Shown one piece after another: positions 1-42,015 of a stretch of 42,015 nt of DNA. Source of the stretch: Candidatus Saccharimonadota bacterium (GTDB lineage Bacteria; Patescibacteriota; Saccharimonadia; Saccharimonadales; Saccharimonadaceae); assembly GCA_017511645.1 (NCBI GenBank), contig JAFWJH010000009.1, positions 1 through 42,015 of the forward strand, given 5' to 3'. Positions within the stretch are counted from its first letter, which is position 1; each line of letters begins with the position of its first letter. The notes below the pieces were generated by a model, which was not told the origin of the DNA, did not search any database, and saw only the letters and a program-made list of their open reading frames with translations. Made by a program: the position numbers and the translations under genes.

Positions 1-404
1 GCGAGGTCGAGTGATCTTTTATTGTCTTGGTATGCATCATTATATTCGAGGTATTCTTCTTGTTCTTTTTTATCCATGCCATAAAGACCTTCTTCGCGTA
101 TAATATTGTCTTGTTCGTCTTCGAGTCTGGCATTGGCATTTCCTACGAGGCTATCGATCCATTCAAATTTACCTTGGTCGGTAGAGATGTCGATCTTGTC
201 GATGTTTCGGTATTCTATGCCCTCAAAAGTGTAATAATCATCGGATTCGGCTGTATCTTTGCTAGTTTCTGATGTGCTGAAGGATTGCTTTTCGCCACCG
301 CCAAATGGCGGAGCCTCTTCGGCAATTCTTTGCCACGGATTTTCACTCCCGGTCGTAGGGTTAATTTCTGTATTATTAGTTGGTGGAGTTTCTCCGTTTT
401 GCAT
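1..404 (-). CDS. Unknown acidic protein, N-terminal part (runs off the window)
   Basis: The reading frame opens at ATG (bases 402-404 on the plus strand) after a good ribosome binding site, GCGAGGT, and stays open for 134 codons to the window edge, so the C-terminus is missing. The N-terminal third is rich in Pro, Thr, Asn, Gly and Glu and is probably disordered. The rest is highly charged (for example the Asp/Glu-rich stretch around residues 95-125) and likely helical. There is no signal peptide or membrane segment in the visible part. I do not recognise a family. Its most notable property is the long, strongly folded RNA leader just upstream, which suggests regulation at the RNA level. Confidence 0.75.
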   Translation of the reverse strand, partial: MQNGETPPTNNTEINPTTGSENPWQRIAEEAPPFGGGEKQSFSTSETSKDTAESDDYYTFEGIEYRNIDKIDISTDQGKFEWIDSLVGNANARLEDEQDNIIREEGLYGMDKKEQEEYLEYNDAYQDNKRSLDL

Positions 405-592
405 ATTTACCTCGCTTATTTAATGAATGCCACTACCCTCATAACAAAGTGGAACACTCGCTATGGAGTGTTCTGAACTTCATTTTTCTGCAGCGAGCGA
501 TTAGGCTAACTGGAGCGAGTGCTCCACTTCGAGTCTAATTCTTTGCTCTACCTTGTTAAAGGTAGACTCGCAACAGAATTGAAATTCAGAAC
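405..592 (-). promoter_or_regulatory. Structured 5' leader RNA, candidate riboswitch or other cis-regulatory RNA
   Basis: An extended -10 box (TGCTATAAT, -10 at 599-604 on the minus strand) predicts a transcript beginning near 592, the first base of stem P1. P1 pairs 580-592 with 470-482 (13 bp, one G-U). P2 pairs 574-578 with 486-490 and 567-571 with 493-497. It encloses hairpin P3 (547-566, 8 bp, 4-nt loop) and hairpin P4 (501-507 with 532-538, then 511-516 with 521-526). Downstream, 447-462 can pair over 16 bp (one G-U) with 514-529, which would destroy P4. The Shine-Dalgarno AGCGAGG could also pair with CTCGCT segments of the leader. A two-state structure is inferred from pairing alone. 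I do not recognise a known riboswitch class. Confidence 0.6.
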
Positions 593-598
593 AACTTA

Positions 599-604
599 AT
601 TATA
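599..604 (-). promoter_or_regulatory. -10 box for the structured leader
   Basis: TATAAT on the minus strand with an upstream TG (TGC before it) makes an extended -10 element. No well-spaced -35 box is visible: a TTGACA-like sequence further upstream is about 29 bases away, too far. The predicted start falls at about 592, exactly where the leader stem begins. Confidence 0.5.
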
Positions 605-693
605 GCATATTTTTCGGCAATTCCCTATGCAAGTGTCAAGTAAAACACCGGTGTTTTTGCCGATGTTTCTGTATGGATTTTCGAACTGCTCGT

Positions 694-960
694 CTAGGAT
701 TCTTCCCAAGTCCTAATTATTTTATCGAGAGTTTCCTGGCGTGCCCGAGCTTCTTCGTCCATTAGTTGCTTATATTGTTCTTTGTCGAGGCATTTAATCC
801 AGAGCTTTTCTTTCATTTCGCCCGAAAAAAGCATTTCTTCAGCCTCTAGCTCCATCATATCTAGACGAGTTTCGTCACTCCCAGAGGCTTCATCCTCAGT
901 TATGCGACAGTAGCAGGGTAAGCCTCGGCTGTTTAGGTATTTCATTAAAACTAGTTTCAT
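694..960 (-). CDS. Unknown small acidic protein, 88 aa
   Basis: The protein has a short, basic, hydrophobic start and then a Glu/Asp-rich helical body with two segments of coiled-coil character (around residues 22-50 and 60-88). A lone CYC triplet sits near residue 16. There is no membrane segment and no family I recognise. GAGGAG lies upstream but is about 15 bases from the ATG, longer than ideal, so the internal Met6 is a possible start. It is divergent from the next gene, with a short AT-rich promoter region between them. Confidence 0.5.
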   Translation of the reverse strand: MKLVLMKYLNSRGLPCYCRITEDEASGSDETRLDMMELEAEEMLFSGEMKEKLWIKCLDKEQYKQLMDEEARARQETLDKIIRTWEES

Positions 961-1051
961 AATAATTTAATTTTTGCTCCTCTAGCAGTTTTGAAGACTT
1001 TATTTTTTCGAGCAAAGCGGGATAATTGTTTCAAAATAATATAAGGACAGT

Positions 1052-1450
1052 ATGGCGAACAGAGGCAACATCTCTAAATATCCTCAAGAAGCTGCTTATT
1101 TACAGGAAGCAAAATCTTCGTTTAATAAACTCGACGATAGGGGCTTTGCTAAGCTGAATAAAATCGCAAAGCACGCCTCATTATTTCGACACCAAACTTC
1201 TTATATCAATAAAAAATTGTTGCCGTTTATGTACGACAATAATCTTTTTACTGGCAGTGATTATTGGATTGACGGTCTGGAGTGGTTAGAGCAAGATATA
1301 AAGAACAGAATCAAAGAGCTCGACCTAGACAATACTCTCATTCTTTTAACGTCGGCTTTGGCGGGCAACGATAATAAAGGTGCTGATTATTGGTATTGCA
1401 GCGGTATTACTGCTCAACTGTTTAAACATTTGTCGCAATTAAGGGGCTAA
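1052..1450 (+). CDS. Unknown protein, 132 aa
   Basis: Starts at ATG after an AAGGAC ribosome binding site. The sequence looks soluble and largely helical, rich in Lys, Asn and Leu, with a Trp/Tyr-rich centre (YWIDGLEWLEQD near residues 75-86) and a C-terminal YWYC segment near 115. There is no signal peptide, membrane segment or known catalytic motif. I cannot name a family. Codon use resembles the neighbours. Confidence 0.6.
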   Translation: MANRGNISKYPQEAAYLQEAKSSFNKLDDRGFAKLNKIAKHASLFRHQTSYINKKLLPFMYDNNLFTGSDYWIDGLEWLEQDIKNRIKELDLDNTLILLTSALAGNDNKGADYWYCSGITAQLFKHLSQLRG

Positions 1451-1530
1451 ACATCCAATTCCGGTATTACACCTTCGCTCAATTCTATCTTGCCGTCAAT
1501 CTCACATAGTTCACATTCAATATTTGTCAT
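1447..1530 (-). CDS. Possible 27-aa microprotein with a CxxC pair
   Basis: A short minus-strand frame overlaps the last bases of the preceding gene and encodes an acidic peptide with CELC near residues 6-9. No Shine-Dalgarno sequence precedes its ATG, and no clear -10 box is placed for a leaderless start. It may be chance or the remnant of a decayed gene. Listed only because the composition (acidic, CxxC) looks protein-like. Confidence 0.15.
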   Translation of the reverse strand: MTNIECELCEIDGKIELSEGVIPELDV

Positions 1531-1750
1531 ACTATTTTAATTATGCCCCACTTTCTCCCCCTGCTACACGGGGCAACGGCAAAACGGCAAAACGGCAGAT
1601 GGGTGACTTTTTATGTGGTATAATTTAATTATGGGGAAGCCAGCTACTCTTCGTATATGCGACGTTGGAGTTTTTCTTCTATGTCCTCTTTGTACACGAG
1701 TAAAACCTGGTTAATTAAGCCCCACCAGGTTAAGTAATTTAGGTGAGGTT
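1451..1750. other. 300-base intergenic region with short tandem repeat, -10 box and hairpin
   Basis: No convincing gene lies here. Visible elements are three 8-base tandem units (ACGGCAAA, last one imperfect) near 1570-1593, a TATAAT preceded by TGTGG near 1618-1623, and a 7-bp inverted repeat AACCTGG / CCAGGTT (about 1704-1731) just before the ribosome binding site of the next gene. A 33-codon minus-strand frame (about 1648-1746) with a protein-like C-terminus but no start codon may be gene debris. Confidence 0.4.
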
Positions 1751-1993
1751 ATGAAGAAGTTTTTTCTGTATTTGATCCGTTGGCAGTTGAGTTCTCCGAT
1801 ATTGGCAGTGTGTCTGATGTGGATGGGTGGTTGGAATGTGGCGATAGCGACAATTGTAGCGAATTTGATCGGTGGATGCATATTTTTTTGGGTGGACAAA
1901 TGGATCTTTGGTGACAAAAAGCAGAAGACTAAAAAAATCAGCGACGATGTGTCAATTGTGCTACCTGCTACCGATGAAATAGTGGTGGAATAA
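1751..1993 (+). CDS. Small membrane protein with two predicted helices, 80 aa
   Basis: Begins at ATG after a clear AGGTGAGG site. The first ~20 residues (basic then hydrophobic) and residues ~30-55 form two probable membrane helices, with a WVDKWIF motif at the end of the second. A Lys-rich stretch (DKKQKTKK) and a short acidic tail follow. A two-helix inner-membrane protein is all that can be said; I do not recognise the family with confidence. It lies upstream of nrdD in the same direction but is separated by a promoter with NrdR-type boxes, so it is probably not in that operon. Confidence 0.65.
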   Translation: MKKFFLYLIRWQLSSPILAVCLMWMGGWNVAIATIVANLIGGCIFFWVDKWIFGDKKQKTKKISDDVSIVLPATDEIVVE

Positions 1994-2020
1994 TTTTCTA
2001 AAAATTAAGCATAAAAAGTC

Positions 2021-2049
2021 TTGAAAATCCATATTTAGTGGTGTATATT
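2021..2049 (+). promoter_or_regulatory. Promoter of nrdD-nrdG (TTGAAA-17-TATATT)
   Basis: A -35 box TTGAAA (2021-2026) and -10 box TATATT (2044-2049) are separated by exactly 17 bases. The predicted start near 2056 puts both NrdR-type boxes just downstream, where a repressor would block initiation or escape. Confidence 0.65.
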
Positions 2050-2058
2050 AGATATTAA

Positions 2059-2106
2059 GCACTATATATGGCGTAAATAACAAAAAATTGCTACTATATA
2101 TTATAT
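2059..2106 (+). promoter_or_regulatory. Paired NrdR-type boxes
   Basis: Two AT-rich sites share the core ACTATATAT, beginning at 2061 and 2093, that is 32 bases or about three helical turns apart. The family rule for the ribonucleotide-reductase repressor NrdR is two 16-bp boxes spaced by about three turns upstream of nrd genes, with a core like ACTATATAT. The match in sequence, spacing and target gene is good. Whether the genome encodes NrdR cannot be seen here. Confidence 0.65.
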
Positions 2107-2187
2107 AGATGAAGAATATATTATAAGCGCGTGATATATAGAGAAAGTCATACATTAATCATTTGAACAGACGGATAAGGAGGTAAA

Positions 2188-4383
2188 ATGTTCAAACGTA
2201 TAGTAAAGCGTGATGGGAAAATCGTAAAGTTTGACCCGGAGAAGATTACTGACGCGATAGCTAAAGCAGGGCTTGCGACAGAAGAGTTCAAATACGACCG
2301 CGCAAAGGCATTAACCGAAAAGGTGTTGAAACGGGCTGAAGAAGAAATCACTGCGCGCACGCCAAATGTTGAACAGATTCAAGACATTGTAGAAGAAGTA
2401 TTGATGGAATCATCTTTTAAGAAGACGGCACGGGAATATATTCAGTATCGTCAAGAGCGGTCACGCAGGCGTGAAGCAAAGTCTGATCTAATGATGATTT
2501 ACCGCACGATTTCGCATGCGGATGCTTCAGAAGATTCCGACGTGAAGCGCTCTAACGCGAACGTAGACGGCAATTCGGCCATGGGCAAGATGTTGCAATT
2601 TGGCGCTGAGGGTTCAAAAGTATTTGCTAAGTCTTTGCTGCTACGCCCAGATATTGCGGCGGCGCACGATAATGGTGATATTCATATTCATGACCTAGAT
2701 TTTTATGCGACGGGGACTTTGACTTGCTGCCAGAGTGACCCGTTTGTATTGTTTGGTAATGGTGGGTTTAATACCGGGCACGGACACTTGCGTACGCCAA
2801 ATTCGATTGGCTCTTATGCGGCACTTGCAGCGATTTTATTGCAAGCTAACCAAAACGAACAGCACGGAGGCCAGTCTATTCCGAACTTTGATTATGCGAT
2901 GGCACCAGGCGTGGACAAATCTTTCCGTAAAGCCCTGAAGCGAAACTTGGCTAAATATAATAAATTTGCCGGCAAGAAACTTGATTTGGAGGTAAAAGAC
3001 AGTTATCAATTTGGCGACGACAAAAAGCTCGAAAGAGCAAAATGGCCAAAGGAAGTAATCGAAGCATCAAATGAAGATGTTGAACGCGAGACATTACAAG
3101 CAATGGAAGGGTTCATTCATAACCTTAACACCATGCATTCACGGGCAGGGGCTCAGGTGCCATTTACTTCAATTAATTTTGGCACTGATACGACTCCGTC
3201 GGGTCGGTTGATTTCGAAATATCTGTTAGAAGCTACGGAAAATGGTCTCGGTAAGGGTGAGACGCCAATTTTCCCAATCTCAATTTTCAAGGTAAAAGAG
3301 GGTGTGAATTACAACCCTGAAGATCCAAATTATGATCTATTTAAGAGATCAATGGAGGTATCGGCAAAGAGGTTGTTCCCGAACTTTTGCTTCATAGATG
3401 CGCCATATAATTTGAAGTATTACAAAAAGGGTGATTATCGTACTGAAATCGCGACCATGGGTTGTAGGACACGGGTGTTTGCGTCCGTCTTTCCGGAGAG
3501 TGACGGTATTGTAACTGGGCGTGGTAACTTGTCGTTTACAACGGTAAACCTAGTGCGGATTGGTATTCATCATGGTATTTGCTTGGGTGAGCGCAAAGAA
3601 GCCGATTGGCAAGGGTTTTATAAAGAATTAGACGAGAAGATGGATCTAGTAAAAGATGAACTTTTGGAAAGGTTTGAATTCCAGGCCAATCAACACGTGC
3701 GCAACTTCCCATTCCTAATGGGGCAAGGAAACTGGTTTGGCAGCGAAAAGCTTGGGCCAAACGATACTCTGCGTGACGTGATCAAGCATGGTACGTTATC
3801 GATCGGCTTTATTGGTCTCGCGGAGACTTTGGTGGCAATGACCGGCAAGCATCATGGTGAAGATGAAGATTCGCGTGAGTTGGGTCTAGATATCATTACT
3901 CACATGCGTGAAAAATGTGATCAATATTGTAAGAAGTATAAATTGAACTTCTCGCTACTTGCAACCCCGGCTGAAGGTATCGCTGGGCGCTTTACCAAGA
4001 TTGATCGCAAAGAGTTTGGCGTGATTCCAGGTGTGACGGATCGTGATTTCTATACGAACTCATTCCACGTACCTGTGTATTATCCAATTTCGGCATTTGA
4101 GAAGATCGAGATTGAGGCACCATATCATAATCTTTGCAATGCTGGGCATATTACTTACATCGAGTTAGATGGTGACCCATCGCAGAATATTGCAGCGTTT
4201 GAGTCGGTAATCCGCAAAATGCACGATGAAGGTATCGGATATGGCTCAGTAAACCACCCAGTAGATCGCGATCCGATTTGCGGTTTCTCTGGTATCATCA
4301 CTGGCGATCGGTGCCCGCATTGCGGACGTCTCGAAGGTGATGTGCCGTTTGAAAAAATCTGTAATTGCGCTAAGGGTAAATAA
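2188..4383 (+). CDS. nrdD: Anaerobic (class III) ribonucleoside-triphosphate reductase, large subunit; glycyl-radical loop apparently absent
   Basis: The 731-aa protein starts after AAGGAGG. Residues ~1-95 form an ATP-cone (FKRIVKRDGKIVKFDPEKI start). The catalytic barrel follows, with the conserved TLTCCQ near residue 179, MGCRTRV near 430 and NLSFTTVNLVRI near 450, which hold the active-site cysteines. The C-terminal zinc module is reduced: DPICGFSG and CPHCG give three of the usual four Cys. Class III enzymes normally continue into an RxxGY(L) loop that carries the glycyl radical; here the protein ends shortly after VPFEKI with a CNCAKGK tail. The partner activase gene follows with a one-base overlap. 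Role: reduces NTPs to dNTPs without oxygen. Whether it is active without the loop is the open question. Confidence 0.93.
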   Translation: MFKRIVKRDGKIVKFDPEKITDAIAKAGLATEEFKYDRAKALTEKVLKRAEEEITARTPNVEQIQDIVEEVLMESSFKKTAREYIQYRQERSRRREAKSDLMMIYRTISHADASEDSDVKRSNANVDGNSAMGKMLQFGAEGSKVFAKSLLLRPDIAAAHDNGDIHIHDLDFYATGTLTCCQSDPFVLFGNGGFNTGHGHLRTPNSIGSYAALAAILLQANQNEQHGGQSIPNFDYAMAPGVDKSFRKALKRNLAKYNKFAGKKLDLEVKDSYQFGDDKKLERAKWPKEVIEASNEDVERETLQAMEGFIHNLNTMHSRAGAQVPFTSINFGTDTTPSGRLISKYLLEATENGLGKGETPIFPISIFKVKEGVNYNPEDPNYDLFKRSMEVSAKRLFPNFCFIDAPYNLKYYKKGDYRTEIATMGCRTRVFASVFPESDGIVTGRGNLSFTTVNLVRIGIHHGICLGERKEADWQGFYKELDEKMDLVKDELLERFEFQANQHVRNFPFLMGQGNWFGSEKLGPNDTLRDVIKHGTLSIGFIGLAETLVAMTGKHHGEDEDSRELGLDIITHMREKCDQYCKKYKLNFSLLATPAEGIAGRFTKIDRKEFGVIPGVTDRDFYTNSFHVPVYYPISAFEKIEIEAPYHNLCNAGHITYIELDGDPSQNIAAFESVIRKMHDEGIGYGSVNHPVDRDPICGFSGIITGDRCPHCGRLEGDVPFEKICNCAKGK

Positions 4384-4934
4384 TGACTGATTGGCATAAG
4401 ATTTCGCTAGAAAAACTTGCCAAACAAGCGGAAACGCCGGATGGAATGATCCGGCTTTCCGGCCCACTAGAGCATGATAATATCGTAAACGGTGATGGAT
4501 TGCGTGCAGTGGTATGGACACAGGGTTGCCCTAATCATTGTCCAGGTTGCCAAAATCCTGAGACTTGGAGCTACGAGGATGGATTTTTGTTTGAAATAGA
4601 TGAGATTTGTGAGCGGTTGTCGCAATTTAAAGGGCAGGCTGGGTTGACGTTTTGTGGTGGTGAGCCGTTCGTACAAGCCAAAGCCTGTAAAAAGATTGCT
4701 GATTATGTGCGCAAAGAATTAGGCTGGAACGTTTGGAGTTTTTCGGGATTTACTTATGAAGTGATCAAAGAATATGGTGGTGAGCCTTGGGAGTTTCTAA
4801 AATCTCTTGATGCTTTGATTGACGGTCCGTTTATACTTGAAAAACGCGACCTGAGCCTAAAATATCGTGGATCGAAAAATCAGCGACTTTTGCATCTAAA
4901 ACATGGTACTGGTGAGATCTTGGAGGTAGAATAA
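4383..4934 (+). CDS. nrdG: Anaerobic ribonucleotide reductase activating protein (radical SAM)
   Basis: This 183-aa protein overlaps the nrdD stop codon by one base (TAATG), so translation is probably coupled. The radical SAM iron-sulfur motif CPNHCPGC (CxxxCxxC) sits near residues 50-57, followed by the SAM-binding TFCGGEPF motif near 90. An N-terminal RLSGPLEHDNIVNGDGLR stretch is typical of NrdG. Its job in the family is to cleave S-adenosylmethionine and put the radical on the glycine of NrdD. The gene looks intact, which makes the missing glycine loop of its partner more puzzling. Confidence 0.95.
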   Translation: MTDWHKISLEKLAKQAETPDGMIRLSGPLEHDNIVNGDGLRAVVWTQGCPNHCPGCQNPETWSYEDGFLFEIDEICERLSQFKGQAGLTFCGGEPFVQAKACKKIADYVRKELGWNVWSFSGFTYEVIKEYGGEPWEFLKSLDALIDGPFILEKRDLSLKYRGSKNQRLLHLKHGTGEILEVE

Positions 4935-5771
4935 ATGTTTTCCGTTACACCAACGGGGCAGGAGTTCGACCTAGAGTTGAATAAGATATATACCGGTAAG
5001 ATTACCATTATAAATTCGAGTGACGCAGATAGTGATTTTAATTATCAAGTGTCTGCAGCTCCGTATAGCGTAATTGGTGAAGACTATGATGTTGATTTGG
5101 TCACAAAATCTAATCACTCAATGATGGCAGAGTGGATTACTATTAATAATCCAACTGGTAGCTTAAAGCCGGGTGAACAAAGAGAAGTAGAGTTCACTAT
5201 ATCGGTACCTGAATCGGCGCCAGCTGGCGGACAATATGCTTCTATTTTAGTGACGGAAGATAACCAGAGCTACAGTGGCGGTTCGGCGATTAATGGCGTG
5301 TTTGAAATTGCAAGCTTGGTTTATGCGAATGTGGCTGGCGAAACGTATCATGATGGCGAAATCTTGGAAAATAATATACCAGGCTTTATTATGTCTACAC
5401 CGATGTCGGTAGGGTCGCTACTATCAAACAATGGTAACATACACGAATCGGCCATTACATTATTACAGATCAAGAATCTTATAACCGGCGAGATAATTTT
5501 ATCGAAAGATCAAAATGGCGGGCGTTATTCGGAGGCGATTATGCCGGAAACGGTTAGACGCACTGACTATAAAATTGATAATTTACCAGCTGCAGGCTTG
5601 ATAGCAGTCACCCAGACGATATATTATGGCGGAGAAACTTCTGTTGAAACAAGAAATGTAGTGATTTGCCCGCTATGGTTTATGGCGGCGGTGGTAATAT
5701 TGATCGGGGTGATAATTAGTGCTGTTGTAGTAAGAATAAAAAAACGAAAACTAAAGAAATCGGCGATATAA
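4935..5771 (+). CDS. Membrane-anchored Ig-like surface protein (DUF916/WxL-like), no signal peptide
   Basis: Begins directly after the nrdG stop codon and in the same frame, with a good GGAGG site inside the end of nrdG. Residues 1-240 are beta-rich (FSVTPTGQEFDLELNKIYTG, then a GEQREVEFTISVP strand) and resemble the DUF916-type domain that accompanies WxL surface proteins of Gram-positives. Residues ~247-268 form one membrane helix followed by a KKRKLKK tail, which by the positive-inside rule should stay in the cytoplasm, leaving the domain outside. No signal peptide is present, although family members normally have one, so either the N-terminus was lost or export is unusual. It precedes a secreted FISUMP protein, consistent with a surface role. 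Confidence 0.7.
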   Translation: MFSVTPTGQEFDLELNKIYTGKITIINSSDADSDFNYQVSAAPYSVIGEDYDVDLVTKSNHSMMAEWITINNPTGSLKPGEQREVEFTISVPESAPAGGQYASILVTEDNQSYSGGSAINGVFEIASLVYANVAGETYHDGEILENNIPGFIMSTPMSVGSLLSNNGNIHESAITLLQIKNLITGEIILSKDQNGGRYSEAIMPETVRRTDYKIDNLPAAGLIAVTQTIYYGGETSVETRNVVICPLWFMAAVVILIGVIISAVVVRIKKRKLKKSAI

Positions 5772-5777
5772 AAACCT

Positions 5778-5806
5778 TGTAGTTTTGATGGAGAAAGTGA
5801 TATAAT
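5778..5806 (+). promoter_or_regulatory. Promoter of the first FISUMP gene
   Basis: TTGTAG (5778-5783) and TATAAT (5801-5806) are 17 bases apart and the -10 box is preceded by GTGA. The predicted start near 5813 leaves a very short leader, unlike the 200-nt leader of the paralogous gene at 25837-27459. Confidence 0.55.
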
Positions 5807-5833
5807 ATTTACATAACCTTAATGGAAATAATT

Positions 5834-7396
5834 ATGCATAAAAAAGGTATCAGCTTTGTGATTTTGAGTATCGTAGGCGTATTTGCTATGCTTGGAGTAA
5901 TAGCATCTGGTGGCGATGTTTTTGCGGCACAATCTTGTACGACCGATAGCGAGACTGGGGTTATTACCTGTAGTAATTCGGCGAAAGCATCAGTAGTGGT
6001 AAGTACTTCGTGCGGCTTTGTAGCTACTGGTGGAGGTAGCTATAATTTGACACTTGCGAATAATAGCACCAGTAATGTAAATGGCAGTAAGTTTACGACT
6101 ACTTGCAATAGCCCCAATGGCTACGCGCTATATGCGGTAGGTTTTTCAGGCAATCAGGTAGGTAACACTAATCTATTAGCGCAGACTATTGGCAGCGCTT
6201 ACGATATTCAGACAGGTAGCGGTAGTAGCAACTGGAAGATGAACCTAACTTCTAGTGGCGATTACGGTACTGTGGTTCCTGAGTATGACGCCGGCACGGG
6301 CACCACTAAGAACTATGCAAATATCCCAGCTACGTATACAAAAGTAGCCTATTATGAGCCTGCTTCTGGTGACACTTCTACACAGTCGGTCTTCCAAACT
6401 AATTACCAGGCTACGGTCTCTAGTACGCAGCCAGCAGATAATTACGTTGGGCAGGTGAAATATGTTTTAATCCCTACTAATGGATCAATATCAAAAAGTA
6501 TTTTTGAGCTTGAGTATATGCAAGACTTTGCGAGTTTGACTTCTGCGCAAAAAGCGGATGTGTTGTCTTCTATGATTACAAATGAGCAATACCAACTAAA
6601 AGATAGCCGGGATGAAAAAACTTATTATATTTCTAAGCTAACAGACGGGAATGTATGGATGACAGAGAATCTAGATTTAGACTTTAATACTACTAATCCA
6701 GATGGTAGTATTGCTATGCGTACCTTTACGTCTAATGATACTAATCTTACTCTCTATGGTTCTAAAGGTTATGACACAAATAATGGTTACTCTTGTTCTA
6801 ATGATGATCCTACTTGTACAGGAGGCACTATTACCTGGACACCAGAAAGAGCTACCATAGCTCCAGAAGATCTTAGTTCTACTACTTGGAAGAATGATAA
6901 TAGTAACCCTTATTCCTATGATAGAGGCAACGTTGAACCAGATGGCTATAAAGATGGTCATGGTCAATCTGGTAACTATTACAACTGGACTGCTGCAATA
7001 GCATCCAATAATTCGTCTAGCTATGTTAGTGATGGTAATGCTGCTAACTCTATTTGTCCTAAAGGCTGGAGGTTACCGAACGCCGCATCGGTTGATGGAG
7101 GATATGAGTTCTCTAAAATGCTTTATGCTTATGGAGTAACCAAGGACGATAAAAACACGGCAGGATATGCTACAGGTGGTTACAATAAGATGGTAGCTAG
7201 CCCGCTTTACTTTGTGCGGTCCGGCTACGTCTATAATGGCTCGCTTATCAGTTCAGCTATCGGCGGGTACTACTGGTCTAGCGCGGTAGGCAGTACTTCT
7301 GGCGCCTTCAACCTGTTCTTCACTTCTGGTATTGTTAACCCGGCCAACTACTACAACAGGTACCGCGGCTGGTCCGTCCGCTGTTTGGCAGAGTAG
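5834..7396 (+). CDS. Secreted FISUMP-domain protein with a hypervariable C-terminus
   Basis: The 520-aa protein starts MHKK with a signal peptide ending near VFA-AQSC. ATG at 5822 is an alternative start; neither has a strong ribosome site. Residues ~30-215 form a Gly/Ser/Thr-rich beta domain with a Cys pair. Residues ~255-520 match the FISUMP (Fibrobacter succinogenes major paralogous) domain: GNVWMTENLDLDF, ICPKGWRLP, YYWSSA and a final SVRCLAE. It closely parallels the protein at 25837-27459 until the last ~47 codons, which differ by amino-acid-changing substitutions typical of a DGR variable region. No membrane anchor, LPxTG motif or lipobox is seen. Inferred role: a cell-surface ligand-binding or adhesion protein with a diversifiable tip. 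Confidence 0.85.
   Translation: MHKKGISFVILSIVGVFAMLGVIASGGDVFAAQSCTTDSETGVITCSNSAKASVVVSTSCGFVATGGGSYNLTLANNSTSNVNGSKFTTTCNSPNGYALYAVGFSGNQVGNTNLLAQTIGSAYDIQTGSGSSNWKMNLTSSGDYGTVVPEYDAGTGTTKNYANIPATYTKVAYYEPASGDTSTQSVFQTNYQATVSSTQPADNYVGQVKYVLIPTNGSISKSIFELEYMQDFASLTSAQKADVLSSMITNEQYQLKDSRDEKTYYISKLTDGNVWMTENLDLDFNTTNPDGSIAMRTFTSNDTNLTLYGSKGYDTNNGYSCSNDDPTCTGGTITWTPERATIAPEDLSSTTWKNDNSNPYSYDRGNVEPDGYKDGHGQSGNYYNWTAAIASNNSSSYVSDGNAANSICPKGWRLPNAASVDGGYEFSKMLYAYGVTKDDKNTAGYATGGYNKMVASPLYFVRSGYVYNGSLISSAIGGYYWSSAVGSTSGAFNLFFTSGIVNPANYYNRYRGWSVRCLAE
7232..7372 (+). other. Candidate DGR variable region 1 (47 codons)
   Basis: Aligned by hand with 25861-26001, this stretch has the same length and the same framework codons (TGGTCTAGCGCGGTA, CCGGCC, TCCGTCCG just after). 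Twenty-four codons change amino acid; in 22 of them the third base is unchanged and only positions 1 and 2 differ. The pairs are mostly of AAC/AAT origin (TAC/GAC, AAC/CGC, ATC/AGC, ACT/AAT). This is the mark of template-directed adenine mutagenesis of AAY codons in diversity-generating retroelements. No template repeat is in the window. Confidence 0.6.
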
Positions 7397-7477
7397 CTTC
7401 GTTCTCGCCTTATCCCCGCAACTCTTTTGTCGAGAAAATAGAATAAGAATAAAGAATAATAATGATAAAATAAAATC

Positions 7478-7799
7478 ATGAAGGCGGATGAGAAAAAGTA
7501 TCTGCTCACATCCAGCCAAAAGAAACAGATTTTAAAAGTCATCAACAAGCACATGAAAAAAGACAGCTACTTCCGCTCGGAAGTTTTCAACCTTTATTTT
7601 GACAACGATAACTACGACCTTATCATTCAGTCTATTGACCACCCACAGTTCAAATTATATTACTCATATAGGCATTATAGGCCTCTATTGGTCTAGTGTA
7701 GCATATGATGATAGTGGGGCGATCGTCTTCAGTGGGAGTACTTCGCATAATTATGGCGACAGAAGCTGGGGATATTCAGTGCGTTGCGTGTTAAGATAA
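7478..7799 (+). pseudogene. Chimeric remnant: VTC polymerase N-terminus joined to a FISUMP C-terminus
   Basis: Bases 7478 to about 7653 encode the first ~57 residues of a VTC-type polyphosphate polymerase. From EKKY to QFK the 55 residues differ at only five places from the intact gene at 25064-25789. The copy then stops abruptly, before the catalytic KLRARSYGG. From about 7654, in another frame, the sequence encodes the last ~48 residues of a FISUMP protein (GLYWSS to WGYSVRCVLR, TAA at 7797-7799). The two pieces are out of frame, so this is not a working fusion. It reads as the scar of a deletion in an ancestral row FISUMP - VTC - ... - FISUMP, and it shows that the FISUMP-VTC unit was duplicated. 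Confidence 0.75.
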
Positions 7800-7816
7800 A
7801 CCGCCGATTTGCATGG

Positions 7817-7822
7817 TATAAT
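7817..7822 (+). promoter_or_regulatory. -10 box giving a probably leaderless gpsA-like transcript
   Basis: TATAAT ends only six bases before the ATG at 7829, so transcription should begin at or next to the start codon. The same arrangement recurs at many genes in this window. Confidence 0.5.
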
Positions 7823-7828
7823 AAGTGT

Positions 7829-8608
7829 ATGAAGATTGCGGTGTTGGGCGCGGGGGCATATGGCAAAGCGCTTGGAGGTACTTTGGAAGATAATAAGTAT
7901 GAGGTGGCTTATTTTGATCCAAAAATCAAAGATTGTAGTTTGGAAGTGGTACTGGATGGGGCTAAGTATGCATTATTAGCTACGCCGTCGGAGGCAGTGG
8001 CAAAATTATTAGGTAAGTTGCCGAAAGACATCCCGCTAATTGTGGCGACAAAAGGGCTTTTGTCTACTGAGGTTTTTGATGATTTTAAAAATTATATGAT
8101 AGTGAGCGGGCCTAGCTTTGCAAATGACCTTGAGGCAAGAAAACTGACACGGTTAACCGCCACAAATGCAAAGGTGGCTGAGCTTCTAGCTACGGATTAT
8201 ATTACGTTTGATTTTACAAACGACAAACGCGGAGTATTACTATGCGGATCATTAAAAAATGCGTATGCAATATATGCTGGGATATTAGGGATAAGACCTG
8301 GTACCGCAAAGCATAAATTATATATAGATAGCGCAGTAGATGAATTAAAGCAGATTTTAATTGCAAATGAAGCGAAGGCAGATACGGTAGAATTGTCTTG
8401 TGGTAGAGGCGATTTAGAAATTACCTGTGGGCCACCGTCTAGGAATTATGAGTTTGGGCAGATGCTCAAGAAAGACATAAGCGTGAAGCCAGAAAAAACC
8501 GTGGAAGGTGTGGCTACTTTAAAGCGCGTACAGAAAGGCGAAATTATGGTACCAGATACAGCAAAAATACTAAAAGAATTAATTAAGATAAGCAAAAAAT
8601 GGGATTAA
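7829..8608 (+). CDS. gpsA: NAD(P)-dependent glycerol-3-phosphate dehydrogenase-like protein
   Basis: Start chosen at MKIAVLGAGAYGKALG, where the Rossmann GxGxxG motif begins at residue 7, as in the family; an upstream in-frame ATG would add a non-homologous tail that overlaps the promoter. Other family marks are GPSFANDL near 100, LKNAYAIYAG near 145 (catalytic Lys), GRGDLEITC near 200 and RNYEFG near 212. At 259 aa it is clearly shorter than the usual ~330 aa, with a compressed nucleotide-binding half. Expected reaction: dihydroxyacetone phosphate to sn-glycerol-3-phosphate for lipid synthesis. It overlaps the following helicase gene by 10 bases. Confidence 0.85.
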   Translation: MKIAVLGAGAYGKALGGTLEDNKYEVAYFDPKIKDCSLEVVLDGAKYALLATPSEAVAKLLGKLPKDIPLIVATKGLLSTEVFDDFKNYMIVSGPSFANDLEARKLTRLTATNAKVAELLATDYITFDFTNDKRGVLLCGSLKNAYAIYAGILGIRPGTAKHKLYIDSAVDELKQILIANEAKADTVELSCGRGDLEITCGPPSRNYEFGQMLKKDISVKPEKTVEGVATLKRVQKGEIMVPDTAKILKELIKISKKWD

Positions 8609-11600
8609 ATGCGAAACAAAAAGAAGCAGTAGAATATTTAGACGGGCCACTTTTGGTGCTGGCGGGGCCTGGCACGGGTAAAACCCAGCTACTGTCCGAA
8701 AAGGTGGCTTATATTCTAAAAAATACCGATACTAACCCAGAAAATATCCTGTGTTTGACTTTTACTGAAACCGGAGCGGCTAATATGCGCGAGCGGCTCA
8801 AAAGTATTATTGGCAAAGATGGCGGTAAGGTAAATATTGGCACTTATCATGCGTTTGGTACGGATATTTTATTACAGTATAAGAATTATGCCGAAGATTA
8901 TGACCGGAAGCTGGATTCAGCGATAGATGAAGTAACGCAGTTTAAAATTGTGCGCGAGATTCAAAGTAATTTGCCTGGGCGAGATATTCTGCGGGGTGAT
9001 AATGTTAAAGATATCATTAGTGTAATATCATCGGCAAAATCTGCGGGGCTTTCGGCAGAAGATTTACAGAAAATTGCCGAGCAAAACTTGGAAGATTCAA
9101 AAGTATTATCCGATGCGATTTCGCCGCTACTTCAGAATATTGTGCCGCGCAATTTTAATGAGTCTTATGATAAAGCATATAAACCTATATATAATATATT
9201 ATTAAATTATACAGAAGTGGACCCTATTTTACCTACTGTAGAACGCTCAATTGCCGGATTAGCTAGAGACCTAAAGAATGCTGTTGTTGAGGCAGAATCG
9301 ACCGGAAAGATAAAGCCTTTGTCGAGTTGGAAAGATAAATACTTTGAAAAAGACGAGAAGGGGAATTATCGATTGAAAGATCGCGTGGCAAATAAGAAGC
9401 TACTAAGCCTCGCGCGGGTGATGGCCGCATACGATAAGTATCTAAAAGAAGGTGGTTTGTATGATTTTGATGATATGATACAAGAGGCAGTGCGAGTGTT
9501 AAAAACTGATCAAGGCTTTAGGTTGACTCTACAGGAGCGGTATCAGTTTATCATGCTAGACGAGTTCCAGGATACCAACCCGTCACAGTTTGCGATTATT
9601 AAGCAACTAACCGACTACGAAAAACCAATGATTATGGCGGTGGGCGATGACGACCAGGCGATTTACGAGTTTCAGGGGGCACTATCTACTAATTTGACTG
9701 ATTTCCAAGCTCACTATACAGCTAATGTAATACCGCTGGTCGAAAATTACCGCAGCACACAGGAGATTTTGGACTTTTCGCGTAAAATCATCAACCAAGC
9801 ACCAGATAGATTTGCTGATAAGGAGCTCTTTGCGCATAAAACAGCACCGGCAAAAACCCAGATTCACCGCCACGAGTTTTTATCATCCGATATGGAATAT
9901 GATTTTATCGCGAGAGAAATCTCTAAATTGATAAAATCTGGCGTAAAGCAAAGCGAAATTGCGATTATTTCTTATAAGACCAAGTATTTTATGCCGCTCC
10001 TGCCATATCTAAAGTCTCACTCCGAGATTAAAATTGCTTACGAAAAGCGTGATAATTTATTTGAAGACGAGGCGATACACGAGATTTTGACACTGGCGAG
10101 GTTTGTATATGAAATCAAAAATGAGATTAAAGTCAGAGTGTCGCTGCTAGAAATCTTGGCTTATCCGTTCTTTGAACTGCCAATGCTAGAGGTAATAAAG
10201 TTAGCTGGGCAAGCACGTAAGGATCGTAAGGCGATGTTTGAGGTATTAGCTACGTCTGAGAATACCAAGATTCAAGAAGTCGCGAAGTTTTTGGCCGATC
10301 TGACTGCAAAATCTTTTACCGAGCCGCTTGAAATCATCCTAGATTATATTATCGGTGCGACAGAACTAAATAATTATCGCTCACCTTTACTCGAATACTA
10401 TACAAAAGACGACGAATACGGGGCATTTATGTTATATGAAAATTTGGCATCTTTGCGCGGTAAGCTGAGGAAACATTTTGGTGAAAAAAGCCTGAAATTA
10501 GACGACCTCGTAGCAATGGTGGACGATTACGAAGCCGCGGAAATGACACTAAACAAAACGAGCCCCTATAAAGACGCCGATGATGCGGTACAGGTACTGA
10601 CAGCGCACAAGGCAAAAGGGCTAGAGTTTGAATATGTGTTTATTATTTCGGCTGATCACGTAGCATGGGGCAAGGGTAAGGGTAATAATAATCTATTGGC
10701 ACTACCAAAGAACTTGATGCAGATTCGCCACACCGGTACTACAGATGGCGAAAAGCTGCGTATACTATATGTAGCCTTGACGCGAGCTAAAAGCACGCTC
10801 TATATCATTAGTTCACTGCATGATTTTAATGATAAATCGCCGGATCGACTAGAGTATTTTGAAGAATATACGGATGGCGACACAGTGATTTCGCCGCTAA
10901 TTCCGGCTGGAAAAGTAGATTGTCATTATGATGCAAGCGCGTCCGATTCTTCCGAAGTAACAGAGGCAGGACGACTAAAGCAGTGGTTAGCGCCGTATGC
11001 TAAATTGACGCCAGATATGAAAGTAATTTACCAAGATAGAGTAGCGAATTGGCGAATGTCGGCGTCGAGCTTGACGTCGTTTATTGATATAGTGTATGCA
11101 GGGCCAGTAGAATTCTTTAAGCGACAGGTGCTGCGCGCACCGCAAGAGCCAGAAACGGAAGCTTTAGCATTTGGTGACTTGGTACACAAAACTTTTGAAA
11201 TGGTGACGAATAGTGGTATTTCGGACGAAAAAGCAGTGGAGTATTTCTTGGCCGAATTAGAGAAAAAAGACTTGCCACAAGAAATCTTACAAAAGATCCG
11301 CGAAAAAGGCCCCGAAGATCTATCGATATCACTAAAAAACTTTGGCAAGATATTAAGGCAAGGCAAGGCCGAAGTAAATCTAGCACCCGAGAAATTATCT
11401 ATTGATGGTGTGCCAGTGACTGGTAAAATCGACCATATACTGGTAGATGACGACACAAAGACGATTGAAATTTATGATTTTAAGACCGGTGGCTATCATA
11501 AAGAGAAATGGCGCTCACATGCGACATTGTATAAATATATGTTACAGCTGGGATTTTACAAATTACTACTCAATAATTCGCTGACTTATCGTAAATACAA

Positions 11601-11847
11601 AGTAGAGCGAGCACATATCCTCTTTGTGACGCCAGACAAAGATGACGAGGTGTATGATAAAATTTATGAGTTTAATGATGACGATGAAAAAGAATTGCTT
11701 GAGCTAATGAAAACCGTCTATGACTCAATATCCACCTTAGAGTTTATAAATGATCCGGAGATCTTTCGGCCGGCCGATAATAATCTAGGTATTAAAGACA
11801 TCAAAAACTTCATCGCGCTCCTGCTTGCAAAAAGTGCAACTAAATAA
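8599..11847 (+). CDS. UvrD/PcrA-type superfamily 1 helicase with C-terminal RecB-like nuclease
   Basis: 1082 aa. SF1 helicase motifs are in order: AGPGTGKT (Walker A, ~22-29), LTFTETGAANMRER, LDEFQDTNPSQ (motif II, ~322), GDDDQAIYEFQGA (III, ~350), VENYRST (IV), LTAHKAKGLEF (V, ~665) and YVALTRAKSTLYI (VI, ~720). The last ~270 residues form a PD-(D/E)xK nuclease with GDLVHKTFE and GKIDHILVDDD...IYDFKTG, which carry the Asp, Asp and Lys of the active site. No iron-sulfur Cys cluster is seen. The combination resembles AddA/AddB-like end-processing enzymes folded into one chain, so recombinational repair of double-strand breaks is the likely role. It is translationally coupled to the gpsA-like gene. 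Confidence 0.93.
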   Translation: MGLNAKQKEAVEYLDGPLLVLAGPGTGKTQLLSEKVAYILKNTDTNPENILCLTFTETGAANMRERLKSIIGKDGGKVNIGTYHAFGTDILLQYKNYAEDYDRKLDSAIDEVTQFKIVREIQSNLPGRDILRGDNVKDIISVISSAKSAGLSAEDLQKIAEQNLEDSKVLSDAISPLLQNIVPRNFNESYDKAYKPIYNILLNYTEVDPILPTVERSIAGLARDLKNAVVEAESTGKIKPLSSWKDKYFEKDEKGNYRLKDRVANKKLLSLARVMAAYDKYLKEGGLYDFDDMIQEAVRVLKTDQGFRLTLQERYQFIMLDEFQDTNPSQFAIIKQLTDYEKPMIMAVGDDDQAIYEFQGALSTNLTDFQAHYTANVIPLVENYRSTQEILDFSRKIINQAPDRFADKELFAHKTAPAKTQIHRHEFLSSDMEYDFIAREISKLIKSGVKQSEIAIISYKTKYFMPLLPYLKSHSEIKIAYEKRDNLFEDEAIHEILTLARFVYEIKNEIKVRVSLLEILAYPFFELPMLEVIKLAGQARKDRKAMFEVLATSENTKIQEVAKFLADLTAKSFTEPLEIILDYIIGATELNNYRSPLLEYYTKDDEYGAFMLYENLASLRGKLRKHFGEKSLKLDDLVAMVDDYEAAEMTLNKTSPYKDADDAVQVLTAHKAKGLEFEYVFIISADHVAWGKGKGNNNLLALPKNLMQIRHTGTTDGEKLRILYVALTRAKSTLYIISSLHDFNDKSPDRLEYFEEYTDGDTVISPLIPAGKVDCHYDASASDSSEVTEAGRLKQWLAPYAKLTPDMKVIYQDRVANWRMSASSLTSFIDIVYAGPVEFFKRQVLRAPQEPETEALAFGDLVHKTFEMVTNSGISDEKAVEYFLAELEKKDLPQEILQKIREKGPEDLSISLKNFGKILRQGKAEVNLAPEKLSIDGVPVTGKIDHILVDDDTKTIEIYDFKTGGYHKEKWRSHATLYKYMLQLGFYKLLLNNSLTYRKYKVERAHILFVTPDKDDEVYDKIYEFNDDDEKELLELMKTVYDSISTLEFINDPEIFRPADNNLGIKDIKNFIALLLAKSATK

Positions 11848-11894
11848 TATAATATTTCTCATAAATATTGTACCTTTGAAAGGTGGTGAGATGG

Positions 11895-12074
11895 TTGACC
11901 TACAGTTGTCCAAGATGCGGAAGGCCTTTCTTGTCCGAAGCTGATAAAGATAGACATGTAGCTCAGTGTGGGCTTGGTTACGCGGCTAATAAATGCATTC
12001 ATTGTGGTGGCACTGGCTATGATGTCTACTCTAGGAAATGCGTTTATTGCAAAGGCAGCGGCTTAGTGCCGTAA
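11895..12074 (+). CDS. Small zinc-binding protein with CxxC and DnaJ-like CxxCxGxG motifs
   Basis: The frame encodes CPRCGRPF, an H..C pair, CIHCGGTGYD and CVYCKGSG. The last two match the CxxCxGxG zinc repeats of DnaJ; the first is a C2HC-like finger. TTG at 11895 is preferred as the start because AGGTGG lies eight bases upstream; the GTG codons at 11883 and 11886 sit on top of that site. At 59 aa it carries little beyond its zinc sites. A role in RNA or protein binding is possible but not shown. Confidence 0.65.
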   Translation: MTYSCPRCGRPFLSEADKDRHVAQCGLGYAANKCIHCGGTGYDVYSRKCVYCKGSGLVP

Positions 12075-12151
12075 TTATTGATCGGTCAATCTAAAATGGC
12101 AGGGCATAAGTCTTGTCATTTTTGTTATTCTGTGGTAAAATAAAGGGAATT

Positions 12152-12361
12152 ATGGCAAAGAAGAATAACACTAAACGTAAATTGGTTGGTCTTGTCTCTG
12201 AAGAGTCTGGGGTGCGTGCTTACTACACGAAGAAAAATACCATGAACACTCCTGATAAATTAAGCCTTCGGAAATATGACCCAGTGCTTCGTAAGCATGT
12301 CTTGTTTGTAGAGACTAAGAAAAACTTAGGCCGCAACGAAGTTAAGGAAAAGAAGCGTTAA
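12152..12361 (+). CDS. rpmG: 50S ribosomal protein bL33
   Basis: 69 aa beginning MAKKNN after an AAGGGAA site, with the family segment NTPDKLSLRKYDPVLRKHV. It lacks the CxxC pairs of zinc-binding bL33, so it is of the zinc-free type. The tail ETKKNLGRNEVKEKKR is longer and more charged than usual. Ends four bases before a strong terminator. Confidence 0.93.
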   Translation: MAKKNNTKRKLVGLVSEESGVRAYYTKKNTMNTPDKLSLRKYDPVLRKHVLFVETKKNLGRNEVKEKKR

Positions 12362-12391
12362 AATAATCCCCCGATCGGGGGTTATTTTTTT
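12362..12391. terminator. Bidirectional rho-independent terminator between rpmG and the GH57 gene
   Basis: AATAATCCCCC / GGGGGTTATTTTTTT forms a G/C-rich stem with A/T flanks. It ends rpmG on the plus strand and, read the other way, overlaps the 3' end of the GH57 gene. Confidence 0.85.
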
Positions 12392-13581
12392 GTGCTACAC
12401 CGATATTCTATATCACGGAGAACGTTTTCGAAATACAAAAAGGCTTCGTATGGGGAAGCGTAAGCCGAGAAATAAGCGTGGACGTCGCCGTCATTCCAAT
12501 ATTTGGTACACATAGCGTATGGATGATCCGAAGTAGTCATGAAGCGCCAATCATGAATGAGATTCGTGTCTTTGGTGGCCAGAATACTTTCGCGCAAATC
12601 ATAGAGCTCATTCATTGCAGAATGTTGCATTGAATTGGACAACCAAGCAGACAAATCGCGCTCCGTGTCGGCCCAGGTGATAGTATTTGGCATAGAAAGC
12701 TCATCAGCTGGATCACCTAGATCGCAAGCTTCAGATACAGTGACAAACTTATTTTCATATTCGGCTAGCCAGGAGGAGATAAGATTATTCATGAAGTCGA
12801 AGATGCCGGTATCTTTCCATTGATGCTCACCAAATGTCTCGAAGTCCATGAAGAGGTTAATTAAGTTGCCACGCAAACATTCTAGATTAAGCCAATCTTG
12901 ATATTTTGGCACGGTAAGTGGCCACTGGCCCCAACTACGATTAGAAAAGCGAAAAGCAATATCATCAGAAAGACGATAATTCTTAAGTAGGAGTCTCAGA
13001 TTATCACAGCCAGCTGGGCGATAAATATGATTTGGGCTGCGCCAACCGAGGATTTTATCCCAGCCTTCAGCCAAGATACCTTTATAACCCTTTTCTTCGG
13101 CCCACTGAGCGAGATTGTCATTATAAGCTAACTCGGTATTACGAAAGACTTGCGGAGTAACGCCGAATAATTCTTTGATCTTGGTAGCATGCTGGTCTAC
13201 TTGGGCGTTAAACTCGTCTAGATTATAAAAGAAAGCGAGTGAATGATAATAAGTTTCACCGACTATTTCGGCTTGGCCGCGTGAAATCATACGACGAATC
13301 TGCACAATAAGCTCAGGTGCCCATTTTTCGGCTTGTTCGAGCCAAGTACCCGTAATAGATAGCGATACCTTGAAGTCGGGATATTTTCGTATATTGTCTT
13401 CGAGGAGCTGGAGCATCGGACGGTAACTCTTGTCGGCTACTTTCCTAAAAATACGTTCATTAGACTGGCGACCGTTATAGTCGTCATTAAAATAATTTGA
13501 ATCGTTGCCAACATCAAAAATGGAGTATTCGCGATAGCGGACAGGTTGATGGATATGTAGATACAGACAAATCGCGCGCAT
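12382..13581 (-). CDS. Glycoside hydrolase family 57 (alpha-amylase / 4-alpha-glucanotransferase type)
   Basis: The 399-aa protein carries the ordered GH57 motifs: LYLHIHQPVR at residue 6, a GQAEIVGETYYHSL block near 105, FRNTELAYND near 145 with the predicted nucleophile Glu, and FMDFETFGEHQ near 245 with the acid/base Asp. No signal peptide, so cytoplasmic. It is nearly coupled to the upstream GT4 gene (one base between them), a common pairing in bacterial glucan storage. Likely role: cutting or transferring alpha-1,4-glucan chains, working with the phosphorylase at 32723-34465. Exact specificity within GH57 cannot be read from motifs. Confidence 0.92.
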   Translation of the reverse strand: MRAICLYLHIHQPVRYREYSIFDVGNDSNYFNDDYNGRQSNERIFRKVADKSYRPMLQLLEDNIRKYPDFKVSLSITGTWLEQAEKWAPELIVQIRRMISRGQAEIVGETYYHSLAFFYNLDEFNAQVDQHATKIKELFGVTPQVFRNTELAYNDNLAQWAEEKGYKGILAEGWDKILGWRSPNHIYRPAGCDNLRLLLKNYRLSDDIAFRFSNRSWGQWPLTVPKYQDWLNLECLRGNLINLFMDFETFGEHQWKDTGIFDFMNNLISSWLAEYENKFVTVSEACDLGDPADELSMPNTITWADTERDLSAWLSNSMQHSAMNELYDLRESILATKDTNLIHDWRFMTTSDHPYAMCTKYWNDGDVHAYFSAYASPYEAFLYFENVLRDIEYRCSTKK

Positions 13582-13582
13582 C

Positions 13583-14809
13583 CTAATTAAACCCCTTATG
13601 TTTCATGCTCTTATTATAGATCCTCAGACATTTTTTGGCAACTTGATCCCAAGAAATTTTACGATATTCTTGCAAGACGTTGCCACGAAGTGATTCTTTG
13701 AGCGCAGGGTTACCAGCTACAGCTAGGATCTCGTCGGCGAGCTTTTTTTCGTCCCAAAAATCATATTTGAGCGCCGACCAAATTATTTCAGATACGCCAG
13801 ACTGATTGGTAAGGATTAATACATCGCCATGATGCGCCGCCTCGAGAGCAGTAAGCCCAAATGGTTCAGAAATAGAACTCATCACAAAAATATCGGAAAT
13901 GGAGTAAATATCGCGAAGTTTGCGACCGCGGATAAATCCGGTAAAAATCACGTTTTTGAATATACCAAGATCAGCAGCCATTTGGATTAGCTCGTCGCGC
14001 TCTTCGCCGTCGCCGGCAAAAACGAACATTAGTTTAGAGTTTTTGGTAAGTGCTCTAGCGGCAGCGCGCATGAGATTTTTGAGCCCCTTTTGAATAGTAA
14101 AGCGCCCAACGGTAGAAATAACAGTATATCCATTAGCTTTGAGACTGCGGATGTATTTGTAAAAATCTTGATTAAATTCATAAGATGAAGTCTCGTAAGT
14201 TTCGTCAAGAGAATTATAGACAACGCTAATCTTGGAAAGAGGGATTTTGTATTTTTCGTGAATAATGCGCTTAGTGGCTTCAGAGACGGCAATAATTTCA
14301 TCGGCTAGCATCAGGCCCTCACGTTCGATCTCATGGATGAGAGGATTACCAGTGTGCATGCCAGCACGATCAAATTCTGTGGCATGAACGTGGGCGATAA
14401 GCGGGACTTTGTATTTCTTTTTAGCTAAAATGCCTGCTTCGTAAGTAAGCCAGTCGTGCGCATGAATAACGTCAGGTTTATATTCCATAAGATGCTTTTC
14501 GACAAAATCACAATAAGTTTTTTGAACATCACGGATGCTGACTAATTGTTCTTTGTCTAGAGTAGGGATAATCTTTTCAAGTAGCCTGAGAGACTCGTAA
14601 GCGCCGCCACCGTAACGGTAAATTGGGTCGAGATGAGTAGCAGATATTACGTGCATAAACTTAATTTCAGGATGTTCGGCTTCATATGGCACGATAAAAT
14701 CAATGTCGACACCTTGACTGGATAGAGCGCGCGCCATGTTAAGACAGGCAACGCCAAGCCCGCCGCTATTGTGCGGTGGAAGTTCCCATCCTAACATAAG
14801 TATTTTCAT
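13583..14809 (-). CDS. GT4-family glycogen/starch synthase-like glycosyltransferase
   Basis: About 408 aa from MKILMLGWELPP; an ATG three codons earlier (14818) is an alternative. The family features are GGLGVACLNMARAL at the N-terminus, VIHAHDWLTYEAG, GRFTIQKGLKNL near 245 and SEPFGLTALEA near 320, the E-x7-E catalytic segment of retaining GT4 enzymes. There is no membrane segment. Paired with the GH57 gene, it probably extends alpha-1,4-glucan from a nucleotide sugar. Many GT4 proteins use other donors, so the substrate is inferred from context. Confidence 0.88.
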   Translation of the reverse strand: MKILMLGWELPPHNSGGLGVACLNMARALSSQGVDIDFIVPYEAEHPEIKFMHVISATHLDPIYRYGGGAYESLRLLEKIIPTLDKEQLVSIRDVQKTYCDFVEKHLMEYKPDVIHAHDWLTYEAGILAKKKYKVPLIAHVHATEFDRAGMHTGNPLIHEIEREGLMLADEIIAVSEATKRIIHEKYKIPLSKISVVYNSLDETYETSSYEFNQDFYKYIRSLKANGYTVISTVGRFTIQKGLKNLMRAAARALTKNSKLMFVFAGDGEERDELIQMAADLGIFKNVIFTGFIRGRKLRDIYSISDIFVMSSISEPFGLTALEAAHHGDVLILTNQSGVSEIIWSALKYDFWDEKKLADEILAVAGNPALKESLRGNVLQEYRKISWDQVAKKCLRIYNKSMKHKGFN

Positions 14810-14857
14810 CTCTACCATTTTATCATATTTTGTGATAAAATGGGTAGGAACTTACAA

Positions 14858-14933
14858 AGGGGTGTAGCTCAGTTGGTAGAGCACAGGTCTCCAAAACCTG
14901 GTGTCGCGAGTTCGAGCCTTGCCACCCCTGCCA
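14858..14933 (+). tRNA. tRNA-Trp (anticodon CCA)
   Basis: The acceptor stem AGGGGTG (14858-14864) pairs with CACCCCT (14923-14929), followed by G and an encoded CCA. The D-arm AGCTCAGTTGGTAGAGC, the anticodon stem CAGGT/ACCTG with loop CTCCAAA, and TTCGAGC in the T loop complete the cloverleaf. A TAAAAT -10 box lies near 14836. Confidence 0.95.
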
Positions 14934-14939
14934 CGATTT

Positions 14940-14959
14940 GGCCAGATAGGGCCTTTTTT
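14940..14959 (+). terminator. Short terminator after tRNA-Trp
   Basis: GGCC-agatag-GGCC followed by six T. The stem is only 4 bp but G/C-only and well placed just past the tRNA. Confidence 0.5.
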
Positions 14960-14990
14960 CATTTTTAATTTATGCTATAATATAGGTATT

Positions 14991-15482
14991 ATGGAAGGTA
15001 ATAAAAATAAACTTAGGGCGGTGTTGGTGTTTGGGGCACCAGGTAGTGGTAAGACTACTTTTGCAGAGAAATTCGCGAAAAAATACAATCTCGCATATTA
15101 CGATTTAGATGAAATTCAGGAAAAATATGGTTTTTCGCATGAAGCAGTACTGGCAATTTTGGAAATCATCACAAGATCAAAGCAATCAATCGTAATAGAA
15201 GGCGAACTAAAAACCGAGAAAGAGCGCACCGAGGTACGAAATATTCTCAGGAATCACGGCTACAAGCCAGCTTTGGTATGGGTGCAAACAGATTTTATGA
15301 CGATCAAGCTGCGCCTAAAGAAACGCTATCGCACCATCAAAAAGGCCAAAGAGACTTACGATGCTGCTGTGGCCGAGATGGAGGCGCCAGCAGATTTTGA
15401 GAAACCGATTATTTTGTCGGGTAAACATACTTTTGAAACGCAGACCAAGCATGTGCTGGCTGGGTTGGCCAAAGCTCGCTAA
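14991..15482 (+). CDS. P-loop NTPase / small-molecule kinase-like protein
   Basis: 163 aa starting at MEGNKNKLRA, about 12-13 bases downstream of a TATAAT box. The Walker A motif GAPGSGKTTF is at residues ~15-24 and a DLDEIQEKYGF segment near 41-51 resembles the substrate-binding region of adenylate-kinase-like or zeta-toxin-like P-loop kinases. A second acidic strand (IVIEGEL) near 70 could serve as Walker B. The C-terminal half is basic (RLKKRYRTIKKAKETYD). Cytoplasmic. Substrate unknown. It is followed after three bases by the peptidase gene, so the two are probably co-transcribed. Confidence 0.75.
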   Translation: MEGNKNKLRAVLVFGAPGSGKTTFAEKFAKKYNLAYYDLDEIQEKYGFSHEAVLAILEIITRSKQSIVIEGELKTEKERTEVRNILRNHGYKPALVWVQTDFMTIKLRLKKRYRTIKKAKETYDAAVAEMEAPADFEKPIILSGKHTFETQTKHVLAGLAKAR

Positions 15483-15485
15483 TTT

Positions 15486-16031
15486 ATGATTATTAACGAC
15501 AAAGAGTTTGGTGAAGTAATTGTGCGAAAAAGCCCCCTGGCGCGAGGGGTGAGATTTTCAGTGTCGACATCTGGGCGACTAGCGATGAGTGTGCCGACAT
15601 ATACGTCAGATTTTTTGGCAAAAAGGTTTCTAAATAGTAATCGCAAAGTGATCCGCGAGAAATTGCCGGTAAAGGACCCCCGCGAGCAGCGAGCGCGAGA
15701 TTATCAGAAAAAACAGCTGATGAAGAAGGCGCGTGAATATCTGCCATATCGCCTAGAATATTATGCAAAATTGTATGGCTATAACTACGAAAAATGCCGG
15801 CTAACGCATGCGAATACGCGATGGGGGAGCTGCTCTTCTAATCGCACAATATCTTTGAATATCGGGCTAATGAAAGTGCCAGAAACGCTACGCGACTATG
15901 TGATATTACATGAACTAGCACATCTAAACCATATGGACCATTCGAAAGCTTTTTGGGCGGAAGTAGGAAGCCATGACAAAAACTACAAGGCGCACGAGAA
16001 AAAGCTGAAGATGTTTAGCCCTGGGGTATAG
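15486..16031 (+). CDS. YgjP-like (M48-type) zinc metallopeptidase domain protein
   Basis: 181 aa. The C-terminal half has RWGSCSSNRTISLNIGLMK and then HELAHLNHMDHSKAFW, where HExxH plus a downstream His forms the zinc site of the YgjP/WLM group. The N-terminal half is the basic beta-rich region usual in that family (RKSPLARGVRFSVS). No signal peptide or membrane helix, so cytoplasmic. Members often sit beside restriction or repair genes, but the true substrate is not established. Overlapping or three-base spacing with the P-loop gene suggests one transcript. Confidence 0.88.
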   Translation: MIINDKEFGEVIVRKSPLARGVRFSVSTSGRLAMSVPTYTSDFLAKRFLNSNRKVIREKLPVKDPREQRARDYQKKQLMKKAREYLPYRLEYYAKLYGYNYEKCRLTHANTRWGSCSSNRTISLNIGLMKVPETLRDYVILHELAHLNHMDHSKAFWAEVGSHDKNYKAHEKKLKMFSPGV

Positions 16032-16146
16032 ATAGTATTATCGCACTTATTATTTTAAAATAAATATAATTATTGTGCGGAAAAAATTGTAAAAAACATA
16101 ATAATTATGAACTAGCTTATGCTATAATGAAATCAAGGAGGAGAGT

Positions 16147-16638
16147 GTGGAACTAAGAAAACATCTTAGCCCGAAAAGTGTTTTTGTAGGACTATATGTT
16201 TTGTTTTTTGTGATTTACATAGTCGTGGGGTTACAGCCGGCCGAAGCTACGCAGAGTTACGAAATCTCCACCACCCTTAATATTCCAAGTATTAATCTTA
16301 ATACTGATGTAGCTAATCTAAAATTAGAAAGTCATAAACTAGAAACGCCAAGTGATATTGTAGGTAGATTCCAGCGAGCTGAGAATAAGACTTTACTCAT
16401 TGGGCATTCTACTTCGGTGTTTCAAAATCTAGATAGACTACAAATAGGGGAAGAGGTGGTTTATGACGGCACTATATATTATATATATAGTAAAAATATA
16501 GTAGAAAAAGCAGCGATTGATATGAATAAGCTGCTTGCCGCAGCCGAGAAGGACACATTAGTGATAATGACCTGCGCTGGTACCGAGCTTGATAATGGCG
16601 ACGCAACACATCGATTAATTATAACCGCTTCAACCTAA
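16147..16638 (+). CDS. Sortase-like transpeptidase
   Basis: GTG start directly after AAGGAGGAGA. The 163-aa protein has one N-terminal membrane helix (residues ~12-32) and then a sortase beta-barrel: LLIGHST (catalytic His, ~86), GEEVVYDGTIYYIYS, LVIMTCAG (catalytic Cys, ~141) and HRLIITA (catalytic Arg, ~156). Sortases attach secreted proteins to the wall or to each other in single-membrane bacteria. No LPxTG-like signal is visible in this window, so its substrates lie elsewhere or use a different motif. Its last 20 bases overlap the convergent GH97 gene. Confidence 0.82.
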   Translation: MELRKHLSPKSVFVGLYVLFFVIYIVVGLQPAEATQSYEISTTLNIPSINLNTDVANLKLESHKLETPSDIVGRFQRAENKTLLIGHSTSVFQNLDRLQIGEEVVYDGTIYYIYSKNIVEKAAIDMNKLLAAAEKDTLVIMTCAGTELDNGDATHRLIITAST

Positions 16639-18571
16639 TAGCAAAACCGCCGCCTGGTGCCATGTAAAGGTCGAGGAAATCATTGCAGCCGACGTGCTTT
16701 TGCTCAATCTTGATACCAAAGGGGTTGTCGCGGTAGTGGGCGTTTTCGCTGTCGGCATAAATCTCGGCTTGATAAACGCCACTATCTAGAAAATCTAAAT
16801 TGATATGGATACGGCGGGGCTCTTCGCTGGTGACGCCACCTAGATACCAATCAGCAGAATTACGATCTTTGCGAGCGACGACATAATATTCGCCAATCTC
16901 GCCGGCCAACGGAATAGTCTTAGCAAAGCTCGTCGGCACATCGCGGATAAACTTAAAGACTTCTGGGAAACGTTCTTCATAGATAAAGGGGCGGTCAGCG
17001 GCCATCTGCATGCCAGAATAAATAGTGACAAAATACGCAATTTGCCGCGCGAGCGTAGTGGCGAGACGCTTGACGCTGTTGGTGAGATCCAAAATGCCAC
17101 TTGTGTAATCCATACCGCCAGCAAGTAGGCGAGTATAAGGTAAAAAACAAGCGTGCGACGGGCTAAGCGCGCCGCCTTCATACTCTTGGCCGCGCGCGCC
17201 CTCGCGAGATAGGAGATTTGGCCAAGTGCGCTCGATGCCAGTGCCTTTGATCGGCTCGTGGATATCTAGGCAAATATGTTTTTTGGCGGCTAACTCGACA
17301 GTCTTTTGATAATGATTGACGCCGAGCTGCGAATGGTGGTATTCGCGCCGACCGTTAATAAGCATCATCGAGCCAGCATAGCCAGTCTTGATATAGTGGA
17401 CATTATTAATAGCATAATAATTATATGCCACCTCAAGCTGACGCTCGTAGTTATCGATGAAGCCAACCGTCTCGTGATGGCCGACTAGCTCAATATTGTG
17501 GCGCCTAGCATAGTGAGATACTTCTTCGAAATCAAAATCATCGGTGGCGACGGTAAACTTATTATTAATACCGTTTTCGAGCCAGTTGCCTTCCCAGCCT
17601 TCGTTCCAGCCCTCGATTAAGAGACCAGCGATACCCAGCCGCACAGCGGCGTCGATATATTCTTTGGCGTGCTCGGTGGTAGCACCATGTCGCTCGCCCG
17701 GTGCCCAAGTCCATTCGCCTACATACATGGCCCACCAGATACCGATAAACTTGAGAGTTTCGACCCAGCCAAAATCTCTGTGCGGCGGATCATTCAAAGC
17801 ATACATAGTGCGGTTTGTAGTAAGCTCGATTGCGGAGTCGGCAATCATAATTAGCCGCCATGGTGTCTGGAAAGGCAGGTCGACGTGGGCCTTGGTGCCG
17901 TCGGAAAGTGGGGTAATGTCAGATTTTAGATGATGATTATCGTCTAATTTTAGAGTCATCGAGCCGTAATTGTAAAGCGCGGCCTCGTGAATAGCAAGGT
18001 AAAAACCATTAGGCGTGTAAAGCGTCAGAGGCGTATGCACCGAATGTCGCAGATCGTAAATTGTGGCTTTTTCATAATTATACTCGTAGCGGTCGGGCTG
18101 ATAGGCGGGAATCTTCCAAGCTGTAGTATTGAGATCTAGGTTAAACTCGGTCAGCTCATCCTTGATAGTAATGCGACGAAACTTAGGCTGGGGTGGAATT
18201 TCGTAGCGAAAGGCCACACTATTATCAAAAATCCTAAAACGCAAAGTCATAATGCGGTTAGGAGACTTAGTTTCAGCGAGATAAAAAGCCACTTCGTTAT
18301 AAGTATTGTCGATAACCTGATCTTCGCCCCACATTAGTTCGACTGCTTCTTTATGCTTCTTGGTTTGGAGGCGGACGAGTTTAAAATTATCCTTTAATGG
18401 CTCTTCGCCGCAGATAAGAAAACCTAAGCGAGATGGCTTAATGATGATTTTATCGTCTTTGTAGACGGAATAAAAAAGTTGGCCAGATTTGAGACGAAAA
18501 TGGCATTTGATGTGACCACTTGGCGATAGGATATCTTTGTCGTATTCGTTTTTGTTTAGCCACCTAAACAT
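16619..18571 (-). CDS. Glycoside hydrolase family 97 (alpha-glucosidase/alpha-galactosidase type), apparently cytoplasmic
   Basis: About 650 aa from MFRWLNKNEY; TATAAT ends eight bases before this ATG, while an earlier in-frame ATG would lie upstream of the promoter. The GH97 order is clear: an N-terminal beta-sandwich, WWAMYVGEWTW, HGATTEHAKEYIDAA, GIAGLLIEGWNEGWEGNW, ELVGHHETVGF, DIHEPIKGTGIERTWPNLL, EGARGQEYEGG and LPYTRLLAGGMDYTSG, then a C-terminal beta domain. HEPIKGTG.ERT and EGARGQE hold the conserved catalytic/calcium-binding acidic residues. Most GH97 enzymes are exported by Bacteroidetes; this one has no signal peptide. It probably releases glucose from imported or stored alpha-glucans. 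Horizontal origin is possible. Confidence 0.92.
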   Translation of the reverse strand: MFRWLNKNEYDKDILSPSGHIKCHFRLKSGQLFYSVYKDDKIIIKPSRLGFLICGEEPLKDNFKLVRLQTKKHKEAVELMWGEDQVIDNTYNEVAFYLAETKSPNRIMTLRFRIFDNSVAFRYEIPPQPKFRRITIKDELTEFNLDLNTTAWKIPAYQPDRYEYNYEKATIYDLRHSVHTPLTLYTPNGFYLAIHEAALYNYGSMTLKLDDNHHLKSDITPLSDGTKAHVDLPFQTPWRLIMIADSAIELTTNRTMYALNDPPHRDFGWVETLKFIGIWWAMYVGEWTWAPGERHGATTEHAKEYIDAAVRLGIAGLLIEGWNEGWEGNWLENGINNKFTVATDDFDFEEVSHYARRHNIELVGHHETVGFIDNYERQLEVAYNYYAINNVHYIKTGYAGSMMLINGRREYHHSQLGVNHYQKTVELAAKKHICLDIHEPIKGTGIERTWPNLLSREGARGQEYEGGALSPSHACFLPYTRLLAGGMDYTSGILDLTNSVKRLATTLARQIAYFVTIYSGMQMAADRPFIYEERFPEVFKFIRDVPTSFAKTIPLAGEIGEYYVVARKDRNSADWYLGGVTSEEPRRIHINLDFLDSGVYQAEIYADSENAHYRDNPFGIKIEQKHVGCNDFLDLYMAPGGGFAIRLKRL

Positions 18572-18592
18572 AAGCTTATTATAACATCTTCT

Positions 18593-18675
18593 GGACTTTT
18601 CTTTCGGAAAAGAAAAGTCCAACAACAGAAACCAGTTTAAAATCTGAAATAGAAGCCAATTCCATTTCAGATTTT
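18593..18675. repeat. Two strong inverted repeats between divergent GH97 and CapA genes
   Basis: Hairpin 1 (18593-18620): GGACTTTTCTTT / AAAGAAAAGTCC, 12 bp with a 4-nt loop. Hairpin 2 (18639-18675): AAAATCTGAAAT / ATTTCAGATTTT, 12 bp with a 13-nt loop. Neither is followed by a good T-run on either strand, so they are not ordinary terminators. They may be operators or 5' RNA structures. Confidence 0.55.
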
Positions 18676-18695
18676 GTCTATGGTATAATCATAAT

Positions 18696-20150
18696 ATGGG
18701 ACGTAGGAAACGGAATAGAGCAAAGTTTTTTACTTTTAGCTTATTAATGTTTATTGTGGTGTTCGCGGTGGCGTTTTTTGGGATACAGTATTTTACCAAG
18801 ACTGGTATTTTTAAGGTGCCTGGCGTAGTGCGTTACGACGAAGATCAACTCTTACCCGAGCAAGTAGAATTAATTAAAAAGATTTTTACCGAAGATGTAG
18901 AGCTAGACAAGGATGTAACTATTACTACCAGGAATAGTTTGGAATATCCCGAGCTAGCAGAGGGTGAATATATTTACGAAATTACAGTGCCGGTAACAGA
19001 TTTTTATGATACCCGGACCGATCGCAATGAGTTTGACGAGGTAGAAGTAATACCAATTAGTGAGTTAGATTTTACCAGGAAATTACTTAGTATTGACGGC
19101 GAATATTATCTGGATACTTTTGATAAGGGCGCGTATTATCAGATTATTAGTTTTGACTCGGAAAAGTTCGAAGAAGAGATCAAGCCATTAGTAAACGATA
19201 CTTTTGAAAAACAGTGGCCGTCAAAAGATGGCGTGCTAACAATGGCGCAAACTGGCGTAACGGCACTGAGTCGCGGTATGAATAAAAAGTTATCCTCCGT
19301 AGGTGACGCGACGTATTTTGCAGAGGGAATCAAGGATTATTTATCCAGTTTTGATATTACGCATACATCTAACGAATCGTCGTTTACCGACTTTGCTAGC
19401 TCGGAAAATATTTGTTCAGACCCGCGGTTTGTCAGTACTTTGACGGCGATTGGACTAGATATCGTAGAATTAACTGGCAATCACAATCAAGACTGTGGTG
19501 ACGAAGCCGCGCTAAGCACGATAGATATCTATAACGAAAACAATATTAAAATCGTGGGTGGAGGTAAAACGGCAAACGATGCGGCTGTGCCGCTAGAAAT
19601 AGACGAGAAAGGTACCGATATTACATTTCTAGCTTATAATCTATCCACCGGTGGAGCAACATACGATAATACACCAGGTGCAAATCAATACTATGAAGAA
19701 AACGCAGCAGCTGAAATAGCTGCTGCCAAACAACGCGGAAATTTCGTGATAATAGACATCCAGTATTATGAATGTAGCGCGTATGCTTCGGAATATGAAG
19801 ATCCCACTTGTGACTATGCCAACTCGGCGGCAGGCGATCAAATAGGGTTCTTTAGGCATCTTATCGATCTGGGCGCGGATGTAGTAGTGGGCACTAGCGC
19901 GCATCAGCCGCAGACTTTCGAACTATACGGTGACGGAGCAATTTATTACGGGCTAGGGAATTTGTTCTTTGATCAAGTGTGGTGGCCAGGTACGACAAGA
20001 AGCTTGGTACTTGAACATTATTTCTATAATGGCAAATTACTACAAACTCGCATTACTCCGACTGTGTATGATAATGGTCTACAGACAAAGTTATTGGATA
20101 AGGACACCGCAAAATGGTTTCTGGGCAGGCTCGTAAGCGCAAGGCCGTAG
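18696..20150 (+). CDS. CapA-like (PGA_cap) membrane-anchored protein
   Basis: 484 aa with a basic N-terminus and one membrane helix (residues ~10-32). Residues ~60-170 are an acidic unknown domain; residues ~180-480 are the CapA fold with SRGMNKK, IVELTGNHNQDCG near 265, VVVGTSAHQPQ near 400 and YYGLGNLFFDQ near 420. These Asn/His motifs are the metal site of this calcineurin-like family. Relatives take part in poly-gamma-glutamate export or other surface polymer handling. A TATAAT box lies just upstream, giving a very short leader. It overlaps the next gene by 37 bases. Confidence 0.85.
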   Translation: MGRRKRNRAKFFTFSLLMFIVVFAVAFFGIQYFTKTGIFKVPGVVRYDEDQLLPEQVELIKKIFTEDVELDKDVTITTRNSLEYPELAEGEYIYEITVPVTDFYDTRTDRNEFDEVEVIPISELDFTRKLLSIDGEYYLDTFDKGAYYQIISFDSEKFEEEIKPLVNDTFEKQWPSKDGVLTMAQTGVTALSRGMNKKLSSVGDATYFAEGIKDYLSSFDITHTSNESSFTDFASSENICSDPRFVSTLTAIGLDIVELTGNHNQDCGDEAALSTIDIYNENNIKIVGGGKTANDAAVPLEIDEKGTDITFLAYNLSTGGATYDNTPGANQYYEENAAAEIAAAKQRGNFVIIDIQYYECSAYASEYEDPTCDYANSAAGDQIGFFRHLIDLGADVVVGTSAHQPQTFELYGDGAIYYGLGNLFFDQVWWPGTTRSLVLEHYFYNGKLLQTRITPTVYDNGLQTKLLDKDTAKWFLGRLVSARP

Positions 20151-21058
20151 AGAAAACAAATACGCAATCACATGTGATATTTTTGGTGCTTCTTGCGATA
20201 TTTGTAGCAACATTTACAATGATTGGGTGCCTAGTATTATTTTCTAAAGATGGAACGACTGAAGAAATCGTGTCTATTGAACCTGATGAAAGCGCGTCCG
20301 ATTCTTCCGAAACAACAGATACAGAAGTTAAAAAGATAGATTTTCAACCAGTAGTAGATGATTGGGTGAAATCTATCTCAGGAAATAAGAGTATTTTAAT
20401 CTATGACCTAGAGCGGGATGAAATAGCGGCGAGCTACAATGTAGTAGAAGACTATAATACAGCATCTTTATATAAACTATTTGTAGTATACGAAGGTTAT
20501 CGTAAGCTCGAAAATGGTGAGTGGCAATCTGGTGATCCGGCAGGTAGCACAGGCTATACTATATTAGAATGTTTAGATCTTGCGATACGTGAGTCTTATT
20601 CGCCTTGCGCGGAGACTTTGTGGGCGAATATCGGCCATAGCGAGCTGGATGAGATTGTTGAAAATGATTTTGATATTACCAATTCGGATATTTCACATCT
20701 AACATCTAATGCTGACGATATCACTAAGATGATGAAATTATTCTATACTCACCCAGATATTACTAATGCGACATTTGTCGCACAAATCAAAGATTCGATG
20801 CTAGATCAGCCAGTTACGACTTACGATTGGCGACAAGGGCTACCGAGCGGGTTTACGCGAGCAAATGTCTACAACAAAGTAGGCTGGGACTATAACCCAG
20901 ACGGAAAATATTGGAATGTTTATCACGATGCGGCGATCGTAGAGTTTCCTGAAGAGGACCGGCATTTTATCGTAGTAGTAATGACCAATAAAGTGCCGTA
21001 TCAACAAATTAAAAACTTTGGCACAAAACTAGAAGAAACATTTTTTAATACGTACTAA
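20114..21058 (+). CDS. Secreted beta-lactamase-like serine hydrolase
   Basis: 314 aa. A basic N-terminus and one membrane helix (residues ~20-44) are followed by an acidic Ser/Thr/Glu linker, and then a class A beta-lactamase-like domain. SLYK near residue 118 gives the catalytic SxxK; SYSPC near 162 is at the place of the SDN motif; YNKVGWDY near 255 is at the place of KTG. The departures from SDN and KTG suggest a peptidoglycan- or cell-wall-linked hydrolase rather than an antibiotic-resistance enzyme. It overlaps the capA-like gene and is probably translated with it. Confidence 0.8.
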   Translation: MVSGQARKRKAVEKTNTQSHVIFLVLLAIFVATFTMIGCLVLFSKDGTTEEIVSIEPDESASDSSETTDTEVKKIDFQPVVDDWVKSISGNKSILIYDLERDEIAASYNVVEDYNTASLYKLFVVYEGYRKLENGEWQSGDPAGSTGYTILECLDLAIRESYSPCAETLWANIGHSELDEIVENDFDITNSDISHLTSNADDITKMMKLFYTHPDITNATFVAQIKDSMLDQPVTTYDWRQGLPSGFTRANVYNKVGWDYNPDGKYWNVYHDAAIVEFPEEDRHFIVVVMTNKVPYQQIKNFGTKLEETFFNTY

Positions 21059-22001
21059 AGAATTGTGACCAGTAAGTGCGGTAGGTGGAGTTCGGGTCGA
21101 AGACAAAGCCAACCGAGAGCTTGGTGTAGTCGGGGTTTAGAATATTAGCGCGGTGCGACTCGGATCCCATCCAGAGCGCCACCACGGTAGCAGGTGAAAC
21201 GGCGGCGTTGCCGATAGCGAGGTTTTCGCCGCTAACACCGCCAGAATCTGGTGCTGGACAAACCGTAGACCAGCTACTACCGTCTGGACGAGTGTGGGCG
21301 TAGAGGGTGATGACCTCATTAGCACGGATGTCGGCAGCATAATCACAGGTGTCACCCCAAGCGAGCTGCTTGAGATTGTTTTTGATTCTAATTTTATTAA
21401 CTAAAGTCAAGACTTCGTGCTTCCACTGCTCGGCTGGTGGGTCGATCACCGTTACAGTGATAGAATCTTTGCGCAGACCATCATACGTACCGGCGGTAAT
21501 AGTAGTAGTGCCGGTACCATGAATTACTGGGTAGCGGCAGGTGTCGTTACTATAGCCAAGCCAAGTGCGAGCGGAATCATAAAAGCCAGCGATGACGTTA
21601 GAATCAGAAGTCTGCCAATACATATCACCTAGGCCAGATAACCCACCGCCGACACAAATATCGGTATCAGGAGTGGCATAAATGGTAATGGCATTTTCGT
21701 TCCAAAGCTGACCAGACGGCACAGCAGAGCTGTCGAACTCGTGGCTGGTAGTAGAGATGTAATCATCGTTGCTAAAAGTATCTACTTCTACAGTCGCGTC
21801 GGAGTCGGAGACTGATTCGAGCAGCTCGGTGGCGCTGGCGGAATCCGAAACAATGTCCGAGCGTTCGTCTACGGCGCGAAACTTGATACCACCATTGAGC
21901 CAGATGGCGCTAGCCACCAAAACCCCAGCAATCAAAATTGCAGCTGCGTTGATAGACAATAGAATAGTGATTCGATTGCGATGCGGGGCAGGATTATCCA
22001 T
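21045..22001 (-). CDS. Secreted CAP (SCP/PR-1) domain protein
   Basis: 318 aa with an N-terminal membrane helix (residues ~12-34), a Ser/Asp/Glu-rich linker, a middle beta domain (residues ~100-195, three Cys and Gly-rich, possibly Ig-like) and a C-terminal CAP domain: VNKIRIKNNLKQLAWGD, ANEVITLYAHTRPDGSSW, SGENLAIG, ALWMGSESHRANILNPDYTKLSVGFV. The His and Glu residues of the CAP cavity are present. CAP proteins are exported and bind sterols, lipids or wall fragments, or act on proteins. The end overlaps the convergent serine-hydrolase gene by 14 bases; the start codon touches the stop of the upstream 7TM gene. Confidence 0.85.
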   Translation of the reverse strand: MDNPAPHRNRITILLSINAAAILIAGVLVASAIWLNGGIKFRAVDERSDIVSDSASATELLESVSDSDATVEVDTFSNDDYISTTSHEFDSSAVPSGQLWNENAITIYATPDTDICVGGGLSGLGDMYWQTSDSNVIAGFYDSARTWLGYSNDTCRYPVIHGTGTTTITAGTYDGLRKDSITVTVIDPPAEQWKHEVLTLVNKIRIKNNLKQLAWGDTCDYAADIRANEVITLYAHTRPDGSSWSTVCPAPDSGGVSGENLAIGNAAVSPATVVALWMGSESHRANILNPDYTKLSVGFVFDPNSTYRTYWSQFFSTY

Positions 22002-22942
22002 TACTTTTGGCCCTTTTTATCGTCAGAGGTTTGCCCCACCATCAGCGAACGAATGAAGGTCATAAGACCATTCATAGCTGGCATCAAAGCGATAAAGATT
22101 AAAATCATAATAAAGTTAAGTATGATTACTTCGGTAGATGGCGTCGACCCTCTAAAGAGTGCTGCGAAAATAACAGAGAAAATTACCATATAGACAATCG
22201 CGATTGAAGAGATAACCACGATATAAGAAAAGATTCTGAGCCAGATTGATGATAAATTAAGCATACGGTAGCGCAAAATAGTGTAATAAACGCCAAGAAT
22301 CGTGACGGCAAGAGCGAGTGGCCCGAGCCAGATTAGGCTCCAGTTGCCGAATAGTGGCAATATAAGATTAACAATTAATACCACCGTACTAGAAGCGCCA
22401 AAGCTCACCATAGTAATAATATCACCACCCTTTTTGCGCCTGGAACGGGACTTTAAAAACTGATGGAAAAATACGGCAACAATAATCGGCACGATGGTAG
22501 CAAAGAAAGTGATATAAGCGAAGTAGAGCGGGCCAGTATTTAACACCACGCTGTTGCCAGAACTGCTAAGGACGACATCTAGATATAGTGCACTAGGGTT
22601 AAACAGAATCCAGCCGCTTACAACAAGGCCAAAGATCCAAAAAATCAAGGTAGCAATCTTGCCATATTTTTTGGCCCAAGAGCCGTAACCAAGAAAGGCC
22701 GCATCTAGAAAGATGGCACTGATAAAGGTCCAGTTAACGTGCCAACCGATAGTACCGGTACTATCTGGCTTGGCGACTAGGAAAAAGGCGATGGATGACA
22801 TCCAAGCTGTGGCAAAGATTGCGGCAGCAAAATACCAAGCCGAACGAGCGCGGTCGCCCTTTGATGAACCAAAAAATGTAATGGCGCCAGACAAGAATGT
22901 CAAAATCGACACCGTAGTAAGCAAGATTATAATTAGTTGCAT
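22001..22942 (-). CDS. Stand-alone 7TM sensor domain (histidine-kinase N-terminal 7TM type)
   Basis: 313 aa preceded by AAAGGAGG. About eight hydrophobic helices are visible; WHVNWTFISAIF near 70 and a LGVYYTILRYRML segment near 215 are typical of the HisKA_7TM sensor region. The protein then adds two more helices and stops at a Lys-rich tail instead of continuing into a kinase, cyclase or phosphatase domain. A TGCTATAAT box overlaps the end of the beta-helix gene, giving it its own promoter. It may pass a signal to a separate partner or act as a transporter-like protein. Confidence 0.65.
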   Translation of the reverse strand: MQLIIILLTTVSILTFLSGAITFFGSSKGDRARSAWYFAAAIFATAWMSSIAFFLVAKPDSTGTIGWHVNWTFISAIFLDAAFLGYGSWAKKYGKIATLIFWIFGLVVSGWILFNPSALYLDVVLSSSGNSVVLNTGPLYFAYITFFATIVPIIVAVFFHQFLKSRSRRKKGGDIITMVSFGASSTVVLIVNLILPLFGNWSLIWLGPLALAVTILGVYYTILRYRMLNLSSIWLRIFSYIVVISSIAIVYMVIFSVIFAALFRGSTPSTEVIILNFIMILIFIALMPAMNGLMTFIRSLMVGQTSDDKKGQK

Positions 22943-22974
22943 GGACCTCCTTTATGCTTATAATTATAGCACGA

Positions 22975-24399
22975 TTATCTTCGACCCGGCAATATATTCG
23001 TGTTGGAATGAGAGCTACCAACCATAGTAACCGTATCGCTAATAATGAAATCTTGGTATTTTTCGCCGTTAAGATAAATAGAGTAGGTGTCACCAAAATT
23101 AAACTTATCACTGCCAATCGTAGCGTGACTGAATGTTTTAGCAGAGGTATGTGTGACAATTGTTGCATTGGCAGAATCTTTGATTTCGAGAATAGTGCCA
23201 GCTTTGTTTGCACTACTAAAATAGATGCTAGCGCTAAATACGTTCGAGTTAGAGCCAGGTGCTTCGGCCATGCCGCTAGAACCAACTGCCACTACGCTAC
23301 CACCGTTCATGATAATACCGGCGCCCGAGTCAAGCGCACCATTGCCGTTATTAGCAGGGCCATCCACTACAGTATTGCCGCCGTTGAAATAGATCCAGCC
23401 GTTACTATCTACCCCATCACCACCGGAATTAACGTAAATATTGCCACCATTAATGATTAGCTCGCAATTTTCGTCGGCCGCTAAGGGATCTTTACGGCCA
23501 TTATTGGTCGTCGTGGTATCACTAGAAATGCTGCCGGCATTAATACCGTCGTCAGAAGCTGTGACGGATAGCTCGCCGCCATTGATGACGATCTTCTGAG
23601 CTTCGAAACCTTCGTAGCTTTTGACTACATTAATCTCGCCGTCTTGGACTGCTAGCACACGCTCGCCATGTATAGCATCGTCACCGGCCGAAATGTTAAG
23701 CACGCCATTTTCGACTAGTACAAAACCCTTGCCAGAGTCTGTATAGTTTGTAGATTTAATAGCATCGGCTTTAGAATTAATACTAATCTCGCCGCCGGCA
23801 ATATAGACGGAATCTTTGCCACGAATGCCGTCGTCTGCAGCGGTAATATTATATACACCGCTTACAAATTTTACATCGTCTTTGCCGACGATAGCGTCCT
23901 GGTAATAACCAGTGACTTTTAGTGCGCCGTCACCCTGTAAAGTTAGGTCCGCCTTAGAATAAATAGCGCCCTCGATATCTTGATCTAAATCGGAAGAATA
24001 AGACGCGCTATCATCGAGCGTATTTTCGCCGATTAGCTCGATAACGAGGTCATCACCAGAGACGCAATTAATAGCCGGGCCAGAGGTATTCTGGATACCG
24101 ACATTATCTAAAATTAGCTTTACCTCGCCTTTTTCGCCGGTGTCTACGGTGATAGACCCGTCCGACAAGGTGCCAGTAAGGTGATAAATACCGGAGTCGG
24201 TAATACTAACACTCTCGGTTAGTTCAATATTGGTAGCAGTATAGCGATCCCAATTGATATTTAGGTCGCCGTTGTCGATATTAATCAGACCGGTAATCTT
24301 GGTGGGATCATTGTCGTTAGAGTTAATATTTACTACTATACCAATAGCTATTACGACGACTATTAGTGCGCCGGCGAGCCACCATTTTTTGTCAGTCAT
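22975..24399 (-). CDS. Membrane-anchored beta-helix polysaccharide-binding protein (Cthe_2159/DUF4353-like)
   Basis: 474 aa with one N-terminal membrane helix (residues ~6-24). The rest is a run of short beta-strand repeats such as ADDGIRGKDSVYIAGG, ISAGDDAIHGE, TASDDGINAG and NSGGDGVDSNGWIYFNGG, the pattern of a right-handed parallel beta-helix with calcium-binding DD loops. In the family, Cthe_2159 binds acidic plant polysaccharides and related genes accompany VTC and DUF4956 genes. It starts at the base after the DUF4956 stop codon, so the two are coupled. Likely an outer-surface binding or matrix protein. Confidence 0.85.
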   Translation of the reverse strand: MTDKKWWLAGALIVVVIAIGIVVNINSNDNDPTKITGLINIDNGDLNINWDRYTATNIELTESVSITDSGIYHLTGTLSDGSITVDTGEKGEVKLILDNVGIQNTSGPAINCVSGDDLVIELIGENTLDDSASYSSDLDQDIEGAIYSKADLTLQGDGALKVTGYYQDAIVGKDDVKFVSGVYNITAADDGIRGKDSVYIAGGEISINSKADAIKSTNYTDSGKGFVLVENGVLNISAGDDAIHGERVLAVQDGEINVVKSYEGFEAQKIVINGGELSVTASDDGINAGSISSDTTTTNNGRKDPLAADENCELIINGGNIYVNSGGDGVDSNGWIYFNGGNTVVDGPANNGNGALDSGAGIIMNGGSVVAVGSSGMAEAPGSNSNVFSASIYFSSANKAGTILEIKDSANATIVTHTSAKTFSHATIGSDKFNFGDTYSIYLNGEKYQDFIISDTVTMVGSSHSNTNILPGRR

Positions 24400-25071
24400 T
24401 TAGATCTCCTCTTCCTGGCAAGGATGAGAGAGTAGAACCTTGAGATTACAGTTTTTCACGCGAATCTCATCGAGAAAATCTTTTTCTTTGACGCCGTTTT
24501 TCATGGTGACATCATAAGTAAGTTTGTAGAGACTGCCCATATTCACGGTTTTCATCTTGGTAAGGTCAGCCCGAGATGTATATTTTTTGAAAATGTCATT
24601 AAAGACTTCTTCGTAGTCTAAGTCTTCTGGTACGACGATTTTAAGCACGCGCTGTTTTTTGTTTGGCTCGAGAAAAGGAGTGTAAGTGAAGAAGAGAATT
24701 GCCACCACCGCAATCGCCGTAATGACAGCAGCAAACAAAATATGCCCCATGCCGCAGGCCAGACCGACCATCATGGCAAAGAAGACACTAAGAAGATCCT
24801 TGGCCTTACCCTGAATAGAGCGGAAACGAATCAAAGAAAACGCACCAAGAATAGCAATAGAAGTGCCAAGATTGCCATTGATCATAATCATCACAGCCAT
24901 CACCAGTAAAGGTAGAGTAGCGAGCGTCACCAAGAAACCTTTGGTGGTCTGCGAAGTCTTCATATGCATAATGGCGATGACGACGCCAAGTAGCAGAGCA
25001 ACGCCGGCGCAAATCAGCCCGGTAGTAATATCGAGTCCCGTAGAAGTCGTGTCGAAAATAGTATTAAACAT
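24400..25071 (-). CDS. DUF4956 membrane protein
   Basis: 223 aa. Four predicted membrane helices occupy residues ~17-130; the conserved GNLGTSIAILGAFSLIRFRS block lies in the loop region near 66-85. A soluble C-terminal domain of ~90 residues (RVLKIVVPEDLDYEEVF) follows. The family function is unknown, but it is found again and again next to VTC-type polymerases and CotH or beta-helix proteins, implying a shared membrane system for making or exporting a polymer. Overlaps the VTC stop by eight bases. Confidence 0.88.
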   Translation of the reverse strand: MFNTIFDTTSTGLDITTGLICAGVALLLGVVIAIMHMKTSQTTKGFLVTLATLPLLVMAVMIMINGNLGTSIAILGAFSLIRFRSIQGKAKDLLSVFFAMMVGLACGMGHILFAAVITAIAVVAILFFTYTPFLEPNKKQRVLKIVVPEDLDYEEVFNDIFKKYTSRADLTKMKTVNMGSLYKLTYDVTMKNGVKEKDFLDEIRVKNCNLKVLLSHPCQEEEI

Positions 25072-25789
25072 GGTTTTCCTTTCTTAGTTTTTCATATACT
25101 CTACCAACTTTGGAAAATTGCTGCGGATAGATTTTTTCCTCTGACATAACTTTGGCGAGCCAAAGGGGAATAATACCATGCGCTTTAACTTCCATGATGA
25201 TATTTTGCTTGTCCTTAAAATAAATTTTATCACGCTTTCCTTTAACAAGGCTGAGATTTTTGTAACGATATCTTAGCTTTTCGTCAAAAGTGATGCGCAG
25301 AGCATCTTCGCCTTTATAACTTTCGCGGTTATACATGACGAGGAGTTTGGGTTTTAGGTCGAAATGTTCGATAAGGTAGTCTACTTCTCTTGCGATTTGG
25401 AGGTCATGAGCTGTCTCGATAGAACGGCTGGCCAACTCGACCATTGTAGCTTTACCTTTGATTAATTCGTCAAAATCTTGATGAGTAATCATGACGCGGC
25501 GCTTATAGCCGAGATTATTTTCTTTACCTTTTAATTTGGTCTTGATTTCGAGGAATACGCGGTCGTAACCGCCGTAGCTACGGGCGCGAAGCTTTTCCTT
25601 GAACTGTGGGCGGTCGATGGACTGAATGATAAGGTCGTAGTTATCGTTGTCAAAATAAAGGTTGAAAACTTCCGAGCGGAAGTAGCTGTCTTTTTCCATA
25701 TGCTCGTTGACGACTTTGAGGATCTTTTTCTTTTGGCTGGATGTGAGCAGATACTTTTTCTCGATCCGGTCAAAAACTTTGGTTTCCAT
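25064..25789 (-). CDS. VTC-domain polyphosphate polymerase
   Basis: 241 aa, a single tunnel-shaped VTC domain without SPX or membrane parts. The basic tunnel residues seen in the yeast Vtc4 family are all identifiable: EKKYLL at the start, KEKLRARSYGG near 63, FLEIKTK near 80, KRRVMI near 93, YNRESY near 152, LRITFDEKLRYRY near 165 and IIMEVKAHG near 205 (metal-binding Glu). Expected reaction: ATP to polyphosphate, although the bacterial members may make another polymer. It sits in a tight operon with the upstream FISUMP gene (47 bases) and the downstream DUF4956 gene. A truncated copy of its start lies at 7478-7653. Confidence 0.88.
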   Translation of the reverse strand: METKVFDRIEKKYLLTSSQKKKILKVVNEHMEKDSYFRSEVFNLYFDNDNYDLIIQSIDRPQFKEKLRARSYGGYDRVFLEIKTKLKGKENNLGYKRRVMITHQDFDELIKGKATMVELASRSIETAHDLQIAREVDYLIEHFDLKPKLLVMYNRESYKGEDALRITFDEKLRYRYKNLSLVKGKRDKIYFKDKQNIIMEVKAHGIIPLWLAKVMSEEKIYPQQFSKVGRVYEKLRKENHV

Positions 25790-25836
25790 GTGTATATTAT
25801 AATATGTCTAACATAAAATAAGGCTGAAAATCTTAA

Positions 25837-27459
25837 TTATTCGGCGAGGCACCGGACGGACAAGCCGTAGCTCCCGCTATTGCTGTAGGCCGGGCGAACA
25901 CTACTAGAATTGAAGTACTGGTCAAAGGCAAAAGAAGCACTGTCTACCGCGCTAGACCAGTAGTCCCCGCTGCCAGCCGAATTGCTAAGCGAGCCATTAT
26001 TGACATAGCCGGACCGCACAAAGTAGAGAGGACTAGAAACCATTTTATTAAAGCTAGTAGAACCATCAGCATATCCTGCCGTATTCTTATCATCCTTAGT
26101 AATGTCATAGGCATAAAGCAGTTTAGAAAATTCATAGGTTCTAGTATCTGGTAGTCTCCATCCTTTAGGACAAATAGAGTTAGTAGCATTACCACTAGTG
26201 TAACTATTCGATGAATTAGAAGCAATAGTTGCAGTCCAGTTATAGTAATTACCAGCTTTACCATGGCCATCTTTATATCCATCTGGTTCAACGTTGCCTC
26301 TATCATAGGAATAAGGGTTACTATTATCATTCTTCCAAGTAGTAGAGCTAAGATCTTCTGGAGCTATGGTAGCTCTTTCTGGTGTCCAAGAGATGATTTC
26401 TCCACTAGATGTACAATTAGTAGTGGTAGCCGTATTAGAGCACGTATAACCATTATTACTATCATAACCATAACTACCATAGAGGGTGAGGTTAGTATCA
26501 TTAGACGTAAAGGTACGCATAGCAATGCTACCATCTGGTTTAGTAGTATTAAAGTCTAGGTCTAAGTTCTCTGTCATCCAACATTGGCCTACATTGTCAT
26601 CCATGTAGTCAGTTTTGAGCTTAGTTACCCAGTAGATACTGTTGTCTCTTGTATCTACTACTTCTAGGTCTGATGCAGTGCCAAAGACATTAGCCGCATT
26701 ACAAATAGATGAACTCATATCCTGCATCTTGTAATAATAGTTAGTTTCTCCAGTACTAGGGTCTACTATAGGTACTTTAGATTTGCCAGCATTCTTGAAG
26801 GCTTCAGCTAGAGTAGTAGGCTGGACAGCAGAGGATGGATGAAACATGACGTACTTAACTTGGCCAGTATAGGTACCAGAAGCTTGAGTGCCACTAATAT
26901 AGGCATCATAGGTAGCAGTGATCTTAGAACCAGTAGTACTATCTACAGTACCACTCTGTTTCTTGGCTATTTCAGTCCAGGTAGAGGGGATAGTATGGAA
27001 GAGATTATCATTGTAACCAGAAGATATAGCTACAGTACCATCAGTATTACCTAGTTTAAAGGACCAGGAAGAGGTGGTAGTATCTATATGATCAGGATCA
27101 TATACTCCTGTAGCAATATTAGACCCGCTAGTACCAACTAGATTAGTATTACCTTCTGTACCGTCACTAGCCCCTCTAGCATAGACAATAAAGCCATCCT
27201 TATCATTGCAGTACATTGTAAAGGTAGTAGGTGCTCCACCTAGATTAGGATAGTATTGATTGTTTATTACTGATTGGGTATGGGTAGAAGATGATCCTCC
27301 ATCTATGGTACAAGAGACTGGTAGATTAAGAGTAAGTTTATCCACATTAGATTTATCGGCAAAGACAGGAACATTAGAATAGGAACTAATACTTACAATA
27401 AAGCCTAGGATTAATAATGCTACACTATAAAGATATACTTTGGTTAGTTTGTGGCCCAT
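25837..27459 (-). CDS. Secreted FISUMP-domain protein, second copy, heading the VTC operon
   Basis: 540 aa from MGHKLTKVYL, after a GTGAGGTAAAAGGT site; an upstream in-frame ATG would run through the structured leader. The signal peptide ends near VFADKSN. A beta-rich domain with a Cys pair (residues ~38-230) is followed by a FISUMP domain from ~280: CWMTENLDLDF, WTPERATIAPEDLSS, ICPKGWRLPD, DYWSSAV and SVRCLAE. From CWMTENL onward it closely follows the protein at 5834-7396, apart from the ~47-codon variable stretch near the end. No cell-wall sorting signal is visible. As first gene of the operon it is probably the displayed, binding component of the surface system. Confidence 0.85.
   Translation of the reverse strand: MGHKLTKVYLYSVALLILGFIVSISSYSNVPVFADKSNVDKLTLNLPVSCTIDGGSSSTHTQSVINNQYYPNLGGAPTTFTMYCNDKDGFIVYARGASDGTEGNTNLVGTSGSNIATGVYDPDHIDTTTSSWSFKLGNTDGTVAISSGYNDNLFHTIPSTWTEIAKKQSGTVDSTTGSKITATYDAYISGTQASGTYTGQVKYVMFHPSSAVQPTTLAEAFKNAGKSKVPIVDPSTGETNYYYKMQDMSSSICNAANVFGTASDLEVVDTRDNSIYWVTKLKTDYMDDNVGQCWMTENLDLDFNTTKPDGSIAMRTFTSNDTNLTLYGSYGYDSNNGYTCSNTATTTNCTSSGEIISWTPERATIAPEDLSSTTWKNDNSNPYSYDRGNVEPDGYKDGHGKAGNYYNWTATIASNSSNSYTSGNATNSICPKGWRLPDTRTYEFSKLLYAYDITKDDKNTAGYADGSTSFNKMVSSPLYFVRSGYVNNGSLSNSAGSGDYWSSAVDSASFAFDQYFNSSSVRPAYSNSGSYGLSVRCLAE
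25861..26001 (-). other. Candidate DGR variable region 2 (47 codons)
   Basis: Counterpart of 7232-7372, equal in length and with the same framework codons. Variable codons here include AAT, AGC, GGC, GAC, TTT, CAG, TAC, CGC and GGG where the other copy has TAT, ATC, TAC, GGC, CTG, TTC, AAC and AGG. Within the core only one purely silent difference (TTC/TTT) accompanies the many replacements, the reverse of normal paralogue drift. Confidence 0.6.
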
Positions 27460-27659
27460 ACCTTTTACCTCACTTAGATTATTAAGCTCTTGTGGTGCCA
27501 CCTTTATAACGGGAATTAACGAAAATGGCACCGCGAGGGGTGCAATTACTAACAGCTAATATCCGAATTCGAACATGGCTGTAAAGTTCCTCGCGGTACG
27601 ATTTTCACCATGTTCAAATCATTAAAATGATTCGGAAAAATTTAGTTGTTGATAATTGC
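27460..27659 (-). promoter_or_regulatory. 200-nt structured 5' leader with a pseudoknot, candidate regulatory RNA
   Basis: Pairings on the minus strand: 27630-27636 with 27562-27568 (TCCGAAT/ATTCGGA); 27608-27618 with 27568-27578 (TTTGAACATGG / CCATGTTCGAA, one mismatch); a side hairpin at 27617-27632; and the loop segment 27589-27597 (ACCGCGAGG) with downstream 27530-27538 (CCTCGCGGT), which makes a pseudoknot. Competing with it, 27526-27532 (GGTGCCA) can pair with 27494-27500 (TGGCACC). The last region reads AAAGGTGGCACC, matching the core GGUGGNACC of T-box leaders, but I can place neither a specifier loop nor a full antiterminator. Class unknown. Confidence 0.6.
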
Positions 27660-27665
27660 ATTTTT

Positions 27666-27694
27666 ATTATAACCCGCTCATGATTTTATAGCAA
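27666..27694 (-). promoter_or_regulatory. Promoter of the FISUMP-VTC operon
   Basis: TTGCTA (27689-27694) and TATAAT (27666-27671) on the minus strand are separated by exactly 17 bases. The predicted start near 27659 makes a 200-nt leader, exceptional in a window where most transcripts seem to begin at or near the start codon. Confidence 0.6.
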
Positions 27695-27715
27695 CATTCA
27701 ATTTATTTATCGTGT

Positions 27716-27721
27716 TATAAT
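27716..27721 (+). promoter_or_regulatory. -10 box of the ABC exporter gene
   Basis: TATAAT lies nine bases before the ATG with no Shine-Dalgarno sequence between them, so this large gene is probably translated from a leaderless or nearly leaderless message. Confidence 0.45.
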
Positions 27722-27730
27722 TTAATTAAC

Positions 27731-30700
27731 ATGTTAGAAATTAGGGGTGTAAAAAAGGTCTATGAGACTGGTGGTATTAAGCGTACTGTGCTTAATAAAA
27801 TTAATATTAATTTTCGCACCTCGGAGTTTGTGGCGATCTTGGGCCCGTCTGGTTCGGGCAAGACTACGCTACTTAATATCATCGGAGGACTAGACCATTA
27901 CACTAAAGGCGATTTAATTATCAACGAAAAATCTACCAAAAAGTTCCGCGACAAAGATTGGGATAGTTATCGCAACCACCGAATCGGTTTTGTATTTCAG
28001 AGTTATAACTTAATTCCGCATCAGACAGTATTACAAAACGTGCGGCTAGCTTTGACATTGTCGGGTATTTCTAAAAAAGAGTCGATCCGCCGCGCGAAAA
28101 AAGCCCTAAAAGATGTAGGACTAGAAGAGCATATCGACAAAAGACCGGCGCAGCTCTCAGGTGGACAAATGCAGCGCGTAGCGATAGCACGAGCACTAGT
28201 AAATGACCCAGATATTTTGCTGGCCGACGAGCCAACCGGTGCACTAGATTCTGAGACTAGTATACAAATAATGGATCTACTAAAACAAGTTGCCAAAGAT
28301 AAGCTGGTAATTATGGTAACACACAATCCAGAGCTGGCCGACGAATACGCTACACGAATTATTACATTAAAAGACGGCGAGATTACTTCAGACTCTGAAC
28401 CATACGACGGCAAAGAAAAAACCGACCTCGACCTAGAAAAATCTAAGCGTAAACAAAAGAAAACCAAAATGTCCTTTGTGACGGCGCTATCTTTGTCGCT
28501 TAAGAATCTATTAACTAAAAAAGGTCGCACAATACTGGTAGCATTTGCGGGGTCGATCGGAATTATTGGTATTGCTCTGATTAGTGCAGTGTCGACTGGG
28601 TTTCAAAATTATATTGACCAGATAGAAGAGGAAACTTTGACATCTTATCCACTATCACTGATGAAAGAGTCGGCCGATATTACTGGAATACTATTAAACT
28701 TCACCGGCAGCATGGAGGGCGGGGAAGATGATGGCAAGATCCACGAATCTCAAGTTTTGTCATCTACACTTGGCACAGTGTCAAACAATGATTTAAAGAG
28801 TTTTCGACAATATTTAAAAAATCACTACGACGAGGCAAAAGACGATATTCGATTAATGGAGGAAGAATATAATGTAGACCCAAATATTTATACAATTGAC
28901 GCGGCTAATAAACTCGCCAAGCTCAACCCAAGCAATTTATTTTCTTCGCTAGTAGGTGATTCATCACTTTTGACGACTTATTCATCGATGACGTCAGTAT
29001 TCAAACAATACGAGCTCGAAAATATGAAGAGTGACACCAAACTACTGGCTGGACGCTATCCAGAAGATTACAATGAAATGGTAGTGTCGCTAACCGAACC
29101 GGGTCAAATTACTGATCTTCTCACGTATTCGCTAGGGTTTCACGATACAGACGAGCTGAATCGCGCGATGGCGAAAATACTAAGCAACGAAAACGTAACG
29201 ATAGATACCGAACCTTTGACACTGACTTATGATGATTTGATGGATGTAGATCTAAGGCTAATTTACGCTACTGATACCTATAAGTTTAACGAAAAATACG
29301 ACGTATACGAGGACATGAGTAGTGACACAGCTTATATGCGTGATATTTATGATAATAAATCTGAAAAACTAAAAATAGTTGGCGTGGTGACGCCAAACTC
29401 TACCATGTCGCGCGGCGGTATATTGTATTTACCAAGCTTAATTACACATATTATCGAAAAATCTGGTGAGACGGAGGCCGTCAAAAAACAGCTGGCAAAC
29501 CCCGAAGTAGATATTTTCTCAAACAAAAAGTTTGGAGAGGAAGAAAATGATTTTAGTTTTGAGTTTAGTGACTTAGTATCAGTAGACAACGAAGCTTTGA
29601 AGAAGGCATTTAACGTGACAATCAATCAAAACGCGATTAGCGCCAAGACGCGAGAGTATATTGATAGTATTTCGGGCGATATTACTACCGGTGCGAATGA
29701 TGTGCCGGCGGTGAGGAATGTATTGGTAGAGCGATTTAAGACTCTTGCGGGCAAGATGATGGGAGAGTTTGACTTTTCGATTATTCTAGCGGATCCGACC
29801 AACGCGGAGGCCATTGTGAATAATTTTATTGATAACTTTATGAATGGGAAAGATTTTTCAGACCTAGAGGCAGATTATGTGGTGCCGGCAGATAGCTTCA
29901 AGACGGCTTACGGAGGATTACTGAAAGCTTATCTAGGCAGTTATGTGCTACAAGCCTTAGATAATCTGCCAAATCCACCTTCACCACCAGATGACACTTT
30001 TATGAACAATTTCCTCGCCACTACTCAAATCAGAGCAGCGTTTGATGGTTTATCTACTACTGTTGCCGAAATTTATATGAAGCAGACAATTCTTACCAAA
30101 GTGGGCGGATTGACGGCATATCTTTCGGGTAGTTTTTCGAACGCATTCAACATAGATCAAGATAAACTACTCGGTGCTTTTAAGCTGAACTTTAGCGAGG
30201 ACGAGCTGGCACGGGTAGTAAAAGCCATGTTTACCAAGAAAAAATCTACGCTTAATAATAATTTAGCCATACTCGGTTACCAAGATTTAGACGACCCTAC
30301 CGAGCTAGCATTTTATTTTAACACTTTTGATGCCAAGACGCATTTTGTTGAGTTTTTAGATAATTACAATGAGTTGATGAAGTCGTACGATGAGGAAGAT
30401 AAAGTAATAGACTATAGTGATACGACTGGAGTATTAATGTCGTCAGTAAAGACGATCGTAGATGCAGTGAGTTATGTGCTGATTGCGTTTGTGTCGATAT
30501 CGCTCGTAGTATCATCAATTATGATTGGTGTAATTACTTATATTTCAGTTTACGAGCGCACTAAGGAGATCGGGATCTTGCGAGCGATTGGGGCGAGCAA
30601 ACATAATATTTCGTCAATTTTCAATGCTGAGACATTTATTATTGGGTTTTTGTCGGGTATATTCGGTATTACGATTTCTTATATCTTGATTCCGATTATT

Positions 30701-30871
30701 AATTTAGTGTTGCACCATTTTACTGGTGACATACCACTAAGCGCCACATTAGACATTCGCACGGCATTACTATTAATTATACTAAGTGTGATTCTGACTT
30801 TGATTGGTGGGCTGATCCCAGCACGCTCAGCCAGCAAAAAAGATCCCGTCGAGGCCCTAAGAAGCGAATAG
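27731..30871 (+). CDS. MacB-type ABC exporter, fused ATPase and FtsX-like permease
   Basis: 1046 aa. Residues 1-230 are the ATPase: GPSGSGKTT (Walker A, ~39), LSGGQMQRVAIARAL (signature, ~143), ILLADEPTGALD (Walker B, ~165) and the H-loop THNPELAD. After a Lys-rich linker comes one membrane helix (~268-290), a very large outside domain (~290-900) and three C-terminal helices with the FtsX motif YERTKEIGILRAIGASKHNI. This is the mechanotransmission type used for exporting peptides or lipoproteins or for envelope stress. The outside domain (~600 residues) is far larger than MacB's. It stands alone with its own promoter and terminator; the substrate cannot be read. Confidence 0.9.
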   Translation: MLEIRGVKKVYETGGIKRTVLNKININFRTSEFVAILGPSGSGKTTLLNIIGGLDHYTKGDLIINEKSTKKFRDKDWDSYRNHRIGFVFQSYNLIPHQTVLQNVRLALTLSGISKKESIRRAKKALKDVGLEEHIDKRPAQLSGGQMQRVAIARALVNDPDILLADEPTGALDSETSIQIMDLLKQVAKDKLVIMVTHNPELADEYATRIITLKDGEITSDSEPYDGKEKTDLDLEKSKRKQKKTKMSFVTALSLSLKNLLTKKGRTILVAFAGSIGIIGIALISAVSTGFQNYIDQIEEETLTSYPLSLMKESADITGILLNFTGSMEGGEDDGKIHESQVLSSTLGTVSNNDLKSFRQYLKNHYDEAKDDIRLMEEEYNVDPNIYTIDAANKLAKLNPSNLFSSLVGDSSLLTTYSSMTSVFKQYELENMKSDTKLLAGRYPEDYNEMVVSLTEPGQITDLLTYSLGFHDTDELNRAMAKILSNENVTIDTEPLTLTYDDLMDVDLRLIYATDTYKFNEKYDVYEDMSSDTAYMRDIYDNKSEKLKIVGVVTPNSTMSRGGILYLPSLITHIIEKSGETEAVKKQLANPEVDIFSNKKFGEEENDFSFEFSDLVSVDNEALKKAFNVTINQNAISAKTREYIDSISGDITTGANDVPAVRNVLVERFKTLAGKMMGEFDFSIILADPTNAEAIVNNFIDNFMNGKDFSDLEADYVVPADSFKTAYGGLLKAYLGSYVLQALDNLPNPPSPPDDTFMNNFLATTQIRAAFDGLSTTVAEIYMKQTILTKVGGLTAYLSGSFSNAFNIDQDKLLGAFKLNFSEDELARVVKAMFTKKKSTLNNNLAILGYQDLDDPTELAFYFNTFDAKTHFVEFLDNYNELMKSYDEEDKVIDYSDTTGVLMSSVKTIVDAVSYVLIAFVSISLVVSSIMIGVITYISVYERTKEIGILRAIGASKHNISSIFNAETFIIGFLSGIFGITISYILIPIINLVLHHFTGDIPLSATLDIRTALLLIILSVILTLIGGLIPARSASKKDPVEALRSE

Positions 30872-30903
30872 AAATAGCCTGACTGGATGGTCAGGCTATT
30901 TCT
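30870..30903 (+). terminator. Terminator hairpin after the ABC exporter gene
   Basis: AGAAATAGCCTGAC / GTCAGGCTATTTCT forms a perfect 14-bp stem with a six-base loop, starting inside the stop codon. The T-run is weak and lies within the stem arm (TATTTCT). Confidence 0.7.
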
Positions 30904-30904
30904 A

Positions 30905-30922
30905 TGGCTAGGGTGGAGGGAT
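30905..30922 (-). repeat. 18-bp copy of the tRNA-Gln 3' end
   Basis: TGGCTAGGGTGGAGGGAT is identical to 31019-31036, the last 18 bases of tRNA-Gln including CCA. The bases further in (toward the T arm) are degenerate. Direct repeats of a tRNA 3' end usually mark integration or excision of a mobile element; the 114-base interval holds only a hairpin. Confidence 0.6.
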
Positions 30923-30971
30923 GAGGAACCTCACTTCGTTCGGTGCGAACCATGGGCTCGTATCCCTTCAC

Positions 30972-31018
30972 TTTAATCAGAATCAAAATAAGACCCCTTC
31001 GGAGTCTTCTTCTGATTC
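30972..31018 (-). terminator. Likely terminator hairpin after tRNA-Gln
   Basis: Reading away from the tRNA on the minus strand, AATCAGAA and AAGACTCC pair with GGGGTCTT and TTCTGATT around a GAA loop, a long two-part stem. T residues lie in the internal bulge rather than after the stem, so termination strength is uncertain. Confidence 0.45.
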
Positions 31019-31093
31019 TGGCTAGGGTGGAGGGATTCGAACCCCCGAATGGTGGGGCCAGAACCCACTGCCTTACCACTTGGCGACACCCTA
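31019..31093 (-). tRNA. tRNA-Gln (anticodon CUG)
   Basis: On the minus strand the acceptor TAGGGTG pairs with CACCCTA, followed by G and encoded CCA (31019-31021). The D-arm is GCCAAGTGGTAAGGC, the anticodon stem GTGGG/CCCAC carries loop TTCTGGC (anticodon CTG), and the T-arm GGGGG-TTCGAAT-CCCTC closes the cloverleaf. Confidence 0.93.
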
Positions 31094-31138
31094 TCGGTTG
31101 GTATTATTATACCACATATTTATATACTGTGGTTAAAA

Positions 31139-31167
31139 TTGACAAAAATCATAATGTGTGGTATAAT
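31139..31167 (+). promoter_or_regulatory. Consensus promoter TTGACA-17-TATAAT
   Basis: A perfect -35 (31139-31144) and -10 (31162-31167) with 17-base spacing. The start near 31174 leaves about 38 bases of leader with an AGAGGAGGTG ribosome site before the next gene. Confidence 0.75.
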
Positions 31168-31211
31168 TAGAGGAGTACTTTTTCTATAGTACCAGAGAGG
31201 AGGTGCAAAAA

Positions 31212-31682
31212 ATGAGCTGGGAAGTTAGAAAAAAGGAAGAAAATGGGGAGTACATACTTAACAAAATAGTGGAAAACGCAGAGTCTTATATAGGTTTCTT
31301 GGTGTTTGGTCCGGACTTTTCCTCAAAAGGGGAAATCGCTAACGAAATACGCAAATCCGTACCTAGGTTGATAAGACTCAACGGAGTAACGGATACAGAA
31401 GCAGAACACATCAAAGAATTATTGCAGACGACTACCGATAAATCTGGCGTTATCTTTGTAATGCCTGGTGACGAATCTATCGACCATGATATAAGGAATG
31501 AGGCTATAGAATGGCTGAGAAGTTTCGATCTGGGAATTATTGTAGGAGTCTACGCTAGAAGGGCTATACACGACGAAAGTGAGACGCCCGAGGTGATGCT
31601 CGAAACCAATAGACAACTGACCGAAATGATAGAAAACCCGCCAAAGGTAGACGACTTTGATTATCTAATCACCGTTAAGTAA
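31212..31682 (+). CDS. Unknown protein, 156 aa
   Basis: Start chosen at ATG 31212, eight bases after AGGAGGTG; a GTG at 31203 is an alternative but sits against the ribosome site. The protein looks like an alpha/beta soluble domain with strands IGFLVFGPDF, SGVIFVMPGDES and LGIIVGVYAR separated by helices, the layout of a Rossmann-like or P-loop-like fold but without a Walker A motif. Charged N- and C-termini. Strong promoter and terminator make it a single-gene unit. Function not recognised. Confidence 0.7.
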   Translation: MSWEVRKKEENGEYILNKIVENAESYIGFLVFGPDFSSKGEIANEIRKSVPRLIRLNGVTDTEAEHIKELLQTTTDKSGVIFVMPGDESIDHDIRNEAIEWLRSFDLGIIVGVYARRAIHDESETPEVMLETNRQLTEMIENPPKVDDFDYLITVK

Positions 31683-31691
31683 ACTCTTCCC

Positions 31692-31719
31692 GCCCCGGCG
31701 ATATCGTCGGGGCATTTTT
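31692..31719 (+). terminator. Rho-independent terminator
   Basis: GCCCCG-gcgatatcgt-CGGGGC followed by ATTTTT. The -10 box of the next gene (TGCTATAATG) begins right after it. Confidence 0.8.
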
Positions 31720-31738
31720 GTGCTATAATGAGTTTACT

Positions 31739-32701
31739 ATGGCAAAACAGAAAAAGATTTTCACAAAAACTGAACTTACTAAACTCCCAGCAGAAGAAAT
31801 TATTGATAAAATACAGCACGAAAATTATTCTTTACTCGAGTCGCTCGATGCTGGGAATCTACGCAAAGAAATGGTGCCGGTAGGCAAGGCTTGTAATACC
31901 GCGATTAACTACTTTTTTGGCACTACGGGGCCAAAAAAGGATCCCACCGCCCACAGCAAGGCAGCGCGCAAGAAACTAGTGAAGATATTGTCTAAAATCA
32001 CGCCGGGTTCATATACCGGCATGCCAAAAGATAGCGAAAATGGCCTAGTGATTGGGTTTAATCACCCGTCGCTTGGTGAGATTGCGCGAATTTTGACCAT
32101 GAAAATTGATATTATGGGTGACAAGCCGATGTATTTTCCAGTAAACTTGCCGTGGTACGAGGCGCTCGCGCCAAATTTTGACCGCATCAAGCGGCTAGGA
32201 ATAGTGATTACTCCTACCATTACGCCAGCGACCTGGAAGAAACTCGAACTAAAAGAGGGGACGAAGCTATACGAGTCTGCCAGCAGAATTAAAAAAGAGT
32301 TTCGCGATATTTATACCAACCTTTCGCACGACGCAATGCTAAATGGCGGGGTGATTTTTGTGGCTCCGTCGGCTACGCGACAGGCGACGGTGTTTAAGAC
32401 AAAAGAAGCCTATGACAAAGAGGAAGATATCATCCCGACAATGTCGATGTTGGCGCTAAAACTATATTCTGACCCTAAGATGAATTGTGATTTTCTACCT
32501 ATGGCAGTGCTGCCGCCAGAGGGCGCTAAGCGCGGGCTAAACTTTGGTAAAAAATATCGCCTAATTCCAGGCGAGATGATGACGGCCGATGAAATTCGCA
32601 AAAAATATTTCAAAACCAAAAACCCTGAGCGGCTCGAAGGGTTTGACTGGGAATTTCATAAAAGAATCGCCGATAAATTACCAAAGAAGTTTTGGTATTA
32701 A
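31739..32701 (+). CDS. Acyltransferase-like protein (PlsC-related, tentative)
   Basis: 320 aa from MAKQKKIF, about 12 bases after a TGCTATAAT box. Residues ~103-115 read VIGFNHPSLGEIAR, resembling motif I of glycerolipid acyltransferases (H-x4-D, here H-x4-E), and GGVIFVAPSATRQ near 205 is where such enzymes have their FPEGTRS-like motif. No membrane helix is clear. If the assignment holds it would acylate a glycerophosphate or related acceptor, fitting with the gpsA-like gene in the same window. The departures from the motifs leave the call uncertain. It stands just upstream of the phosphorylase gene. Confidence 0.5.
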   Translation: MAKQKKIFTKTELTKLPAEEIIDKIQHENYSLLESLDAGNLRKEMVPVGKACNTAINYFFGTTGPKKDPTAHSKAARKKLVKILSKITPGSYTGMPKDSENGLVIGFNHPSLGEIARILTMKIDIMGDKPMYFPVNLPWYEALAPNFDRIKRLGIVITPTITPATWKKLELKEGTKLYESASRIKKEFRDIYTNLSHDAMLNGGVIFVAPSATRQATVFKTKEAYDKEEDIIPTMSMLALKLYSDPKMNCDFLPMAVLPPEGAKRGLNFGKKYRLIPGEMMTADEIRKKYFKTKNPERLEGFDWEFHKRIADKLPKKFWY

Positions 32702-32722
32702 TGTGATATAATCATAAGAGTT

Positions 32723-34465
32723 ATGGACGATGGGCAGTATTTTTATCATCCACTGGAGAATATCGAAGACGTAGAGCTTTTTTATGAAGCAGTGGAGCGT
32801 GGTCATCTTACTAAAGCAATTTCGCCTGATCGCCCGTATACTTATTGGACAATAGAACTATATGACCAAAAAAACGGCATTCGTGGTGGAGGTGGACTTG
32901 GCGTGCTCGCGGCTGATACGCGTCGCGTAGCCGAAAAAATGAACGTGCCTTTTGCACTGATCACGCCATTTTATCCGTACGAAACACATCAAAAAATTAG
33001 TAGTGGACAAGTGCAAGACGACCATATAGCGATAGATTACAAAAAATATGGGTTTAAGTTTGTTGATACGGTAAATATTAAATGTTGTGATACTTTGTGT
33101 TCGCTTGATGTGATAGAAAAAAGGTTTGGTAGCACCAGAATTATCGCCATTACCGAGCCGAACTTTGGTGAGCTTTATTCTGGTATGAGCGGGTCGGATC
33201 ATCGGCTGTATCAAGAAGTAGCGCTAGGCTTTGGTGGCTATGCGGCACTAAAGTTGCTTGGATTAAAACCGGCTATTATGCAGCTAAACGAAGTGGCAAC
33301 TTTCTTTGCGGCACTCGCGAGGCTAGACGAGCTGGCGCGTAATGGTATGGATTTTTATGAAGCGGTAGTCTATACGCGCAAGCACACTCTGTACACTAAC
33401 CACACTTTGGTACAGGCGGCAGAGGCGGAATTTTCGCGCGAGCAGTTTGAACGGTATGTTTTCCCAAATCTGCATTCGCTGGCACTCAAAAAATGGCTGT
33501 CGGACAAGTTTACCAATGACCGCATCAAATTATCCTCAGTGACGATTGAGACCGCAGAGCTAAGAAGTGGTGTATCCAGACTCCACGCTAGGGTGGCAAA
33601 TTATAAGGACGTGGCCGGCAACAAAGTAAAGTTTAAGGCTATTACTAATGGTATTGATATGGATACTTGGGTGCTACCTGAGACAATGGAGTTTTATAAA
33701 GACACGGGCATTGTTGACGATATCAACGCTCCGACTATAGACTACAAAGACAAATTAGGCAATTTAACTGCCGAAAAAGTTCGCGAGCTCAAATCGATTG
33801 GGCGCAAAAAACTCAACGAAATCTTAAAAAATCGCCCCGACCACAAGGGGAAGGTATTACATTTTGATGATAATGATTTTATCTTTGATTTTAAGCGAAG
33901 ATTTGTAGATTATAAACGACCAGAGCTACCATTTCGCGACCCGGTGCGCCTGAGGAATATATTGGAATCGCGTGGGGCGCATTATATCTTGGCGGGGCGA
34001 GTACATGCCGGCGATAAAACTATGAGTGAAAAACTACATCGTCTGCTAAACACGATTGAGGCGGACGATTATCTGCGTGACCATGTACATTATATCGCCG
34101 ACTACGATGAGCAGCTCGCCTACGGACTATCGGTGGGGGCGAATGCGGCGATCAACGTACCGATTGTAGGGCTCGAAGCTTGTGGCACTTCGTGGATGAA
34201 AGACGTAGCAAACCTTAATTTCTTGATTTCTACCCACGACGGCGGGGTGGCGGATGCTTCGATTAATTCATATCTTAATGTATCTGGCGCAGATGAAGAC
34301 GAAGAGTTAAATATGCTATATCAGCGCATGGAAGAAGCGCTGGTGGCGAATGAAAATGATTTTGACCTAGAATATATTTTGCGCCAGCAACTTGCGGCGT
34401 ATCTACCGGTGATATCGGGCGCCAGAATGCTACAAGATTATCTTGACTTTTTATTCCCGGCATAG
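32723..34465 (+). CDS. glgP: Alpha-glucan (glycogen/maltodextrin) phosphorylase, GT35
   Basis: 580 aa, of the short bacterial type. Visible marks are GGGGLGVLAADT near 50, YTNHTLVQAAEAEF near 225, ITNGIDMDTW near 313, FDFKRRFVDYKRPEL near 390 and VGLEACGTSWMKDVANLN near 478, the pyridoxal-phosphate lysine segment (family form EASGTSxMKxxxNG). Reaction: phosphate plus alpha-1,4-glucan gives glucose-1-phosphate. Cytoplasmic. It complements the GH57 and GT4 genes about 18 kb away. TATAAT ends about ten bases before the ATG. Its last codons contain the -35 box of the secE promoter. Confidence 0.92.
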   Translation: MDDGQYFYHPLENIEDVELFYEAVERGHLTKAISPDRPYTYWTIELYDQKNGIRGGGGLGVLAADTRRVAEKMNVPFALITPFYPYETHQKISSGQVQDDHIAIDYKKYGFKFVDTVNIKCCDTLCSLDVIEKRFGSTRIIAITEPNFGELYSGMSGSDHRLYQEVALGFGGYAALKLLGLKPAIMQLNEVATFFAALARLDELARNGMDFYEAVVYTRKHTLYTNHTLVQAAEAEFSREQFERYVFPNLHSLALKKWLSDKFTNDRIKLSSVTIETAELRSGVSRLHARVANYKDVAGNKVKFKAITNGIDMDTWVLPETMEFYKDTGIVDDINAPTIDYKDKLGNLTAEKVRELKSIGRKKLNEILKNRPDHKGKVLHFDDNDFIFDFKRRFVDYKRPELPFRDPVRLRNILESRGAHYILAGRVHAGDKTMSEKLHRLLNTIEADDYLRDHVHYIADYDEQLAYGLSVGANAAINVPIVGLEACGTSWMKDVANLNFLISTHDGGVADASINSYLNVSGADEDEELNMLYQRMEEALVANENDFDLEYILRQQLAAYLPVISGARMLQDYLDFLFPA

Positions 34466-34471
34466 TATACT
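34443..34471 (+). promoter_or_regulatory. Promoter of secE-nusG, overlapping the end of glgP
   Basis: TTGACT (34443-34448) and TATACT (34466-34471) with a 17-base spacer. The predicted start near 34478 is at the foot of the following hairpin. Confidence 0.65.
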
Positions 34472-34478
34472 ATTGACA

Positions 34479-34507
34479 AGTCTGGTATCAGACTTTTTTG
34501 ATGCCAG
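34479..34507 (+). promoter_or_regulatory. Compact terminator/antiterminator in the secE leader
   Basis: AGTCTG-gtat-CAGACT followed by TTTTT (34479-34499) is a textbook intrinsic terminator. An alternative stem, CTGGTATCA (34482-34490) with TGATGCCAG (34499-34507), cannot form at the same time. If transcription starts near 34478 this is an attenuator in the leader; if not, it ends glgP transcripts. Confidence 0.55.
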
Positions 34508-34527
34508 TATAAAAAATAAGGAGTAAG

Positions 34528-34911
34528 ATGGCAAAAATCACCAGAATCAAAGCAAGTGACGACCCCTCCAAAAAAGAGGAGGCAGACACGCCGACAATTA
34601 CTCGTAAAAAAGTTGTCGTGAAAGACAAAAAAACCACCAAAACCAAACGTAAAGAGGTAAAAGCCGCCGAGAAGAAGGTAGCTGTAAAAAATACAGTAGA
34701 GAAAAAACCATTTATATTGGTCCGTCCGTTTGTGTATCTTTGGCGCTACATCCGCGACTCCTGGAGGGAGCTTCGCCAAGTGCGCTGGCCAAATCGTAAA
34801 GCAACCTGGAAAATGGTGCTGGCTGTATTAATATACACCGCGATTTTCGTAGTATTTATTTCTTTGCTCGATTTGTTCTTTACTTGGTTATTTAATTTAA
34901 TATTAGGATAA
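34528..34911 (+). CDS. secE: Preprotein translocase subunit SecE with long basic N-terminal extension
   Basis: 127 aa after an AAGGAGTAAG site. The C-terminal ~60 residues are typical SecE: RDSWRELRQVRWPNRKATW and then one membrane helix. The first ~65 residues are an Ala/Lys/Glu-rich extension (KKEEADTP, KDKKTTKTKRKEVKAAEKK) absent from minimal SecE. Part of the SecYEG channel. The order secE-nusG-rplK is the usual one. Confidence 0.92.
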   Translation: MAKITRIKASDDPSKKEEADTPTITRKKVVVKDKKTTKTKRKEVKAAEKKVAVKNTVEKKPFILVRPFVYLWRYIRDSWRELRQVRWPNRKATWKMVLAVLIYTAIFVVFISLLDLFFTWLFNLILG

Positions 34912-34920
34912 GGAGATAAA

Positions 34921-35466
34921 ATGGCAGTAAACAGATATGATGACACCCGCGCGTGGTACGCTATCTCGACTTACAGCGGCTACGAAGACAAAGTGGCAGA
35001 TTCAATCAACCAACGTACCAGTACGGTAGAAATGGCCGACAAGATTTTTGAGGCGATTGTACCAAAAGAGAAGCAGATCGAGATCAAAAACGGTAAACGC
35101 AAAATCGTAGACCGCAAGATTTTACAAGGCTATGTTTTGGTAGATATGAAACTCTCCGACGAAACTTGGTATATTATTCGCAATACTCCTGGCGTGACTG
35201 GGTTTATCGGCACTGGCACTCAACCAACTCCAGTATCTGAAAAGGAAATCACCAAGATTAAAAAACGGATGGGAGTAGAAGATCCAAAGTTCTCTGTGAA
35301 ATACGAAGTAGGCGAAGTGGTATCTATCACCGATGGGCCATTCAAAGGCTTTGACGGGGCGATTTCTGAAATTGACGCCGCTAAGGGCAAGCTCAAGGTA
35401 ATGGTAAGCATGTTTGGCCGCGAAACACCAGTAGAGCTCGATGCTTTGCAGGTGAAACAATTGTAA
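34921..35466 (+). CDS. nusG: Transcription termination/antitermination protein NusG
   Basis: 181 aa, nine bases after secE, with AAGGAG in between. The N-terminal NGN domain has WYAISTYSGYEDKVADSI and GYVLVDMKL..TWYIIRNTPGVTGFIG; the C-terminal KOW domain has GEVVSITDGPFKGFDGAI. It binds RNA polymerase, couples it to the ribosome or Rho, and modulates pausing. The promoter of rplK begins at its stop codon. Confidence 0.95.
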   Translation: MAVNRYDDTRAWYAISTYSGYEDKVADSINQRTSTVEMADKIFEAIVPKEKQIEIKNGKRKIVDRKILQGYVLVDMKLSDETWYIIRNTPGVTGFIGTGTQPTPVSEKEITKIKKRMGVEDPKFSVKYEVGEVVSITDGPFKGFDGAISEIDAAKGKLKVMVSMFGRETPVELDALQVKQL

Positions 35467-35489
35467 TTTTAACAAAAGTGTGATATAAT
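35461..35489 (+). promoter_or_regulatory. Promoter of rplK
   Basis: TTGTAA (35461-35466, overlapping the nusG stop codon) and TATAAT (35484-35489) with a 17-base spacer. The leader of ~50 bases carries a small AGAAG/CTTCT inverted repeat. Confidence 0.6.
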
Positions 35490-35544
35490 AGAAGTATTGT
35501 TACATATGCTTCTAAACTATAAACTTTAATTTAAGGATTTTGTG

Positions 35545-35973
35545 ATGGCAGGAAAAAAAGTTATCGGTAATTTGAAACTCCGTATCCCAGCTGGTCGTGC
35601 GACGGCAGGGCCTCCGGTAGGCTCAACGCTTGGTCAGTGGGGTCTTAATATGATGGATTTCATCAACCCATTCAACGAGAAAACTAAAGACCTAATGGGT
35701 AAGAACGTAATCGTTCATATCCAGGTATTTGAAGATCGAACTTTTGATTGGAAGAGCTTGGGTCAGCCAGTAGATGATTTGATCCGTGAAGCAATCAAGA
35801 TTGAAAAAGGTTCTGGCAAGCCAAACACCGACAAGGTTGGCAAAATCACCAAAGCTCAGCTTCAAGAAATTGCCGAGAAAAAGATGGACCAGCTCAACGC
35901 TGTAGATATCGAAGGCGCAATCAAGATCGTAGCCGGCACTGCTCGCTCGATGGGTGTAGAAGTCACCGATTAA
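35545..35973 (+). CDS. rplK: 50S ribosomal protein uL11
   Basis: 142 aa with the family opening KLRIPAGRATAGPPVGSTLGQWGLN and the C-terminal RNA-binding part ending IKIVAGTARSMGVEVTD. ATG at 35545 is preferred for spacing from AAGGA; a GTG one codon earlier is possible. Unusually, uL1 is not next to it; a nucleosidase gene with its own promoter separates the two. Confidence 0.96.
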   Translation: MAGKKVIGNLKLRIPAGRATAGPPVGSTLGQWGLNMMDFINPFNEKTKDLMGKNVIVHIQVFEDRTFDWKSLGQPVDDLIREAIKIEKGSGKPNTDKVGKITKAQLQEIAEKKMDQLNAVDIEGAIKIVAGTARSMGVEVTD

Positions 35974-35991
35974 GCAGATAATTAATTATGA

Positions 35992-36026
35992 AAATCCACT
36001 TCTTACAGGGGTGGATTTTTGTTTTT
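35992..36026 (+). terminator. Terminator after rplK
   Basis: AAATCCAC / GTGGATTT with an 11-base loop followed by TTGTTTTT. The -35 box of the next gene follows at once. Confidence 0.75.
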
Positions 36027-36027
36027 A

Positions 36028-36056
36028 TTGACTTTTTTGAAATTTTATGATATAAT
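36028..36056 (+). promoter_or_regulatory. Promoter of the nucleosidase gene
   Basis: TTGACT (36028-36033) and TATAAT (36051-36056) separated by 17 bases, isolating this gene from the ribosomal genes on both sides. Confidence 0.65.
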
Positions 36057-36105
36057 GAGGGTATGTACCTTTAAAATCAAAATACTTTATCGGGGAGGGA
36101 TAAAT

Positions 36106-36801
36106 GTGAGAATTGGTATAATCGTAGCAACTGAGAAAGAACAGCTGCCATTTATTGAAGTCTTCGGCAAACCAACTTCCACAGCAACTGGTGGAGCCTA
36201 CAACGTACTGATGTGGCATAGAGAAGGCCAAAAGCATACTATCTGCTTAACCCGTAGCGGTTATGGAGAAATTGCCGCGGCTTCTGCCACGCAATACCTT
36301 ATTGATAATTTTCATGTAGACAAAATTATCAATTACGGTGTGGCTGGCGGCCTGCATGAGGAATTATTTATCAAGAAAGTAGGCATTGTGCGCAAAATCG
36401 TGCATTACGGCTTTGATCTTTCGGGTAATGGTAGATATCCTCTTGGTAGATATCCAAATCAGAGCGATGTCTTTATCGAACCCTGCGACAATACATTGCC
36501 ATTCTGGGCTATAGAAAAAGCTTTGGGTCGACCCTTGCCCGAATTCGTCTGCGCATCAGCGGATAAATTCGTAATGGGAGGTCCGCCTAAGCGCAAGCTT
36601 AGAAAGAAATTCGGTGCCGATATTTGCGAAATGGAAGCTGCCGGGATCGTGATTACTTGTAATAGAAACGATATTCCATGCAGTTTTGTCAAAGCAATAT
36701 CGGATGGCGTAGACGAAGACGAAGATGCGTTTGATAGAAATGTATACGAGGCAGCAAAAGTTTGCGTTGATGTCATCTTAAAGATTATTCAGGTACTGTA
36801 A
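36106..36801 (+). CDS. 5'-methylthioadenosine/S-adenosylhomocysteine nucleosidase-like protein
   Basis: 231 aa from GTG after GGGAGGGA; earlier in-frame starts would lie at or before the promoter start. RIGIIVATEKEQ at the N-terminus carries the conserved Glu; INYGVAGGLHE near 75, CEMEAAGIV near 180 (catalytic Glu) and ISDGVDEDEDAF near 205 (catalytic Asp) follow the MTAN pattern. Reaction in the family: hydrolysis of methylthioadenosine and S-adenosylhomocysteine to adenine and a thio-sugar. Useful to a cell with a radical SAM enzyme (nrdG), since 5'-deoxyadenosine is also a substrate. Purine-nucleoside phosphorylase relatives cannot be excluded. Confidence 0.8.
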   Translation: MRIGIIVATEKEQLPFIEVFGKPTSTATGGAYNVLMWHREGQKHTICLTRSGYGEIAAASATQYLIDNFHVDKIINYGVAGGLHEELFIKKVGIVRKIVHYGFDLSGNGRYPLGRYPNQSDVFIEPCDNTLPFWAIEKALGRPLPEFVCASADKFVMGGPPKRKLRKKFGADICEMEAAGIVITCNRNDIPCSFVKAISDGVDEDEDAFDRNVYEAAKVCVDVILKIIQVL

Positions 36802-36823
36802 AGGTCGCGAAAGCGGCCTTTTT
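36802..36823 (+). terminator. Terminator after the nucleosidase gene
   Basis: AGGTCGC-gaaa-GCGGCCT followed by TTTT; a 7-bp stem with a GNRA-type loop. Confidence 0.8.
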
Positions 36824-36918
36824 CTTGCGAGAAGGGGAGAAGTGTGGTATAATGTAGTAACTAAAATTAATTCATGTCGGGAGAGTATTACTCGTTATTA
36901 CCGCAGAAAGGATCAATG

Positions 36919-37815
36919 ATGGCCGAAGAAGAGGTCAAAACTAATGAAACGCCAGTGGTAGAAGAGGTCATAGTCGAAGAGACTGAGACTTATGCAAAAT
37001 CTGGCAAAAAATCCAAGAAACATATTGAAGAAGTAAAGGCCGAAGAAGAACGCCAAGCCCGCAAAGCTGAGCGCGCGGCAGAAGCACCAAAGGCAAAAGG
37101 TGCTGCTCCGATAACTCGTCCTAAGATCGAGCGTCGTGGCAAAAAATACCAAGAAGCCGCTAAATTGGTTGAAAAAGGTAAAACTTATACCTTGAAAGAC
37201 GGTATTGAATTAGCTATCAAGTCTAGCCCAGTAAAATTTGACGCTAGCGTAGAGATTCACGCTCGACTCGGCGTAGACCCACGCCAAGCTGATCAAAACA
37301 TCCGCACCACTTTGGTATTACCAAATGGTAACGGTAAAACAGTGCGCGTAGCTGTATTTGCCCCAATTGATGTTTGCAAAGCTGCTAAAGCTGCTGGTGC
37401 CGATATCGCCGAGGACGAAGAGTTCATTAAGCAACTCGAGAAAGGCGTAATTGACTTTGATGTGTTAATCTCCACCCCACAATACATGCCAAAGCTTGGT
37501 AAGTTTGCCCGGTTACTCGGTCCTAAAGGTTTAATGCCAAATCCGAAGGCTGGCACTGTCACTGCTGACGTAGAAAAAGCTGTAAAAGAAGCTAAAGCTG
37601 GTAAGGTAGAGTATCGCGTAGACAAACAATCTATTGTGCATATTGGCATAGGCAAAGTTTCGTTCGGTGCTGATAAACTAATCGAAAACGCCAATGCGTT
37701 CTTTGAATCCTTAAAGGCTCAAAAACCAGCTTCGCTTAAGGGTTCTTATGTAAAGTCAGTATTTGTGACCACCACAATGGGCCCTTCAATTGCGATTGAA
37801 AATCTCTACAACTAG
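36919..37815 (+). CDS. rplA: 50S ribosomal protein uL1 with charged N-terminal extension
   Basis: 298 aa from the second of two adjacent ATGs (36916, 36919), six bases after AAGGA. The uL1 core runs from about residue 75: GKKYQEAAKLVEKGKTYTL, VEIHARLGVDPRQADQNIR, LGPKGLMPNPKAGTV and a final SVFVTTTMGPSIAIE. The first ~70 residues are a Glu/Lys/Ala-rich, probably disordered extension, which ordinary uL1 (~230 aa) lacks. SecE nearby has a similar basic extension. It has its own -10 region (GTGGTATAATG near 36843) and terminator. Confidence 0.95.
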   Translation: MAEEEVKTNETPVVEEVIVEETETYAKSGKKSKKHIEEVKAEEERQARKAERAAEAPKAKGAAPITRPKIERRGKKYQEAAKLVEKGKTYTLKDGIELAIKSSPVKFDASVEIHARLGVDPRQADQNIRTTLVLPNGNGKTVRVAVFAPIDVCKAAKAAGADIAEDEEFIKQLEKGVIDFDVLISTPQYMPKLGKFARLLGPKGLMPNPKAGTVTADVEKAVKEAKAGKVEYRVDKQSIVHIGIGKVSFGADKLIENANAFFESLKAQKPASLKGSYVKSVFVTTTMGPSIAIENLYN

Positions 37816-37832
37816 TAGATTTTGATAGATTT

Positions 37833-37859
37833 AAAATAGCCCCTGCGGGGGCTATTTTT
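37833..37859 (+). terminator. Terminator after rplA
   Basis: AAAATAGCCCC-tgc-GGGGGCTATTTTT, a strong stem with A/T flanks on both sides. Confidence 0.85.
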
Positions 37860-37875
37860 GTGCTATAATGGAGAT

Positions 37876-38442
37876 ATGGATTTAGACTTTAGCAATTTGG
37901 GTACACCAGAAACAATTATCATGGCAGCGGTAGGGCTAGCACTAATGTTTTTCGGCTACCGCATCAAAAAAATTGCTTTTTTCCTAATTTGGTTTATTTT
38001 GGGATATAACTTGGTAGGACTTTTGATGCCGACCATCAATCAAATCGCACCTGAGGCAGTAAAAACAGAACTATACCAGATTTTACTACCAATTGCAGGC
38101 GGGCTACTGCTGGCACTACTTGGGTTTTCGATCGAAAAACTATGTGTAGGTGGGATTTGTTTTGCACTAGTAATGGTAATTACGGTGCGATATTTTGGCG
38201 CCGAAATGCAGACTCTTGCAATCGGCGGAATCATAGGCATTGTTGCGGCCGGGGCAGCAGTAATGATGATGAAACCGGCTACGATTATCGCTACTGCTGT
38301 AGCTGGTGCATACGCTCTAACTTTGGCTATTTTGGTACTATTCCCAGACATTAATAAAGAAATCTATTACTTCCCAATCCTTGGCGGGTTGGCACTGATA
38401 GGCTCAGTATTCCAATTCCTTACAACAAAACGCGTTTCTTGA
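37876..38442 (+). CDS. Polytopic membrane protein (DUF4203/TMEM198-like)
   Basis: 188 aa from ATG 37876, about nine bases after a TGCTATAATG box and without a clear ribosome site. Six to seven short hydrophobic helices are visible, with Gly-rich turns (GFSIEKLCVGGICF, GGIIGIVAAGAAVM) like the DUF4203 fold of TMEM198-type proteins. Function unknown. It sits between ribosomal genes, and its TGA stop codon lies inside the -35 box of the rplJ promoter. Confidence 0.7.
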   Translation: MDLDFSNLGTPETIIMAAVGLALMFFGYRIKKIAFFLIWFILGYNLVGLLMPTINQIAPEAVKTELYQILLPIAGGLLLALLGFSIEKLCVGGICFALVMVITVRYFGAEMQTLAIGGIIGIVAAGAAVMMMKPATIIATAVAGAYALTLAILVLFPDINKEIYYFPILGGLALIGSVFQFLTTKRVS

Positions 38443-38467
38443 TTTTTATCTAAAAGTGTGCTATACT
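38439..38467 (+). promoter_or_regulatory. Promoter of rplJ-rplL
   Basis: TTGATT (38439-38444) and TATACT (38462-38467) with a 17-base spacer and a TG extension of the -10 box. Confidence 0.65.
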
Positions 38468-38469
38468 AG

Positions 38470-38550
38470 GGGAAGTTACCAAAGACAGTGGCGACATCTA
38501 TGTTTAATTATGCCACCGAGGAAATATTCTTGTATTATTTGGTGACGCTA
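38470..38550 (+). ncRNA. Ribosomal protein L10 leader (autoregulatory RNA)
   Basis: GTTACCAAA (38475-38483) pairs with TTTGGTGAC (38538-38546) over 9 bp, enclosing the hairpin GTGGC / GCCAC (38488-38515). This matches the known L10 leader layout in which the L10-L12 complex binds its own message. It lies in the 130-base leader of rplJ. Confidence 0.7.
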
Positions 38551-38596
38551 TTTAACAATTAGCTAACTAAATATTAATTAACCAAAGGAACTTTTT

Positions 38597-39211
38597 ATGG
38601 CAATTTCAAAAGATAAAAAGAACACATTGGTTGCTGATCTCACTGAGCTTCTTTCTAATTCTAAAATGGTAGTCTACGCTAAATACGAAGGTCTCACCGT
38701 AGCAGAATTACAAGAGCTCCGCAAAATGGCTCGTGAAGCAAACATCAAGATCAAGGTAGTAAAGAACCGTCTTGTCAAAGTTGCAATGAAAGAAATTGCA
38801 GCCTACAAAGACACAGATGCTTCTGGCCTAACTGGTCAATTGCTCTACGCTCTTGGTACCGACGAAGATTTCGACGCGGCTAAAGTTTTGACGAAATTCG
38901 CTAAAACTCACGCCAAGATGGAACTCGTTGGTGGTTTTAACGGTGAAGGTGCCACTCTTTCCAAAGAAGAGGTCACCACGCTCGGCTCACTCCCAACCAA
39001 GAACGAACTTATTGCTCAGGTTGTGGATACACTTCTATCTGGTATCAATGGTATCGTTTCCGGCCTCGAAAACAAGCCAGAGACCGTTGAAGCTAAGCCA
39101 GCTGAAGAGGAGCCAAAGGCTGAAGAAAAACCAGCTGAAGAGCTTGCCACAGAAGAAGCTAAGCCTGCTGAAGAAAAAGCTGAGGAACCCGAAGAAAAAG
39201 CAACCGCCTAA
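38597..39211 (+). CDS. rplJ: 50S ribosomal protein uL10 with acidic tail
   Basis: 204 aa after AAAGGAAC. The N-terminal RNA-binding domain has VADLTELLSNSKMVVYAKYEGLTV-type sequence and IKVVKNRLVKVAM; the L12-binding helix (ELIAQVVDTLLSGINGIVSGLE) follows near 140-165. The last ~35 residues are Glu/Lys/Ala/Pro repeats (KPAEE), an extension beyond the usual ~165-175 aa. Together with L12 it forms the ribosomal stalk. Confidence 0.96.
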   Translation: MAISKDKKNTLVADLTELLSNSKMVVYAKYEGLTVAELQELRKMAREANIKIKVVKNRLVKVAMKEIAAYKDTDASGLTGQLLYALGTDEDFDAAKVLTKFAKTHAKMELVGGFNGEGATLSKEEVTTLGSLPTKNELIAQVVDTLLSGINGIVSGLENKPETVEAKPAEEEPKAEEKPAEELATEEAKPAEEKAEEPEEKATA

Positions 39212-39235
39212 TAATAATTCTAAGAAAGGAATCTT

Positions 39236-39610
39236 ATGGCAACTGATATCAAGAAGTTGGCTGAAGAGCTCGTCAATATGACAGTGCTTGAAGTTAACGA
39301 ACTTAAAACCCTACTTAAAGACGAATACGGCATCGAGCCTGTCGCGGCTGTTGCAGCTGTTGCTGCCGGTGGTGACGGTGCTGGTGCTGATGAAGGCAAA
39401 TCTGAGTACGACGTAGTCTTGAAAGACGCCGGCGCACAAAAGATTGCAGTCATCAAGGCCGTAAAGGAAGCTACCGGATTGGGTCTTGGCGAAGCTAAGG
39501 CTATCGTAGATGGTGCTCCTGCTACCGTAAAGGAAAAGGTCGCTAAGGCTGACGCTGAAGCGATGAAGAAAGCTCTTGAAGAAGCTGGTGCTACTGTAGA
39601 GCTCGCGTAA
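39236..39610 (+). CDS. rplL: 50S ribosomal protein bL12
   Basis: 124 aa after AAAGGAAT. The N-terminal dimerisation part is followed by an Ala/Gly hinge ([19 protein letters not shown]) and the C-terminal factor-binding domain with [20 protein letters not shown] and a final [10 protein letters not shown]. It binds uL10 and recruits translation factors. Ends before a strong terminator. Confidence 0.97.
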
Positions 39611-39644
39611 TATACTTATAAGTTAGCTAATTGTAATCTTAACC

Positions 39645-39673
39645 AAAAATCACCCCGCTAAAGGGTGATTTTT
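39645..39673 (+). terminator. Terminator after rplL
   Basis: AAAAATCACCC-cgctaaa-GGGTGATTTTT; the -10 box (GATATAATA) of the next gene begins at its end. Confidence 0.85.
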
Positions 39674-39687
39674 GATATAATAAACAT

Positions 39688-40851
39688 ATGAATGATTTTG
39701 ATTATCTTGAGGAAGGGAAAGTTTATCTAGATAGTGCGTGCCAGAGTCTAAGGCCGCAGCCGGTAATTGAAGCCTTGAACAAATATTATACCGAGCATAA
39801 TTCTTGTGGCGAGCGGGTAAAATATAAATGGGGCGTGGTGACGGATGAAAAAGTCGAAGAGACGCGCGAGTTGGTATTAAAGTATCTAAAATTACCAGCG
39901 CGCAAGTATACCGTATCTTTTACATTAAATACGACCTATGGAATTAATTTAATTTTGAACCAGCTGGATCCGAAACATTTTGACAAGGTGATGACGAGCG
40001 ATATCGAGCACAACTCACCGTTTCTCGCGACTATGGCGTTTAGTAAACACACTGGATTACCGCGCGAAGTGATAGAACGAAACAGTGATGGCTCAATCGA
40101 CACCAAAAAATATGATTTTACGCGAGCGGTGGTTGTAGTAAATTGCGCAGGTAATTTTGACGGACGAAAACTTCTTAATATTAAAGAATTGGTAAAGATC
40201 GTACATAAAGCCGGCGGAATTATCGTAATCGATGCGGCCCAAGCCATGGCGCATTCGGTAGACATCATTCGTGGTATTGAAGCTGATGTAATTTGTTTCT
40301 CGGCGCACAAAATGTATGCACCGTCGCTTGGCGTAATTGTTTGGCGAGATGATGTGGCTTCTAACTTAGTGGATGGATTTATTGGCGGCGGTATGGTAGA
40401 CGATGTGACAAAAGATGGTTATATTCTATCGGCAGAAAACAAAGAGCATAGGTATACTAGATTCGAAGCTGGACTTCAGGCGTGGGGTGAAATCGTAGCA
40501 CTCGGTGCGGCGCTGAAGTGGCTGATAGGGTTGCCAAGAAAAGCTTGGCAAGACTTAGAGAATAATGCCAATGAATTATACGAATTCTTGGAATCTTCCG
40601 AAAAAGTACATTTAGTAAATCAAGAGGCCAACCCAACAATGGCGTTTTATGTGGAGGGGCTAGACTCGCATTTGTTAGGTTCGGCGCTTTCGCGTGAGGA
40701 TGTAATGGCACGCACTGGATATTTTTGCGCACATTATTATCTAGATCACGTAATGGGGCTACCGCCACTAATTAGATTCTCGCTCGGACTACACAATCGC
40801 CCAGAAGATATTGCAAAAATCAAAAAGGTAATGGAAAAAATCATCCACTAG
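39688..40851 (+). CDS. Class V aminotransferase, SufS-like cysteine desulfurase
   Basis: 387 aa, about eight bases after a TATAAT box with no ribosome site. YLDSACQSLRPQPVIEAL at the start, SFTLNTTYGINLI near 78, VVVVNCAGNFDGR near 150, VIDAAQAMAHSVD near 180 and CFSAHKMYAPSLGV near 205 (pyridoxal-phosphate Lys) are typical. RTGYFCAHYY near 345 places a Cys on the active-site loop as in SufS. Expected reaction: cysteine to alanine plus persulfide, for Fe-S clusters such as that of NrdG. No sufU, sufBCD or iscU lies beside it, so another aminotransferase role is possible. Confidence 0.8.
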   Translation: MNDFDYLEEGKVYLDSACQSLRPQPVIEALNKYYTEHNSCGERVKYKWGVVTDEKVEETRELVLKYLKLPARKYTVSFTLNTTYGINLILNQLDPKHFDKVMTSDIEHNSPFLATMAFSKHTGLPREVIERNSDGSIDTKKYDFTRAVVVVNCAGNFDGRKLLNIKELVKIVHKAGGIIVIDAAQAMAHSVDIIRGIEADVICFSAHKMYAPSLGVIVWRDDVASNLVDGFIGGGMVDDVTKDGYILSAENKEHRYTRFEAGLQAWGEIVALGAALKWLIGLPRKAWQDLENNANELYEFLESSEKVHLVNQEANPTMAFYVEGLDSHLLGSALSREDVMARTGYFCAHYYLDHVMGLPPLIRFSLGLHNRPEDIAKIKKVMEKIIH

Positions 40852-40869
40852 TGCTACAATATTAGTATT

Positions 40870-41919
40870 ATGGTGTGTATAGCTGCTTTTATTGTTTTGG
40901 CTTTGATCGGACTATTCGTAGCCGTGATTTCAATTTTTAAACCCAAGGTAGGCAAAGCTTACTGGAAAATGTTTAAAAAGGCTTGGGGATGCCTTTGGAA
41001 AAAGGTGCGCCTGCAAAAATGCGAAACTGGGTTTAAGGAAGACGTAAAGAATACTTTGCTTAGCCGTGTGATTATCAAGCACCCGAAGTGGGTAAAGCCA
41101 CTGTCTGTTATAATTGAGATTCTGTCGGTAATTATTGTGATCGTGACGGTGTGGGCATTGCTCACGGCAATCAAATCACTGCTCGCGCTATGGGCGCTGG
41201 GTAGTTGCAATGTGACGAAACCTTCGGCCTGTTCGCTAGGTGCAGAAGTGTGTTCGATCGACGAAAACGAACCAACTAATGTTTTTGAGGCGACCGGTCG
41301 TTGGTTTACTGAATGGGGTGAAATCTTCGAGGCGATACCAGATAAGTTTCGTAGCTACAAAGCCGAAGATTATAATTTTAACTATATTACGGTAGAGGGC
41401 GCGGGCGAAAATAAGCCTATTGCGGTAGACATCTTTGATCCGGGCTGCTCAGTATGTATGATGTCTTATCGTAACCAAAAGAGCAGCGGGTTCTTTGACG
41501 AATACGATGTGCGCTTGGTGCCGTTTGCGATACAAGATGCTGATGATAGCTACAAGTTTAAAAACTCTGAGATTATAGTGCGGTATATGTTTGCGGCTGA
41601 GCAAGTAAGGTCTGGGCTGGCATTGCAGCTATTAGACCATATATTTACCGAAAAAAATGAGGACGGTATTTCTTATCAAAACCTGTTTAATGAAGATTAT
41701 TCAAGGGAAGAGGCAATTGAGCAGTTAGAGAACTGGATTAAAGCTGACGACATCGATAAGGACGAGGTATTAGAGATTCGTCAGATCTTGGAGTATCCAG
41801 AGATTACTGACAAAACGAGCGAAAATCGTAATATTATCGAAAACGAACTGCGGGTTAAAGGTATCCCAACAATGATCTATGACGGTGAGAAACATGCTGG
41901 GCTTTGGAAAGCCGAATAA
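40870..41919 (+). CDS. Membrane-anchored thioredoxin-fold (DsbA/DsbD-like) protein
   Basis: 349 aa. Two hydrophobic segments (residues ~1-24 and ~80-113) flank a basic cytoplasmic loop (KMFKKAWGCLWKKVRLQK), so the C-terminal domain should face outside. Residues ~175-349 look like a thioredoxin fold with FDPGCSVCMMS (CxxC active site, ~193-200) and GIPTMIYDGEKH (cis-proline loop, ~333). Another Cys group (SCNVTKPSACSLGAEVC) lies outside after the second helix. Probable role: making or rearranging disulfides in exported proteins, several of which in this window carry paired Cys. Its -10 box (CTACAATATT) ends close to the ATG. Confidence 0.75.
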   Translation: MVCIAAFIVLALIGLFVAVISIFKPKVGKAYWKMFKKAWGCLWKKVRLQKCETGFKEDVKNTLLSRVIIKHPKWVKPLSVIIEILSVIIVIVTVWALLTAIKSLLALWALGSCNVTKPSACSLGAEVCSIDENEPTNVFEATGRWFTEWGEIFEAIPDKFRSYKAEDYNFNYITVEGAGENKPIAVDIFDPGCSVCMMSYRNQKSSGFFDEYDVRLVPFAIQDADDSYKFKNSEIIVRYMFAAEQVRSGLALQLLDHIFTEKNEDGISYQNLFNEDYSREEAIEQLENWIKADDIDKDEVLEIRQILEYPEITDKTSENRNIIENELRVKGIPTMIYDGEKHAGLWKAE

Positions 41920-41987
41920 AAAGTAATTTTTACAACATTTTATATGTGACCGGTGTTTTTTAGGTGGAAAACTTTGTTGGAGAAATC

Positions 41988-42014
41988 TTGACTTTATTCT
42001 GCTCACGATATAAT
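41988..42014 (+). promoter_or_regulatory. Possible promoter at the window end
   Basis: TTGACT (41988-41993) and TATAAT (42009-42014) are 15 bases apart, shorter than the usual 17. The gene it would serve lies outside the window. Confidence 0.4.
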
Positions 42015-42015
42015 A

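Follow-up and report, generated by a model that had tools for sequence, protein, structure and literature searches.

FISUMP genes and their variable tails

Two genes for FISUMP-domain proteins are present in the window, the whole analysed stretch of 42,015 nucleotides, which is contig C8 of the assembly. Copy 1 (5822-7396, plus strand), here regarded as the target of a diversity-generating retroelement (DGR), is an open reading frame of 524 amino acids matching the model TIGR02145 with 45.9 bits against a cut-off of 41.65. Copy 2 (25837-27531, minus strand) is an open reading frame of 564 amino acids matching it with 47.9 bits. In the profile search, the match to PF09603 (FISUMP/Fib_succ_major) lay under its cut-off; the AlphaFold2 model of the FISUMP target has a mean pLDDT of 45, too low to confirm a C-type-lectin fold of the variable domain. 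Copy 1 is adjoined by a gene (4935-5771, plus strand) encoding a WxL-interacting-protein-like (WxLIP) surface protein, which has homologues by tblastn and a weak, below-cut-off match to PF06030. Because of this neighbour and of the N-terminus of the copy-1 protein, hydrophobic and signal-peptide-like by eye, the FISUMP protein is plausibly a cell-surface binder.

The variable repeat (VR) of copy 1 (7214-7396, plus strand), reading VRSG...VRCLAE-stop, comprises the last 61 codons and aligns without gaps to the VR of copy 2 (26019-25837, minus strand), as the first-pass annotation had reported for the two tails. Its hypervariable core codons (7226-7375, plus strand) were delimited in a codon alignment of the five copies of this genome and the template repeats (TRs) of relatives. 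In codons 5-54, copies 1 and 2 encode different amino acids at 24 codons, and in 22 of these the third base is unchanged; this realignment reproduced the earlier count exactly to the codon. The framework codons, described earlier as identical, are nearly so, three silent codons (5, 14 and 32) being different. The window also contains two direct repeats of 47 bases (30905-30951 and 31019-31065), 114 bases apart, 70% alike and possibly tRNA-like.

A VR DNA search of the whole assembly revealed five FISUMP genes with such tails, the third to fifth VR copies being located at C2:68268-68452, C9:12063-12247 and C1:61195-61372. All five strong matches fall on the coding ends of FISUMP genes, each about 530-570 codons long, and the four copies other than copy 1 were also checked with the NCBIfam model TIGR02145; the only further matches in the assembly are three short, weak ones. 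Two more FISUMP genes, the sixth (C1:26553-27329) and the seventh (C2:36647-37294), were left out of the VR family, their tails being too diverged in DNA. No match to the VR pattern was found in viral contigs.

Among the five copies, 57 of the 150 columns of the VR core are variable, distributed over codon positions 1, 2 and 3 as 23, 23 and 11, versus 39 of 123 columns in the 41 codons just upstream, distributed as 11, 7 and 21 (Fisher p = 8e-4 for the codon-position contrast). The copies on C1 and C2 differ by 1 of 123 upstream bases versus 28 of 150 bases of the VR core. A mutator focused on the VR leaves just such a local reversal of the usual pattern; ordinary divergence does not easily yield it. 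Drift, several template versions or recombination acted on the five VRs too, since 16 variable columns, many of them third positions, have no adenine in any of the five copies, and the VRs are also unlike at their 3' ends. At the same time, the five tails have common framework bases unlike those of the templates of relatives (for example, GCG GTA in codons 24-25) and therefore belong to one template lineage of their own.

Complete DGRs in genomes of the same genus

In a DGR, a template RNA is reverse-transcribed by a complex of reverse transcriptase (RT) and Avd, which makes errors at the adenines; the resulting cDNA then takes the place of the VR. A VR DNA search in 100 relatives yielded same-genus genomes in which one VR copy lies beside an RT. 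The complete DGR of these relatives consists of a FISUMP target, an Avd-domain protein, an RT and an asparagine-rich template, which reads VRSGNVNNGNLNNPG...NVNPANNNNRNNGRSVRC and then a stop codon. Mismatches between TR and VR face a template adenine in 23/23 cases in G056, 19/20 in G009, 22/23 in G035 and 21/22 in G054; TR and VR translations were seen for G191 and G196 as well. The motifs IGNLTSQ and YVDD are invariant in the RTs of these six genomes, the DGR RT signature being (I/V/L)GxxxSQ and YxDD (PMC3521204). The best solved relative of the RT by sequence is 8ub7_A, from an entry titled as a DGR ribonucleoprotein, and the RT profile matches 96 of 174 genomes of the genus.

The gene before the RT in G056 encodes a protein of 280 amino acids, residues 158-279 of which were modelled as an Avd four-helix bundle (4dwl, Z 14.4, rmsd 1.9 A over 109 residues; 8ub8, Z 13.9). 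Since the same model matches other helical bundles with Z up to 13.3, its identity as Avd rests on fold together with gene position. The Avd-domain proteins of the relatives have no match to any Pfam or NCBIfam Avd model. Several carry N-terminal additions (L037 5020-5862, minus strand; L039 1778-2779, plus; L040 3565-4587, plus; L146 4788-5858, minus): an alpha/beta domain in G056 and relatives, and a helix-turn-helix (HTH) repressor-like domain in G054, with a similar start in G116. Judged by their genes, the systems of the relatives are genuine DGRs with FISUMP targets; they would act by mutagenic retrohoming.

The template is inverted relative to the target, Avd and RT, which share a strand, at 3634-3870 of L037 (G056), 4159-4394 of L038 (G009) and 5775-6009 of L040 (G054), and likewise in L053 and L056; in all, this orientation relative to RT and target was found in G056, G191, G196, G009 and G054. 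A template inverted relative to the RT would therefore have to be transcribed separately from it. In G035 (L039), template and target lie together on the strand opposite to the RT. A second type of DGR is represented in L146 (contig C40 of G116), with an HTH-Avd and the target tail FLYSGYA...TVRCVVAPSS; accordingly, at least two families of DGR targets occur in one genus.

The five VRs of the studied genome were aligned to the TRs of G056, G009 and G196. Columns with a template adenine vary in 36-37 of 53-54 cases, versus 20-21 of 96-97 other columns; the three contingency tables (36, 18; 21, 75), (37, 16; 20, 77) and (36, 17; 21, 76) give Fisher p = 4e-9 to 7e-8, about 1e-8, for the match of variable columns to TR adenines. 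Within this genome itself, a variable repeat with adenine-derived replacements and a conserved framework was found at the 3' end of the gene. A DGR origin of the FISUMP tails is well supported by these alignments, because DGRs of the same genus act on the same tail and the variable columns coincide with template adenines; on both counts, the earlier designation of the tails as DGR targets is borne out.

Five dispersed FISUMP copies of G056 gave a similar table against the G056 template (32, 22; 14, 82; p = 2e-8), with 17-26 further mismatches to this resident template at non-adenine sites. The framework of these five tails (contigs C2, C3, C4 and C8 of G056; L041, L042, L044-L046) reads IYPARN or VYPARN and is distinct from that of the resident template. 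Tails with a framework of their own that nevertheless vary at template-adenine columns imply another or an older template. Dispersed targets that are adenine-patterned and not freshly rewritten are thus not peculiar to the studied genome.

The copy-1 locus and the missing machinery

The conserved left flank of copy 1 is formed by nrdD (2188-4383) and nrdG (4383-4934), with 77-94% identity to the G009 and G035 loci by tblastn; the conserved right flank is formed by gpsA (7829-8608) and, from 8599, a UvrD-type helicase gene, with 52% and 72% identity to G009. The genes nrdD, nrdG and gpsA are on the plus strand. G009 has the same neighbours, with avd, RT, TR, sufS and sufU between target and gpsA, and G035 has the nrdD-nrdG-WxLIP-target part in common with the copy-1 locus. 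In G056, G191, G196, G009 and G035, a WxLIP-type gene adjoins either the target or the template of the DGR.

Copy 1 is followed by a flank, an avd stump, a VTC piece, a FISUMP tail and gpsA. The VR 3' flank with the intergenic stretch of the former cassette (7403-7477, plus strand), containing CCGCAACTCTTTTGTCGAGA, is homologous to the target-avd interval of the relatives: 7403-7494 is 78% identical to that of G196 over 98 columns (blastn, E 3e-10), with a local score of 79 versus a maximum of 37 in 5000 shuffles. In the relatives, TR/VR identity ends inside the CCGCAACTCTTTTGTCGAGA element. The 3' flank of the copy-1 VR reads CTTCGTTCTCGCCTTATCCCCGCAACTCTTT; of the five copies, only copy 1 keeps this flank, which is common to TR and VR in the relatives, and it is absent from the other four. 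The remnant of the avd gene start (7478-7495, plus strand), ATG AAG GCG GAT GAG AAA, encodes MKADEK; the Avd of G196 begins with MKADEKSKTK.

Fused to this stump is a 5' piece of a VTC-domain gene (7490-7653, plus strand), 93% identical, as an inverted repeat, to 25599-25762 in the intact VTC-domain gene downstream of copy 2 (25064-25789, minus strand; PF09359, E 5e-35). The switch from the avd start to the VTC piece occurs at the shared GAGAAAAAG. The resulting chimeric frame (7478-7700), MKADEK continued by KYLLTSSQKK..., in which a truncated VTC domain follows the avd start, is probably a dead by-product of rearrangement. The 3' tail of another FISUMP gene (7668-7799, plus strand), IGIIGLYWSSVAYDDSG...SVRCVLR-stop in a frame read by eye, was weighed as a possible template but dismissed, because it is not rich in asparagine and does not resemble the VRs in DNA.

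Since synteny with the DGR locus of relatives, the VR 3' flank and the avd start are all kept, copy 1 is likely to have been a cis target, and rearrangement to have destroyed its cassette. The first-pass annotation had both genes served in trans, which is not supported: copy 1 has the syntenic position and the avd stump, neither machinery nor template was found in the 77%-complete assembly, and present-day service in trans had no backing even in the near-complete genome G056, where dispersed copies mismatch the resident template at sites other than adenines. More than a simple deletion took place, since other rearrangements affected the site: sufS and sufU are here on contig C6, beside gyrase genes, without the cassette.

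The copy on C2 lies in the order raiA-serS-WxLIP-target-rsmA, without a cassette. At the same site G056, G191 and G196 have a cassette of TR, RT and Avd, with WxLIP on one side and the target on the other, and the C2 copy may once have had its own cassette, as these relatives do. G116 likewise has no cassette at the serS site, its RT belonging to a different DGR, and the WxLIP tree leaves the branching of G000, G116 and the cassette-bearing clade unordered. For these two reasons, a gain in the cassette-bearing clade is equally possible, and the empty site as proof of loss was withdrawn.

The assembly comprises 523,738 bases in 9 contigs and is 76.7% complete, many complete relatives having 700-900 kb. 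In the whole of this approximately 77%-complete assembly, no match was found to RVT_1, to the RT of the relatives or to the RT profile; the Avd protein has no homologue in it besides the six-codon stump at 7478-7495; and no template repeat was found in it, the five strong VR matches all being coding. The whole-genome search proposed earlier, for an RT and an adenine template, thus returned neither from the 77%-complete assembly. The earlier remark that the window has no RT, Avd or template is accurate for intact genes and extends to the whole assembly, but it missed the avd start remnant. The machinery has probably been lost by now, which we judge likelier than its survival in the unassembled quarter of the genome.

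Origin of the five tails and related systems

The explanation that we consider fairly probable as a whole combines DGR-written tails, the loss of the cis cassette of copy 1 and dispersed paralogues. A DGR RT would have used a template rich in asparagine codons (AAC/AAT), introducing mutations at adenines as it copied, and the resulting cDNA would have been substituted for the gene's 3' end, with about 24 residues altered and the frame preserved. Copy 1 would have been the cis target at the conserved locus nrdD-nrdG-WxLIP-target-avd-RT-TR-...-gpsA, from which avd, RT and TR were then deleted, with the junction in the first avd codons joined to the piece of the VTC gene. The other four copies, including copy 2, would be dispersed paralogues, their tails derived from the same template lineage and gained through trans retrohoming or else copied over from cis targets. 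The proteins may bind a host cell or a surface ligand. We infer the order of events, the present inactivity and the binding role. A scenario of diversification and subsequent freezing, in which a DGR wrote surface tails, these spread over at least five loci, the mutator was lost and the paralogues became fixed with differing specificity, is a tentative one, with chances just short of even.

For the dispersed copies, the alternative that they were never hit in trans, cis-diversified tails having spread by duplication or gene conversion as a frozen repertoire, is possible, though we lean somewhat against it. The identity between copies is mosaic, as expected from such spreading: in sliding comparison, the C2 copy is 100% identical to the C1 copy just upstream and 70% at the 3' end, where it is 93% identical to the C9 copy. 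The dispersed copies of G056, which vary at template adenines yet have 17-35 non-adenine mismatches, agree with it as well. However, the C1 and C2 copies combine a matching upstream stretch with different VRs, so rewriting in place must have affected one or both of them, possibly from a former cassette at the C2 site such as relatives have there.

A live DGR in the unassembled part of the genome, diversifying the five targets in trans after the machinery had moved from the copy-1 locus, is unlikely. The incompleteness and small size of the assembly relative to complete relatives leave room for it; TR/VR repeats break assemblies, the five targets have the framework of one template lineage, DGR-type RTs occur in more than half of the genus genomes (96/174), and other bacteria are known to have trans targets (PMC10907252). 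However, the copy-1 site, the C2 serS-WxLIP-rsmA site and the C6 sufS-sufU site are all empty, the flank common to TR and VR is kept by copy 1 only, and the copies differ at non-adenine sites, which makes recent rewriting from a single template less likely. Ordinary diversifying selection, or phase variation by recombination of paralogues, with no DGR involved, would fit the excess of replacements over silent changes and the mosaic upstream regions, but it is very improbable given that the variable columns fall on adenines in real templates from relatives, that complete DGRs of the genus act on the same tail and that an avd stump adjoins copy 1.

Under the explanation by DGR-written tails and a lost cis cassette, this is a system of a known kind, here orphaned, in which the targets are left and the cassette is reduced to a datable scar. 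Many Saccharibacteria live attached to other bacteria, and the data suggest that hypervariable surface proteins are acquired, lost and passed on among them from one species to the next. DGR surveys requiring an RT near the repeat miss targets that have no adjacent machinery; such orphaned targets may be recognised by variable columns falling on the template adenines of a relative, together with the stump of a cassette. Genomes with and without the mutator acting on the same protein family offer a natural comparison, by which it can be tested whether DGR variation is continually needed or is useful once fixed. A text search of the literature for DGR together with FISUMP found no paper. Fib_succ_major is among the human-microbiome DGR targets, nine target proteins being listed (PMC4159848); in contrast to the present genes, those are template-associated and from other organisms, and the passage on them describes no orphaned family.

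DGRs of CPR bacteria form a recognised clade, DGR clade 2 of Roux et al. 2021 (PMC8144416). The systems of the relatives resemble these Patescibacteria/CPR DGRs in phylum, cellular location, adenine mutagenesis, surface-type target and C-terminal VR; the studied genome differs from them in having no RT, Avd or template, while the target genes remain. To the DGR of Bordetella phage BPP-1 (mtd, avd, brt) the relatives are similar in their RT, which resembles that of the solved DGR ribonucleoprotein, and in their Avd domain, which has the Bordetella Avd fold, whereas their target is FISUMP and not Mtd, their Avd (280 amino acids) has an extra N-terminal alpha/beta domain, and five genomes (G056, G191, G196, G009 and G054) have a template in inverted orientation to RT and target. 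In Thiohalocapsa PB-PSB1 (PMC10907252), targets with no adjacent RT and incomplete DGR loci likewise occur in one genome. Some remote VRs there match the resident template at all non-adenine sites, whereas the studied genome has no template in its assembly and the dispersed VRs of G056 fail this match. The inverted DGRs of DiGReF group 4 (PMC3521204) likewise have RT, template and target split over two strands; in that group, template and target share the strand opposite to the RT, as in G035, while in systems of the G056 type the template alone is inverted.
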